From Artemia franciscana (lineage: Eukaryota; Arthropoda; Branchiopoda; Anostraca; Artemiidae), in NCBI RefSeq assembly GCF_032884065.1, contig NC_088865.1, forward strand, positions 44,959,152 to 45,023,151: a stretch of DNA of 64,000 bases. The letters are read 5' to 3'. The position numbers and the translations under genes were made by a program. The stretch's first letter is position 1. Each line of letters starts with the position of its first letter. Positions 1-64,000 of the stretch are shown in pieces. The notes under the pieces were generated by a model. That model saw only the letters and a list, made by a program, of their open reading frames with translations, had not been told where the DNA came from and searched no databases.

Positions 1-1478
1 AAAATTGCTGAGGATCTGGAAGATGCGGCAGAAAGATGGGTGGAACATTTTGAGAATGTGCTAAACCGAGATACAGTTGCAGGAAAAGATATAGATGAAA
101 ATGGAAAAATTTGAGATACCTTGGATGTGAAGGAAGATTTGTTTAGTGAGGAACAATTAGCGACAGTACTAAAAGGATTAAAAAATAATAAGGCCCCAGG
201 TGCTGATAGTATGATTAATGAGTTTCTTAAATATGGTGGCTCTGAGGTTAGGAATAAGCTACTGAAGATTATGAACATGATTTTTGAAAAAGGGGAAGTA
301 CCCAATGATTTTAGGAAAACCTTAATTAAACCACTGTATAAGAAAGGTGACAAGAGTGAGTGTCGTAATTATCGAGGCATTAGTATGGTCTCTGTAGGTA
401 GCAAATTACTGAGTAATATGATACTTTTTAGACTGAGACATGCTGTAGACAAAGTTTTAAGGGAAGAACAATGCGGTTTTAGAAAAGGTAGAGGATGTGT
501 CGACCATGTTTTCACTCTTAGGTTAATAATTGAGAAGTCCCTTCGTTGTCAAACACCTTTGGTCCTCAGTTTTATCGATTATGAGCAAGCTTTCGATTCT
601 GTTGATAGAACAGCGTTAACAAAGGTCTTATCATTATATGGTATACCTGAAAAATACATTAAAGTGATTTGCGCTATGTACGAGAATAATACTGCTGCGG
701 TTAAGGTAGGAAATGAGGTTAGCAACTGGTTTTGTATTAAATCAGGAGTTAAGCAGGATTGTGTTCTATCCCTCTTTATATGAATCATTTTGATGGACTA
801 CGTCTTAAGGAGCACAGGAAAGGCAATTGGAGACCATGGAATCAAATGATCAAATTACTAATCAAATTAGTAAAGATGGTGGGAGCAGTGAAGATGTTAA
901 AAGTAGAATAGCTAAGGCTCAGGGTGTTTTTTCACAGTTAAAAAAAGTTTGGAAGAATAGAAAGATAAGTCTACAAACCAAGATTAGAATATTGGAAGCT
1001 ACAGTGATGACAGTGGTCAAATATGGCTCTGAAGCATGGGCACTCCGAAAAGCAGATGATAATTTACTAGATGTTTTCCAGAGAAATTGCCTACGGATTG
1101 TTCTGGGTACCCGGCTGACTGACCGTATTTCAAACAGTAGGTTGTACGAAAAGTGTGGTTCAATCCCGCTTTCTGGGGCTATAATGAAAGAAAGGTTGAG
1201 ATGGCTAGGCCACGTTCTACGGATGAAGGATGACAGATTACCGAAGATTGTCCTTTTTGGCCAACCGTCTGGGGCTACACGGAAAGCAGGTCGTCCTTGT
1301 CTGGGTTGGGAGGATGTCATAAATAAGGATTTAAAGGAAATGGGAACTTCCTGGGAGGGTGTAAAGAGGGAGGCTTTAAATAGATTAGGTTGGAGGAGGA
1401 GCGTGCGTAGCTGTGTTGGCCTCAGGCGGCTTGGTGCTGCAGTGAGTTATTAGTAGTAGTAGTAGTTAGTAGTAGAGA
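1..1478 (+). pseudogene. Non-LTR retrotransposon (LINE) reverse transcriptase, broken; 5' end outside window
   Basis: Frame 1 is a LINE reverse transcriptase: NNKAPGADSMINEF at about 190, QCGFRKGRGCVDHV at about 470, catalytic block SFIDYEQAFDSVDR near 570-610, and SGVKQDCVLS before 775. The frame is cut by a TGA at 112-114 and again at 781-783, the second where related elements have Trp. The reading then goes on to about 846 and jumps to the RT C-terminal part (frame of 827-1453: ISKDGGSSEDVKSRIAKAQG, KYGSEAWALRK, RLRWLGHVLRMKD, GRPCLGWEDV). The YADD-bearing palm segment is missing, so a deletion of a few hundred bases removed the active site. Only two nonsense changes and one deletion suggest a fairly young, dead copy. 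The clade is uncertain: the C-terminus resembles the common arthropod endonuclease-reverse transcriptase group, and the trinucleotide tail resembles RTE-like elements. Confidence 0.9.
1448..1474 (+). repeat. (TAG)n tail of the LINE
   Basis: Imperfect TAG trinucleotides directly follow the RT C-terminal stop. Short tandem 3' tails instead of poly(A) are known for several LINE clades, so this probably marks the 3' end of the element. Confidence 0.7.
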
Positions 1479-1839
1479 AACTTTTTGAACCAATTTTTTA
1501 CAACATACACCCCTTTGAAATTCTTGACACAAAAAGCAGTGTTTAATTTAGTTTTATACCTCCTCTATTTGACCTGAGAAACAAAACTTAATGTCATTCG
1601 CCAAAAGTTCTAGCCTGGGTGCACTTGATACACGCCTGGATACACCGGATACACTTTTGATTTTTTAAAATTTTAAGAGCAGATATAGTAATAGAAGTAG
1701 CCCCGAAAGTTTGAACATAATACTCTCAGTCGTTCTTGGAATGTTGCTAAGATGTCTTATTGGCAACTAGCATACACAGGGTACGTTTTTATTTGATCTT
1801 AAAACAACATTATTTTCTAAGCATAATGGATAAATTGTA
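1479..1839. other. No gene recognised
   Basis: AT-rich sequence with a (TAC/ACA)-like stretch near 1630-1650. No exon of the downstream knk-like gene and no clear element was found here. Confidence 0.4.
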
Positions 1840-2496
1840 TAACTGTGGGGGATTGACCTACGCAATAGCCGTAGAGACATACTGACAAGACCGTTCAGCT
1901 GTGCTGAACAAAATGGCTGTCTTAAAATTTTGATTGTAAGTGTTAGGAAAATTATGAGCTAAAGAGGAGGGCTGAATGCCCTTCAATCACTTTTGACTCT
2001 TAAAAAGGGTACTAAAACTTCGAATTTCCAATCAAATGAGCCTCCTCCGAAGTTTATACGACCACGCTTTCTATAAAAACCTTATATGGCACTAGGGCAT
2101 AACTTAAAACCCTTGTCCTTCGGGCTGTAGGGGGGGGGGGAATGTCATACTCAAAAATAAAATTTCCAGACCTATCAACTACGTTGAGCAAAATGGCTAT
2201 CTCAAAATTTTGATCGGATTTGTTTGGGGAAACGATGGTCATGGGGTTCTATTTGCCCTCCAATCACTTTCGGCTATTAAAACGGGCCCTTTTTGAAGTT
2301 TTTACGACAACTCCTTCTATACGAAGTGCCCTGGTCTAAAACCAAAAAAATAATAATACATTGTGCCAACATTGTTTTTAACTTAGCAAGTGCTATTGCG
2401 CTGCCTATGATGTAATGAACTTGTGAAGTTAAGGGGATATTGTTCAATAGTTGAAGTGATTTACTCTTAAAGGTTTTGTTATGTGTGTCCTTATGA
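1840..2496 (+). repeat. Degenerate copy of a dispersed repeat family (body module)
   Basis: Contains the motif AAAATGGCTATCTCAAAATT near 2190 and an older variant near 1910. The same motif recurs near 3640, 16525 and, inverted, 51550. It is followed by a purine-rich stretch and 'CCCTCCAATCACTTT', matching the layout at 3690-3740. No coding capacity. Confidence 0.6.
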
Positions 2497-2800
2497 AAAT
2501 TAAATAAAAAAAACAAGTTTTTTCAACTGAAAGTAAGGAGTGACATCAAAACTTAAAACGCACAGAAATTACTTCGTATATGAAAGAGGCTGCTTCCTCA
2601 TCAACGCCCCGCTCTTTACGCTAAAGTTTGACTCTTTCTCTCAATTATTCTTTCTAAAACAGTAAAAAACTTTAGCGTAAAGAGCGGGGCGTTGATGAGG
2701 AAGCAGCCTCTTTCATATACGAAGTAATTTCTGTGCGTTTTAAGTTTTGATGTCACTCCTTACTTTCAGTTGAAAAAACTTGTTTTTTTTTATTTAATTT
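2497..2800. repeat. Long hairpin module, arms 2497-2629 and 2667-2800
   Basis: The left arm from the A-run at 2511 to 2629 and the right arm 2667-2786 are exact reverse complements over about 119 bases by eye. They extend outward to AAATTAAAT on both sides with only the length of an A/T run differing. The loop is 37 bases. The outer part carries CAACTGAAAGTAAGGAGTGA, the inner part CGCTCTTTACGCTAAAG. Related hairpins lie at 15788-16117 and 52455-52724. It could be a foldback or MITE-type unit or a module inside a larger element. Confidence 0.9.
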
Positions 2801-3340
2801 CTGAACGTTTTTGAATCAATGCATGTTTTGATTTTGGCTCTCCGCAGAGGAATGATCAAAACGAAATTTGCATATATTTTTTTGGCTCAATGGCTTTCTC
2901 ATAATTTTGATCGAATGATTTTGAGAAAAAAAGAGCGGGGGACGAAGCCTAGTTGCCCCCCGATTTTTTGGTTAATTAAAAAGGCAACTAGAACTTTTAA
3001 TTTTTTACGAATCTTTTTATTGGTAAAAGATTTACGTAACTTATAAATTAGCTTACGTAAAGAACTTTTGCATTCTCATGTTTTTATTACATATATGAGG
3101 GGATTCGCCCCATCGTCAGTACCTCGCTCTTTACACTAAAGCTTAAATTTTATCCCAATTCATTAAGAATGACCCCCTGAATCACAAAAGCCGTAGAATA
3201 AGTAGTTGAAATTACCGAAAATACTTTAGCGTAAAGAGCGAGGTATTAGAAGGAGCTGAGCCCCTCATATGGGTAATAATTTCTGTTTGTTTTAAGTTTT
3301 ATTGCTGTTCCTTACTTCCAGCTGAAAAAGCTTTTTCACT
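2801..3340 (+). repeat. Repeat-family body plus second, weaker hairpin (3095-3340)
   Basis: 2880-3010 repeats the 'GGCTxxxTCATAATTTTGATC' and 'TAGTTGCCCCC' motifs of the family. Around 3105-3150 and 3222-3270 are diverged inverted arms (TACCTCGCTCTTTACACTAA against TTAGCGTAAAGAGCGAGGTA). It ends in CTTACTTCCAGCTGAAAAAG, the outer arm sequence of the other hairpins. A mirrored copy of the same order is at 51890-52454. Confidence 0.75.
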
Positions 3341-4206
3341 TTTATTTTTTAATTGTTTTTTTTTTTTAATAATGCTAGTAAATCCTGCTCTCCCTTCATG
3401 GAAATTTTCTTCTCCCATTACAAATTCTCGAAGGAAAGTTCCCCCAGCATATCCCCCTCTTCTCAACCCCTCCCCCAAACCAAAAAAATCCTCCTGAAAA
3501 CGCCTGTATACTTCCCAATAACCATTACTATATGTAAGCACAGGTCAAAGTTTGTAACTTGTTGCCCCTCCCACGGGGACTGTGGGGGAGTAAGTCGTCC
3601 CCAAAGACATAGTTATAAGGTTTTTCGACTACGCTGAATAAAATGGCTATCTCAGAATTTTGATCCGTTGACTTTGGGAAAATAATTAGCGTGGGAGGGG
3701 GCCTAGGTGCCCTCCAATTTTTTTGGTCACTTAAAAAGGGCACTAGAACTTTTCATTTCCGTTAGAATGAGCCCTCTTGCAACATTCTAGGACAACTGGG
3801 TCGATACGATCACCCCTGGGAAAAAAAACAAACAAAAAAACAAATAAACACGCATCCGTGATCTGCCTTCTGGCAAAAAATGCAAAATTCCACATTTTTG
3901 TAGATAGGAGCTCGAAACTTCTACAGTAGGGTTCTCTGATACGCTGAATCTGATGGTGTGATTTTCGTTAAGATTCTATGACTTTTAGGGGGCGTTTCCC
4001 CCTATTTTCTAAAATAACGCAAATTTTCTCAGGCTCGTAACTTTTGATGGGTAAGACTAAACTTGATGAAACTTATATATTTAAAACCAGCATTAAAATG
4101 CGATTCTTTTGATGTAGCTATTGGTATCAAAATTCCATTTTTTAGAGTTTTGGTTACTATTGAGCCGGGTCGCTCCTTACTACAGTTCGTTACCACGAAC
4201 TGTTTG
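3341..4206 (+). repeat. Repeat-family main body with terminal palindrome
   Basis: This segment is repeated in inverted orientation at 51001-51880 and, diverged, at 16130-17065. Shared blocks include TGGAGGGCACCTAGGCCCCC-like sequence, a CAACTGGGTCGATACGATCA block and ATTGAGCCGGGTCGCTCC. It ends with a 9-bp palindrome ACAGTTCGT-TACC-ACGAACTGT at 4182-4203. The GTCGCTCCTTACT next to that palindrome also occurs in the arm ends of the hairpin modules, tying both module types to one element family. Class unknown. Confidence 0.8.
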
Positions 4207-4512
4207 ATATTTCAAAACGTAATTTAATTATTCATGCCATGAAGGAGTTTTCTCAATGGGATCATCCAAGTACTCTAAAAAATTTTGTATGTGGCTTCAA
4301 AAACGTGCTTTTTGTAATTCGTTATTCCCTATGAAAATGGTCTATTTCTCTTTAGGTTTCTGTTATGTACCATTATAAATAGCACTTACTAATTCAATCA
4401 CAGTAAAATTATTAATACCGGATGTGAACTATGACTTTTTAAGTTTTGGGAGGAGTTTATGTTCCCTTTACCTTTTTTGTTTTATTGAATGTAAAAGTTC
4501 AACGTATTCCAG
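4207..4512. other. Unique AT-rich sequence before first knk-like exon
   Basis: Nothing recognised. It ends in the acceptor TATTCCAG at 4505-4512. Confidence 0.4.
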
Positions 4513-4648
4513 TGTGTTGACGTGTTGGGAGCCAAACGAGGAGTTTGTAAAGATGCTGAAGTTGGAGGTCAGGAGTCCTTGCAGTTTTACACAATGTCTG
4601 CTGTTAATGGTATCAACTTCATCCGGTTTCGCAGAGATTTAACTTCAC
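4513..4648 (+). CDS. knk: knk-like exon A (DOMON, middle part)
   Basis: Acceptor TATTCCAG ends at 4512 and donor GTAAGA begins at 4649. The frame reads VDVLGAKRGVCKDAEVGGQE, then SLQFYTMSAVNGINFIRFRR, then DLTS, matching the DOMON strands before the 'IIWSMG' strand. It ends with one base of a codon that the next exon completes as Pro. The start phase is not fixed because the preceding exon is not in the window. Confidence 0.82.
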
Positions 4649-7600
4649 GTAAGATGTTTCTTAATTTAGCTTTCTTAATTTTTAATTAAGCTTTATTACT
4701 CAAATTAATTAATTAATCAAATGAATATTTTACTAATTAGTCAACGTCAATTATCCTTTAATTTCTTTTATATTGCGACAGCCTCCATCTTGATGCATTT
4801 TCAGTTTCAAAACTGGAACTCGTTTGAGCTGCAACTAATTGCTAGATAATCTTTTCTTAATACAAATACTCTGTTTTCGATTTTGTCCAATTATTACTGT
4901 TTTTTCCCTTTCTAGTTCTTTAAGTCCGGTTAAGCTTATTTGATTATGATCAATTTAAGGGGCTTGTCCTTGATGCGCACAGAAATTTTAATAATTGGCA
5001 AACCTGCAAAAGTTTTCCTGCGGGCGTGAGGAGGCGATGTTTAAATAAAGAGAAAACAATGATGAAAAGGTTTCCTTAAAACTGTTAATGTGTTGAAAAA
5101 TAATTGACGAATGCAGTGGGGATAATTCACGAAAATATAGGGGTGGCTATGGGGGGAAGGATTTTTTGAATGACGCAAAACTCTGTAATTTTGCTGTGGC
5201 GATAGTTCACAAAAATGTTTGAGGGGGGGGGAGAGGTATTCTTATTAAGATACAAAAAAATATATGTTTCTAACTCTAGGGGGCGTAAAGGGTTTTTCGA
5301 TTTTAAAAAGTAGAATCAAAATGTATTTTTCAAATTCTCAAGGTGGCATTTGCCCCCTCGCCCATTAGCCATTCCTCCAGCCCCTCCCCCTACCGCTTGC
5401 TGCCCCAATACCTTTTATATATATTATTTTTTCTTCTTTTTTCTTGGCTCAGTTTTATTTTTACCAAAATTATCAAGATATTGTATAAATAACTATCTGA
5501 GTACATTTATACAATTTAATATCTACATAATTTATGCTAATCCCAAAGCCGTACCGAAACATCTTTTGATCTAAATATCATTTCGTCTTTTAAAAAGAAT
5601 TAATAAAAAAAAATTCCGAAAAAGAAGTTTTTTCAAAGGAAAGTAAAGGCCATATTAAAATTTAGATCAATAGAAAAAAACCAATAATAATTCAAACTCA
5701 AAACGACCAAAAATTACAAACAAGGAACCCAAAACGAACAGAAATTAAATAAACAATCACAGCAAACAAACATACAACAGGTACCAACATGAGTGAATAA
5801 GTAAATCTTAAAATGAGTAAAACCGAAATTGAATATTCAAATCAAGCTTAAAACGAACAAAAACCAGTACAAACAAGACTTTGGCAACTGCTTCCTTCTC
5901 TAACTGTGAAAGTTTAAACCCTACTGGTACTTTACATGTCATTGGTACTTAACTGGAAACGAATTATATTACAAATATTTTGGCTATTTACACGTTAAGC
6001 GACATCTGTACGTTCTATGTCGATTACTTGTCTACGGAGGCTGACGAAGTAGGAACTTTCAATATCCTTAATATCCTTAGCACATTGTTGGTTTATCAGC
6101 ACCAATGAAAATACTCAAAAAAAGAACTAAGATAGAGAAAATGTAAAAGAGCTATTACGTTATGTCATTAAGCTAATGACAATACGCAAAGGCAACATGT
6201 TTTCGCTGATGAAGAATTAGTAATTGCCGCGTCTCCTGGCAATTTACAAATTGCCAGATCGAAATAACAATTCGTTCCATAAGTTGCAAGGTAGCTCCTC
6301 CCAAACAAATAAAGATCTTCCAATCTGGTTTATCGCTAAAAAGACCCAGATTTAATTCATTAAATGGAGAGCAATATGCAGATAATCCTTTCGTCAAAAG
6401 TAAAATTTTCTTCCAGGTCGACATCAAGGCGGCTAGGTTCCAAGTGTCATCAGCATACAGGTTTTTTGTGTGGGCTAAGTCCAAATCTAATACAAATAAG
6501 TAGTGAGTTTGGCAGCGACTTCCATTAAAAGCAGATGGAGACAAGATTACACCAATCTTAGATCGTTCGTAACCGAGTACCTCTTGTACATAGAAATGTC
6601 AAACCCACAGAAGAAAGAGGTTTTAGACACCAATCTTAGATCGTTCGTAACCGAGTACCTCTTGTACATAGAAATGTCAAACTCTGTTGTCGATAAATGA
6701 TTACCCACAGAAGAAAGAGGTTTTAGACACCAATCTTAGATCGTTCGTAACCGAGTACCTCTTGTACATAGAAATGTCAAACTCTGTTGTCGATAAATGA
6801 TTACCCACAGAAGAAAGAGGTTTTAGAATAAACTTTATTTATTAACGAAACATCTACAATGGGTTTCTCTAATTGTTTTGTAGTTTGAGAGGGAGCAAGA
6901 TACCTTAAAGGGTGTATTGTAACTCCAAACATTCCAGCTCTCATTGAGCCATCAGATACATAATTTATTCTAAGGGAGAGACGAGAAGAGGAAGGAGGTA
7001 GAAATTGATGTAAGATCCCCAGGACTGTAACCAGGATTATGCTGGGGGTTATCCGGGGGGCACCCCAACATGAGCAGAGCTGATTCCTAATAGAAGGGGG
7101 ACTGCCCCTTCCTCAACCAAACTCCCATCTCGTTGTCGCAGAAATTTCGGAGTGTGCTCATTAGATCAGAAATTTAGAGTGCAAGTCCTTGTTTTGAAAG
7201 TTGAAAGTGATGTGAGGCCAATCAGCCGTGGGGGAGTATATACCAGGGGTATTTTCCGAGGGAAGCTTTTCCGCGGGGGAGGGGGTATTTTCCGAGGGGA
7301 TAAACGTCGGCCACCGCCTTTCTTATGTATTATATTTTGCTTATTTTTTAAATTTGTATGTTGGTCATTTTATGCATGACACATTTCGTTTTTGAATAGT
7401 TTTTTAGTTTGTTTATTCTTTCAGTCTTTTTTTTATTTTATTTTATTTTTTTTTCTACTAGACATAAGAAGTGAATTCAGCTCTATTAGATGATTCTTTC
7501 TTTGGAATAAGTCCTGCCTTATTTCTAATTTCCTCTTAAGTTTTTTTTTATGGTTAATGCACTTACCTTACCATACTTCCTTAATACACTGCCAGTACTT

Positions 7601-10600
7601 GAAAAGCATGCCCAGTTAGCCATGAAACTTTCTTCTAAAAATGTTCAAAAATATTGGGGGTGGTTGTCCTAACAAGTACTTCCACTAACCCTGAATTATT
7701 TGTTTTTTTTTTCTTTGTAAGAAAATCCTCCCAAATTTCTCCGCCAAAAAAAAAATCCCACAAATCTACCCGTAAGTTAACGTTACCGAATTTTATTCAT
7801 GTTTACGTTCGGGTATTAATGAACGCTTTTTTTCGGATTTTTTTTGGGAAATTCAGGGAATCCTTGGAAAATTCGGGAATAGTAGAACCACTAATCTTAA
7901 CTAGCGATCCATTAACCATATCTTATTACAGCTGATGATGGTGACCAAACTATTAATACTGATGGGTCGACTTACATAATTTGGTCTATGGGTCGCTTGG
8001 ACGATAAAAGAAGACCAACTTTTCATCGAATTTGGCAAAGAGGCGATAGAGCGATTGAGTTCGGTAGACAGGGAAAGAAAAACTGTGATAATTTCGTTGT
8101 AGTTCCTGAAGAAACGCCGTGAGTACATTTTTGTAAGAATGTATTTTTTAGCTCTTCCTGCTGGCAAGGATCGGAAAAATTAATTTCTCTTAAATTTCAC
8201 ATCACTCTCCAAATTTCTCATTACTCTTTGGAACAATCAACAAAAATTTATTACTTTGGGCCCTAGAAATATCCGGATAGCCATTACCCTCTGAAATTTA
8301 GGTAGTATTGGCAGGGACTTATCCTGGATTTTTTAGGGTGGGGGGTGGGTGGGGTATAAAAGGATTTTTGTGGGGGGAGTTACAAAAAAACTTAGGAAAC
8401 ATCCAAATTTTCCTAATATTCATTTTTTTTACGTTTTTACGAGTCGGGCTAACATTTCGGGTGAGGGGGTCAGTCCCCTAATCCCCTCCCCCTGGATACG
8501 GCCTAGAGTTTTGGGTATTTGAAATTTGAGTACTAGGTATTTTAATTTGGCAGATGTTTATACCATTGTTTATGCGATTTTTAGTTTGATGGATGAAAAA
8601 TTTAAAAAACTTGTGTAAGTGATGAAAACAGATTTTAAAATAAATCTTTATCAGAGTTACACATTTAAACAATCTTAGACTTGATATGTTAAGGAGTTTT
8701 GTCCATAGTGCTTGTTGCATAATTTTAGCTATTTTTGATGCCCTGAATTTCACCATTCTTAATTGGTTGTTACAACCTATTCATTTAACTTATTAAGTGA
8801 CTTAATTTTACCTGTTAGGTCATGCTTGTAGACAGATAAACTTGCATAAGGGGGGGGGGTACGGTCCCAGGTCCTAAGATTTCCGAGATTTTTATTAATT
8901 TGGCGATATTTTGACATAATCTGCCTCTTATTAAGTTTTTCAAATTTGAACCAAGATATATTACGAAGCGTAAAAGAAATGAATTTTTTTTAGAATAATC
9001 TTCTAAAATTTTACATCTTAAGTGTATGCTTTCCTGTTCCAAGTATTCTATTTTCCTATACAAAAGTAGTTGATTGCGCACTATTAATTTTTCATTGTTC
9101 GGGCTGATAACGCTCTAAGCTTCAAGATAAAGCTCTAAGCTTCATCAAGTCCTAATTTTCGTTAATAAACTCATTAAGTCATAAACAGAAAATTCCCTTT
9201 TTAAGTTTAGTAACAATAAATTCATCAAGCGGTAAAGGTAATAATTCTGCCAAGTTTACTATTACAAGTGTTTACTAACGAAGGTGGAATAATGCTTAAT
9301 CCTGTGTCCTTAGATTCCCAATTTTTTAATTTTTTCAGAATAAGCTTTGACATTCATTTTTTGCATAACACTAGCTATGTATATACGACACTAGACCCTT
9401 GAATTCCAAACCGGCGGTGCTGATCTCCGTCTCAAGGCCCTTCAGCCAGGAAGTGCCATGAAGGGATGGGGGCCAGCCATCCTGTGCGTTAAGACACTCT
9501 TCCTGTTTACCTTCCCCAGATTACTCCAGGTACCATTTAGAGCTGGGTCAACTCTGGCTGAGCTTGCATAGTCACGCAACTGACCCCCGTCCCAAACCGA
9601 ATAACTGGCCACACCAGGAATCAAACCCTCGCCCTTTGGACAAAGGATTCTAAATTCAGCGCGCCATCCACTTGGCCAGGACAAGTTCAATATGCATACC
9701 TCAAGGTTGAAAAGAGGGATGGGAGCAGGGCTTTTGCCCTCGAAGACCAGAATTATAAAAAAAGAGCCCAATTGGGTAATGTTAAAAAAATCAAATTTTG
9801 TGGAGCGGCGTTATTTCACGAAAACGAACGGGAGGAGGGACAAAATTTATTTATCAAAATCTAAAGGGGCATTTTGTTCTTTTGTTGTCCATGAAAATAC
9901 CAAAAAAGCTGTTTTAGAATAAGAATTCCAAAAAATATATTTTCAAAATCTTGGGGGTGATCCCCCCCTCGGATCGGAGCGCCTGTGTTTGTGGTAAGAA
10001 TATATTTTTCAAGTTTTCTCTGGATATGTTTTTGCAGGCTCACCCCCACTGGAAACATTTTGCAGGGAAACATTTTACACCCTAGTTGATTCTTAGTAAA
10101 TTGACTTTGTATGTGTATTTGATGTAGTTTTTTTCTGCCCACCTTCAAGTTGTAATGGAACACTTTAGTCATTAATTCTCCTATGTCGACAAACGTCTAA
10201 AATTTTATTTCTGTAATGAGTGCGCACACACAGTAGAATTTGGATTGCTTCTTCAATGAGTTACTGTTTCTGATTCTATGTAGCATGCTGGTAGAAGTTT
10301 TGGTATGTAACTTCCAGGTGTGGAAAGAAAGACAAAATCACTAAATATCCATTTTTCTTCACGTAGGAAACCGTGGAACATACCGCCTATATTTGATCCC
10401 TCGAAAAGGGTATTTGTCGCAAGAATAGGCCCAAGTGGGCAAAGAAGAGGATATTCAGGACTCACAGGATTGCCCTCATCTAGCCTTGCCTGGTAGGTCT
10501 TTATTCCTATTTTTTCGAAGGAAATGGCCGCAATTCCAATTGTGCGTCTTTTACTTACTCACAAATTGCATCAGATTCTCTATATCATAAAGAGTGGAAG

Positions 10601-13542
10601 CTCTTGCACGATTTCAGGTCAAACAAAATGTAGCATGCCTATCCCTCTGCCATATCCCCCTATCCCTATCTTTTGAAAGATAGTGCCAGACACTTATGAG
10701 TGGCTTAAATAAATGAAAAAAAAATCATTGAAATCACAACCCGAAATTTTCTGGTAGCTGAAAGCCTATCTTTCAGCTAAGTAGTTACATTGGTAGGCCC
10801 ATGGGCCCAAATTATAGTTTCAGTCATACCTTGTACAGCTTTAGTCTTCAACTTACATCTCTAAAAACGTAGTAGTAAACTGCTTTATTCGTTTTCTTTG
10901 GCTACTGTAAAGATATCGTAAAGCGCTCACTCGAATTTGATTTTTTTTTCTTGTTTCGGTAGTTTTTTTGAAGTAAATGCAAATAATAACATTTTGTCAT
11001 TAATACAAAGGTAGTCTATAAAACTAGAATCTATTATCCCTTTCCCCGCTCTCTCAAGGTGAAATCGGATTTATTCCCTCCATGAATAATTTTTCCTTTA
11101 ATTTATAGTTGCCTGAGGCTATCACAAGTGATTGAATGAACTGCAAAGAGATTATCCACAAATGCCTATTTTGTAGTTATAGATTCATGTCCATTTTCTT
11201 GCATAACGGTGCCAAATGGTATTTAGGTCCAGACGGTGTCTCTAAAAGAGCGAAATTTAAGACAAATATATTCTCGGGCGTTTCAATATTCTCTGAAATC
11301 CCTCCTGGATAGTATTAATAAGGCCCCAGAATTATACATAGAACCATTGTTGTTTTATGTAAACGTGGTTAGTTCGAATGATTTGGATTTTCTTATTTTG
11401 AATAATTTGATAGTCTTGGTAGTAAATAAATAAATTACCTTAAGAATTTAAAGTATTTTAAATTTAAAATGTAAGGATAAAGAAACATGAAAATTAATAT
11501 TTGATTTAGTTTGTTTTTTCTTTAAAGAGGTAATTATGAAAAAGTGAAACTTGGAGAAAAATAAAAGCCATTGTGTGTTTACTTACCTACTGTACCTACT
11601 GTTTATGAATTTGTCTATTTAGCAAATTTTTTTAGCGCTTTTTCTTTTTAGATTTATCGTATCTTTCTTTTCCTGAATAATTCAGCTAAATTTTTTTCTA
11701 TTCCCTCAATATACGTCGTCTTATACCAAATGATACCCATATGTTTTTCTTTTAATTGATTAAATTTGGTTACTGTGAATGAATTGTTACCTTAAATATC
11801 AGACAGATATTTTATTTAGTTCTTCCTAAAAGTAAAAAATTGAACAAACAATTTGGGAATATGAATGACTTTAAAAACAAATAGAAATCCTGATTGTGGC
11901 CTTATATCTAATCGGTATAGTTAGATTTGTCTTTCTTTTGAATGAAATGATAAACTTTTCCTCTTATGAATTTCCTTTCGTTTTTGTTTAAACATTCTTC
12001 TGAAGGAATCAAGACTAGTAGTCCAGTCAGCCACTCTTACAAATTCTGAAAGTCATTCTAGTTTTCACCATGGGCGCCGGCAGGGGGGCGGGCAATAGGG
12101 TCATGGCCCCCCTAGAAATTTGGGACTATAAAGCAATTGTAAGGAAACCAAAAGAAAGAGAGCTGTTGCCCCATTGTTGACTGTCTGCCAATAGATTTTG
12201 ACCCTTAATAAGGAAAATGTAAGGTCTACTTTGTGACTGAGTGACCGCTTTCCAATTTTCCACAAACGTTTTCACTTCATGATTTGGTTGTGGTAACACA
12301 CACACACACACAAAAAAAAAAATCAAATTCTTCATAGAAATAAATGGTAAGTACATAACGGTCCTTGTCAATGACAAAGTATAAGGGCCTAGCTGTTGAT
12401 AACATTAAATCAAAGAATCAGCTTTTTATGGTGATTCTAAATATTTATTTGTTTATTTGTAAATAGCGACGAAGACCACATTGCCTTTCCATAACAAAAA
12501 AACACATCGTAGAAACAATAGGGAAATTTTTTCAAGACTGGATTTTGTTGTCATAGTCTGTCGTATCCATGACAACAAGTGAATTGCTTTTGTCTGCTTT
12601 GTTTATTATAATAGACGGGTCTTTGTGGAGATTAGATAAATTTTTATGTCGTACAAATTTTTTGGTGTGAAAGTGGTAGGACACTTAAACCTTTTTTTGG
12701 CTGGTATGAAGGGTATTTATGAGACAAGACCTAACTTCATCGGGGTTAGAAACAGATGGGTAGTGTTTATGCAAAGCGGACTCTAGAAAGGAAACTATAT
12801 CTGCTACGGAACTTGTTTCGGTAGAAAAGAGAATTTTGGACCTTTTTCCAGTGTTTCGATTTCCTGGAGTTAAAACGTTCTAGAAGAGAGGTTAACAATA
12901 GCGGGTCAAGGAGTGAATCTTGGAGAATATATACGGTTTCTCTTTGAAGATTCATCACTCAGGCTTTCCAATTTTTTATTAAGTCGTTCCTTTGACTAGC
13001 GAAAATCATGGCTAAACAAATTCCTTTCTAATCTAACAACTTGAGAAAAATCAATAGCGGACAAGTTTTCAAACAATTTTTTTTTTCAAAATATTTTCTT
13101 TCTAAAGAAATAATATGTCTTTTTTGTTTTTTTTTTCTTAATAATATGGACAACAACAGGTGGTTCGGGAATCAATTGAAATTAGTCTCAAAATAAATAA
13201 TAATATTTCTTTAAATAGGTACTTAAGGGAATATTCACTAAATTCTTTACACTCAATTTTAGTTAAAAATGATCTAACGAAATATTTTACTAAACCAATT
13301 TGCAACAGTATTGAACCCGTTACAAAAAGGCCTTTAAGGCAAGCTGCCAAAAAAAAAAAAAAACAAGATTAGCTTTGGAAGCTTGTATTTAATTATTTTG
13401 TTTTATTTCGTTTGAGAGAATTTATCATCTCACCTCATTTTATTTATCAATCGTGTTTGAACGTCATTGAAGTAAGGATGCCAAGGCTCTTTAAAAATTT
13501 TTTTTAAACTATTTTTCGTTTTAAAGTTTGCATTTTAATGTA

Positions 13543-13603
<61 letters not shown>

Positions 13604-13610
13604 TATATAT

Positions 13611-13661
<51 letters not shown>

Positions 13662-14887
13662 GTTGTCTGTCTGTGGATCTGTGGATCAGGTGACGTCATG
13701 TTTCTGTGTCGGCTGACGTCATGAAATTAGTTGTCGTCATTTTTGCTTTGACGGTGACGTCATTAACGGTATTTAAGACATGGCAACAGCCGAGGAAGCT
13801 GCTCAAAGAGTTTATGCCAAAAAACTTGCTGCTGATAGAGAAAGTAAGAAAAGAAAGCGTTCCGAGGAATCACAAGAACAGCAAGAAAACAGGCTTGCGG
13901 CTAAAGAACGCAAAACCGCGCAGTTAGATGAAAATCCACCTGGACAGCGAGAGTCAAAACATATCAAAACTGAAAATGATAGCGATGATGATTGGGTTTG
14001 GGATTTTGACTTGGATAAGGTCATCAATGCCTACCAGATTTAAGTTAAAAAAACAAAGGTTCGTCGATATGTACTTCATTGTGACGCTGAAAAATAAAGA
14101 AGAAAAAGAAAACTGAAAAAAGAAAAAAGGTAAAAAACTAAAAAAAAACTAAAAAGAAAAAACACTCAAAGAGAAATTACAGACCGGGACACAAATGACG
14201 ACCGAGACAGAGGGAATATAAGTGACAACCGGGAACCTCAAAGAGAAATTACAGACTGGGACACCCGGACACAAATCACGACCGGGACACAGGGAATATA
14301 AATGACGACCGGGACACAGGGACACAACTGCAACGGGGACGCCGGGGGCACAGGCGGGATATATAAATGACGACCGGGACACAGGGATTGTTCGAATAGA
14401 AATTACAGACCGGGACACCGGGACACAAATGACGACCGGGACACAGGGAATATAAATGACGACCGGGACACTCAAAGAGAAATTACAAACTGGGGCACCG
14501 GGACACAAATGACGACCGGGACACAGGGAATATAAATGACGACCGGGACACAGGGACACATCATTAGAATAATGAGGTATAGATCTGAATACGGATTGTT
14601 TTTCCCATGGACAATTATATGTTGCATGTTCAAGAGTCAGTAAACCTGACAATCTATTTATATGCACAGACAATGGGACAGCGAAGAATGTTGTATATTC
14701 GCATGTTTTACGTAGTTAAAAACATATATTTATATCTATCTCTATTCACAGGTGGGACACAGGGACACAACTACAATGGCGCGTAACTAATATGGCGCGT
14801 AACGACTTACGCGCGCGGGGGGGCTTGGGGGGCGCGAAGCGCCCCACCAACTAGGTGTTGGGGTGGCGCGAAGCGCCACCCCAACAG

Positions 14888-14959
<72 letters not shown>

Positions 14960-17900
14960 TCTTGTGCTGAAGACAGCCCTAGACATAGGGCCGAAATATT
15001 CACTGAATTTAATTCCACTGTCTGGAGAAAATCTCCCTGTGGTTTCTAAGTTGTGTTTGTTTATTTATTAGTAATTAGTGCAGTTATTAGTACACAAAAA
15101 AGTTGGTATAATTATAAAAATTTCCGTAATTATAGAAGTAAGGGTCAATTTTGGTAAAAATATGTCGTCAACTTTGTTTGCTTAGTAAGAGTACTCATGA
15201 GCTTATGTAAGAAGCCACTGTAATCAGAAATGTTTCTCCTGAACAAAATACTGGGAATTTCTGTATTTTTCCCGTTTAACGGATACGTTTTTTGTGTTTG
15301 TTTTTTTTGGGAGTGATTGTATTTATCTAGTTGTCTCTTTGAAAAAGATTTAATTTTTTACAGTCATGAAGTATAAAGGTGTCAAATACATTCATTTCTG
15401 GCATTTAAAATTAAATTAGATATAGTGAATTAAATTTTTTTTATTTGATTTTCTTAATCTTAGTTTTAATGTTTTATTTTGAACAAACTACTTTGATAAT
15501 GCGTTACTTTTTATAAACACTGAGTTTAAAGGCATTAAATATTTTTGGTGTTGGATAACCAAGTTAAAAACTGTCGATATTGTTGAAAAATATCCGTCCG
15601 ACCCTTCAGCATTGCTCAACGGAACTGAATGCTGGGAGTTATATCTTAGTTTTTGTAAGTAGGCTATCGTTTTGTGTATTTTTGTAATTACTTTCTTTTA
15701 TAATTTTTATATACTTTTGCTTTAATTACATACTTTTGCGATTGACTTTAGAAAATGCTTGTCTCTAAGCTTCCTTAAATAAAAAAAAAACAAGTTTTTT
15801 TCAACTGTAAGTGAGAAGCAACATTAAAACTTAAAACGGACCGAAATTATTTCATGTATAAAAGCGGTTGCCCCCCTCCTCATCACCTCGCTCTTCACAC
15901 TACAGTTTTTCGGCGCTTAAAAAAAGCTATTTATTGTTCTAATTAAACGACCCTTCTGTAGTTGTGTTTCAGGAGTTTTTTTTAGGATTGGGAGACAATT
16001 TAAACTTTAGCGTTAAGAGTGAGGTGTTGAGGAGGGGTAACCCTCCACATATACTTAATAATTTCTGTTCCTTTTAAGTTTTAATGTTGCTCCTTGCTTT
16101 CAATTGAAAAAAAATCGTTTAATTTCTGATCGTTTTTTAAATTACGCCAGGGCTCCTGGCTTCACCTTCACAGAAAAATCCCCCTCCACACAGAAATATC
16201 CTCTAGACAATTCAATCCTCGTGAAAATTTACCCCGGACAATTACCGTTAACACATCTGCGCTTAAAATTCAATTGGTAGAGAGAACACGAGACATATAA
16301 AGAAATTTCGTATAAGAATTCTGGCCAATTCACCCAGTATAAAATTCTCCCTTAAAAGTTCACCCCCTGGAAATTTCCCTCTCCGGGGAAACTTCTCTCT
16401 GTGCAAAATCCTCCGAGCAGAAAATTTGTCCTCCCCTCCCACCAAAAAAATGTATACATTTTCCCCAGGGGGTCATTTTATCTCCAAAGACATAGTTTTC
16501 GGGCCTCTCAACTATGCTGAACAAAAAAAACTATCTCAAAATTTTGGTCGGACGATTTTGGGAGAAAGTGGCATGGGAGGGGGCCTAGTTGCCCCAATTT
16601 TGGTCACTTAAAAAGGGCACTTTTTTTCTGTTAGAATAAGCCCTCTCCCAACGTTCTCGGCCAACTGGGTCGGTACGGTTACCAGTGAAAAAAAAACTAA
16701 TAGAAATGCATTCATAATCTTTCTTTTTGCAAAAATTACAAAATTCCACATTTTTGCAGATATGAGCTTGAAAACTCTACAGTTAGATTCTCTGATACAC
16801 TGAACCTGATGATGTGATTTTCATTAAAATTCTTTGACTTCAAGGGGTATTTCCCGCTGTTTTTTTTTTAAATCAGACAAATTTTCTCAGGCTCGTAGCT
16901 TTTGACGGGTAAGACTAAACTTAATGAAACTTATATATATATATGGAATCAGTATAATAAACCAATACTTGTGATATATCTATTGTTATCAATATTCCGT
17001 TTTTTAGAGTTTCGGCTACTATTGAGCCGGGTCGCTCATTACTTGTAGTTCGTTACCATACATGAACTGTTTGATTACCTATCAAAATCCAAACAGAGAT
17101 CATTAAAATATTGATCGTTTTTTCTGCGTTACCAAAAGTATTGTATTCATAGAACTGTACAGGCTCATGAAATGTAATCAAACAGATAGAAAAGGACTTT
17201 CAACTAAAGTAAGGAGCAAGTTTAGAACTTACAAATATAAAATTACTATATGTAAAGGGGATTGCCCCCTTCTCAACACCTTGCTCATCAAACAAAACTT
17301 TTTTACTGCTCTGAAAAATCTTTTTTATTCTATTGTAAATTTCCATAAAAACATTTGAAAAAAAGTCAAACTTCATAGTAAAGAGCTAAGGAGGAGACAG
17401 CCCCCTTCACATAAAGAATAATTTGTACAGCCCTACCTATACCTTTTGTAAACCCTACCTACCTACCTTTTGTAAACCCTACCTATATAGTGACTATAAG
17501 CTATTAACATCCAAGGCTTTTCGTCAAGTTTAGTGGTTCATCGAATCTCTAAATAACGTCAAATTCATAATATCAACAAATATGGTACAGGCAATCATTA
17601 ACAAATAACCCAAAATGCCCCACTCAATCCGTTGTATCGCTAATTTGTATTTCTCTCTGGCCCTCAAACACTTCCAAAGAAAACAGTTGATTTACGCTAT
17701 TCCAGACCTTAAATCAAAGATTGTTGTTTCGAAACTGTTCACCGCTCAAATTGTTTTTAATCAAATTTTTTCTACCCGTAACTTTCTGTCACTAGAAATT
17801 TCAGCTTTATTACACTCTCCAATAAGTAAGGTTGTTTACATTTTATCAGCTGACTCGACACTAAAACAAATCCTGCTGTTCTCGCATTTCTCTTCTCATT

Positions 17901-20900
17901 CATTAATTCCTCCGAATTATGAGTAAAATAATATTGGGGTTAGTGTTTCAAAAAATCATAGAAGTACTCAGGCTTCACCTTGTTTACCCCTTGAAAAAAA
18001 AAGAATATCTAACTGGTTGTCACAAAGTTTCCTATATATAATCACGTAATTCTACTATAGGTACGTTGACGGTTATATTGTTCCTGATCTTGTGCTGAAG
18101 CGAGGACTAATCTACCAGTTTGTCGTTGAGGGAGGAAGCGATCCACACTCTGCCACAAATTATCACCCATTGGTTATTACTAATGAACCAATTGGAGGCT
18201 ACGAGACTTTGAGTGAATCTGAAAGGAAAAAGGTTCGAGTGTTGGCTGGTGTAGAATTTACTAGACGAGGAGTTCCAAGACCTCAAAAATGTGAGTATAT
18301 TCTGAAAATTTCTATATAAGCGTTTTGAAGACTCTTATTGAGTGCTGAAGCTAATTATCTCTCTTTCTCTATCTCGCTGTATCTCCCATTCCTCCTCCCC
18401 CCCCTTCGGCAAAATGACTCATCAGAACATCTGAAATTTTTGTGCTAGATTTGCTAGATAAGTGGAATTTTTAGCAGTTTCAGCAATGAGTTTACGGCAA
18501 AGTAAGGTTATCTATGGCTTTCCCCAAAACTCCTACTTCCGGTCTTCGCTCGGCTTGACAGATTCTATAAAAATAAGTCTGAACTGTAAAAAAAGAAGAA
18601 GCCAAATCTGATTTGGAATTCTATTCAAGTCTTGAAATCCACTTTGCTAAAGCCGTATATTTTCTATCTTCTGCTGCTGTTTAAAATAATAATGTACATT
18701 AGGTTTCTCGGGTTTCAGTAAATTCAAATACCTAGTCCTTACGACTTTCCCTGCAAGAACATCACAGCGGCTAATAGTAACTTCTCGTAGTGAATTAGTG
18801 CATATGAAGTTTTTATTATACCTGCTTGTAGAACTAGATCGACCACCTGGTTGCCTTGTTGGTATTGTGAAAAATAAAACGCTGGTTCTGAGTAATGTGT
18901 AGATAGTAATTTTTTGCCTTTTGGATACCGTTCTGATTGTCACTCTCTACAGTAGGATAAGAAACGTACAATTTCTTTCTTAGCCTATAGCATTGGTTGC
19001 AGGAATTCGAGATTTGATGCTCATTATTATTTATAAAGATTTAAGCTGGCTGATTCTTCGAAGAGATTATTCTGACATTGCAAAAATTCCCAACAACGAA
19101 CTTGCACGTTACTGGATTTCTTTCAAATTTTGCCGAAAAGTTCATCCACCATTCTCGTTCTAAAGCCAATAATGACCTCTGACATAATCAGACCTAGAGT
19201 TTGTGCCTGACAAATTTTGATGGATTAATTGTTCTGGTTCTTAAATCAATATTGGTTGTTGTATAGTTGTACCTAGTTGGTGCTTCACAAGTTCTGCTGG
19301 ATAAATATGCTAACGAGATCGACCATCTTCCACTACCTGCCACAATTAATGTTACTGGCTTTCCGACAGCATGAAGAAAGTTTAAGGGGTGTTTCGAAAG
19401 GGACTGGAATAAAGTCGACTTGTGTGTCCACCAAGCAACTCCTGCATTTCTGCTGTCAGTAGTGAAAGGTTTCTATTATTTGCTTCAACTGAATGTATAC
19501 TCTGCAAATTGCGATATGTGAATCTGTATTACCGTAGTCTTATTTGTTGTCTGATAGGTGCCAAGAAAGCTGCCATTCTACTTGAATAGTTTCGAATTGG
19601 TATCCGGAGTCCGCTTGGAATATTGATCTTGATCTTAAGAATATAAATGATATTAAAAGTGATAAATTAAAAAAATGGAGAATTCAGTAAACTAGTTTAT
19701 TTTTTACAAAGAACATGTAAGGTGGTTATTCAAAATATTTAGTTTGTTAGACTGACGCAAAGTTAGACGCCTAATGCCTTAATTCTCCTTGTTTTCAGTA
19801 CTCTGCTAATTCATCTCGCTATACTGTTTGCTAATAATATAAAAACCAGGGGTTAGGGGCGACTTTTTCTCTAACTGAGAGGAGGTGGCACGGATAGAGG
19901 TATTTTTTTTACACTGGAGGGTAAAAAGAAACCACCTATGTTTATTTTTTTTAATAATCAATTGAAAAGTTTTTATAACATACAAAACCACTAATGAATT
20001 TAAAATCTCCTTCATGTTTTAATCTTCAGCCTAAATGGCACCTCAGTCCTTACCACGTCCTATAATACATGTAAAAGATTGAAAACAAGCCTTATAGCTT
20101 TTTCACCCTCCAGCCTAAATCACACCTATATTCTCACCGCCTCCTTTAAAAGTTCCTACCAATTGAAACAATTTTCTTATGCTCTTCTACTCTGCAGCCT
20201 AAATAACGCCTCTGTCTTTATCTCCTCCTTCAAAAGCTCTGTTTAAGCTAAGAATCTTGAAACAAAAAAAAGTTTTGTTGAGAATATTTTGAACCGTTAA
20301 ATTGAATCTATTTTTCAGCTGATTCATGTATAAAACCCTTAGACTGAATCTGGTTGTTTGTGTCTGAAACTGTATTATGTAGCTAGTCGCTTATGTCTGA
20401 AATCTTTGAACTGAATCTATTTCATAGCTAGATCTTTATTGCTGAAACCTTTACTAGAACCATTAAGCTGAATGTAAATCGTGGCTGGTTGTTTAGTCGC
20501 AAAATTGATAAACTGAATTTGTTTCAAAGCTTCTTGTTTGGAACCATTATTCAAATCATTAAGCTGACTATTTCATAGCTAGTTCTTTATGTCTGAAACC
20601 TTTACTAGAACCATTAAGCTGAATGTAAATCGTGGCTGGTTGTTTAGTCGCAAAATTGATAAACTGAATTTGTTTCAAAGCTTCTTGTTTGGAACCATTA
20701 TTCAAATCATTAAGCTGACTATTTCGTAGCTAGTTCTTTATGTCTGAAACCTTTACTAGAACCATTAAGCTGAATGTAAATCGTGGCTGGTTGTTTAGTC
20801 GCAAAATTGATAAACTGAATTTGTTTCAAAGCTTCTTGTTTGGAACCATTATTCAAATCATTAAGCTGACTATTTCATAGCTAGATCTTTATGTCTGAAA

Positions 20901-22805
20901 CCTTTACTAGAACCATTAAGCTGAATGTAAATCGTGGCTGGTTGTTTAGTCGCAAAATTGATAAACTGAATTTGTTTCAAAGCTTCTTGTTTGGAACCAT
21001 TATTCAAATCATTAAGCTGACTATTTCATAGCTAGTTCTTTATGTCTGAAACCTTTACTAGAACCATTAAGCTGAATGTAAATCGTGGCTGGTTGTTTAG
21101 TCGCAAAACTGATAAACTGAATTTGTTTCATAGCTTCTTGTTTGGAACCATTATTCAAATCATTAAGCTGACTATTTCGTAGCTAGTTCTTTATGTCTGA
21201 AACCTTTACTAGAACCATTAAGCTGAATGTAAATCGTGGCTGGTTGTTTAGTCGCAAAATTGATAAACTGAATTTGTTTCAAAGCTTCTTGTTTGGAACC
21301 ATTATTCAAATCATTAAGCTGACTATTTCGTAGCTAGTTCTTTATGTCTGAAACCTTTACTAGAACCATTAAGCTGAATGTAAATCGTGGCTGGTTGTTT
21401 AGTCGCAAAATTGATAAACTGAATTTGTTTCAAAGCTTCTTGTTTGGAACCATTATTCAAATCATTAAGCTGACTATTTCATAGCTAGATCTTTATTGCT
21501 GAAACCTTTACTAGAACCATTAAGCTGAATGTAAATCGTGGCTGGTTGTTTAGTCGCAAAATTGATAAACTGAATTTGTTTCAAAGCTTCTTGTTTGGAA
21601 CCATTATTCAAATCATTAAGCTGACTATTTCATAGCTAGTTCTTTATGTCTGAAACCTTTACTAGAACCATTAAGCTGAATGTAAATCGTGGCTGGTTGT
21701 TTAGTCGCAAAATTGATAAACTGAATTTGTTTCAAAGCTTCTTGTTTGGAACCATTATTCAAATCATTAAGCTGACTATTTCGTAGCTAGTTCTTTATGT
21801 CTGAAACCTTTACTAGAACCATTAAGCTGAATGTAAATCGTGGCTGGTTGTTTAGTCGCAAAATTGATAAACTGAATTTGTTTCAAAGCTTCTTGTTTGG
21901 AACCATTATTCAAATCATTAAGCTGACTATTTCGTAGCTAGTTCTTTATGTCTGAAACCTTTACTAGAACCATTAAGCTGAATATAAATCGTGGCTGGTT
22001 GTTTAGTCGCAAAATTGATAAACTGAATTTGTTTCATAGCTTCTTGTTTGGAACCATTATTCAAATCATTAAGCTGACTATTTCGTAGCTAGTTGTATAT
22101 ATCTAACGACGTTAAACTAAACCTGTTTCAAAGCTTCAACAGTCTAAACTGTTGAACTGTACCTTTTTTCATAGCCCGTTGTTCATGTCTGAAACCGCTG
22201 CTAAACAATTAAACTGAATTTATTTTGTAGCTGGTTGTTTGTGCCTGAAACCGCTAAGCTGACTCTATTTCTTAGCTGCTTGTTTGTGTCTGAAACCGTT
22301 GAACCAAGTTTATTTTTGAGCTGGTTGTTTTTGTCTGAAATCTATAAACTGAATCTAGTATGTAGCTAGTTCTTTATGTCAGAAACCGTTACTGAAACCA
22401 TTAACCTGATCAGTTTCAATGCTGTCTGTTTGTCTGAAAATGTTCATGTCTCGTTTATGTCTATTAAACAGAATCTGTTTCCTAGCTGGCCGTTTGTGTC
22501 ACTGGTATCATGATGGGACTGACCCAAGATTGGATGATGACCTGACCACATTTCAAAAATACCGCAACACATTGAGCTATAGCTGTGAGGAAGGGGACCA
22601 GGCTCGATTAGAAGCGGCACCGAATTCAAGTTGGCCGGATGTAGTTTATTACCACAGTTTTACCCACCCGTATATGGGTGGAAAAATAAAAGTTGTCGAC
22701 TCCTATAAATCATTTACTAGTAACATGGGTGCGGTTATTTATCCCGGTTTTCTTGTATTCCTAACTATTCCTTTATGTTTGCTTAAATATGTTTGTTGTG
22801 TCTAA
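4513..22805 (+). CDS. knk: Knickkopf/Skeletor-family protein, C-terminal five exons (5' part outside window)
   Basis: Exons 4513-4648, 7932-8118, 10367-10492, 18061-18290 and 22486-22805 join with consistent codon phases at every junction and give about 332 codons to a TAA at 22803. The product runs from the late DOMON domain (YIIWSMGRLD), through ARIGPSGQRRGYSGLTG, AWYVDGYIVPDLVLKRG and VRVLAGVEFTRRGVPRP, to YYHSFTHPYMGGKIKVVD and a hydrophobic tail. These blocks are hallmarks of the DM13-DOMON family. Insect Knickkopf is an extracellular GPI-linked protein that organises and protects cuticular chitin; Skeletor is its relative, first described as a spindle-matrix protein. SFTHxxM rather than CFTH, the VEFTRRG block and the membrane-type tail favour Knickkopf, but paralog identity is inferred from memory. 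The N-terminal DM13 domains and start lie upstream. Introns are 3.3, 2.2, 7.6 and 4.2 kb and full of repeats. Confidence 0.9.
4649..7931 (+). other. knk-like intron (3.3 kb)
   Basis: Holds purine-rich G-run stretches (5100-5300), a relic of the dispersed family at about 5595-5760 (AAAACGAACAGAAATTAAAT), and the tandem repeat at 6551-6829. The rest, including 5900-6500 and 6850-7930, shows no gene; open frames here are short and lack recognisable similarity. Confidence 0.6.
6551..6829 (+). repeat. Tandem repeat, three units (78 and 100 bp)
   Basis: CCAATCTTAGATCGTTCGTA recurs at about 6552, 6630 and 6730. The second and third units carry an extra 22 bases (TCTGTTGTCGATAAATGATT...) absent from the first. 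The near identity of the units points to recent duplication. Confidence 0.9.
7932..8118 (+). CDS. knk: knk-like exon B (end of DOMON)
   Basis: Acceptor TCTTATTACAG ends at 7931 and donor GTGAGTA starts at 8119. Reads DDGDQTINTDGSTYIIWSMG, RLDDKRRPTFHRIWQRGDRA, IEFGRQGKKNCDNFVVVPEE, T. YIIWSMGRL is the conserved last DOMON strand of the family. Phase 2 in (completes Pro) and two bases out (Pro completed by the next exon). Confidence 0.9.
8119..10366 (+). other. knk-like intron (2.2 kb)
   Basis: Contains G-rich repeat remnants near 8330-8360 and 8850, the SINE at 9395-9683, and another G-rich remnant near 9830-9970. No gene seen. Confidence 0.6.
9395..9683 (-). mobile_element. tRNA-derived SINE, copy 1
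   Basis: Read on the minus strand, it begins with an A-box-like TGGCCAAGTGGATGGCGCGC and a B-box-like GGTTTGATTCC (9618-9628). A body follows with GTCAGTTGCGTGACT-like and ACCCAGCTCTAAATGGTACC sequence, ending near CGGAGATCAGCACCGCCGG. The same body in the same order is at 40466-40790, so this is a SINE family with a tRNA head, not a tRNA gene. Confidence 0.88.
10367..10492 (+). CDS. knk: knk-like exon C
   Basis: Acceptor TTCACGTAG ends at 10366 and donor GTAGGT starts at 10493. Reads KPWNIPPIFDPSKRVFVARI, GPSGQRRGYSGLTGLPSSSL, A. ARIGP...GYSGLTG is a signature of Knickkopf and Skeletor proteins. It starts with one base and ends with TG, which the next exon's G completes to Trp. Confidence 0.93.
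13547..13654. repeat. (TA)n microsatellite
   Basis: About 108 bases of TA dinucleotide with one TGG and one AA interruption. It directly abuts the Helitron-like unit on its right. Confidence 0.97.
13780..14043 (+). CDS. Small ORF of Helitron-like element (87 aa, putative)
   Basis: Begins MATAEEAAQRVYAKKLAADR. Charged throughout, with a basic KKRKR near residue 23-27 and repeats of EQQENRLAAKE-type sequence. It ends in an acidic stretch DSDDDWVWDFDLDKV. The basic Ala/Arg/Glu-rich repeats resemble the N-terminal leader of arthropod Helitron proteins, so this is probably an orphaned fragment of a transposon ORF. Expression and function are unknown. Confidence 0.45.
   Translation: MATAEEAAQRVYAKKLAADRESKKRKRSEESQEQQENRLAAKERKTAQLDENPPGQRESKHIKTENDSDDDWVWDFDLDKVINAYQI
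14165..14575 (+). repeat. Minisatellite (ACGACCGGGACACAGGGA family)
   Basis: Imperfect tandem units built from GACGACCGGGACACAGGG, with ATATAAAT or ACTCAAAGAGAAATTACAGA linkers. A single unit of the same sequence is in the short relative near 46815. The long opposite-strand open frame is an artefact of the repeat. Confidence 0.9.
14826..14888 (+). repeat. Terminal GC-rich hairpins of Helitron-like element
   Basis: Two hairpins, each with a GAA loop: GGGGCGC/GCGCCCC near 14829-14845, and a 13-bp perfect stem GTTGGGGTGGCGC/GCGCCACCCCAAC at 14857-14885. The second is followed by AGCTAT and the (TA)n tract. Confidence 0.85.
14889..14957. repeat. (TA)n microsatellite
   Basis: About 69 bases of TA immediately after the terminal hairpin. 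Together with 13547-13654 it brackets the element. Confidence 0.97.
15785..16120 (+). repeat. Hairpin module of the dispersed family (copy B)
   Basis: Arms about 15788-15910 and 16000-16117 are diverged inverted repeats. They include CATTAAAACTTAAAACGGAC against its mirror ending TTTTAAGTTTTAATGTTGCT, and CACCTCGCTCTTCACACTA against TTAGCGTTAAGAGTGAGGTG. This is the most diverged of the three large hairpins. Confidence 0.8.
16121..17065 (+). repeat. Dispersed family main body (copy B)
   Basis: Carries the same blocks in the same order as 3341-4206: the ACTATGCTGAACAAAA block, 'GGGAGGGGGCCTAGTTGCCC', 'CAACTGGGTCGGTACGGTTA' and 'ATTGAGCCGGGTCGCTCATT'. The terminal palindrome at about 17046-17069 has decayed. 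Confidence 0.8.
17190..17430 (+). repeat. Relic of hairpin module
   Basis: TTTCAACTAAAGTAAGGAGC at about 17200 and a distant mirror GAGGAGACAGCCCCCTTCAC near 17390 show a decayed hairpin of the same family. An open frame across it is not considered a gene. Confidence 0.6.
18061..18290 (+). CDS. knk: knk-like exon D
   Basis: Acceptor TTCTACTATAG ends at 18060 and donor GTGAGTA starts at 18291. Reads YVDGYIVPDLVLKRGLIYQF, VVEGGSDPHSATNYHPLVIT, NEPIGGYETLSESERKKVRV, LAGVEFTRRGVPRPQK. It is one of the most conserved regions of the family (a cupredoxin/plastocyanin-like fold is reported for Knickkopf). One base in and one base out, both matching the neighbouring exons. Confidence 0.95.
18291..20280 (+). 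other. First half of last knk-like intron
   Basis: Contains the hAT relic at 19270-19545. A 98-codon open frame on the minus strand at 18647-18943 is not recognised. Nothing else seen. Confidence 0.5.
19270..19545 (+). pseudogene. hAT transposase C-terminal fragment (decayed)
   Basis: One frame reads YW at 19353, two in-frame stops, then LVCPPSNSCISAVSSERF (SSERF at 19458-19472) and LLFAS. Tyr-Trp followed by Pro-rich sequence and SSERxFS is the hAT dimerisation region. No transposase core or termini were found, so this is a relic. Confidence 0.5.
20285..22485 (+). repeat. Satellite array of ~50-bp monomers; 151-bp trimer higher-order unit in the core
   Basis: From about 20440 to 22095 the unit is 151 bp and repeats 11 times; CCTTTACTAGAACCATTAAG starts at 20448, 20599, 20750, 20901, 21052, 21203, 21354, 21505, 21656, 21807 and 21958. 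Each unit splits into three related parts of about 50 bases, each with GAATxTxTTTCxxAGCTxxT near its middle. Flanks at 20285-20440 and 22096-22485 are single diverged monomers. The last monomer runs into the acceptor and first 15 bases of the final exon (GAATCTGTTTCCTAG|CTGG). Confidence 0.95.
22486..22805 (+). CDS. knk: knk-like last exon, C-terminus with hydrophobic tail
   Basis: The exon starts after TTTCCTAG at 22485; CT plus the T left by exon D gives Ser. It reads GRLCHWYHDGTDPRLDDDLT, TFQKYRNTLSYSCEEGDQAR, LEAAPNSSWPDVVYYHSFTH, PYMGGKIKVVDSYKSFTSNM and the tail GAVIYPGFLVFLTIPLCLLK-YVCCV, then TAA at 22803-22805. SFTHPYM corresponds to the cupredoxin Cys-His-Met ligand strand with Ser instead of Cys, as I recall for Knickkopf. 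The tail follows a small-residue region (SNMGA) and fits a GPI signal; it could also be a transmembrane anchor. Confidence 0.95.
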
Positions 22806-23137
22806 TGTTACTTTTTTGATTTTTTTCACGACTCATTCTTCCACTTATTATTTCAGTAAATGTTAATTTTATATATTTAGGTGATTTGACTGTTGCTAAA
22901 GATACTTTAGGTTGTGAATTTATTCTCAGACTCTGTGTTACTTTTCAATGCACATCTTCTAAGACAGTGTTCGAAAACTCGTTTTTATGTGATAAATATC
23001 AATCAATATCACAGAATCTCGAATTGTCACATTTTTCCAATTTATTCTTTTTTTTCTTATCAGTTTATTCTTAATGTTATCATTCAACTTGATATGTTCG
23101 ATCAATTATATAAATTAATATCAAATTACATATTATA

Positions 23138-23143
23138 AATAAA
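23138..23143 (+). terminator. Candidate polyadenylation signal of knk-like gene
   Basis: AATAAA, 333 bases after the stop codon. The region is so AT-rich that chance occurrence is likely; further AATAAA follow at about 23151. Confidence 0.35.
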
Positions 23144-23962
23144 AATAATTAATAAATTAATTTCATATTAATATATTAATTACAATATAATATATTAATT
23201 ATATAAAATATATACTAATTAATATATATTATAAATTAATATGATTTGTCAAATTAATAATTAATTTGATGAATTGTAGCCTTTTATTTTGGTTTGCTTC
23301 CTAAGATTGTAACTCAAATATTCACTTGGGGATTGGTTTGAGAAATTTTAGTCGTTTCTATTAATTTTTTTTTTTGCTGAAAATTTATTTCGCTTGATGT
23401 TCTACGTCATCCATTTTTGGCTGTTTTGATAAGGTATATCACTCGATTAACTTTTGAATTTCTTTTTTTAAGTAATAGAATCTCGAACAGTAAAACTTGT
23501 CCATTTCATTGTTTTCTTTTTTTTTTTATTGTTCTTAATTATAGGGCTCAAATCGATTTCCTCTTTAAGACTTTGTCAGAAGTATATACGTGGTAATTGT
23601 CTTGAGAAAAATTTTTATCTTTTCCTTTTGTTTTGTTCTTAAGTTACGTTTAAAAAAATAAATGTCTTAATTTTATGTCTCCATATTCTTAATTGATGTT
23701 TTTTTTTAGAATTTTTGTTCTTTTTTAATCTTTGGTTGGCTTTGTTTTTTATTCTAAGGATTGCTTTTTTGTGTAAGTTGGATTAAAAAGATTACTTGAT
23801 TCAAGGGTTCAGTTGGCAACTGTTATATTATAAGAAATTTTTGACTTTGCAAAACCTTTTTGTTTAAATCATGGTAAAATAGTGTTGTTGTATTCTTTTA
23901 AAGCCAAAAAGAAGTAGAAATTGGCTGTACTAATTTTAGTTTCTCATTCTATGAATGAATGT

Positions 23963-24262
23963 CTTCTAAGACCACACCGGTTGAGATGGCAAATGGCGTG
24001 CAACCAAAAACGAAGAAACAAAAAAAAGTAAGAAAATGACAAAATCCAAGAAATGATAAAACCAAAACGAGGTCACAAAGTCAAATCGAGAAAATGACAA
24101 ATTTTGTCAAACTGAAAATGACAAACTCTAAGACCACACCGGTTGAGACGGTGAATGACGTACAACCAAAAACGAAGAAACAAAAAAAGTAAAAAAATGA
24201 CAAAATCAAAGAAATGATAAAACCAAAAAGAGGTCACAAAGTCAAATCGAGAAGATGACATA
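23963..24262 (+). repeat. Tandem duplication, 162-bp period
   Basis: AAGACCACACCGGTTGAGA at 23968 recurs at 24130, followed in both by CAACCAAAAACGAAGAAACA and GAGGTCACAAAGTCAAATCG. Two copies with about 90 percent identity by eye. Confidence 0.92.
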
Positions 24263-25680
24263 TATCGAATGTTCTTCCATTTAACTGTAACTACCTTGAA
24301 GTGTGATCTAGGGCTTGGCAGTTACTCGTAATTCTGCTTGAAATACAAATACATGGTTCTTTGATGCTTTTCTATGAATGTATTTTCTTAAGATTTGTTT
24401 TTATTTTGCGTATTTATAACATGGTGTTAAGTGGATTTGCAAGTAGCTAATCTAACTATCATTAATTTTAACTATAAAACAAAATAAAACCAATTTTTGA
24501 ATGCTGTTTTGCATATTCTTAGTATTTTAAAACTTTTTTTAAATATAGTATGACCGAACTGTATATGGCGTTTTGATAAGACTTCTCAAATGATTCTGTT
24601 ATGAAACGGGTCATGTTTGTCTTACTTAAGTAATTAAAAAAGAAGTCGTCATTTTACCTCAATTGTCATTATATTGTCATCTTTTTTTATTGTCATTATC
24701 GATTCGGCATATTTTAATTATTTTTTGCTGGATCCTACCAACCTCCTCCTTTTAATTAATAGTTGGAGCATATCACTGAACGTTTACTTTCTGGACATAC
24801 ATCTTTACCCGAAATACCTTTTTTTTAAAATATAATATGACTTGCATTAAATGTTACTGAACTCTGAGAAAATTGTCAAATAATAATTGTTTGCAATTGT
24901 CAAATAATAGAATATAATTCTCAAAAAATTAATTGGCTAATATTGGCAAATAATCGGTAATTACTAAAATTTTATTGTCATATAATTGACAATTACTCAA
25001 ATTTAATTGTCATACAGTTACATTGTAAAATGAGCCAATGGTGTAGTACTCAAAGAACTAAAAGAAGCTCCGGTAGGCTACATTTTATTTGCTAGATGAT
25101 AATCATGACCAGCAGAAAAGTCCAAAGGTTTTTTTCTGATAAGAAATCAGTATTTTTTTTTCTGACAAGGTTTTGATTTCGATGGTACTAGTTCGGAGTT
25201 CTTTTGCGCAACTCAATTCGGGTGGTTTACAACTGAAAATTTTCCACAGTTTTTGAAACTGTTGTTACCATTGAACAAAAGGATAAGAAGAGAGTAAGAT
25301 GTATCTATTTTTCAAATATAAAATTTACACCCGAAAATTTGCACCGAAGAACCCCCTTTTCCCCAAAATGTAATCGAAAATGAAATAAAAATATTTATCT
25401 TAATCGAGACCAGACTCTGGTATTCCTGAAAAATATACTGTACTATCCCTTTCCCATAGCTAACCCAAATAAAATTTGGATTCTATGATGGCATTAAAAC
25501 TGTTCTTTATATAAATACTTTTGAATCAGGTTTGACAGGAAAAAGATTGTAAAAAACAAAAACAAACAAAAGACATGAAGATCTACTGATTATTCCAATC
25601 ATTAAATGTATATCCGAAAATCGCTCCCCCATAAACTATATTGAAGCTTCTTCAGTAAGTTCTAAATTAAAAGAGGTAAG

Positions 25681-25682
<2 letters not shown>

Positions 25683-25763
<81 letters not shown>

Positions 25764-25764
25764 G
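25683..25764. repeat. (TA)n microsatellite
   Basis: About 80 bases of TA. Unlike the tracts at 13547, 14889 and 46664 it has no Helitron-like unit beside it. Confidence 0.97.
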
Positions 25765-27419
25765 TGGGTTCTTGTGTTAATTGCTGTCTCTTTCTTATGT
25801 ACATTGTGTATTTGATTTGATTGTTGGAAGACCAAACTAAAAACAAAAATTTTTAGAGTTCTTGTTAAACATCTTGCTTCCACTGGTTCTTGCTTATGTA
25901 ATTTCTTTATAGAAAAAGATTGTATAGAACACCTTTTTTAAGAAGGAAGAGTCTGCACGAAATTCCCCGTCTAAAATTGTTAATATTCATTTGCACTATC
26001 AAATATTTTTACATGTGGGTGCAATGAAAAATTGTCAAAACGTTTAGGTAAAAATCCTATTATAATTTTTAGCATACACAATTGGGTTTTATCTTCTTAA
26101 TTAAATTCCTGATTTTGAATAAAAATAAATAACTAAGCGATAGAGTTAGAAGCCAAAAAGAGGAAGAGGAAAAAGGCTGACAGTGTAAATATTATTTAGC
26201 AAGGAATGAACAGAAACAGACTAGCTGTCAACAACTGTTACAAAAAACCTGACAAAAGATAGGCAAATTATTTGATTTGGACAAATTATGTTCGAGCAAA
26301 CTATGATTCTGTGCTGCAAATATTGTATTGCAAAATGAGGCGCATATTCCACCCCAATTTGCTGGTTCAGTTGGTAAATTTTATTAATATTTCTCTGAAC
26401 TACTAAGATTAGTCAAAGAGGACGCAAGTACAGACTTAAGATATATCAACATTTTGATTTCTAAAGGCAAGTGAAGAGGTATCACCGAGAGTAAATAATA
26501 AGGGTTTGATTCGTCATTAGTGAAGGTAAAGCAAAAAGGGCCATTAGGCTCGGAAACAGGTTTTGCAGGTACTGGAAAGCGGGAATTCCAAGTAGTCTTT
26601 TCTATTATTATTTTCATTGTAAGTATTCACTTTAGGATATATTCGTCGTTTAAAGACCTCAAAAATGCAGCGGATTCCCTCTAGTTGTCCGTTGATTTAT
26701 TTTATAATATTTGTGAAACGCCCTCACGCTATTTTCTCGACCAATGATATTCCACATCATTTTCTTTATTTTATTTTTTAGCTTTGAGTGTTACGCTGTT
26801 ACTTGTGTTATTTATAGATAATATTTTGTGGTCTGATAGACGTACCTCACTTTCATTTCACTAGTGGAAGAGATGAAAAGAAGCGATGATTTTTCTGCAT
26901 TTTTATGATTGAAGTTGCTCTAACTGTGGTTGGTTTTCTTTATTTAATTTTTTTTGTTTACTTTAGTATTAAAGTCGTTTTCGAATTGGTTGAAAATTTG
27001 CAACCTAAACTGATCAACATTTCTAAAATTACAAAAAGTCAATTAGGGTATATTTTTTTTAATATCCTAAAAATGTTTATAGTCATCACTGTTGTTGGTG
27101 GCCTAAGAAATTAATTCAACTTCGTTTAATCCTCTATGTCGACACCAATTAATCTTTGGTGAAAGCAAAGTGATTAAAATGGTCGTAAGGCTGAGAAAAA
27201 GGTTTAATAAGTATTTCAAAGCGAGAATTCCTATCCTTTTTCATTGTTATTCTTATTGTAGGTATTATTTCTTATTTTCTACCAGGAATAGCCTCTCCTC
27301 TGAATTTCTTTTTCAATAGGTATATCCACCATTATTAGGATTAGAACCTTCCTGTGTACATGCTAATTGATCAAGAGGGTTTTCTTCTTAAAAAGCTCTC
27401 CTTCTATCAGTCTTTTGTC

Positions 27420-27708
27420 CTATGTCGTGATCTTCCCCCTCTCCCCTAGTTAATCTCTTTCACATTCCTCTTCCATCATTTTCTGTTGCTAAATTTCTCT
27501 TTCGTACTCTTCCTCTGTCATTTTTTTTCTTCTCATCTCTCCTTTCCTTTTTTCACTCTTTCTTTCACTCTCTCCCTCTGGAAGTCTCTTTCTCAGTTAT
27601 ACTTTCCTTGTCTCTGTCAGTCTCTCATTTTCTTTAGCTTTCATCCCCAATCCTCTTCTATCAGTTTCTCTTCCACTTTCATTCTCTTCCTCTATCTGTG
27701 TCCCCCAC

Positions 27709-27741
<33 letters not shown>

Positions 27742-27775
27742 TTCTCTTATTTTCCCCTGTCCTCTTCTCTCCTGT
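27420..27775 (+). repeat. CT-rich low-complexity stretch
   Basis: Pyrimidine-rich, with a (CT)n core at about 27706-27742. Open frames are Ser/Leu/Phe-rich artefacts. Confidence 0.85.
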
Positions 27776-27989
27776 TTTGATATGGTTTTGCAAATTAGTC
27801 TGAAAGTAGCAAAATATTTCATATTCGTACTATTTATATTTGTATATGCTTCTAACACACTGGATTTGACTTGGCCTTCAAAATCTTATCCTGAATTCAT
27901 GGTTGCATTTTAAATCTCTATTTATATTCGCTTAAAATTTCAACCAATCAAAATAAAATAAGATACAAAACAATAAAAATCTAGTAGGT

Positions 27990-28169
27990 TCAGACTTCAC
28001 CATTGGCAACTTTTCTGTCGAATAGCCAAGCAGCCAAATTCTCATTCTTGCGTAAATTCTCATCTGTTTGTAATGAAGTCATGTGTGTAAGGGTGTTGAT
28101 CATTCCAGCAATCTTTCTTTGTCCTTGGACTTGCTCTTTCAAGAAATCAGCAGTAATATAGTCAGCAAG
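27990..28169 (-). CDS. Fer1HCH: Ferritin exon 5 (C-terminus, stop)
   Basis: Starts after the minus-strand acceptor TTGATTTCTAG. Codes LADYITADFLKEQVQGQRKI, AGMINTLTHMTSLQTDENLR, KNENLAAWLFDRKVANGEV, then TGA at 27992-27990. It provides the end of helix D (Gln192) and helix E. The insertion TSLQTDENLRKNE before the final LAAWLFD is longer than usual for the family. Confidence 0.95.
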   Translation of the reverse strand, partial: LADYITADFLKEQVQGQRKIAGMINTLTHMTSLQTDENLRKNENLAAWLFDRKVANGEV

Positions 28170-31100
28170 CTAGAAATCAAAAAGGATGTAATTCACTAAA
28201 TTTATAGTCTACGTTACCGTAGAAAAGTTTCTTTTAGCTTTGACAACTGCTTTCAAAGGATAACACAGCCATGGGAGGGATTTGGTTTATTCAGAGGCGT
28301 ATTTATCTATCTGCTAAACAGTAGTTAGTGCCTGCTTGATCTGCATTGTGGATTTTAAAGTTTCAGATTGAAGTCTATCGGTGTAAAAGATAGCATAGAC
28401 TTTTGTATCTTATTGACTAAATATCCCTTTAGGGAACATACTTCCACAGGAAAAATTTAATTCCAAATATTTGCTTCTGGATCATGAGTCACGTTTCGCG
28501 TATCAGAGCCGTATCTATTTCTCCGCTAAACAGTAGTTAGTGTCTGCTTGATATGCATTGTGAATTTTGAAATTTTCAGATTGGAGTCTATCGGCATAAA
28601 GAATACCACTAGCGGAAAGTTTGAATGAACTCCTTCACCATTAAATGAATGAGCTCCTTCACTTTTTTGTCTCCTTCACCAATAAATGCAAAATATTTCG
28701 AATTACATTTTATACTTTATGCAAAATAATGAAAACAAAATTTATTTTTCTTTAAAGAGATCGATATTTCTAATTTTACAGGATATAATTGCCATTGGTC
28801 ACACCAATTACTAAAAAACTATTTAACCGGTTGACGAGGGTGATGAAAATGGGGTTGATAGTGTTTAATATTTATTGTGATGTTTGATGTGAGATGTTTT
28901 TGATCCTCTGAGCTGTTTTTTTTAAGCATAGAAGTTAACCTGTGAGTGATTTTATAACTTTTTTAACGCTTTTTCGCGTTTCAAACGCGAGATGATTGAA
29001 TATATTGTTGTCTATTGTTGTCTAAATACAAAGCTACACAAAACATTCAAATAGAACAGAAAAATGAATGGAAGTAAGGTTCTCTGCCAAATAGTATGTG
29101 TAATGAGATGAACATGATTATGATTGTGTTAAGAGATGAATAACATGGTTTTCGACCAAATTGACCGTGTTGTGATCTAATTTCACCCTTCAGGTACTTC
29201 TTGAAGAATTGACTGAATGGCAAATGCACGTCATCTTGGTTTTTGTAGACTTATTGACAGCTTTGACTTCAGTCCGTCGTGGAGCAATGTGGAAAGTTCT
29301 TTGGGTTTAAGAAACCCTTTAAAAATTGATAAAGTTGATGAATGCCATGTACGAAGGGCAGTTGGGTGCGGTACAGACGAAACAGTTAGCTGATGAATCT
29401 GGTGTGAAGCAAGGATGTCTCTTATTTTCAGCATATTTATCGTAATCATATTTGTTTTTAGATCTAGCAATTTCTGGGGTTTGGTACCGTTAAACCCTCA
29501 GAGACAGTTTTATGGCTACAACTTTGCTGATGACAAAAATCGTGCTACCCATTTCACAGAAGATGTGCAACGGAATATTAAGGAACTAGGTTCAAAATAT
29601 TCCCAAACAAGTCTACTGATCGACATGGACAGGGCCAAGGCAACGTTAAACGGCGTTATCACTTCCCTAGCTGCAGGTCTTCAACTTGGGGAAATAGAAA
29701 TTGAAAAAGTCAGCAAATTCAAATATTTAGGCAGTACACTATCTCGAAAAGGCATCATCCTCCGAATTGTATATTCAGGTGTAACATTTTCTAGATCAAA
29801 TAGCATTTGGAGATATAGCATGAACTCTGAATTTGAAATTGTACCTGTTCAAAAGCACCGCAATCTCGAAATTGACGTATGGAAGCAAATCCTGGAGCCT
29901 CTCTAGAGCCTTAGAGATAAGGTTACTTGTATTTGATAACAATTACCTAAGAAGAATACTTACGATTTTCTGGGCTGATACTCTACCCCACACCCAGATC
30001 AGGTTTCTCACTAAGTAACCTTGAATTACTGACGAAGTTCGACTTACAAGGGGATGTTACGAGGATATCGTGACTCGAATGAGACAAGTACGAATACCCT
30101 ATGACGTTTGATGCTGGACTCCTCCAGGATTCCAAAAGAGGGGTAACCAACATGTTTAAATTTAAACAGAAAAATTATACCGAAAATATAAGAAATTATA
30201 GCACGGATTCAAAGGTCCTGCTCCCAATAACGCGTTATAACGGTAAAAGGCCGTATAGAAGGAGTAGGGGATCCCTCCCGAAATGTTTCTCCAACTCGTA
30301 AAAGGTAACAAAAATGAATTAATACAAATTTTGATTCGTTTTTTAGTTTTTTGCCCCCCCCCCCTCGGAAAAAACTTGCGTTCTTTTTTGTATTCGTTGC
30401 TCCTTTGAAGATGAGGCAAGAATTATACGATCATCGCTTAGTGAGTTGTGGTCTCTGGCTCACGATTTTCCGACATGGAGGTCAACCATTGATTACCAAA
30501 AACTACATTTTGGGCTTTCCGCTTTCAAAGGCAATATTGTCGTGCTGTGGCGCGGCATTACTGCCTGCCACCTTCCTGCCTTATAATATAAGTTATTCTT
30601 AGTGTGTTTTGATGGGAGGGGAGAGGGGAATGCGAAATTAGTGTCAAAATTGGATCTACTACAAGCAGTCTCTCTGGAGTTTATCTTATTCTTTCCTCCT
30701 TAAAACTATGGCCTTATCACCCAGGAGATAGAAGAGACCACGTTTGGGCAAGTTCACCTATGTTAGTATCCTTCCTAAAACAATTTTCCTAATCGTCTCA
30801 AGGCCACTCAGCCCCACCTTTCTCCTTAGTAATGTAGTTTGTTCCCATTGTGGTCTGAGGGGAAATTGGAACGGAAGGAGAAATTGTCAACATAAATCAA
30901 ATCTATTGGAAATGCTCTCTCTGCATTATGTCAAATGCTTTCCTCTTTAAAACTACATGCCTTATCACCTTTAAAGATAGGAGAGGCCATATTTGCCTGC
31001 GTTTATGTAAGCTCGCCTTGATTAGTAACCATGCCGAATTCATTTTACTAATCTCCACAATCCTGCTCAGGGCCACCTTCCTGCTGTATAAAAAACTCAT

Positions 31101-31189
31101 TCCCAGTAGTGTGGTCCAAGGGGAAAACCAATATAGCTAATATTTAAAACAGTTATTCGATTGGCAAAGCTTAGGAGCCTAATAGTAAT

Positions 31190-31244
<55 letters not shown>

Positions 31245-34200
31245 TCAAATAGGATACTGGTAGTGTACAGTATTAATAAAAGCAACAACAACAAACTTAC
31301 CTGATAGTCAGATTTGATAATGCCATCCACATCTTCACTGTCCACTTCGCATTTGGCAACGACTACTTTTAATGCATTGGTGACATCTTTTTCCATTCTC
31401 AGTGCTTGATGAAGAGCTGTTTTCATACTAGTGGCATCATTGGTGGATGAAACCAAATCAAAGTCACCAGTGGCTGGGTACTAAATTAAGATCCTCGATA
31501 ATTAGATGAATATTTGAATATAAGATAATCCTAGTCAATGATACTTACCAATAGACTGTAATTTTACAACACATCATTTCTGTTCGTCGAATCTCAGCTA
31601 AATTGTGATATTCCTTGTATTTTCTTCTTCTTCTTGTATGGATTATTATGGAGACACTTTCGCATAATCGCATTGTCGGAATCAAATTCTTGGTCTAGCT
31701 GATGAGGCTAAAATCGAACTCCAGGTTCTGTCTTGCCAAGCCAATATCAATACAACTATACCACCACAGGACTCTTTTCTTTTTTTTAATCTTTCTGTCA
31801 CATATAACTAGCCGAGTGTCAATGGGTAAGAAAAAAAAATCATTATTTTTAATAACTTATACTGACTAATATTTTTTTTATGATATAGATGCCTGGAAGG
31901 GCTTAGTGTGGCTTCTATGCTTTCTTCTCTACATAATTAAGAAAGATAGAAATAGATTTTCAATTTATATAGTTCCTCTCTGGGCATTCAGAACAAATGT
32001 ATTTCTTTCACGATCAGGGTTGTCATGGAAATGCCAAAATACTATTTTAGTATTTTGTGATCCATGTAGTATTTTTTGAACACTTTTTTTGAAAGTAGTA
32101 GTTTTTTAATACTTTTTGCTAAAAGTAGTATTTTTTCAGAACATTTTATAAAAGTAGTGCCTTTTTAAAATCTGATGCGCATTAGCAATCTGTTCCCTCG
32201 TAGAAAAGGAACTTAAGCTGATTTTGTTCACAAACATCGCTCAATAGGATGTAACACATGACATACTATCATTTTCATTAATCGTCTTTATCTCTTGTGA
32301 TGCTAAAAAAACCAATAATAATAATAATAATAATTTATTACAAACCCGCTTATAAAAAAGAAACATGAAGAAGCGGAGCAAAACAAAAGAAAAGAGAAAT
32401 TAAAGACGAAAACAAATCAACCGAACATAATAATCACTAAATACAAACAAATCACACTTCAACTATCAAGCAAAAAAGTCGCTGGGAAATCAAATAATAG
32501 TGCCCTGTGTTTCACGAGAGCTTGTTTTTCAAAATTCGGCATGAACTCAACAGGATCAGGTATATGATACTTTTCTAGGAGACCAGTGTTACGGAGGTAA
32601 AGTGGCAGACCAAGCAGAAACTTTAAATATTTGCAAAAGCCTGAACGGATTCGCAACATATCCGAATTCGATAGCCAATGCCAAACGGGTGAGATGTAGT
32701 GAGCAAAGGGAAGAGCGACGGCACGATACAACCTAGCAAGAATATGCTTATTAAATTTAAACTTCAGAGCTGCAAGTTTAGCATACCCAGACCGAAAACC
32801 CGACAGAACCTGGTCAACAAAAAGAGCACGCGAGCTTCTGAGGTCGCTTCCATATGTGATACCTAGGAACTTCAACTTGCGGCTTGGAAGTACTACTTGC
32901 CCTGCAACGGTAACACGGGTAGCCTCGCGACGGGCAACTTCAGACGGCGCACGCGGGGGTTCAAATACAAGAAATTCTGTTTTAGCAGGGTTAATAACCA
33001 GACCAATATTAGTATAACCTCGACTTAGGAGATCGATATTAGCTTGAAGGTTACAAAGCGATGTGCTCACCAGTAATATGTCGTCGGCGTAGCACAGTAG
33101 GCTCACATCCATACATTCAGTGTTAAAACCACCGTTAATCTTTTTTGTTACCGACGAGGTTAGTGAATTGAAGAGAACAGGGCTTAAAACCGACCCTTGA
33201 CGCAGTCCCCGGTGAAGCTTAATCGGTTTCGACAGGAATTCACTACTCAACTTAACACGGATAAGGCTACTCGAATACCAGTGCCATAGGACGGCCGCTA
33301 CATGTGGGTTCACACCTTGGTGCAGCAGGTTCAAAATTAACTTTGAATGAATTACCGAATCGAACGCCGCGGACACATCTACTGCACAAATTAAAAGAGT
33401 CCGTGATTGATTCTGAGCTTTCGATACTATACGCGTAAGGAGGCGATGTGCAAATGCACAACCGAGGTGGCGACGGAACCCGAATTGTCGATTGTCAATT
33501 TTACACTTGCGTAACAGCTCAGGTAACAGAAGTCTCTCTAACACTTTGCTTAATGTACTAGAAACTGTTATAGGCCTATAGCTAGAGCAGAGGTTACGAT
33601 TTTTTCCCTTCTTCAAGACGTTAGACACAATACCTAGGGCAAACGACTTAGGGACTGCACCAGAATCAAGGCACATTTGATATAGCAGCGTCAAGTGCTC
33701 AATGAGCAGAGGTGAGCTACAGCGGAGGTGTTCAGTCACAATTCCGTCGTGCCCGGGAGCCTTGCCCTTTCTCAGCTGCTTAATAACCTGGAGCACTTCG
33801 CCTATTGAGACGGTAAAATAGTTCCGTTGGCTCAAGAGGGACGCAAAAGCTCGTGAGAGCTCGCTATCACTTTCGGTTGTTAGTTGGGCATGTTTGATCC
33901 CAAAAACTTCACTATAGTGTTTTACCCACTGCTCCTCAGGTATGTTACTAGCAGGGTTTGTCACTGGTTTAGACTGTCTAAAAGACTTCCACATAGATAC
34001 AGGATTATTTGCTGCTTCTTGGGAAGCAAGTTCGGCTTCGGCAGCTTTAAGATCACTTACAGACTTATTATAAGTTTTTTTCGTGTTGCGGAACTGCTCA
34101 AACACTACACCTGACCTAGGCCTCTCGCAATCGCGCCATAATCTCAGCCAAAACTTAGCACGAGCTTTGGCTTGCCTTACTTTAGGAGAGCGACTCCAGC

Positions 34201-37200
34201 CAGGCTTGCTGATTCCAGGTTTAAAACGGCGAGTGGGTACAGAAGCCTGCTCAGCCGTTTTCATTGCATGTATAATCTCAGTACAATAAATGTCTAGTGC
34301 TACCAAATCACTCGAGCCATGCATCAAGAGCTGAAAGGGAACTTTTATCTTTCCGAGAATCTCATCACATGTCTGTTTATACTGGTCGGCGTTTATTTTA
34401 TTCCACTCAGTCTTGGTAGCATAAATTTGGGGCTTATTCGGCCTACACGGGAAGAAGTTAGCCTTAAAGCACAAGCCAAGGTGATCACTTACTGTGTGCT
34501 CAGAGTCCACGGTGACTGGAGCACCTAGAGAGAAGTTACATAGCACATGGTCAATGTTTGTCGTTGAACCGGAATTATGGATGTACGTATATGCGTCAGT
34601 CTTTTCACAGAGATCATACCCAGCTGGGATTACTGAGAAGAAGATTTCGGAGAGCTTATTTGATGGGTTCGTTAAGTCGCACTGAAAGTCACCGCAGACT
34701 AGCACTCTTCGATTGCCCAGCCTAATAAGTAAGCGCGAGAGGCGGCCACAAGCTTCCGAGAACCGTTTTTCGGAAGAGAGGGTGTTTAGGTTTGTTGGTA
34801 GATAAACCGTGATCAGAACAAAACCCCCGGGGCCAGGAAAATCTACAGCGAGGAAGAACTCACACGATTCCAGCTTTTGACATTCAAGCGAACTGTCCGT
34901 TATGATAGCAGTGCCCCCACTAGGTCGACCGCGGACTGAGGACCTTTTTGCTTCATGCATGAACACAGTTTTTTGATTCAACTGTTCGAAAAGACCAAAA
35001 TTTTCGGAGGTGAGTAAATGTTCTTGTAAGCACACAACATTAAATTGACGGCATAGTTCTTTAACGTAGTCTAGTTTGACTGAATTGTGCCCATAGATAT
35101 TTCGGCAAATGATGGAGAGAGAAGTCATTTCGTTGTAGTAGGCTTTTTCATAGCATTTCTAACTAGTGGGCATCTCATGCTGTATGAGGGGTGGGTGTTG
35201 TGGCCTTCTGGGCATAGAGCACATTTAACTGTGGTGGACGTGCATGGGGACGTCCGTGATGCGACGTGGGCACCGGCGCACTTAGAGCACTTCGGAGCGT
35301 TGCTGCAGGCACTAGAGAGGTGCTCGAAAGATTGACAGTTAAAACATCTCTTGGGGAGCTCTTTATAGGCCTCAACCCGGAAGTGGGTGTAGTCTACAAC
35401 TATTCCGCGTTTAATTGTCTGATCTCGCGCGAACGAGTCTTTAAATACAAGTTTCACTGTGCCAGAGGTGCCGAACCGGTGGACTTCCGTAACTTCGGAG
35501 TTCGCAGCAATAATTTCTTCCTCTGTGGTTGCCGGAGGAACGAATCTTGCCACCGCTAAAAACTTTGGTTTCCGGTAAGAAACCTTGACATCACGGACCT
35601 TTTCTTTCAACATGTCTGCGAGGATTTGAGCTGAATCCGCCGTATCGAGAAAGGCAACTAACCCACCTTTTCGTTGAGTGATCCGGCGAATATGTCCTTT
35701 TCCACCGTTCTTTTCGATAAATTCCTTCTGTTTGGCACATGATTCAAGGCTTTCCGCCGGCACATTCGCTATCACTACAGGATTCTCAAGTCTTTCTGGT
35801 TTCGGTAGCGGGGGCCAGACAGTAGGGCCTGACGGAAGGTAGATCTTACACTGATCGATTAGTCCCTCTATTTTCTCTGTGCACTCGTTAACTCTAATTG
35901 AAAGAGAAGTCAGCACATCTTGCGGTATTCTAGGCACTTCGCCAATTTTCCAGATAGTAAATCTATAGGTGAAATTGGCTGAGTTTTCTGCATTCTTGAT
36001 AGCATCGTATAAATCACCCATGAAAACATCACTCTGCAAACCAGCTCGGCGGTCCTTCATTACATATTCATCTCCAAGTTGCCGCAAAATATCGTTCAGT
36101 TTGCAATGCGCAGCGTACAGAATGTCTTTTCCGTAAAATTTACTTCCCGTAGCAACCACCGCGTCACGGGAAATATCGGCATATCGCAAACTTGTCTGAG
36201 CGAAATTCAGGACAGGCGCGTATATATATTCGTAAATAGTCTCTTGTGTCATACCAACGAACTTCACTGCTCAAGAGCTGAAAGTAGTCCAGAATCTTGA
36301 ACGTTTTATTTTCTTTCGCACACAATACACCTTCACGCGTCGAGCGCTGAATGAACGCCTACTGAAATCACCCAGGAACAAGGGAAGCGTAAGTACCCCC
36401 TCACCTTTTCCCCGCAATTTTCGGGTAACTGAATACCAGCGGGTACAGTACGGCGCTTGCGGGGGGTTCCTTCCCCTCTTCTGCTTGCTCCCAGTAGAAA
36501 TCAGCACCTTAATGATATGGGAAAAATTGTCTTTATAGATGGCGCCCCGATCAACTTAAGAAAAAAGATGGCGCTGGTGAGGATGTCCGAAAAGAAAGAC
36601 CTATTCTAGGGATTGGAGAATATCACTCAATTTAACTTAACTGTAAAATTGTCTATTAAAGGGTACAAATCAATATGAAAACAACCTCAAAGTAGTGCAA
36701 TAACTTTATCCCATTAACAGCAAACAAGCAAACTCAGGCACATACACTCTGGAAATAATACAGATGGCAATGGAATTGATAACGTACAATGCAATGTACG
36801 TTACATTCAAGGTTACATACAGTACTTTGATTTGGGGGAACTTCGGTGTCTTTCGTCATACTTTTAAGCCCCCACGTAACTTAATGTCTGTATGTAATCT
36901 AAGGTCATAGACAAAGTTTAGCCGTTTTTTTTATTTTATTTGACATTACGAACACCTGCCTCTGAGAGCTAGCTACAAAAATATTGGAAACTGGCAAAAT
37001 GAGTTAATTTTTGCTTATAGAAAAGGCTATATCTTGGTATTAATGATGTAAAATGGAGAACGGGCTATCCCTCCAAGATATTGAAAAAACGTTTTTGAGG
37101 GATAATTTTATTGAAAAGTTTTTCTCGCAGATTCAACGAAAAATTTTACCACTCCCTAAAGTTTGAAAGGTATATTTTTTGCCCCCCTCCATATTTTCGT

Positions 37201-40200
37201 GATTTAATATCATTTTCAGAGATTCTTGGTGGTGGGAGGGTACAGTTAACCCTGAAGTGACTATGAAAACCAGTAGATAGCAATTTTTTGGGTATAAGCA
37301 TAGATTGGGAATATTGAGAATGAAACACGTTACGAAAAGAATTATTACTTACTTAATTACTAAATTACTTCTTGCACTATATCTTATCCTCAACATCCTT
37401 AATGTTTAAATATATAGCCAATATTATATATTTTCCATGCATTTTTCCATCCGTCACTCTTGTTTCAACCTGACTAGATTTAAGTTGAATCAACACTGAC
37501 GAAAAGAAGAAACGGAAAAACACCTGGTAAATGTATAATTTGTGCTATATAGTTGCATATTAAGGAGGGAGGGGGTTAAAATGTAGTAGGAGTGTATTCA
37601 GTATTTGTTAACCACAATATTTGTGCATATCATAGAAGTCGAATAATTTTCTTAACATATTTCCTTATTTGAATAGTATTTATTGAAATAGTATTTATTA
37701 TATACTATTCTATATTGAATAAGGAATATACTATTCCTTATTGAATAGTATTTATTATTTGAATATAATAGTAATATTTTATTGGAATAGCATTTAGTTT
37801 AGAAGGACGTATAAAACAGACTAATATCATTTTTTGAAAAAAAAAACGGTAAATAGGCATGCATTTGTTTAGGGACAAACAGAGGAGGAGGTGAGCATTG
37901 AGCTCGATAACATTAAAACTCCAAAATTGTCAGGCTTTTATTTTACACTTGTACCCCCCCCCCCCCCCCAATTGGTGACTTCCAATTTCAAAAAATTACG
38001 GTAGGCCTATACATAACTCTCATCACTAATAGCTAAAAATTCTCAAACTGAAATTTTTAGATTGCACCCTTTTGTGTGCAATCGCAATTTATTGCCCCCA
38101 ATTTAGATAAATATTTAAAAAATGGGACGAAAAATGGTAGCGTTGTCTGCTTTCCTAAAAAAGTGCCGAAAGAAGACATTAAACAACAAATAAAAATAGC
38201 TTTTAGTGGGGTTTCAACAGACAAAGGGTAAATTGTCTGAATACAAGTCCAGTCGGCATTGTCCGTCATGAGTCAAAAAACGAATCTTGATCATCCCTTA
38301 GTTTTATGTATTTACTACATAGGCTACTACTTCCAATTTTCTTACCCATTTTCCTAGAAAATGGATAGTCTGAACGTGATATTACCACTCGACAACCATG
38401 GGTAGTTGAAAGTGAACATTCAGAGATAAGAAAATTTTGCTTGTAGTTGCATCTCATATAAGTTGCCCTTCTGTAATATCAGAAGTTAATTGAAGAGAAC
38501 TACACAAAGAGAAGCAAAAAATAATTCTGGCTTATATGGTAAGCTAAAGAGAGACTATGGTGCCCAAATAAGATGTGATCCTTAAGAGATGTTCCGTGCA
38601 TTGCGTGGAGCGCAACACGTGACAAATGTTTTGGGATATTGTACTTTTTATGCCGTGGTAGTACTCTTTAGACACCTTGAGTAGTACCATTAATTTCGCT
38701 AGAGTGGCAACACTGTTGATAAGCGACTTTCAGTGATCATAGGAATTAGTTTGATGGTGTATATCTAACTTATGTAAGACGGTCAAAGAAGGATAGTTCT
38801 ATGTTGATGGGTCTTTCGGATTAAAGGTGGGAGGGGGGGGGTATCTTCCTATTCTCATTTTAACTATCAAAAATGCTAAATATCTCATTTTGAGTAACTT
38901 GCTTTGAAATGGATATAAAGTAAAACCTTCAACAAATTGACTTGGGTCTAAGAATATTAAACAAAGCTTCATTTTCAAGAAAGACATTTTTAGGGGAATA
39001 TTCGTTTCATATTAGCTAACTATAATAACAATAATTCACTTGTGAAAAAGCCAATGAAGACCGTGGTTCTGCTGTTCCTAAGTCACGATTTGAAAGTCTA
39101 AATTGGAGTCAAAGTGGGCTATTCGTTGTTTGGCAATATTTAAACAACACCCTCGTTGTTGGCAATATTTGCCAACATCCTCCGAGGGTGTTGTCGGCAA
39201 TATTTAAACTGAAGTATAAACAGCACCCTCCGACTTGGCTCACCAATGCTTATAGAAAAATATACAGTTTGAGCTCTTGGTATCAAAAAAAAATTTGTTC
39301 TATCTAAATTATTACCAAAGTATCTGGAAGATAGTCATCACTAATATCACCGCGCATGCGTAAGTAGGCAAGAAGCTCATGAGCATGTTGTCTTTCTTCT
39401 GACGCTGAATCCTTGAAAAACTTAGCCAAGCCAGGTCGATTGATTTTGTCTTGGTCAAAGAAGGCACCCTAAAATTGAAAAAGAATGGTAGGGTTTCCTT
39501 TGATCTCAAAGGTCTATTTATAGGAATATCTCAACCAACATATATAATTCGCAATGTCGATAACTCCCAGTAATTTCTGATGTTATGCAAAAGTGACAAT
39601 GGTTAATGTCAAATTCAGGTAGTTTCCAACCCACATAAAAGAGTTTCTGTTTTTTCGCTTCTTTTTATGCCTAACGTCCTACACGCTCTGTTGCTAGTTC
39701 CCTAACAGTTCTGTAAGTACTTGTTAGCTAATAGTCCTTTAATTACTGATGAATACTTACTAGAAATCTTTATCAAGGGATAGGTGCGTTAACTTAATAG
39801 ACACACGAATTCCGAGAAACAAAAGACCAACAGAGACGAAAATCGGAAAAAATTTATAAAAGTCAGAGGGTACCCCGTCCAACTTAAGCAAATTGACTTT
39901 GGTCTACAAATATTCAACAGATTTTCATTCTGAAGAAAAACAATTTTTAGAGAAAATATTCGTTTCTTATTAGCTAATGATAATACTAATAATTCATTTG
40001 TAGAAAAGCCAACGAAGACCGTTGTTCTGCTGTCCCTTAATCACGGTTTGAAGTTCAAAAATCGGAACCAAACTCGGCTATTCACTGTTTGTAGCTCTAG
40101 TGTTTCAATTGGAGTGTATACAGCTCCCTCTGACTTGGCTCAATGGTCCTTATAATATACAACGGGCAATACCCTATGGTTGTTTCACCGCTCCCCCGTT

Positions 40201-43200
40201 TTTTAGATTCTATTTTTTTTTATATAGAGACGTCATCAAAATAGACGCTTTGACGAATTTTTGCCTTTCATTGTTTCAATTTAAACAGAAATATTTTAAT
40301 GTTAGTTAGTAAAACTAGAAGAAAATTTTCCGAACGCGCAGTGTTAGCTCATTTTTGGTTCTTCAAAGAACCAAAAATGAATAAATCATATGGACAATTT
40401 ATAAAACAATGGAATGGAATTGCACATATCTTATGACTTTCTTTTTTAGGGGGTGGGAATTGGACCAAAGACCAAACTTGGCCGAGTGGGTTGGTGCGCT
40501 GGATTCGGGATCCCTTGTCTGAGAGGACGCGGGTTCGAATCCCAGTGTACCCAATTCTTCAGTTTGGGACGGGGGTCAGTGGCGTGACTCTGTAAGCTTA
40601 GCCAGAGTCGACCCAGCTCTAAATGGGTACCTAGAGAAATCTGGGGAAGGTAAACAGGAAGGGTGTGCGAAAGCACAGGATGGCTGGCCTCCAGCCCCCC
40701 ATTGCACTTCCTGGCTGAAGGGCCAAGAAACGGAGATCAGCACCGCCGGTAGTCTAATGCCGTATCCTTTACCTTTTACCTTTTACCAAACTCAGCCAAC
40801 CCCTCCCTATGTACATGACAGCTTTGAAAATTTATTTGAATAATTTGAGGTGCAAAATAGCAAAGTCGAATCAAGTACCAGGTAGTCACAGACTTCCCAT
40901 CTGTAAGACAATAAATACTGGAGAATTACGGTATGGGTTGTCAAGTTTAGCTTGGCAAATAAGGATAACAATTCGTGCGAAACCTTGGAAATCTAAATCA
41001 CACGTTTTATAAGAGCTCGAAACAGATGCTAACTTTCAAAAGGTTTCAATGCAGATTTTCAGAGCTTTTTACCATTCAGAAAGGATGCGTGAACACATTT
41101 CTTAAAAATGTGCTGAAAATGGGTTTAGTTCGTTCAGCAAAAAAGGAGAAGAATATGAGAAGTCTATTAGCTTAGAGCTTGTAGTATATTTTAGAATAGA
41201 TTACAAGTACTTCTAATTTATCATATTTTATTTACAGATTTATATAAATAGATTTGCTAATGTTAATCAGTTTCTATTTTAATTCGCATTAGTATCCTTA
41301 CATTCTTACTTAAAAAAAAAAAAATGTAATTTACAAAAAATTCCTAAGTGCAAAATGGCAGAAAGGAGAATTACTTAGCCCTGCAGTGTGACATTGCCAC
41401 TCTCCCTTCCCTAGAGACCTAAAATGTAAAAAAGAAACATTATTCTTTGAAGTTTCAAAAAATACAACTTTTTTCTGTAAAAAACAAACTTTTTACAGAG
41501 ATTTGCTTACCCCTCTCATACCTCAAATAGATCTTTACAGGCTTTAAGAGAATATAGCCCCCCCCCCTTTGCATTCCAAAGTCGTTGAATTTGTACGATT
41601 GTTTCTGGTAATGCAATTTAGTTGGTGTTAAATCGAAAACCACTTGTCTCATTAAATCTCTGATTTTCACTTATAAACACAGTTCTACTCATCGAAAAAT
41701 CCTGCGTCAAATGGTGTGTATCTCGATTGCCCCCGACTCATAAATTGGGAGATACAGACATGGTGGAAACAACATATCTCGGATTACCATAGAGGGATGT
41801 CAAGCGGAAACCACGTATCTCGCAATTTTTTCTTTATGGCATATATTGCCTCCAGAACAAAGGAACTGTTAGCACTGATGTAACAACAGCACCATTGTAG
41901 ATCAGATATTTCATGTTCCAACACAATTCCTAGCGTTAATTAACATATTGTTTGGTATGTTATGTATGATTTGAGCCACAGTTCAACAGGATCTGACTAT
42001 ATTCCCAATGAAGACGACGAAGTCAAGCCATCTCACCTGGGAGAAAAGAGCTCTGAAGTAAACTTACGATTTACCTGAAGCTTGTGTTTCCAGTGGCGAA
42101 CGGGTCTGCAAACAAGCCTTTGATTCAAAGAGTAAGGAAGTAGACATAACTGGTCCAAAAGAATTAAGAGAGTAAACTTCAGACGAGGAAGAACTCCTCG
42201 TCTAGAACATGTGTCTTGAACATATGGTTCATAAAGTGAGGAAGGTCTTTCACGTAAAAAGTATAAAATAAAACAATAAAAAAAAATGTCTTGAGAGATT
42301 TAGGAAAAAAAATGAAACAGAATTGAAGAAAGGTGGAGTAGAACAGAAGCAAGAAAAATTTGGCTAAAACCTTGTCAAAAATTAAGGTGTAAGGTCTGTA
42401 AAACCTTCTCAGATGAACAAAGAACTAGGATATTTTTTTAATACTTGGGTCTCGGCAATAAAATCCAACAGTGAGATTGGTTATGTGCCCACTCTCATTC
42501 GGTGCCTGTTTCGGATGAACAAAGAAAATGGATATTTTCCTGTTATTGGGGGCTCGGCAATTAAATCCAACATTGTTTGCCCACTTTCATTTTGTGCCTG
42601 TTTCAAAGCAAATTTTGAAAGCAGAAACAAAAAGAAAGAACACTGCAAGATATTATATGGCCCCTGATGATGGAAATAAGAAGAATGATTGTCTAAAAAA
42701 TTTCTGTGCAACGCTAGATCTTAAGGAGTTTGCTACGAGAAACGATAAGAAATTAAACCCTCCAAATAAGATACACAGGGATGTCTATAAGTATGCAAGA
42801 AATTGCATAAAAGACTTACCTGCTATGGATCCTATTACTGCCGTTCTTCTACAACGAAGAAGTATCTACCTTAAAATTTCAAAAATAAGTCGAACCTATT
42901 CAGGCTGTACACCGAACACTGCCAACAAATTGCGGGTGACCTTCATGAATATTTTCAACGAGTTTGACTTCAGCTTCCCCAAACAGAGAAAAGATAAACA
43001 CTTGCTTTGTAATATGTTGCAGTCTGCTCAGGATATGACAGTAAGTGAAAAATTGGCATATACGAATGACATAATAGAGAAGACAGCATCCAGGTGGCAC
43101 GTAGAAGTCATCTGTTACCGTGCTGAAGTTGACTAGTGCCACATTAATGCATGCTTTGATTCAGAAAAGCACATAGCACACCACACAGAGAGGGATGTTC

Positions 43201-46200
43201 ATTGGGTTTTCTCAAAAATATACTGGCTACAATTTTACAGTGTACGAGATTGTGACTCAGAATGGATGCTGCTTTTTATGGGATCCCAAGAACGGAAATC
43301 AAGGAGAGAAGGAAATTTCAACTTGTCTTTCACACTGGATTAGAGGAGATAGTAGTAAAAGACTGTAAACACTGCACGCCCGTCCTGTGACTGCTGGGGT
43401 GGTCAAAACCACCAAATGCTTGCGATGCTTCTTTCAATTCTTCAGCAGCGTAAAAACATACAGATCATTGAGCTGACTCTCCTTCTTTCGGGCCATCCGC
43501 TAATGATCATAGACATCGTGCATTCTATGGTTGCAAGCAATGTAAGAGGAATCACAGTGTATGTACCAACCCCGTGGATGACTCTAATTCAAACTGTAAG
43601 AAAAAGTTCAGCTCCCTACATTGTTGAAGTACTGACGATTAAAGACTTTATAGACTGGAAGACAGCTCAAGAAACCATCATCCTCTCTACCGTGCAGGAT
43701 TCACATATATTAAAAATTTCCTGGAGTAAACAGAGGTTGGTTAGGTTTACTAGTAACTGATCAATTGCAAATCTTCACACCAGTCTCGGAAATATATAAA
43801 AGACAGAAGAAATAAGTGACTGTAAGAAACAAATAATGAAGACCACTTATACTGCAGAAATCCCTGTTTCAGAAGTGACGAGAGAGGCCTTGTGACCCTC
43901 TGAAAGAAGGTGGTTTCACAGCTATTCCATCATGAATACAGAAGCTTGGAAACTTTAAAGAGTACGAAAAAGACGCTTCTTAAAATTGATGAAGACGAAG
44001 AATATGGCGGATAGTCTGTTGAATAGACTATTGATAAGTGATCTAAAATCGCTACTTTTTATATTGGAGTTTAAATAAAAACAACATAGCTAAATTACAT
44101 TATTCCCGAGTTACGTGTTTTCCGCTTGACACTCTGCCATAGGCTATTGAGATTTTATCAAGCGAAAACCATGTGTCAGTTTTCTGTTGGAACTGCGTTA
44201 GTCGAGTTGTTTTCGTTTTTCCTATGGGATCCACCATAAAAAATGGCCTATCTAATGAAAGGTTTCAGCCGTGCAACTAGTAAAAAGAATCAGCTATTAA
44301 GTTTTTTTCACCTCCTGAAAAATTTCGAAAAAGAGAGATACTTGATTTCTGCTTGACAACGACGATATGCACTTGGAGTGTGGATTTAGCTTGAGTTTTC
44401 CTTCCTAGTTTTATCTTTAGTCGACTCCTAGAGATTTGTTACAAATTAATAAAAGAAAAATTAAGGTTATCTAGAAAAATTACCATCGATAAGTACGTAA
44501 TAGCAGCGCCAAGTTCGACCTTCACATGGTTACGAAGTGCAGAAATGCAGTCTTCATTGTGGCCGTGCTCTCTGGAGCAAGAGAGCCCCTTGCGATTATC
44601 TGTAAAAAAATAAAAAAAGTATCATTGTAAACCATTGTCATATTTTGTATCGTATGGTAGGCAGTTATTTCGGTGTCGTTGGCTTGAAAATAACTGGACA
44701 CTGAAGATTAAGACTATACCCTTGTATATTACCGAGGCTTCCCAAAACGGGTTTTGCCCTTTTTTCCCTGACACTTTCCTTTGAAAGCATCTCAAACTGA
44801 TGAAGCTGATGAAAAATATGTTTAAATATGCCTTTTTAATGTTTAGACCCTGAATTTGAAATATAAAACTGAAGGGGGAGGGGTGGCAATTTCAAAATCA
44901 AGGAAATAATGTGTGCAGTGGAGGAATCTGGGTTTTTAAGGGCTTATACTCTGTCTGGTTCTGTATATGAGAATCTATTTCTTATGTAGAAACTAAATTG
45001 CAGGAGATTCTACCAGCCATAGATTGCAGCCTCTGAAATTGCATCATAGAAAAAAATACACCCACTAAAATTGGCACAGAATCATGGGTTTAGAGAGGGA
45101 GGAGGTTACCCCCCGCCCTAGAACCGCAAATTTACTCTAGATGTTAACGAGAAGTTTTTGTATGTTGGAATTTTTCGGTTGGATGTTCTCTAGTAGATAG
45201 TTTAAATAGCGGGGAATACACAGTAATTTACAAATATCGTTTCTGGCATTGATATTCACGTTTCGATATTTAGTATTGATTTTTGCCCGATGTATAGATA
45301 GATCAATTCGATATTTAATATCGCCCAACTTTAAACTTTTAAATTGGATTCTTAGAACACGAAGCTGTTATCTAGGCGTAATGTGATTTGTGGAAAATCA
45401 CTTTTATGGTGTTTATGTTTTCTGAAAACTTTACTAGGAGAATGGGCTTATTATATTACAATATTGCAAGAAGATAATAAGAGTATAGTAATCCAAGAAG
45501 ATTAATGGTGAAGCTAATTGACGGTTTATGATTTTTGGTGATTATTGATGAATAAAGATTTCAAAAGGTAAGTTAGAACTTGCTGGCAATGTGAGATTTT
45601 GTGAACTGCCGATATAACTTCAGCTCCCCCACCTTCTATCACAGAATTGGCTCCCCCCTAGACAAGATGCTGCCTACACTAATGCCTAGAATAAGGGCAT
45701 TTACATGCTGTTGAGAGTGTTAAATAGTTTTACCTAAAGGGTTTTGAGCTATTGCCCTTCCGTCACCTCCATTTTTCTGAAGTGTGCTTTTATTGAAATA
45801 AACCATAGCAAATTTGGAAATCAATCACAATTTCTATTATCAAAAAATTAAATGAAACGAGTGTAATATTTTTCTAAAATAAAATAAATATAGTAGTTAT
45901 TTGAATGTCAAATAAAACGTAAAATTTTGAAATATTGAAAATGCGTTTTTAAGCAATATCAACATTCTTTTTTTGAGCCTAGCCTTTCATGAAAATGTGA
46001 CTGACTAAATGTATAATTTTTTTTCAGTCTTTTTATCTTTACCGCTTATGAATTGAAGTATAGGCGTACAAATTCACAATTACAATAAGCTAGACTGATA
46101 AAGTATCGCAATAAATACCCAAAGTTGAAAAATGGCAACCACAATTCAATTCATGGTCTTACCGTCAAAACTGAAAGGTGCTGGAACCCTTTCCCCCGAT

Positions 46201-46661
46201 ATTTTAAAACATAGGTTCGGAATTTGAGCAGAGGGTGCTCATCCGCAAAAACATAGAGGGGAATACAAAGTTTCAAAATATAGATCGGATGGAGGGGGAT
46301 TTCGTGTTTGGAACACTTAAAATATCAAAATGGGTATCTTCGGTAAATTTTTGTTGATTGGCCACTACATGGATACGTAGTAATAAAATAAAAATGTTAC
46401 CATTAGATTCCTAATTTTATGCTCTTTTCAAATGTCACAGTCTCTTTTCTTACAATCCCCCCCCCCCGATGGTCTCAGATATATATCCTAATAGTATATT
46501 TCTTAGTTAACTGATTCTTGAGATACGTCTTAGATTTATGGATAAAAACAATTTCAAGAAGTGGACAAGAATACAACGAAACGTCATAGTCTGAGTAATG
46601 AAAACTTGCAGCTTAGTATAAAGTAAGAATTTCGTTGTTACACAGTTTTGTTTTAATTTTT

Positions 46662-46750
<89 letters not shown>

Positions 46751-47912
46751 CGAAGCGGTGGAGGCGCTTCGCGCCTTTTCGAAAATTCTCTTCTCTTAGA
46801 ACATTCCCTGTGTCCCGGTCGTAGACGTCATATACTAAGCATCGTCATAACAAACATGACGACAACTAACTTCATGACGACATACAGCTCAATCCTTATA
46901 ATGACGTCAGTTGACAGACAGACACACAAACAAACAACTTATTTATATAAGTTGCAAGGGCTGTATCTGGGGCCATCGAGGAGAATGGGATGGATTTTAT
47001 AGTGTAAGAGAGTGTAGCGTAAGAAATGCTAAACAGGTACATTAGGAAAATATAAACGTCATCTAGTGGTGAAGTAGTCGTTGGCACCTTGTGCAGTAAT
47101 TGTGAAAGAACACAATGTGTGAAAAATGATGCCACAAACATATGGAAATTGGACTTAGCTGAGATTAACTGTCCCAACACGTATCCCCATGCCGAGAAGC
47201 ATCTTTTTCGTAGAGTTTAGTGTTTCAAATACTGTTTTAAAAATTTTATTTCTTTTGGCTGAAAAATGGAAGCCAACAAAGCGCTCAGGAAATGTAAAAA
47301 AGCAAGACATATTACCAGTTCAGCGGAAAAAATTCACGAGGTTCGATGTTATTTGGGCTGTCTTTTTTTTTCTGCGTAACACTTTAAAATAACGGTAACG
47401 ATAAGTGGTAACGTCGGTTGGTTTGTAAAGGCAGGGTCGTCATTTAGGGTACGGTAGAAATAATGTTAGAATCCGAAATTCAATATATCAACTATATATA
47501 TAATGAGAAAAGAGGTTTTTTGCACATTTTGGATTAAACAGAAACTTCCATACGTCCAAAAAACAAGAGAAAATGAAATAAACCATAGGATAGAACTTAC
47601 TTTTTGAAATGAGTGGGTTAAGAATCTACGTTTTACAAGAGATGTCGCTAAAATCTTTTGAATTACAGCGACTCAACTACCTATTAAACATATTGCTGTA
47701 AGTTTATCTTAACGGGGAATAACGGCATTAAGGTCCTCCATTTCTGGGTAATAGGGTGAATTATGTGATTATCGCACATAATGCTACAGTAGAACAATCT
47801 TCAGTATTCTTGTTGCTCTTAGTATTGAAGAAATAGCCGTCTATAGTTTTGGAACATTTTGGCTTAGCACAATTGCTTTTAAACGTTAATTTCATTATAG
47901 TCTTGGTGTCAG

Positions 47913-47968
<56 letters not shown>

Positions 47969-48819
47969 GTGGTGTTACTTTCATTTCTACTTTGCAAGAA
48001 TCTTTTTCTGTGAGTTACCCCATTCAGGTTTGATCCTTGCATCTAATCGACTTACACCAGTTTTACACGAGTTTTTCCGTGACTTAAACCATTCAGGTTT
48101 GAGCCTTGCATCTAGTGGACTTTCAGTTCACAAAGAGTGGAAGATGGAGTCTCTTCTGATCCTTCCCTATCTACAACGGGGAGAGCAGTAAATGTGAGAA
48201 AGGCGTGGTCTCTTCTAATCTCCTTACATATGAAGTAAAACATGGTGAAAATTCTTTCTGTAATTTGCATAACTACCGAAAATTGCCTTCAAAGGTTGCA
48301 TCAGCGGTTCTCGCTGTCGCGGTCGCCCTCCGAAGCGCTGGAAAAAGAACTTCTCCGACTACAAGCTTCCTGGTCTTTTTAGAATGGCACAAAGCAGAGA
48401 GCAGTATAGGCAACATTTACATCCGCTCGTGAGGAAAGAGGCCCCGAGACGACCATCAAGGCCGGATGGGACTTTAAGTCAAGTAAGTCAGTTTTTATAA
48501 GTTTGCTAAGATAAGAACCCTAATGACCCTATTATAAAAATCAAGAGGCAGCTTTCGGTAAATATTAAAATTTTACGCTCATGCTCGTCACATATTAGAA
48601 GTCATCACATGTTGGATTGTCACGAGTAAGTTTTGATAAATATCGAAACTTGTGCTCATAGTCGTCAGACATTAAAAGTCGTCACACGTTAAATCGTCTC
48701 ACGTAAGTTTGGGTAAATATTAAAAACTTACGCTCATAGTCGTCACACGTTTCTCTGCCAGTAAGCTCTCTGGCTGAAGCGACTACCAGAATGACTGCCA
48801 ATACGATGATGATTTTCAT
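27990..48819 (-). CDS. Fer1HCH: Secreted ferritin, H-type subunit (complete, five coding exons)
   Basis: Exons in transcription order: 48819-48732, 44599-44484, 39468-39316, 31480-31301, 28169-27990. All junctions have AG/GT and matching phases, giving 238 codons. Residues 1-16 (MKIIIVLAVILVVASA) are a signal peptide, so the subunit enters the secretory pathway. The ferroxidase ligands of H ferritin are all present: Glu58, Tyr65, Glu92, Glu93, His96, Glu149 and Gln192 (human E27, Y34, E61, E62, H65, E107, Q141). Cysteines 24, 37 and 47 precede helix A, as in insect secreted ferritins. The C-terminal FLKEQVQGQRKIAG matches the heavy-chain-homologue type. The role is Fe(II) oxidation and iron storage or export in a hetero-24-mer with a light-chain homologue. 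An IRE lies upstream of the ATG. Introns are 4.1, 5.0, 7.8 and 3.1 kb and loaded with transposons. Confidence 0.95.
28290..28605 (+). repeat. Direct repeat, two copies about 205 bp apart
   Basis: GCTAAACAGTAGTTAGTG at about 28314 and 28522, each followed by CTGCTTGAT(C/A)TGCATTGTG and AGTCTATCGG. The copies are about 110 bases long. Confidence 0.85.
29225..30115 (+). pseudogene. LINE reverse transcriptase relic
   Basis: Reads VFVDLLTALTSVRRGAMWKV near 29240-29300, then GVKQGCLLFS at about 29402. Next comes the catalytic block as NFADD at 29520 (usual YADD with Tyr replaced) and KVSKFKYLGSTLSRKG near 29710. After a frame change it continues as KLTYGSKSWSLSRALEIRLL and NNYLRRIL (29850-29970), and a final VTRMRQVRIPYDV. 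Several frameshifts and stops; inactive. A different LINE lineage from 1-1453 and 32312-36560. Confidence 0.8.
30540..31135 (+). repeat. Diverged tandem repeat, ~245-bp period
   Basis: TTTCCTC(C/T)TTAAAACTA followed by GCCTTATCACC occurs at about 30692 and 30940. 'GGCCACCTTCCTGC' and the end blocks 'GTGGTC(T/C)(G/A)AGGGGAAA' repeat as well. A partial earlier unit starts near 30540. Non-coding. Confidence 0.75.
31191..31242 (+). repeat. Poly(T) run, 52 bases
   Basis: Uninterrupted T; on the ferritin transcript strand it is poly(A), 59 nt after the exon 4 donor. Probably the tail of an old retroposed sequence or slippage. Confidence 0.95.
31301..31480 (-). CDS. Fer1HCH: Ferritin exon 4 (helix C region)
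   Basis: Sixty codons, phase 0 on both sides. Reads YPATGDFDLVSSTNDATSMK, TALHQALRMEKDVTNALKVV, VAKCEVDSEDVDGIIKSDYQ. LRMEKDV carries Glu149 (human E107). Donor GTAAGT on the minus strand at 31300-31295. Confidence 0.95.
31625..31775 (-). mobile_element. Degenerate tRNA-headed SINE (second family)
   Basis: On the minus strand GTGGTGGTATAGTTGTATTG resembles an A box and GAGTTCGATTTTAG a B box, spaced as in a tRNA. A short unrelated body follows. The head differs from the SINE at 9395 and 40466. It is too degenerate to be a working tRNA. Confidence 0.45.
32314..32334 (-). repeat. (ATT)n 3' tail of LINE
   Basis: Seven ATT units on the minus strand after the 3' UTR. Simple-repeat tails of this kind occur in several LINE clades, including I/jockey relatives. 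Confidence 0.8.
32459..35128 (-). CDS. LINE ORF2: endonuclease-reverse transcriptase (889 aa)
   Basis: The N-terminal apurinic-like endonuclease has IICRNIYGHN (residues 5-14), VVCLQEHLL, GRPSGGTAII, VLVCGDFQCDL, TNIDHVLCN and SDHLGLC, covering the Asn, Glu, Asp and His catalytic sites. The reverse transcriptase in the middle has LRKGKAPGHDGI, QFGFRRHLGCAFAH, AVDVSAAFDSV, HRGLRQGSVLSPVLFN and the active site LLCYADDILLVS. No RNase H domain is seen. The ATG overlaps the ORF1 stop as ATGA at 35128-35125, which suggests translation by termination-reinitiation. The protein nicks target DNA and primes reverse transcription on it. Confidence 0.95.
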   Translation of the reverse strand: MTSLSIICRNIYGHNSVKLDYVKELCRQFNVVCLQEHLLTSENFGLFEQLNQKTVFMHEAKRSSVRGRPSGGTAIITDSSLECQKLESCEFFLAVDFPGPGGFVLITVYLPTNLNTLSSEKRFSEACGRLSRLLIRLGNRRVLVCGDFQCDLTNPSNKLSEIFFSVIPAGYDLCEKTDAYTYIHNSGSTTNIDHVLCNFSLGAPVTVDSEHTVSDHLGLCFKANFFPCRPNKPQIYATKTEWNKINADQYKQTCDEILGKIKVPFQLLMHGSSDLVALDIYCTEIIHAMKTAEQASVPTRRFKPGISKPGWSRSPKVRQAKARAKFWLRLWRDCERPRSGVVFEQFRNTKKTYNKSVSDLKAAEAELASQEAANNPVSMWKSFRQSKPVTNPASNIPEEQWVKHYSEVFGIKHAQLTTESDSELSRAFASLLSQRNYFTVSIGEVLQVIKQLRKGKAPGHDGIVTEHLRCSSPLLIEHLTLLYQMCLDSGAVPKSFALGIVSNVLKKGKNRNLCSSYRPITVSSTLSKVLERLLLPELLRKCKIDNRQFGFRRHLGCAFAHRLLTRIVSKAQNQSRTLLICAVDVSAAFDSVIHSKLILNLLHQGVNPHVAAVLWHWYSSSLIRVKLSSEFLSKPIKLHRGLRQGSVLSPVLFNSLTSSVTKKINGGFNTECMDVSLLCYADDILLVSTSLCNLQANIDLLSRGYTNIGLVINPAKTEFLVFEPPRAPSEVARREATRVTVAGQVVLPSRKLKFLGITYGSDLRSSRALFVDQVLSGFRSGYAKLAALKFKFNKHILARLYRAVALPFAHYISPVWHWLSNSDMLRIRSGFCKYLKFLLGLPLYLRNTGLLEKYHIPDPVEFMPNFEKQALVKHRALLFDFPATFLLDS
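35125..36267 (-). CDS. LINE ORF1: gag-like protein with zinc knuckles (380 aa)
   Basis: The C-terminal region has three Cys/His knuckles: CFNCQSFEHLSSAC (CX2CX4HX4C), CSKCAGAHVASRTSPC, and CALCPEGHNTHPSYSMRC, typical of ORF1 proteins of jockey/I/R1-type LINEs that bind the element RNA. An RRM-like segment with VRDVKVSYRKPKFLAVARFV and GTVKLVFKDSFARDQTIKRG precedes them. The start Met at 36267 is the first in frame, and the ORF is intact. Confidence 0.93.
   Translation of the reverse strand: MKFVGMTQETIYEYIYAPVLNFAQTSLRYADISRDAVVATGSKFYGKDILYAAHCKLNDILRQLGDEYVMKDRRAGLQSDVFMGDLYDAIKNAENSANFTYRFTIWKIGEVPRIPQDVLTSLSIRVNECTEKIEGLIDQCKIYLPSGPTVWPPLPKPERLENPVVIANVPAESLESCAKQKEFIEKNGGKGHIRRITQRKGGLVAFLDTADSAQILADMLKEKVRDVKVSYRKPKFLAVARFVPPATTEEEIIAANSEVTEVHRFGTSGTVKLVFKDSFARDQTIKRGIVVDYTHFRVEAYKELPKRCFNCQSFEHLSSACSNAPKCSKCAGAHVASRTSPCTSTTVKCALCPEGHNTHPSYSMRCPLVRNAMKKPTTTK
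38930..40160 (+). repeat. Direct duplication flanking ferritin exon 3 (copies 38930-39270 and 39885-40160)
   Basis: Shared blocks in order: AATTGACTT(G)GG/TGGTCTA, TATTCGTTTC(A/T)TATTAGC, AAAAGCCAA(T/C)GAAGACCG, TTCTGCTGT, and 'CTCC(G/C)ACTTGGCTCA'. About 75-80 percent alike by eye, offset about 950 bases. Exon 3 lies between the copies and is single. Confidence 0.75.
39316..39468 (-). CDS. Fer1HCH: Ferritin exon 3 (helix A end to helix B)
   Basis: Fifty-one codons in phase 0: GAFFDQDKINRPGLAKFFKD, SASEERQHAHELLAYLRMRG, DISDDYLPDTL. SEERQHA supplies Glu92, Glu93 and His96 of the ferroxidase centre. Acceptor CAATTTTAG ends at 39469, donor GTAATA starts at 39315 on the minus strand. Confidence 0.96.
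40466..40790 (+). mobile_element. tRNA-derived SINE, copy 2 (well preserved)
   Basis: A box TGGCCGAGTGG at 40479-40489 and B box GGTTCGAATCC at 40532-40542 resemble a class-II (Ser/Leu) tRNA head. The body has GGTCAGTGGCGTGACTCTGT, GACCCAGCTCTAAATGGGTA and GGGAAGGTAAACAGGAAGGG, and the tail is (CCTTTTA)n at about 40758-40790. It is the plus-strand counterpart of 9395-9683. Confidence 0.92.
41788..44142 (+). mobile_element. Decayed DNA transposon with inverted ends and an uncharacterised transposase-like gene
   Basis: The left end GTCAAGCGGAAACCACGTAT at 41799 and the mirror at the right end (ACGTGTTTTCCGCTTGAC, ending 44130) match over about 24 bases with two or three differences. Weaker similarity continues outward (CCATAGAG against CTATGGCAGAG). 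Between them lies the gene relic at 42550-43760 in plus orientation. Further partial copies of the end motif (AAACAACATATCTCGG at about 41767, TCAAGCGAAAACCATGTGTC at 44159) sit just outside, so the true ends may be longer or nested. No target duplication was certain. Confidence 0.6.
42550..43760 (+). pseudogene. Transposase-like protein relic (C-GGQN family, function unknown)
   Basis: The open frame to 43136 carries HRDVYKYARNCIKDLPAMDP, LKISKISRTYSGCTPN and FNEFDFSFPKQRKDKHLLCN. After stops and shifts, 43230-43350 reads NFTVYEIVTQNGCCFLWDPK and EISTCLSHWIRG. Then 43395-43700 reads CDCWGGQNHQMLAMLLSILQ, IELTLLLSGHPLMIIDIVHS, VYVPTPWMTLIQTVRK and VEVLTIKDFIDWK. The order (knuckle-like cysteines, then D/C-xx-GGQN, then SGH...D..HS) matches a protein family abundant in aphids, cnidarians and other invertebrates, annotated only as a DUF (I think DUF7869) and resembling a DDE-type nuclease. 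At least two frameshifts or stops; dead. Confidence 0.75.
44484..44599 (-). CDS. Fer1HCH: Ferritin exon 2 (N-terminal Cys region and helix A)
   Basis: Acceptor TTTTTTTACAG on the minus strand ends at 44600; the first two bases (AT) join the C from exon 1 to give His30. Reads NRKGLSCSREHGHNEDCISA, LRNHVKVELGAAITYLSM. VELGAAITY holds Glu58 and Tyr65. Donor GTAATT. Confidence 0.95.
46664..46745. repeat. (TA)n microsatellite
   Basis: About 82 bases of TA, immediately beside the GC hairpin end of the short Helitron-like unit. Confidence 0.97.
46747..46945 (-). mobile_element. Short non-autonomous Helitron-like unit
   Basis: On the minus strand it starts AATAAGTTGTTTGTTTGTGT, with TGTCTGTCTGTCAACTGACG. 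It continues with GACGTCA motifs, ATGAAGTTAGTTGTCGTCAT, CGACCGGGACACAGGGAA, and ends in a 10-bp stem GCGCGAAGCG/CGCTTCGCGC (46748-46774) next to (TA)n. It is a deletion relative of 13655-14888, with the ORF and most minisatellite units missing. Confidence 0.65.
47913..47967 (+). repeat. Poly(A) run, 55 bases
   Basis: Uninterrupted A. No retroposed gene was recognised upstream; it could be slippage or an old tail. Confidence 0.95.
47998..48125 (+). repeat. Small tandem duplication (~65 bp)
   Basis: CATTCAGGTTTGA(T/G)CCTTGCATCTA occurs at about 48022 and 48089, each preceded by TTTTTC(T/C)GTGA. Confidence 0.85.
48311..48480 (+). pseudogene. LINE C-terminal fragment
   Basis: Reads CRGRPPKRWKKNFSDYKLPG, LFRMAQSREQYRQHLHPLVR and KEAPRRPSRPDG. 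GRPxxRWxxxF followed by MAQDRxxWR is the common end of LINE reverse transcriptases. GC-rich against its surroundings. Nothing of the RT core was found upstream, so it is a 5'-truncated copy. Confidence 0.65.
48560..48755 (-). repeat. Three 78-bp tandem units derived from ferritin exon 1-donor junction
   Basis: GCTCATAGTCGTCACACGT (plus strand) at 48732 is the end of exon 1. Related GCTCAT blocks start at 48654 and 48577, spaced 78 and 77. Each is preceded by an AAATAT(T/C)(A/G)AAA(C/A)TT(A/G) intron-start copy. On the minus strand the units read GACTATGAGC|GTAAGT (real), GACTATGAGC|ACAAGT and GAGCATGAGC|GTAAAA. Confidence 0.88.
48732..48819 (-). CDS. Fer1HCH: Ferritin exon 1 (start codon, signal peptide)
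   Basis: ATG at 48819-48817, with A at -3 and no earlier ATG in the inferred 5' UTR. Codes MKIIIVLAVILVVASARELT, GRETCDDYE plus one base. Signal peptide cleavage is likely after ASA (residue 16). Donor GTAAGT at 48731-48726. Confidence 0.93.
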
Positions 48820-48886
48820 TTTTCTGTATATATTTACTCACTAAATCTCAAATTCAATTTATTTGTTGCTACTAGAACTGAGCAGG

Positions 48887-48911
48887 AGGTCCAATTCACT
48901 GATTGGGACAC
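48887..48911 (-). promoter_or_regulatory. Iron-responsive element in ferritin 5' UTR
   Basis: The minus strand reads C-CCAAT-CAGTGA-ATTGG: a 5-bp perfect upper stem (48906-48902 with 48895-48891), hexaloop CAGUGA (48901-48896) and an unpaired C at 48907 just below the stem. This is the canonical IRE layout bound by IRP1 to block ferritin translation when iron is low. The lower stem begins with two pairs (GU/AC) and is weak. The 3' edge lies 71 nt before the ATG. Confidence 0.88.
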
Positions 48912-48937
48912 GTCTTGCTTAGCTCTCAAAATAACTA

Positions 48938-48975
48938 TATCTGAAAGAAGTCTTTTGGACGGGAGGCCTTTATCT
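48938..48975 (-). promoter_or_regulatory. Candidate ferritin core promoter (TATA-like box and initiator)
   Basis: On the minus strand GATAAAGG (48974-48967) is followed about 30 bases later by TCAGAT (48944-48939), close to the arthropod initiator TCAKTY. Taking A at 48942 as +1 puts the IRE bulge at about +36, within the cap-proximal range that IRE repression needs. Inferred from spacing only. Confidence 0.5.
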
Positions 48976-49105
48976 TCTCTGATAAAGATAACAAATGAAT
49001 AGATTTATTGTTGGTGAGTGTTTGCTTTTGGAAGTATGCATATACTGAAAGAAAATGGCTTCAGTTTTATGAACTTCAAACATCAGACGTGAGATTTGTA
49101 ACATA

Positions 49106-49450
49106 ACGTTGCAGAGGTGACATTACTTTCATCTTCGATTGGGGGACACCATTTAAAATAGAGATTTCAAACCGTACTAGTACCAACGGAGATTATTGCA
49201 ATTTTGAAATTTCTTAAAATATTATTTAAATCGAACATCTTATATAAATCTAATGAACAAGGGGGCCGACATAAACTTGCAGACGTGACATTACTTTCAT
49301 CTTCGAATGGGGGACACCATTTAGAATAGGGATTTCAAACCTTATTAGTATCGACAGTGATAACTGTAATTTTGAAATCCCTTAAGTAATTTTGAAATTA
49401 AAAACCTTATATCAATCTAATGAACCAGGGAACCAACATAAACTTATCAA
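49106..49450 (+). repeat. Tandem duplication, 168-bp period, upstream of ferritin promoter
   Basis: TGACATTACTTTCATCTTCG at 49118 and 49286, each followed by GGGGGACACCATTTA and, further on, ATCTAATGAAC(A/C)AGG. Two copies, about 85 percent alike by eye. Confidence 0.9.
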
Positions 49451-51000
49451 AGCACGGTCGAAACTCTGAAGTATTTACCGGGATGGCCAGGGTTAGAAAC
49501 AAAAATGCTTTTTTTTGCCAGGAATGTGTCACATCTGTTCAGATCACCAAAAAAAAAACAATGCTGTACTTTAATCTACATATTTGATTATATATTAATA
49601 TTATTATATGCTGCTATTATAGGGATTCTATTATAATAAGCTAATAGACAATATAGTTGACGATTGTCTAAATAACAAGCTTAGGAAGGGATTTAATATA
49701 AATAAGGTATATAATATAATGTATATAATTTAATAACATTGCTAAAATCGAACTCATATTCCCTCTGCTACGTATGAGTAAACAGCTTTTAAGAACTTGG
49801 AAGCATCAGCACGAGAGCCAATCAATATAGACTATTGGTTATAATTCATGCTTGACTTCCTTTTGGGTATCTGTGGGTGAAGACCTCCTATCTGTTTTAA
49901 GTTGACACATGCTCCCCTGGCTTTCAAGAAGCTAGATAAGTGCAAACTTCGAGAAATAGGGTCATTGCTAACCCTGAGACGACAGTCCAGCTCTCATATA
50001 GAAAGCTTGAATGGGTCAAAAGAAATCCATTCATATTCACATAGCCCCTTCTTAAATGTAATACGATGCGCTAATCTCTGGGTATAATAATAATAAAGCA
50101 AATTTTAAGCAAGAAAAATTCTTTTAAAATACCAAGTGTAATTTTAGGATTATCAGTCTCTTCGCTGAGGGTAAGAAGCATTTAGACTTACCGAATGTTC
50201 TCTATCTTATCAAGCAATGATACGTTAGGGAAATCAACCCTGTGGCATGATGTGGCACTGGCAGTTAAGACACTTTTTTGTTTGGTATTTTAAGGCAAAG
50301 TGTCAAATGATTCAGCCCGTTGGGAACCCCGTTTCCCTGTGCAGTATTGAAAAAACAGCTTTCGAGCAGTTTCACTTGTAGTCTTAATGGAAACTGTGCT
50401 GGAGCGTCAATTCACAGAAATTAGGGGAGACACAAAAGTGCATTTTTAAAATCTTTGAGGGGGGCAATTTTTGGAAAATACCAAAAAAGGTATTTTGGAA
50501 AATATAAGGGGTTAGGGGGAAAATATCGAGGAGTTCTTCCTCCTCCTACTTCACAACAAAAAGACTCTGGCATTACTATCTAATTACTGAGGTATCATCA
50601 TAAAGACATTCCATCAATAAGGGTGGCAAATAATCAAATAATTGTTTCATGATTCACCCTCTTACTTGATAGCATACCTTAGTATTATGCTTGATATATA
50701 ATGACAGTTATTCTTACTGCAAACATATTTTAGATCACAATGAATATTAAGCCATAATTTATTATCAGATATAATATATTCAAAGCCATATGGGTAAGTC
50801 TGTGTTCAAGGGGGAGGGGTTTTAACCCCCTCCCTAAAGTTTTTGTCAAACTCGTAAATACGGAATAAAAATGCATAGAAACACATTTTGATGTTTTTGT
50901 ACTTGATAAAGTTGTCATGGAAATGAATATGTTTTCAGAGGGTCAAGCCATGAGACTAGTTCCAAAATTCAGTTAAGTCTCGTAAGTATAAATTTATCAA
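49451..51000. other. No gene recognised
   Basis: AT-rich, with one G-rich repeat remnant near 50455-50530. Open frames are short and without similarity. Confidence 0.5.
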
Positions 51001-51885
51001 ACAGTTCGTGGTAACGAACTGTAGTAAGGAGCGACCCGGCTCAATAGTAAACGAAACTCTAAATAACGGAATTTTGATGCTAAAATATACATCAAAAGAA
51101 TCGGATTTTCATGCTGATTTTAAATATATAAGTTTCATCAAATTTGGTCTTTGTCATCAAAAGTTACGAGCCTGAGAAAATTTGTCACATTTTAGAAAAT
51201 AGGGGAAACACCCCCTAAAAGTCACAGAATCTTAACGAAAATCACACCATCGCATTCGGCGTATCAGAGAACCCCATAGCAAAAAGCTCCTATCTACAAA
51301 AATGTGGAATTTCGTATTTTTTGCCAGAAGACAAATCACGGGTGCGTGTTTATTTGTTTTTTTTCTCTTGTTTTTTTCTTTTCCCCAGGGGTCATCGTAT
51401 CGACCAAGTGGTCCTAGAATTTTGCAAGAGGGCTCATTCTAACGGGAATGAAAAATTCTAGTGCCCTTTTTAAGTGACCAGAAAAATTGGAGAGCACCTA
51501 GGCCCCCTCCCACGCTCATTTTTTCTCCAAAGTCAACAGATCAAAATTTTGAGATAGCCATTTTGTTCCGCATAGTCAAAACCATAATAATTATGTCTTT
51601 GGGAATGACATACTCCCCCACAGTCCCTGGGGGAGGGGCTGCAAGTTACAAACTTCGACCAGTGTTTACATATAATAATGGTTATTGGGAAGTGTACAGT
51701 CGTTTTTAGGGATTTTTTTTTGGTTTTGGGGGTGGGGTTGAGGGGAGGGGGCTATGTGGGAGGAGCTTTCCTTGAAGAAATATGTCATGGGGGAAGAAAA
51801 ATTCAATGAAAAGGGCGCAGGATTTTCTAAAATTACTATAAAAAAAACAATGAAAAAATAAACATGGAAAAGTTTTTTCAATTGA
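51001..51885 (-). repeat. Dispersed family main body (copy C, inverted)
   Basis: Begins with the 9-bp palindrome ACAGTTCGT-GGTA-ACGAACTGT at 51001-51022, then GTAAGGAGCGACCCGGCTCA. All body blocks of 3341-4206 follow in inverted order. Similarity to copy A looks higher than to copy B. Confidence 0.88.
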
Positions 51886-52454
51886 AAGTAAGGAGTAGCA
51901 TTGAAACTTAAAACGAACAGAGATTATTCCGCATATGAGGGGTTCTAAAAATACTTTAGCATAAAGAGCGAGGTATTTAGGAGGAGATAAATACCTCGTT
52001 CCTTATGCTATAGTATTTTTAGTAATTTCAACTATTTATTCTACGGCCTTTCTGATTCAGGGGTCATTCTTAAAGAATCGGCACAAAACTTAGGATTTAG
52101 TGTAAAGAGCGAGGTATTAACAAGGGTACAAGCCCCCTCATATACATAATAAAAATTTAAGAATATAAAAGTTTGTTACGTAAGTTAATTCTTAAGTTAC
52201 GTATATTTTTTACTAATAAAAAAATTCGTTGAAAATTAAAATTTATAGTTGCCTTTTTGTGTAACCGAAAAATTGCATTGCAACTAGGCCTCCTTCCCCA
52301 TCCCTTATTCCTCAAAATCGTCTGATCAGAATTAAGAGAAAGCCATTTAGCCAAAAAAGGAATTAAAATGTAAATTCCATTTTAATAATTTATGTGTGGA
52401 GAGCCAAAATCAAACATGCATTAATTCAAAAACGTTCAGAAATTACATAAGAAA
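51886..52454 (-). repeat. Dispersed family hairpin/body modules (copy C)
   Basis: GAAAGTAAGGAGTAGCATTG starts the module. A hairpin with 35-base arms lies at 51935-52011 (CTAAAAATACTTTAGCATAA against its mirror TTATGCTATAGTATTTTTAG). The section 52155-52454 mirrors 2801-3060. Confidence 0.8.
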
Positions 52455-52724
52455 CTAGTTTTTCTAACTGAAAGTAAGGAGCGACATTAAAACTTAAAAC
52501 GAACAGAAATTAATCCGTATATGAAATGGGTTGTCCCCTCCACAATCCTTCGCTCTTTACGCTAAAGTTTGACTCTTTACCACAATTCTGCTTTTTAAAA
52601 CAAATAAAAGCTTTAGCATAAAGAGCGAGGGATTGCGGAGGGGACAACCCATTTCATATACGGAGTAATTTCTGTTCGTTTTAAGTTTTAATGTCGCTCC
52701 TTACTTTCAGTTAGAAAAAGTAGT
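52455..52724. repeat. Long hairpin module (copy C), arms 52455-52570 and 52607-52724
   Basis: Arms of about 116 bases differ at only a handful of positions by eye; the loop is 36 bases. Arm sequence differs from copy A at many positions (GAAATGGGTTGTCCCCTCCA here, GAAAGAGGCTGCTTCCTCAT there), yet each hairpin pairs with itself. Confidence 0.9.
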
Positions 52725-54450
52725 TTTTTTTATCTAATATCAAGAAGACTGTAGTTGATTAGGCAAGCCTTGGAACAAACATGCATTTTGGTATAATTAT
52801 CAGAAGTTTCAAAAAGCATGAATACTGAAGCTGGCCAGATTTATCATAATTAAATACAAATTATTGATTGAAAAAAAAAAAAATGTAAACAGGTTTCATG
52901 TTTCACAGACAAAGGATGAACCAGAATATATGTTGTTTTATTGGTCTTAGGAAACTATTGTAAAATCTAGGTGTCTCTCAGTCGTGTGACATTTGGACAA
53001 CAATACCAAAGAAAAGTATGTAAATTACCAAAAAATATCTCTCAATAATATATTTGCATATGTACTGAAAAGCTCATTACATTGAAAACTTTTTGGATTA
53101 CCAAGTAGATTTGTTCATGGAAATGCCTCTCAAGCTCAGTATTCATATGGAAACTGAACATCCGAGCTTAAAATATCTATAATTACAACAAATTCTTGCG
53201 TACATAAAAGATTGCGAGCCAATGTTGCTATGTGGGAAAGGGAAATTTATCACTGCAAAATTAAATCATCCCTTCATTATATTTTTGAACAACTATTGAT
53301 TATTACCAGGATTACTTTAATTTAAATCCAAAAATGGTCATTTAGATCTGAAATCACGCAAACGCAATATCATGTGTAAGCTGTAACATTTTTTACTTGT
53401 AGTCCTGCTAAAACAGTTTGCCTATCCGACTTTTTTCTTATAAGCATCAGTATTAATTAGAAATAGATGAGGATGTTAGGTAGTGATTGACAAAATAAAG
53501 GCAAATTCATTTGCTTAAATGAATATTCTCAATAATGTTTTCTTTTTTTTGCATATTTACTTACAAGCTCATCATATTGAAAGCTAAATTTTTTGACTTG
53601 CAAGTAAGTTTATTCACAGAAAAATATCTCAAGCTCGGTTTGTTAGGAAAAGCCCACTTACTCATTAGTGACGATAATGAATGGAGTAAAGATATAAAAA
53701 CTAGGGTAAACTGATTTTTATCCGAAGGGCCTTTCCATTATTCACACAATTCAAACCTAGCGAACTTGCTTTGTCTGGGTATAAAGAAGCTGGACAAATT
53801 TAGCCAATTCAAATGCTAATTGTTTTGAATTTATAGTAAGCATAGATTTGAATTAATAGAGGGGTTCGTGTGTTTATTAGTTCTTAGCTCTTATGCTTGT
53901 ATTTGTTAAATTGTAAGTCGTTTTGTATACAAATGTGAAAATGAAGAGAAATTGACGTCATTATAATACACGAACAAGGGTCAAAGCCCTAGGCACTGAC
54001 TAGGCAAAACGCACCGACCTGTACAAGGGCCGAAGGCCCAAACCTGTCCATGATATTTACTGTGCTTAGCAGCTCAATCTATTATGCAGTCCTTTCGCTG
54101 TGCTATTGTTACTTTTTTTTAAGGATTTCTTTGAATATAAGTTATTTCAATAACAAACATATTATAAAAAAAAAAAAAACAGCTTTGAATTTACTGTAGG
54201 TGTTAATGACTAATGTTATGATAAATATTTGAAACTTTGGAACATTTCTAACTCAAGGTATATTTTGGAGATTTACGGTGGCATCAATTGAGGTTAGGGG
54301 GGCATTCGTCCCCTAGGTTTTCAGACGCCCTTCATTTTGAAAAATTTCCTTTATTGGGGCATTTTTATTGAAAATACTTCTTTTGGTATTGATTAAAACG
54401 AAAAATTTATACCCCCTCGATCTTGAAAGATATATCTTCCCTCCCCTAAA
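52725..54450. other. No gene recognised
   Basis: AT-rich. A short GC patch with small palindromes (AAGGGCCGAAGGCCC near 54027) may be a transposon end. Otherwise nothing seen. Confidence 0.45.
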
Positions 54451-54610
54451 TGTTTGTAAATTGACAGCACTGAATATGGGGATTTGAAAGAGAGAGAGGG
54501 AATGCGGAAGAGATGAGATGAGGAAGAGATGAGAGATGAAGAGATGTTTGTAAATTGACAGCACTGAATATGGGGATTTGAAAGAGAGAGAGGGAATGCG
54601 GAAGAGAGAC
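54451..54610 (+). repeat. Tandem duplication, ~94-bp period
   Basis: GTTTGTAAATTGACAGCACT occurs at 54451 and about 54545, each followed by GAATATGGGGATTTGAAAGA and a GA-rich run. The copies are nearly identical. Confidence 0.93.
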
Positions 54611-55869
54611 AGAAAATGATGTCATGTCTGCAAACTTAATTAGAATATGTATTTTTCTCCCAACTTAACAAATGTTAGATCTATTTTTCCATGACTGCTT
54701 GAGGACTGCATAAAATAAAATTTTTGTTATGTTTCGCTAAATTTTTCGTAATAACATCCTTATTTTTCGTGACTGCATAAAGAAATTTTCTTCTAAAAAT
54801 TATGGTAGTGCTTACAAATTACCTGTATTTTGCAGTACTTTCCATAATTGTTAAGTGACACAGACAACGGCCTATAAAAAGTTACATGAATGATTATGTT
54901 TTGCCGTGGACAAGGCCTACGTTACGTAACATAAACAATGTCTTAACAAATTGCAGATTGGCTGGGTTTTTTTTTTGGTAAAAACTGCATAAAAGCTTAA
55001 CGATAAAAGGGAATGCCTTTATAAAGACAACAGGAATGACAGAATAAAACCGAATTTCGCCAAGACCGCATCGTAGAAAAAAAGATTCTATAGCAGATTG
55101 CAGGACTGGCCACAAAATACCTGCATTTCGTCATGGTTAACTCAGATAAAAGATTGACCAGTGATAGGAAATTCCAGAAGATACTACGTTTTGCGATGAC
55201 TGCATAAATTACATAAGAAATGCCATATAAAAAATAAAGTAAATAAAAGCCATCGGAATGATTACATAATGACGCCATTTCGCTATGATTACGCAACGGC
55301 TATATTACACAACATCACGCCTTCTAGAGATTTTCAGGAATGGCTGCGAAATGGCTGCATTTTGCCCTGCCCGCAGCTGCTGATAACATAAACGAGTAAC
55401 TGAATAACTACATTTTTCCACAGTCGGTTTCATTACATAGAACAATGCCTTCTAACAAATGGCAGGGTCGAGAATATAAATAACATGATATGGTAAGTAT
55501 ATAATCTTGTTTGTTTACTTTTAACTGCAAGGCAAGCGTTTTCAATATTTGAACATGGATACATTTTCGTTTCAAAATTTTGAACTGATAAGAAAAACAA
55601 AGAAACATTGTTTAATGAATGGATTTTAGTGAAGGTTTCAAAACAAAGCCTCTTAGATCTCGTAAGGTGGTCAACTGCAGTGTTCAGTTACTGCTTTTCG
55701 TACTAAAAGCCCGTGATATACATTTTTTATTGTTATTTCTACGCAACTACTGTTACAACACAGGTAATTATTTTTTTTAGGCGTTCAAAATTGACTTCAT
55801 GTATGTATTCTGTTTTAGCAGCTGAATTGAGTAAAAGTTTTAAAGAATTACTTCACATGAGCTTGTAAA
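54611..55869. other. No gene recognised
   Basis: AT-rich with diffuse repeats of short motifs such as TGCATAAA; open frames on the minus strand (54894-55608) are short and unsupported. Confidence 0.4.
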
Positions 55870-57800
55870 AATGTTGTACTACATAAATCAAAATTTTGGG
55901 AGTTGATATGCGGCCCTAATTAGGTATCGGGGCAGTCTCTGAGATTCCAAACTCTGCTCTTTACTTACTGGAAAGGCCTGAAAAATTCAGTGAAAATATA
56001 TCTGAACTCGAACAAAAACCAAAATACAGCTGCGACCAGAATCCGTACCTCCCGGAACGTAGGCGTTGCCTAAAGGGCTCCCAAGACTCAAGGTGAATTT
56101 TGAATTAGGTTCTAAGCTTTGCTGTAGCCTATTTTGCTATTGAGCTGGGCTGTAATTCTTGGTGCATCGTAGCACCAAATAGTTCTAAGCCTAGCTCTAC
56201 ATTTTTGGCCTAGACTTAATCATACCAGTAAAATAATATTGTAATAGTCACACATGTATTGGTCTCTTCTTAACAAAACACTATATTAACAAAATGCATC
56301 CTTCGATATAAAGATGAAATTTCGAGGTGTCGGAATTTTTGGAGTCCCTTCCAGTAAACTACACCCCCTACTTATGCTTGGCTAGCCTAGGCTATATAAA
56401 ATGTTTGCTGATTTAATGGTTTATAATTAAAATGAGATAAAATTATCGAAAACGGCAGAAAATTTCAACATGACAGTCAATATTGAAAGAAAAAAAGACC
56501 AGAAAAGTTTTAAAACAATGCCAACATGACAATTAAAGCATAAATCAAAGCTTCGGAAGTGCATCTGCAGCCCAAATTAGGCCTCGGGGCAGTGTCTGAG
56601 ATTTCTAACTCTGCTCTTTATTTACTGAAAGATCTGAAAAACTCAGTGAAAGTAAGTCTTTACTCTAACAAAAAGAAAAATGCTGTGACCAGAATCCATA
56701 CCTCCCAGAACGTAGACCTTACCAAAAGGGTTCCCAAGACTCAAGGTGAATTTTGAAGTAGGTTCTAAGCTTTGCCGTAACCTACTTTGCTATTGAGCTG
56801 GGCTGTAATTCTTGCTGTATCGTAGCACCAAATAGTTCTAAGCCCAGCTCTACATTTTTGGCCTAGAGTTAATCATACCAGGAATATAACCTTGTAATAG
56901 TCTAATGTATTGGCCTCTTTTTAACAAAACACTATATTAACAAAATTCTTCCTTCGATATAAAGATGAAATTTCAAGCGGTCAGATTTTTAGAGTCCTTT
57001 CCAGTAAACTGCATCCCCCCCCTCTAAAGCTCGAGCTTGCTTAGGCTATGTAAAATGTTTGCTGATTTAAAGGTTTATAATTAAAGTGATATAAAATTAT
57101 CGAAAACAGCTGAAAATTTCAATATGATAGTGAACATGGAAAGAAAATAAGACTAGAAAAGTTTAAAACAATGCCAACATGACAATTCAAGCATAAATCA
57201 AAATTTCAGGAGATGATCTGCGGCCCAAATTAGGCCTTTGGAAAGTGTAAGATATTCCTAACTCTGCTCTTTACTTACTGGAAAGGCCTGAAAAGTTCAG
57301 TGAAAGTATGTCTTTATTCGAACAAAATGAAAAATACAGCTGTGACCAGAATCCGTACCTCCCTGAACGTAAACCTTGAAAAAATGGTTCCCAAGACTTC
57401 GGGTGAATTTTGAATTAGGTTCTAAGTTTTGCTGCAGCCTGGTTTGCTGTTGAGCTGGGCCGAAATTCTTGCTGTATCGTAGCACCAAATAGTTCTTAGC
57501 ACCGAATAGTTCTAAGCCCAGCTGTACATTTTTGGCTGGCATAGATTAACAAAACACTATATTAACAAAATTCTTCCTTCGATATAAAGATGAAATTTCA
57601 AGGTGTCGGAATTTTTAGAGTCTCTTCCAGTTAACATCATCCCCCCTTTATGCTTTGGCATGTTTGCTGATTTAATGGTTTATAATTAAAATGAGATAAA
57701 ATTATCGACAACGCCTGAAAATTTCAGTATAACAGTGAACATTGAAAGAAAAAAAAAGACCAGAAAAATTTTAAATAATACCAACATGACAATTCAAGCA
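55870..57800 (+). repeat. Three tandem units of ~655 bp
   Basis: The anchor ATTAGG(T/C)(A/C)T... before GGGGCAGT starts at 55918, 56575 and 57228, so periods are 657 and 653. Every unit contains ACTCTGCTCTTTA(C/T)TTACTG, GACCAGAATCC(G/A)TACCTCCC, GATATAAAGATGAAATTTC and GTTTGCTGATTTAA. The third unit has a deletion around 57540. Identity is about 85 percent by eye. No coding potential is shared between units. Confidence 0.93.
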
Positions 57801-59770
57801 CAAACACAAGACAGAGTGACTGCTGTATGCCATATACTATCTTGTGGGTCCGAGTTGCCTTCTAACAAAATGAAAGTTTTCTTTTTGTCATCTTATGAAT
57901 AACCTAGTCCCATAAATTAAAATCAGACACAGACACCGGTCTCTTAAGAGGATTTGATATCTTAAGTATCATTTTGTGAGCCTAAACGTTGGATGACTAC
58001 CTCAAAGACAAAGGGTTCATTAGTAAGTTTCCTCAGGGGACTACTCATCACTGATACCTATTGTGAATTTGTGATATGATTAAGAATTTTCTTTTGAAAA
58101 GACAATGGAATTGTGCTGGCCAAGTTTTCAATCAAAGCGGGTCGCACTACAGAAAATTTGAAGACCTGTCAAATTCATCTAATGGAGTTATTTTTTAGGA
58201 GATTTTTGGCATTTTCCTAGCAGGTATACTACAAAGTTTATAGGGATAACCCTTTCCCGAATTTTAAAAAGCAAATTCTGCACTGTTTGATCCAAAAAAC
58301 AAAATTGACACTTCCTAATGATGTATGTTTATCTAAAACTATATCTATAGCTATAAACTTTGTTATATATCTATAGATATAAACTACATCTATTTATCTA
58401 TTTCTCTAAAACTATATCTTTGTCTGGAAGAAAACAAGAGATATTTCAGGGTTTTCCTAAGATTTACGGGAAAGTAGATGTCGGCTTTTAGTTTTCTGCC
58501 ATTTGTTCGGATCGCTTTTCCAAGTTGTACAAGCTACGGTAAAACCGCCCAATCAATCCCAAATAGTTTGGCCACACAAATTAAAAAATTTAAAATTGAA
58601 TTGAAATGTACTCGATTGCTCTTTTTCTTGTAAAATTCAATGGATTTTTGCTTTTGTTAATCAAGCCGAAGTACGTTGACTTTTCCAAAATTATATTTCA
58701 TTTAACCTTTATTTATTAAACTAAAACTTGTTTGGGTTAATCGTCCAAGATTTTGCTATTCTCTTCATTATTAGAAGCATATAATGATCTATCTGCTTTC
58801 TTTTTCCATCTTTACTGTCTTATTAAAAGTTTTATCTCTTTTCAATATTTTTATTTCAGTTTAATTATAAAAGGGACAACAGTTGGCCAAAAATAATTAA
58901 TTCAATGGTTTTCTTTATTTTTTTTCTCTTCTCTTATCAACAGTTAGTAGTTGTGCCATTCCAGATCCCTGACGCACATCATTAGCATAACCCTATTAGC
59001 ACAAGATTTGGTTTAGTAGCCTATATATTCCTGTCAGGACGTGACTAACTTATATTCGACCACTTAATGACTAGTTATTATAATACTTAATATTCAGGGC
59101 ATGACAATTATATGAATAAAATTTTTATTTGGCTAGAATGAAACTAGTCTTATAATACATGCTTGAATAAAGTAAATCAGACACATTTTATTATGTAAAT
59201 TGAATTATAATGAATCAACAAGCGATAAATCTGCTATTCTTTTTTTCTTTTGACATGTGCTTGGGTAAAGTAAACCAGCAGACTTAAATCACCAATGAAT
59301 CGATTGCTATTGCATTTTTTTAGAGGGAACTTATGGTCATCTATTATCCACCTCCAAGGGACCGCAAACACCCCTCACCTAACATTTTGCCCGACCCCTT
59401 TTTTCGGATTAGAGTTTTTGTGGACTTAGATTTTTTTTTAACTTAGAATTTTTTTAGATCAATTTTTTCGAATAAAATTTTTTTAAGGACCATCAATTTT
59501 TTAGACTATGTTTTCAAACAGTATTATTTGTGCATTAGAAGGATAAACACTTATATTGTAATTAAGAAGAAAAAGGCAAGATGGAAATTTCAAGAAAGTG
59601 TGCGCACATGATAAAGTTATTATTGCGTTTAATGCTGATAAAGACAAATATTTGAACTATGAAACAATTACTAGTAGTAACACTATTGGATATGTATGCG
59701 TGCGTTGTTATGACAGTGAGAGATCAGAATCTTTTGGGATACCGAAATAATTCAGCTTTTATGATGGTGG
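57801..59770. other. No gene recognised
   Basis: AT-rich single-copy sequence with no recognisable open frame or element. Confidence 0.45.
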
Positions 59771-59772
59771 AT

Positions 59773-59860
59773 ATGTGAGAGTAACTTTTTATGTTACTCT
59801 CACATTATGTTTGTATTCCCTTTGAGATGCTAGTTCTTAAAGAGAATACAAACATAAAAC
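59773..59860. repeat. Two adjacent perfect hairpins
   Basis: ATGTGAGAGTAAC / GTTACTCTCACAT (13-bp stem, 7-base loop) at 59773-59805, directly followed by TTATGTTTGTATTC / GAATACAAACATAA (14-bp stem). They are not followed by U-runs; they may be an element end. Confidence 0.75.
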
Positions 59861-60249
59861 CACTAGTTAATGACGAAGGCCAGTTTTTTGCTACTGCTGG
59901 TGGTAACATGTTGCCTGCTGATTGATCATATCGTCATCTCTCTGGTATTATCACTCAAATGAATGAAAAAGAAAAAAGAAAGGCCTTTGGCTGCACTAAT
60001 TTCATTACACAGATCTTGGGAATTTGCCCAAACTGCAAACTATGTAAATAATGTAGTAATAGACAGTGAAATTTAAAGCAAAATTAAAAGAGCATTACCA
60101 GACATTATCACCAAGGAATATAAATACAAATCTATGAAAAACAAAGCATATGTGAACATTATTTTTACCATTGATTGTACACCAATATATATTTTAAATG
60201 AGCCACACACGAACACAAAAAGACTGATATGGGAACAAGCAAGCAGCAA

Positions 60250-60272
60250 ATCAGACAAATAATCACAGAGAA

Positions 60273-60313
<41 letters not shown>

Positions 60314-60713
60314 GAGAGTAACAACTTGAAAAGTTGTTAACTTAAAGAAAGCAGCTGTTTACTTTTCCCCGTGTCTGTCTTTGTTTGTTTGTTTGTCTGA
60401 CTCTGTGTGTTTGTAAGTGTTTGCTGGTCTCTCTCTCTCTATGTCCGTGTGTCTGACTGGCAGTTTGTTTGTCTCTATCACTTTGACGTTGTGTCTGAGT
60501 GGGTGTTTGCCAGTTTCTGTGTCTCTCTTTGGTTGTTTGTATGTCTAACTCTGTTTGTTTTTATGCGTTTCTGCCTCTCTCTATTTCTGTGCCTGTTTGT
60601 CTGAGCGAATGTTCGCTTTCCGCTGTGTATTTGTTTGTCTGACTCAGTGTGTAATGTATGTGTTTTCTTTCTCTCTCTCTCTCTCTGTCTCCATCTTTGT
60701 CTCTGTCTTTCTG

Positions 60714-60750
<37 letters not shown>

Positions 60751-60860
60751 ATTTCTCTCTCTCTGTCTCTGTATCTGTCTCCGTCTCTCTCGCTCTCTCT
60801 CTCTCTCTTTTTCTCTCTTTCTCTTTCTCTCTCTCACTCTCTCTCTCTCTCTCTCTCTCT

Positions 60861-60903
<43 letters not shown>

Positions 60904-62071
60904 GAAACACATACAAACACAAACTGAGTCAGACAAACAAATACACGAGGAAAAGTGAACATTCGCTCTGAAAAACAGGCGCAGAAATAGAGAGAGGCAG
61001 AAACACATAAAAACACACATAGTTAGACATACAAACAACCAAAGAGAGACACAGAGACTGGCAAATACCCACTCAGACACAACAGCACAGTGAGAGAGAC
61101 AAGCAAAACAGCCAGTCAGACACATAGACAGAGAGATAGAGACCAGCAAACACTTACAAACACGCAGAGTCAGACAAACAAACAAAGACGGACGCAGGGA
61201 AAAGCAAACAGCTGCTTTCTTTATGTTAACAACTTTTAAGTTAGGATCGTTTAGGTTTAGTTAGCATGGCCAGCACGCTAACCTAAGGCAACCTAACCTA
61301 AAAGTAGTTAGCCTAGTGTAGACTAACCTCAAGTTCATATATCCCTTGTGATTTTGGGTGTCTGAATCTGTGTATTTGTATGTGTTTTTGTTTCTTTTAC
61401 TCTCCGTACCGGAGTTTCTGAGTGGGTATTTGCTTACCACTCTCTCTCTGTGGCAATGTATCTGACCAGGTGTTGGCTTATCTCTCTCTCTCTCTGTCTG
61501 TCTTTGTGTGTTTATGTATCTCACTCTGTGTGTTTGTACGTGTTTTTTGTCTATCTCTCCCTCTACGCCTTTATGTCTGAGAGGATGTTTGCTTGTCCCC
61601 CTATCTGCCTTTTTATGTTTGTGTGTCTAACTCTGTGTGTTTGTGGGTATTTTGTCTCTCTATCTCTCTGTGCCTGTTTGTATGAGCGACTGCTCAAACA
61701 AACTCTCTCTCTCTTTCTTTCTTTCTCTCTCTCTCTCTTTCTCTCTGTATATGTGTTTGTATGAGTGTGTGTGTGTGTGTTTTTGCGTGTCTGTGTGTCT
61801 GATCAGATGTTTGCTTGTTTCTGTTTATTTGCATGTCTGAATCTGTGTGTTTGAATGTGTTTCTCTCTTTTTTTCTCTCTCTACCTGTGTGTCGGGGTGA
61901 CTGTTTGCTTGTCTATTTTCTTTTTTCTCTCTCTCTCTCTCTTTATCTGTGCCTGTGTCTCTGAGTGAGATGTTTGCTTATCTCTGTGTCTGCTTTTGTA
62001 TGTTTGTGGGTCTGACTCTGTGTGTGTTTTTGAGTGTGTTTTGGTCTCTCTCTCTCTCTGTCTCTATCTCT

Positions 62072-62148
<77 letters not shown>

Positions 62149-64000
62149 AGCCTATTTTCCAAGTTGGTGTTTGCTTGTCCTCATAACTGTTTTTGTGTGT
62201 TTGTGTTTGTGACTCTGTGTGTTTGTCTGCATTTTTATCTATCTCTCTGTCTGCCTGTGTGTCTAAATGGCTGTTTTATGGTTCCCCTGTCTATCTTTGT
62301 CTGTCTGTGTGTCTGACTGGCTGTTTTCTGGTCTCTCTTACTATGCTTGATCGTCTGAGTGGGTGTTTGCATATTTCTGTGTCTGTTTTTATGTGTTTGT
62401 ATGTCTTAATCTCGGTGTTTGCTTGTGTTTCTATATCTCTCTCTCTCTTAGTGCCCGTGTGTTTAAGCGAGTGTTTGCTTGTTTCTCTGTCTGTTTTTGT
62501 GAGTTTGCATGTCTGACTCTATGTATTTGTCGCTCTATCTATCTCTGGGCCCATACATCTCAGCAGTTGGCTGCTTGTTCCCTTGTCTGTCTTTGTGTGT
62601 TGGTGTTTTTGAATCTTTGGGTTTGCTTGTTTCTCTCTTTTTGTACCTATTTGCCCGAATGGCTGTTGGATTGTCTCTTTATCTGTCTTTGTGTGTTTTT
62701 GTGTCTAATCCTGTGTGTTTGTAAGTGTTTGCTTGTCTCTTTCTCTCTGTCTGTGGGTTTGACTGCCTGTTTGCTTGTCTCTCTCACTGTGTTTTTGCGT
62801 CTGAGCGAGTGTTTGCAGGCTTCTGTCTTTTCGTTTTCTTATGTCAGACTTTGTGTGGTATGTGTCTCTCTCTCTCTCTCTCTCTCTGTCTCTGCCTGTG
62901 TGTCTGAGCAGTTCTTTACTTGTCTCTGTGTCTGTCTTTGTATGGTCTTTTTGTCTTTGTTTGTTTGTTTGTTTTTTTGTCTTTCTCTCTGTCTCTGCCT
63001 GTGAATATCAGCAGATGTATTCTTGTCCCCGTATTTGTCTTTGAGTGTTTGTGTGTCCAGATCTTTGTGTTTGTGGGTTTGACTTTGTTTGTTTGTATGT
63101 CTTTCTTTCTCTCTCTGTCTCTCTCTCTCTCAGTCTGGGCCGATATTAGCTTGTCCTTTTGTCTGTCTTTGTATGTTTGCGTGTCTGAATCTGCGTGTTT
63201 GTATGTGTCTTTTGTTTCTCTCACTGTTTCTGTGCTTATTTGTCTGAGCAGCTGTTTACTTGTCTCTATTTCTATCTTTTTGTTTCCAACTCCGTGTGTT
63301 TTTTCATATTTGCTTGTCTTTTTCTCTCTCTGTGCATGTATGTTTGACTGCCTGTTCGTATGTCTCTCTCACTGTGTCTTTATGTCTGAGCGGTTGTTTG
63401 TATTTTTCTGTATCTGTCTTTGTGTGTTTTTAAGTCTTACTCTGTATCAGACACTGTATCTGACTAAGTGTTCGGATGTGTTTTTGTCTTGCTCTCTCTT
63501 TATCTGTATGTCTGAGTGGTCGTTTGCTTGTCTCTCTCTTCATGTCAACGTGTCTGAGTGGGTTTTCGCTTGTCTCCATGTTTGTCTTTGTCTGTCTGAA
63601 TCTGTGTGTTTGCACGTGTGCCTGTCTTTATCACTCTTTGAGTTTGTGTGTCTGAGCGGCTGTTTGCTTGTTTCTTTTTGTGTGTTTTTGTGTCTGACAC
63701 TGTGTGTTTGCTTATGTTTCTGTCTATTTTTTATCTCCCTCTCTCTCTATCTCTGTCCATGTACCTATCTCTCTGAGTGAATATTTGCTTGCTGTAGTGC
63801 CTGTCATTCTGTGTTTGTGTGACTGAGTTTGTGTTTTTGTAGATGGCTTTTCTCTCTCTCTCTCTGTGCCTGTGAGTTAGAGCGACTGTTTTCTTGTCTT
63901 TCTCTCTCTCTTTGTGTGTGTTTGATTGGATGTTTACTTGTTTCTGTATGTTTGTATATCTAAATCTGTGTCTGTTTTTGTGTTTTCGTCTCTCTCTGTC
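60250..64000 (+). repeat. CT/TG-rich low-complexity array with loose ~100-200-bp periodicity (runs off window)
   Basis: (CT)n blocks alternate with TGTCTGACTCTGTGTGTTTG and GTCTGAG(C/T)G(A/G)GTGTTTGCT blocks many times (for example near 60395, 61515, 61630, 62000, 62200 and 63710). The blocks are diverged, so the array is old. All reading frames over 60250-64000 are Ser/Leu/Phe/Cys-rich artefacts of the composition. Confidence 0.9.
60325..61240. repeat. Large palindrome, arms ~60325-60672 and ~60890-61240
   Basis: The outer ends AAGTTGTTAACTTAAAGAAA and TTTCTTTATGTTAACAACTT mirror each other. So do CAGCTGTTTACTTTTCCCC / GGGAAAAGCAAACAGCTG and GTAAGTGTTTGCTGGTCTCT / AGACCAGCAAACACTTAC. The centre is a (CT)n to (GA)n switch at about 60861. 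About 90 percent arm identity by eye. Confidence 0.9.

Follow-up and report, generated by a model that had tools for sequence, protein, structure and literature searches.

The 64-kb window analyzed here (C3:44959152-45023151, from a 1.27-Gb genome) contains, on the + strand, the last two coding exons of a gene that we take to be knk-like (Knickkopf-like). The penultimate coding exon (18061-18290, +) encodes YVDGYIVPDL...GVPRPQK and the first base of the next codon; its 5′ end is predicted from an acceptor, CTATAG, ending at 18060, and its donor reads AAAT/GTGAGTAT at 18290/18291, in phase 1 (slashes mark splice sites throughout). The last coding exon (22486-22805, +) encodes (S)GRLCHWYHDGTDPRL..., a hydrophobic C-terminal tail and a stop codon, and is followed by poly(A)-type signals at 23138 and 23151. 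Between the two lies a predicted 4.2-kb phase-1 intron (18291-22485, +) that terminates in TTTCCTAG and contains two tandem arrays. This model of the exons and intron is a reading of the genomic sequence. Joined, the exons read ...GVPRPQK-S-GRLCHWYHDG... and score 30.4 bits against Pfam PF25489, above the cut-off of 27; the last exon alone scores 22, the upstream exon alone has no match in Pfam, and a PDB sequence search returned nothing useful. The sole match to PF25489 across the genome was the window gene itself, below the family cut-off, and none of 14 control genomes matched. Features of the Knickkopf family given in the cited passages of a Tribolium study are DM13, DOMON and a conserved C-terminal region of ~200 amino acids (PMC4140639). 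Across both exons, the C-terminal stretch of the window gene is conserved with two paralogs in the same genome, in comparisons that included no named Knickkopf sequence. At the start of the window (115-1453), open frames resemble, by eye, the reverse transcriptase of a non-LTR element.

The main array (20298-22500, + strand) consists of 44 monomers of 33-63 bases each, with borders set by hand from local alignments, and of one further monomer (22465-22500, +) that coincides with the splice junction of the last exon, comprising 21 intronic bases ending in TAG (22485) and 15 exonic bases, CTGGCCGTTTGTGTC. Its homogenised core (20407-22106, +) repeats a 151-bp higher-order unit ~11 times, each unit being made of three monomers (55 + 45 + 51 bp), with a tandem region at 20417-22094 of period 151, 11.1 copies and 98% matches, and a mean identity of 98.6% among the 10 complete trimers. 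Sequence variants are common to blocks of trimers: copies 1, 4 and 8 carry one at position 24, copies 1 and 8 also at positions 32-33, and copies 5 and 11 at position 119. This pattern fits exchange by whole units. The preliminary description of this DNA had pictured single, diverged monomers near the exon and a homogenised trimer further out; the trimer core stands, but a simple gradient from the exon does not, as diverged single monomers flank the core at both its distal (20298-20406, +; three monomers) and its proximal end (22107-22464, +). These edge monomers are also the most exon-like: the copy at 20341 matches 13 of the 15 exonic bases and those at 22210, 22255 and 22300 match 12, against 8-10/15, 8/15 and 6/10 for the three core classes, in one of which the exon-like part is shortened. 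Nearest to the junction are the monomers at 22210 and 22255 (identity 28/36), and the 22-base stretch that directly precedes the junction monomer (22443-22464) has no match to the monomer model described below. Separately, one monomer class carries ten copies of GTAAAT, every 151 bp between 20474 and 21833, which by hand count are weak donor-like sites ~46 bases past an acceptor-like AG; the array could thus in principle define micro-exons.

That the junction is one more monomer of the array, as first proposed from inspection, was borne out by a sequence-only monomer model built from 15 of the 44 monomers with the junction left out. Run over both strands of the 64-kb window, the model returned 45 matches, every one within the array, and recovered the junction blind (23.5 bits, E 4.2e-6). 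In Smith-Waterman alignment to the 45-bp consensus the junction scored 52, against a mean of 14.2 and a maximum of 28 in 5000 dinucleotide shuffles, so that the outcome named in advance as fatal to the idea, an alignment no better than shuffled sequence, did not occur. The intronic 22 bases alone (22461-22482) scored 26, equalled by none of 5000 shuffles, and TAG with 27 exonic bases (22483-22512) scored 28, reached by one. Four control sites scored 10 (the acceptor of paralog 3), 18 (the homologous exon of paralog 2), 16 (another paralog 2 acceptor) and 10 (the preceding acceptor of the window gene), and nothing in the window scored at least 34 against the monomer on the + strand outside 20285-22510 or anywhere on the - strand. 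A second resemblance to the array, near 22758-22790 in the tail of the exon, lay at chance level (E 0.4, 11/15) and was set aside. Within the exon, homology to the monomer covers only the first 15 bases (to 22500), as would be expected of the terminal copy in a tandem duplication. Together, these results confirm that the splice junction belongs to the monomer family of the array.

Direction was addressed through the paralogs. The joined protein matched the genome at six places, of which two belong to the window gene and two to paralog 2 (E 4e-9 and 9e-9); a fifth led to paralog 3, and the sixth lies on C10 (E 1.67). Paralog 3 was first reached by a weak match (E 0.82), and its kinship comes from later local comparisons, whose best E values were 2.7e-7 and 5.8e-9 with the paralog 2 protein; pieces of the paralogs align to the penultimate exon at 32-60% over 25-55 residues. 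Paralog 2 (C3:9842824-9844994, minus strand) reads TGAGRLCEW through the homologous position (codons GCT GGA CGA TTG TGT), with no intron there. Paralog 3 (C3, about 7.717-7.732 Mb, minus strand) has a donor CCC ACT GCA G/GTACGT and a next exon beginning tttcag/CC GGG CGC CAT TGT (GRHC), which places a phase-1 intron at the codon just before Gly-Arg, exactly matching the window gene (T/CT GGC CGT TTG TGT, compared with G/CC GGG CGC CAT TGT). The fetched paralog 3 region also holds two further tandem arrays, at 361-1039 and 2778-3312 of that region, with periods of 150 and 107; the 107-bp array starts ~930 bases downstream of the CYTH exon.

The monomer model found no match in the fetched regions of either paralog. 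Because these array-free paralogs have the same coding start, and paralog 3 the same intron codon and phase, the Gly, Arg and Cys codons (and Leu, in two of the three gene copies), the reading frame and the intron position are older than the array, and the ancestral intron, judging from the paralogs, was presumably empty of it. At the nucleotide level, polarity comes from a single clean site, the first base of the Arg codon, which is C in all three gene copies, compared with T in 41 of 44 monomers, C in one and a gap in two; the third base of the Gly codon is different in each gene copy. In a tree built on 16 of the 45 monomers, the junction nested among the others with support of at most 74; the tree is too weak for rooting and was discarded as evidence on direction. 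The paralog comparison thus supports the gene as the source of the array, in agreement with the preliminary description, which had judged the gene more likely the source than the product.

On this evidence, we consider it very probable that the array is a mirage-type minisatellite (a class taken up below), copied from the intron's end together with the 15 coding bases that open the last exon. The strongest competing account reverses part of this order: the array would have arisen from unrelated intron sequence, and a deletion at microhomology (GTTTGTGTC) would then have joined a monomer to the exon and supplied its acceptor. An exact 9-base run (GTTTGTGTC) is indeed common to the exon and some monomers and would be enough for end joining, and a CC/TT difference could mark the joint. 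Against such a capture stands the extent of the exonic match, 13 of 15 bases to the monomer consensus (12/15 with a stricter majority consensus), which, with the consensus already seen when the test was set up, has a probability of 4e-7 for a random 15-mer of array composition and of 0.009 for a random synonymous coding of SGRLCH. Moreover, the intron position and coding start common to paralog 3 make a new acceptor position unneeded. We therefore regard capture as improbable.

Under the favored origin from the gene, the copies may be pictured as follows. Some 45 bases, spanning the polypyrimidine tract, the AG and the first 15 coding bases, would have been duplicated in tandem, with the extra copies falling inside the intron. 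Freed of coding constraint, these copies would have diverged, for example at the Arg codon (CGT to TGT). Unequal crossing-over or slippage in three-monomer steps could then have amplified the 151-bp trimer in the array's interior, leaving the edge monomers at both ends single and diverged. Since most copies still resemble 3′ splice sites, the spliceosome would have to choose the last acceptor, presumably with help from the recognition of the terminal exon and of its poly(A) site.

We then considered what the copies might mean for splicing. An AG in the register of the true acceptor is kept by 31 of the 44 monomers and lost in 13, which include every one of the 11 copies of a trimer class where GTGG replaces it; the motif TTTCNTAG is read by 16 of the 44. 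These counts correct the suggestion that the intron carries dozens of TTTCxTAG-type decoy acceptors. Pyrimidines at -18 to -4 number 9 of 15 at the true site and 7-12 among 11 of the 31 AG-keeping copies; these counts do not single out the true site, so other cues are needed. From each of the 31 AGs the predicted product is PQKS followed by 3-13 codons and a stop. In a message so spliced it is the terminal exon that is lengthened, so the transcript would probably avoid the decay that a later exon junction sets off, and its protein would lack the C-terminal hydrophobic tail.

A functional reading, with the decoy acceptors under selection as a regulatory array that diverts the transcript to stop-ended isoforms, could draw on those 31 in-register AGs and their universal stops, on pyrimidine tracts that in several copies are as rich as the true one, and on Tribolium TcKnk3, which forms alternative C termini through splicing according to the cited passages (PMC4140639). 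We nevertheless find it highly improbable: of the three monomer classes, one lacks the AG and another has a truncated exon-like part, and stops are expected in AT-rich repeats anyway. In addition, the amphioxus mirages are reported, in the cited part of that work, to leave regular splicing undisturbed (PMC3087553), and the cited passages of the Tribolium paper report no such transcripts for TcKnk and TcKnk2 (PMC4140639). The array copies have no established function.

Wide occurrence of the monomer family elsewhere in the genome, the second outcome that had been named as fatal to an origin at this locus, was looked for with the whole array and with short patterns and was not found. The genome search skips very common words, so its counts are lower bounds. 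Within that sensitivity, the 2.2-kb array matched only itself in the 1.27-Gb assembly, and a 24-base pattern from the exon side, allowing at most 3 mismatches, occurred at 12 places, all within the array (0 for the reversed control). An intronic-side pattern at the same tolerance occurred at eight places (control, 1), five in the array, junction included, and three elsewhere, on C4, C8 and C10; the latter are single, partial matches of 12.5-12.9 bits and were read as chance. A 21-base pattern with at most 2 mismatches occurred at two places, one in the array and one on C12. The C12 match was rejected as a relative: it sits in a different, unrelated repeat, in which the monomer model finds nothing. 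At the sensitivity used, the monomer family is therefore private to the knk-like locus. That the array is one location of a dispersed repeat or satellite family is the least probable of the accounts weighed here, resting as it would on the three extra intronic-side matches, which are single copies that do not extend to the full monomer, and on the C12 match in unrelated sequence, while the full-length query and the exon-side pattern match the knk-like locus only. The word satellite, used for the array at the outset, proved too strong for the same reason: satellite families form long arrays at many or large sites, none of which was seen at this sensitivity, and a single 2.2-kb array in 1.27 Gb is a single-locus minisatellite.

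Also within the window, a TC/TG-rich tract at 60.3-64 kb with words like TGTTTGTGTCTGA gave nothing of at least 34 against the monomer and was not counted as a relative. The tract (60267-64000) is long and degenerate and has, by eye, a GA/CA-rich inverted counterpart near 60900-61200, which suggests a large inverted repeat.

The name mirage is reportedly due to Canestro (2002). It denotes a rare kind of repeat in which an intron/exon boundary has been duplicated in tandem, as in the amphioxus genes described in the cited part of one study (PMC3087553), with TnC and PGBD5 among the mirage genes in the cited part of another (PMC3902484). The knk-like array shares the defining anatomy: its unit contains both the intron end and the exon start (21 intronic and 15 exonic bases), its copies run head to tail beside the authentic boundary and reach the exon, save for the unmatched 22443-22464, and splice signals persist in many but not all copies (31 of 44 AGs in register). 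The closest likeness is to amphioxus BflGb6, where, in the passages cited, an intron's 3′ end and the 5′ part of the next exon are repeated in tandem, many but not all repeats keep their AG/GT signals, and the units are 81-100% identical, with inner units homogenised and edges excluded (PMC3087553). Copy number and unit length differ, with 44 copies of ~45 bp here, whereas the two haplotypes of BflGb6 carry 3 and 6 units, each of 150-160 bp; units of the amphioxus Adh3 mirage span 10-72 bp (PMC3087553, as cited). Relative to the amphioxus cases as far as these passages describe them, the knk-like array has a three-monomer higher-order unit, lies in an arthropod-type gene and has more diverged edges.

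Other systems are more distant. Internal tandem repeats of human segmental-duplication genes likewise involve minisatellite expansion that may reach an exon-intron boundary, with cryptic splice sites, but in the cited passages they average 4 units of 30 bp, lie in coding sequence in half of the cases, expanded mostly in primates and often give alternative transcripts, with no higher-order unit described there (PMC2812944). In Drosophila, tandem duplication around a splice site also alters intron anatomy through intron gain or sliding; according to the cited part of that study, a new intron arises there from duplicated exon sequence, whereas here the intron, with its counterpart in paralog 3, is old and only its acceptor end was multiplied (PMC2891723). 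The knk-like array is thus not the first case of its kind, as duplicated intron/exon boundaries have already been described (PMC3087553). It is a mirage, unusual in its 151-bp three-monomer higher-order unit, its high copy number and its host. Among the literature matches listed, none concerned a mirage outside lancelets, a weak negative given that subscription journals lie mostly outside the coverage.

The second array of the intron (20002-20290, +) lies just upstream of the main one and is separate from it, with three diverged copies of period 84. Its units have an acceptor-like look, a pyrimidine tract followed by CAG-CCTAAA (20027, 20111, 20195), and at the sensitivity used the genome holds no other match to the stretch. 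The string ATCTTCAGCCTAAA, downstream of the paralog 2 exon ending in DIVYYQ, recurs letter for letter in the copy at 20027, possibly by chance. A bolder generalization, which we regard as a long shot, is that duplicated splice junctions recurrently seed higher-order arrays in arthropod introns, so that this intron would hold two independent examples (the 45-bp array and an older-looking 84-bp one) whose decoys compete measurably and tune the amount of membrane-tailed protein.

Tandem arrays rarely reveal what they came from; at this locus, the source persists as a functional acceptor at the end of the array, and the paralogs give the direction. The knk-like case would extend mirages beyond lancelets, the growth of a higher-order unit included, and would offer a natural test of how the spliceosome chooses one acceptor among some 30 near-copies.
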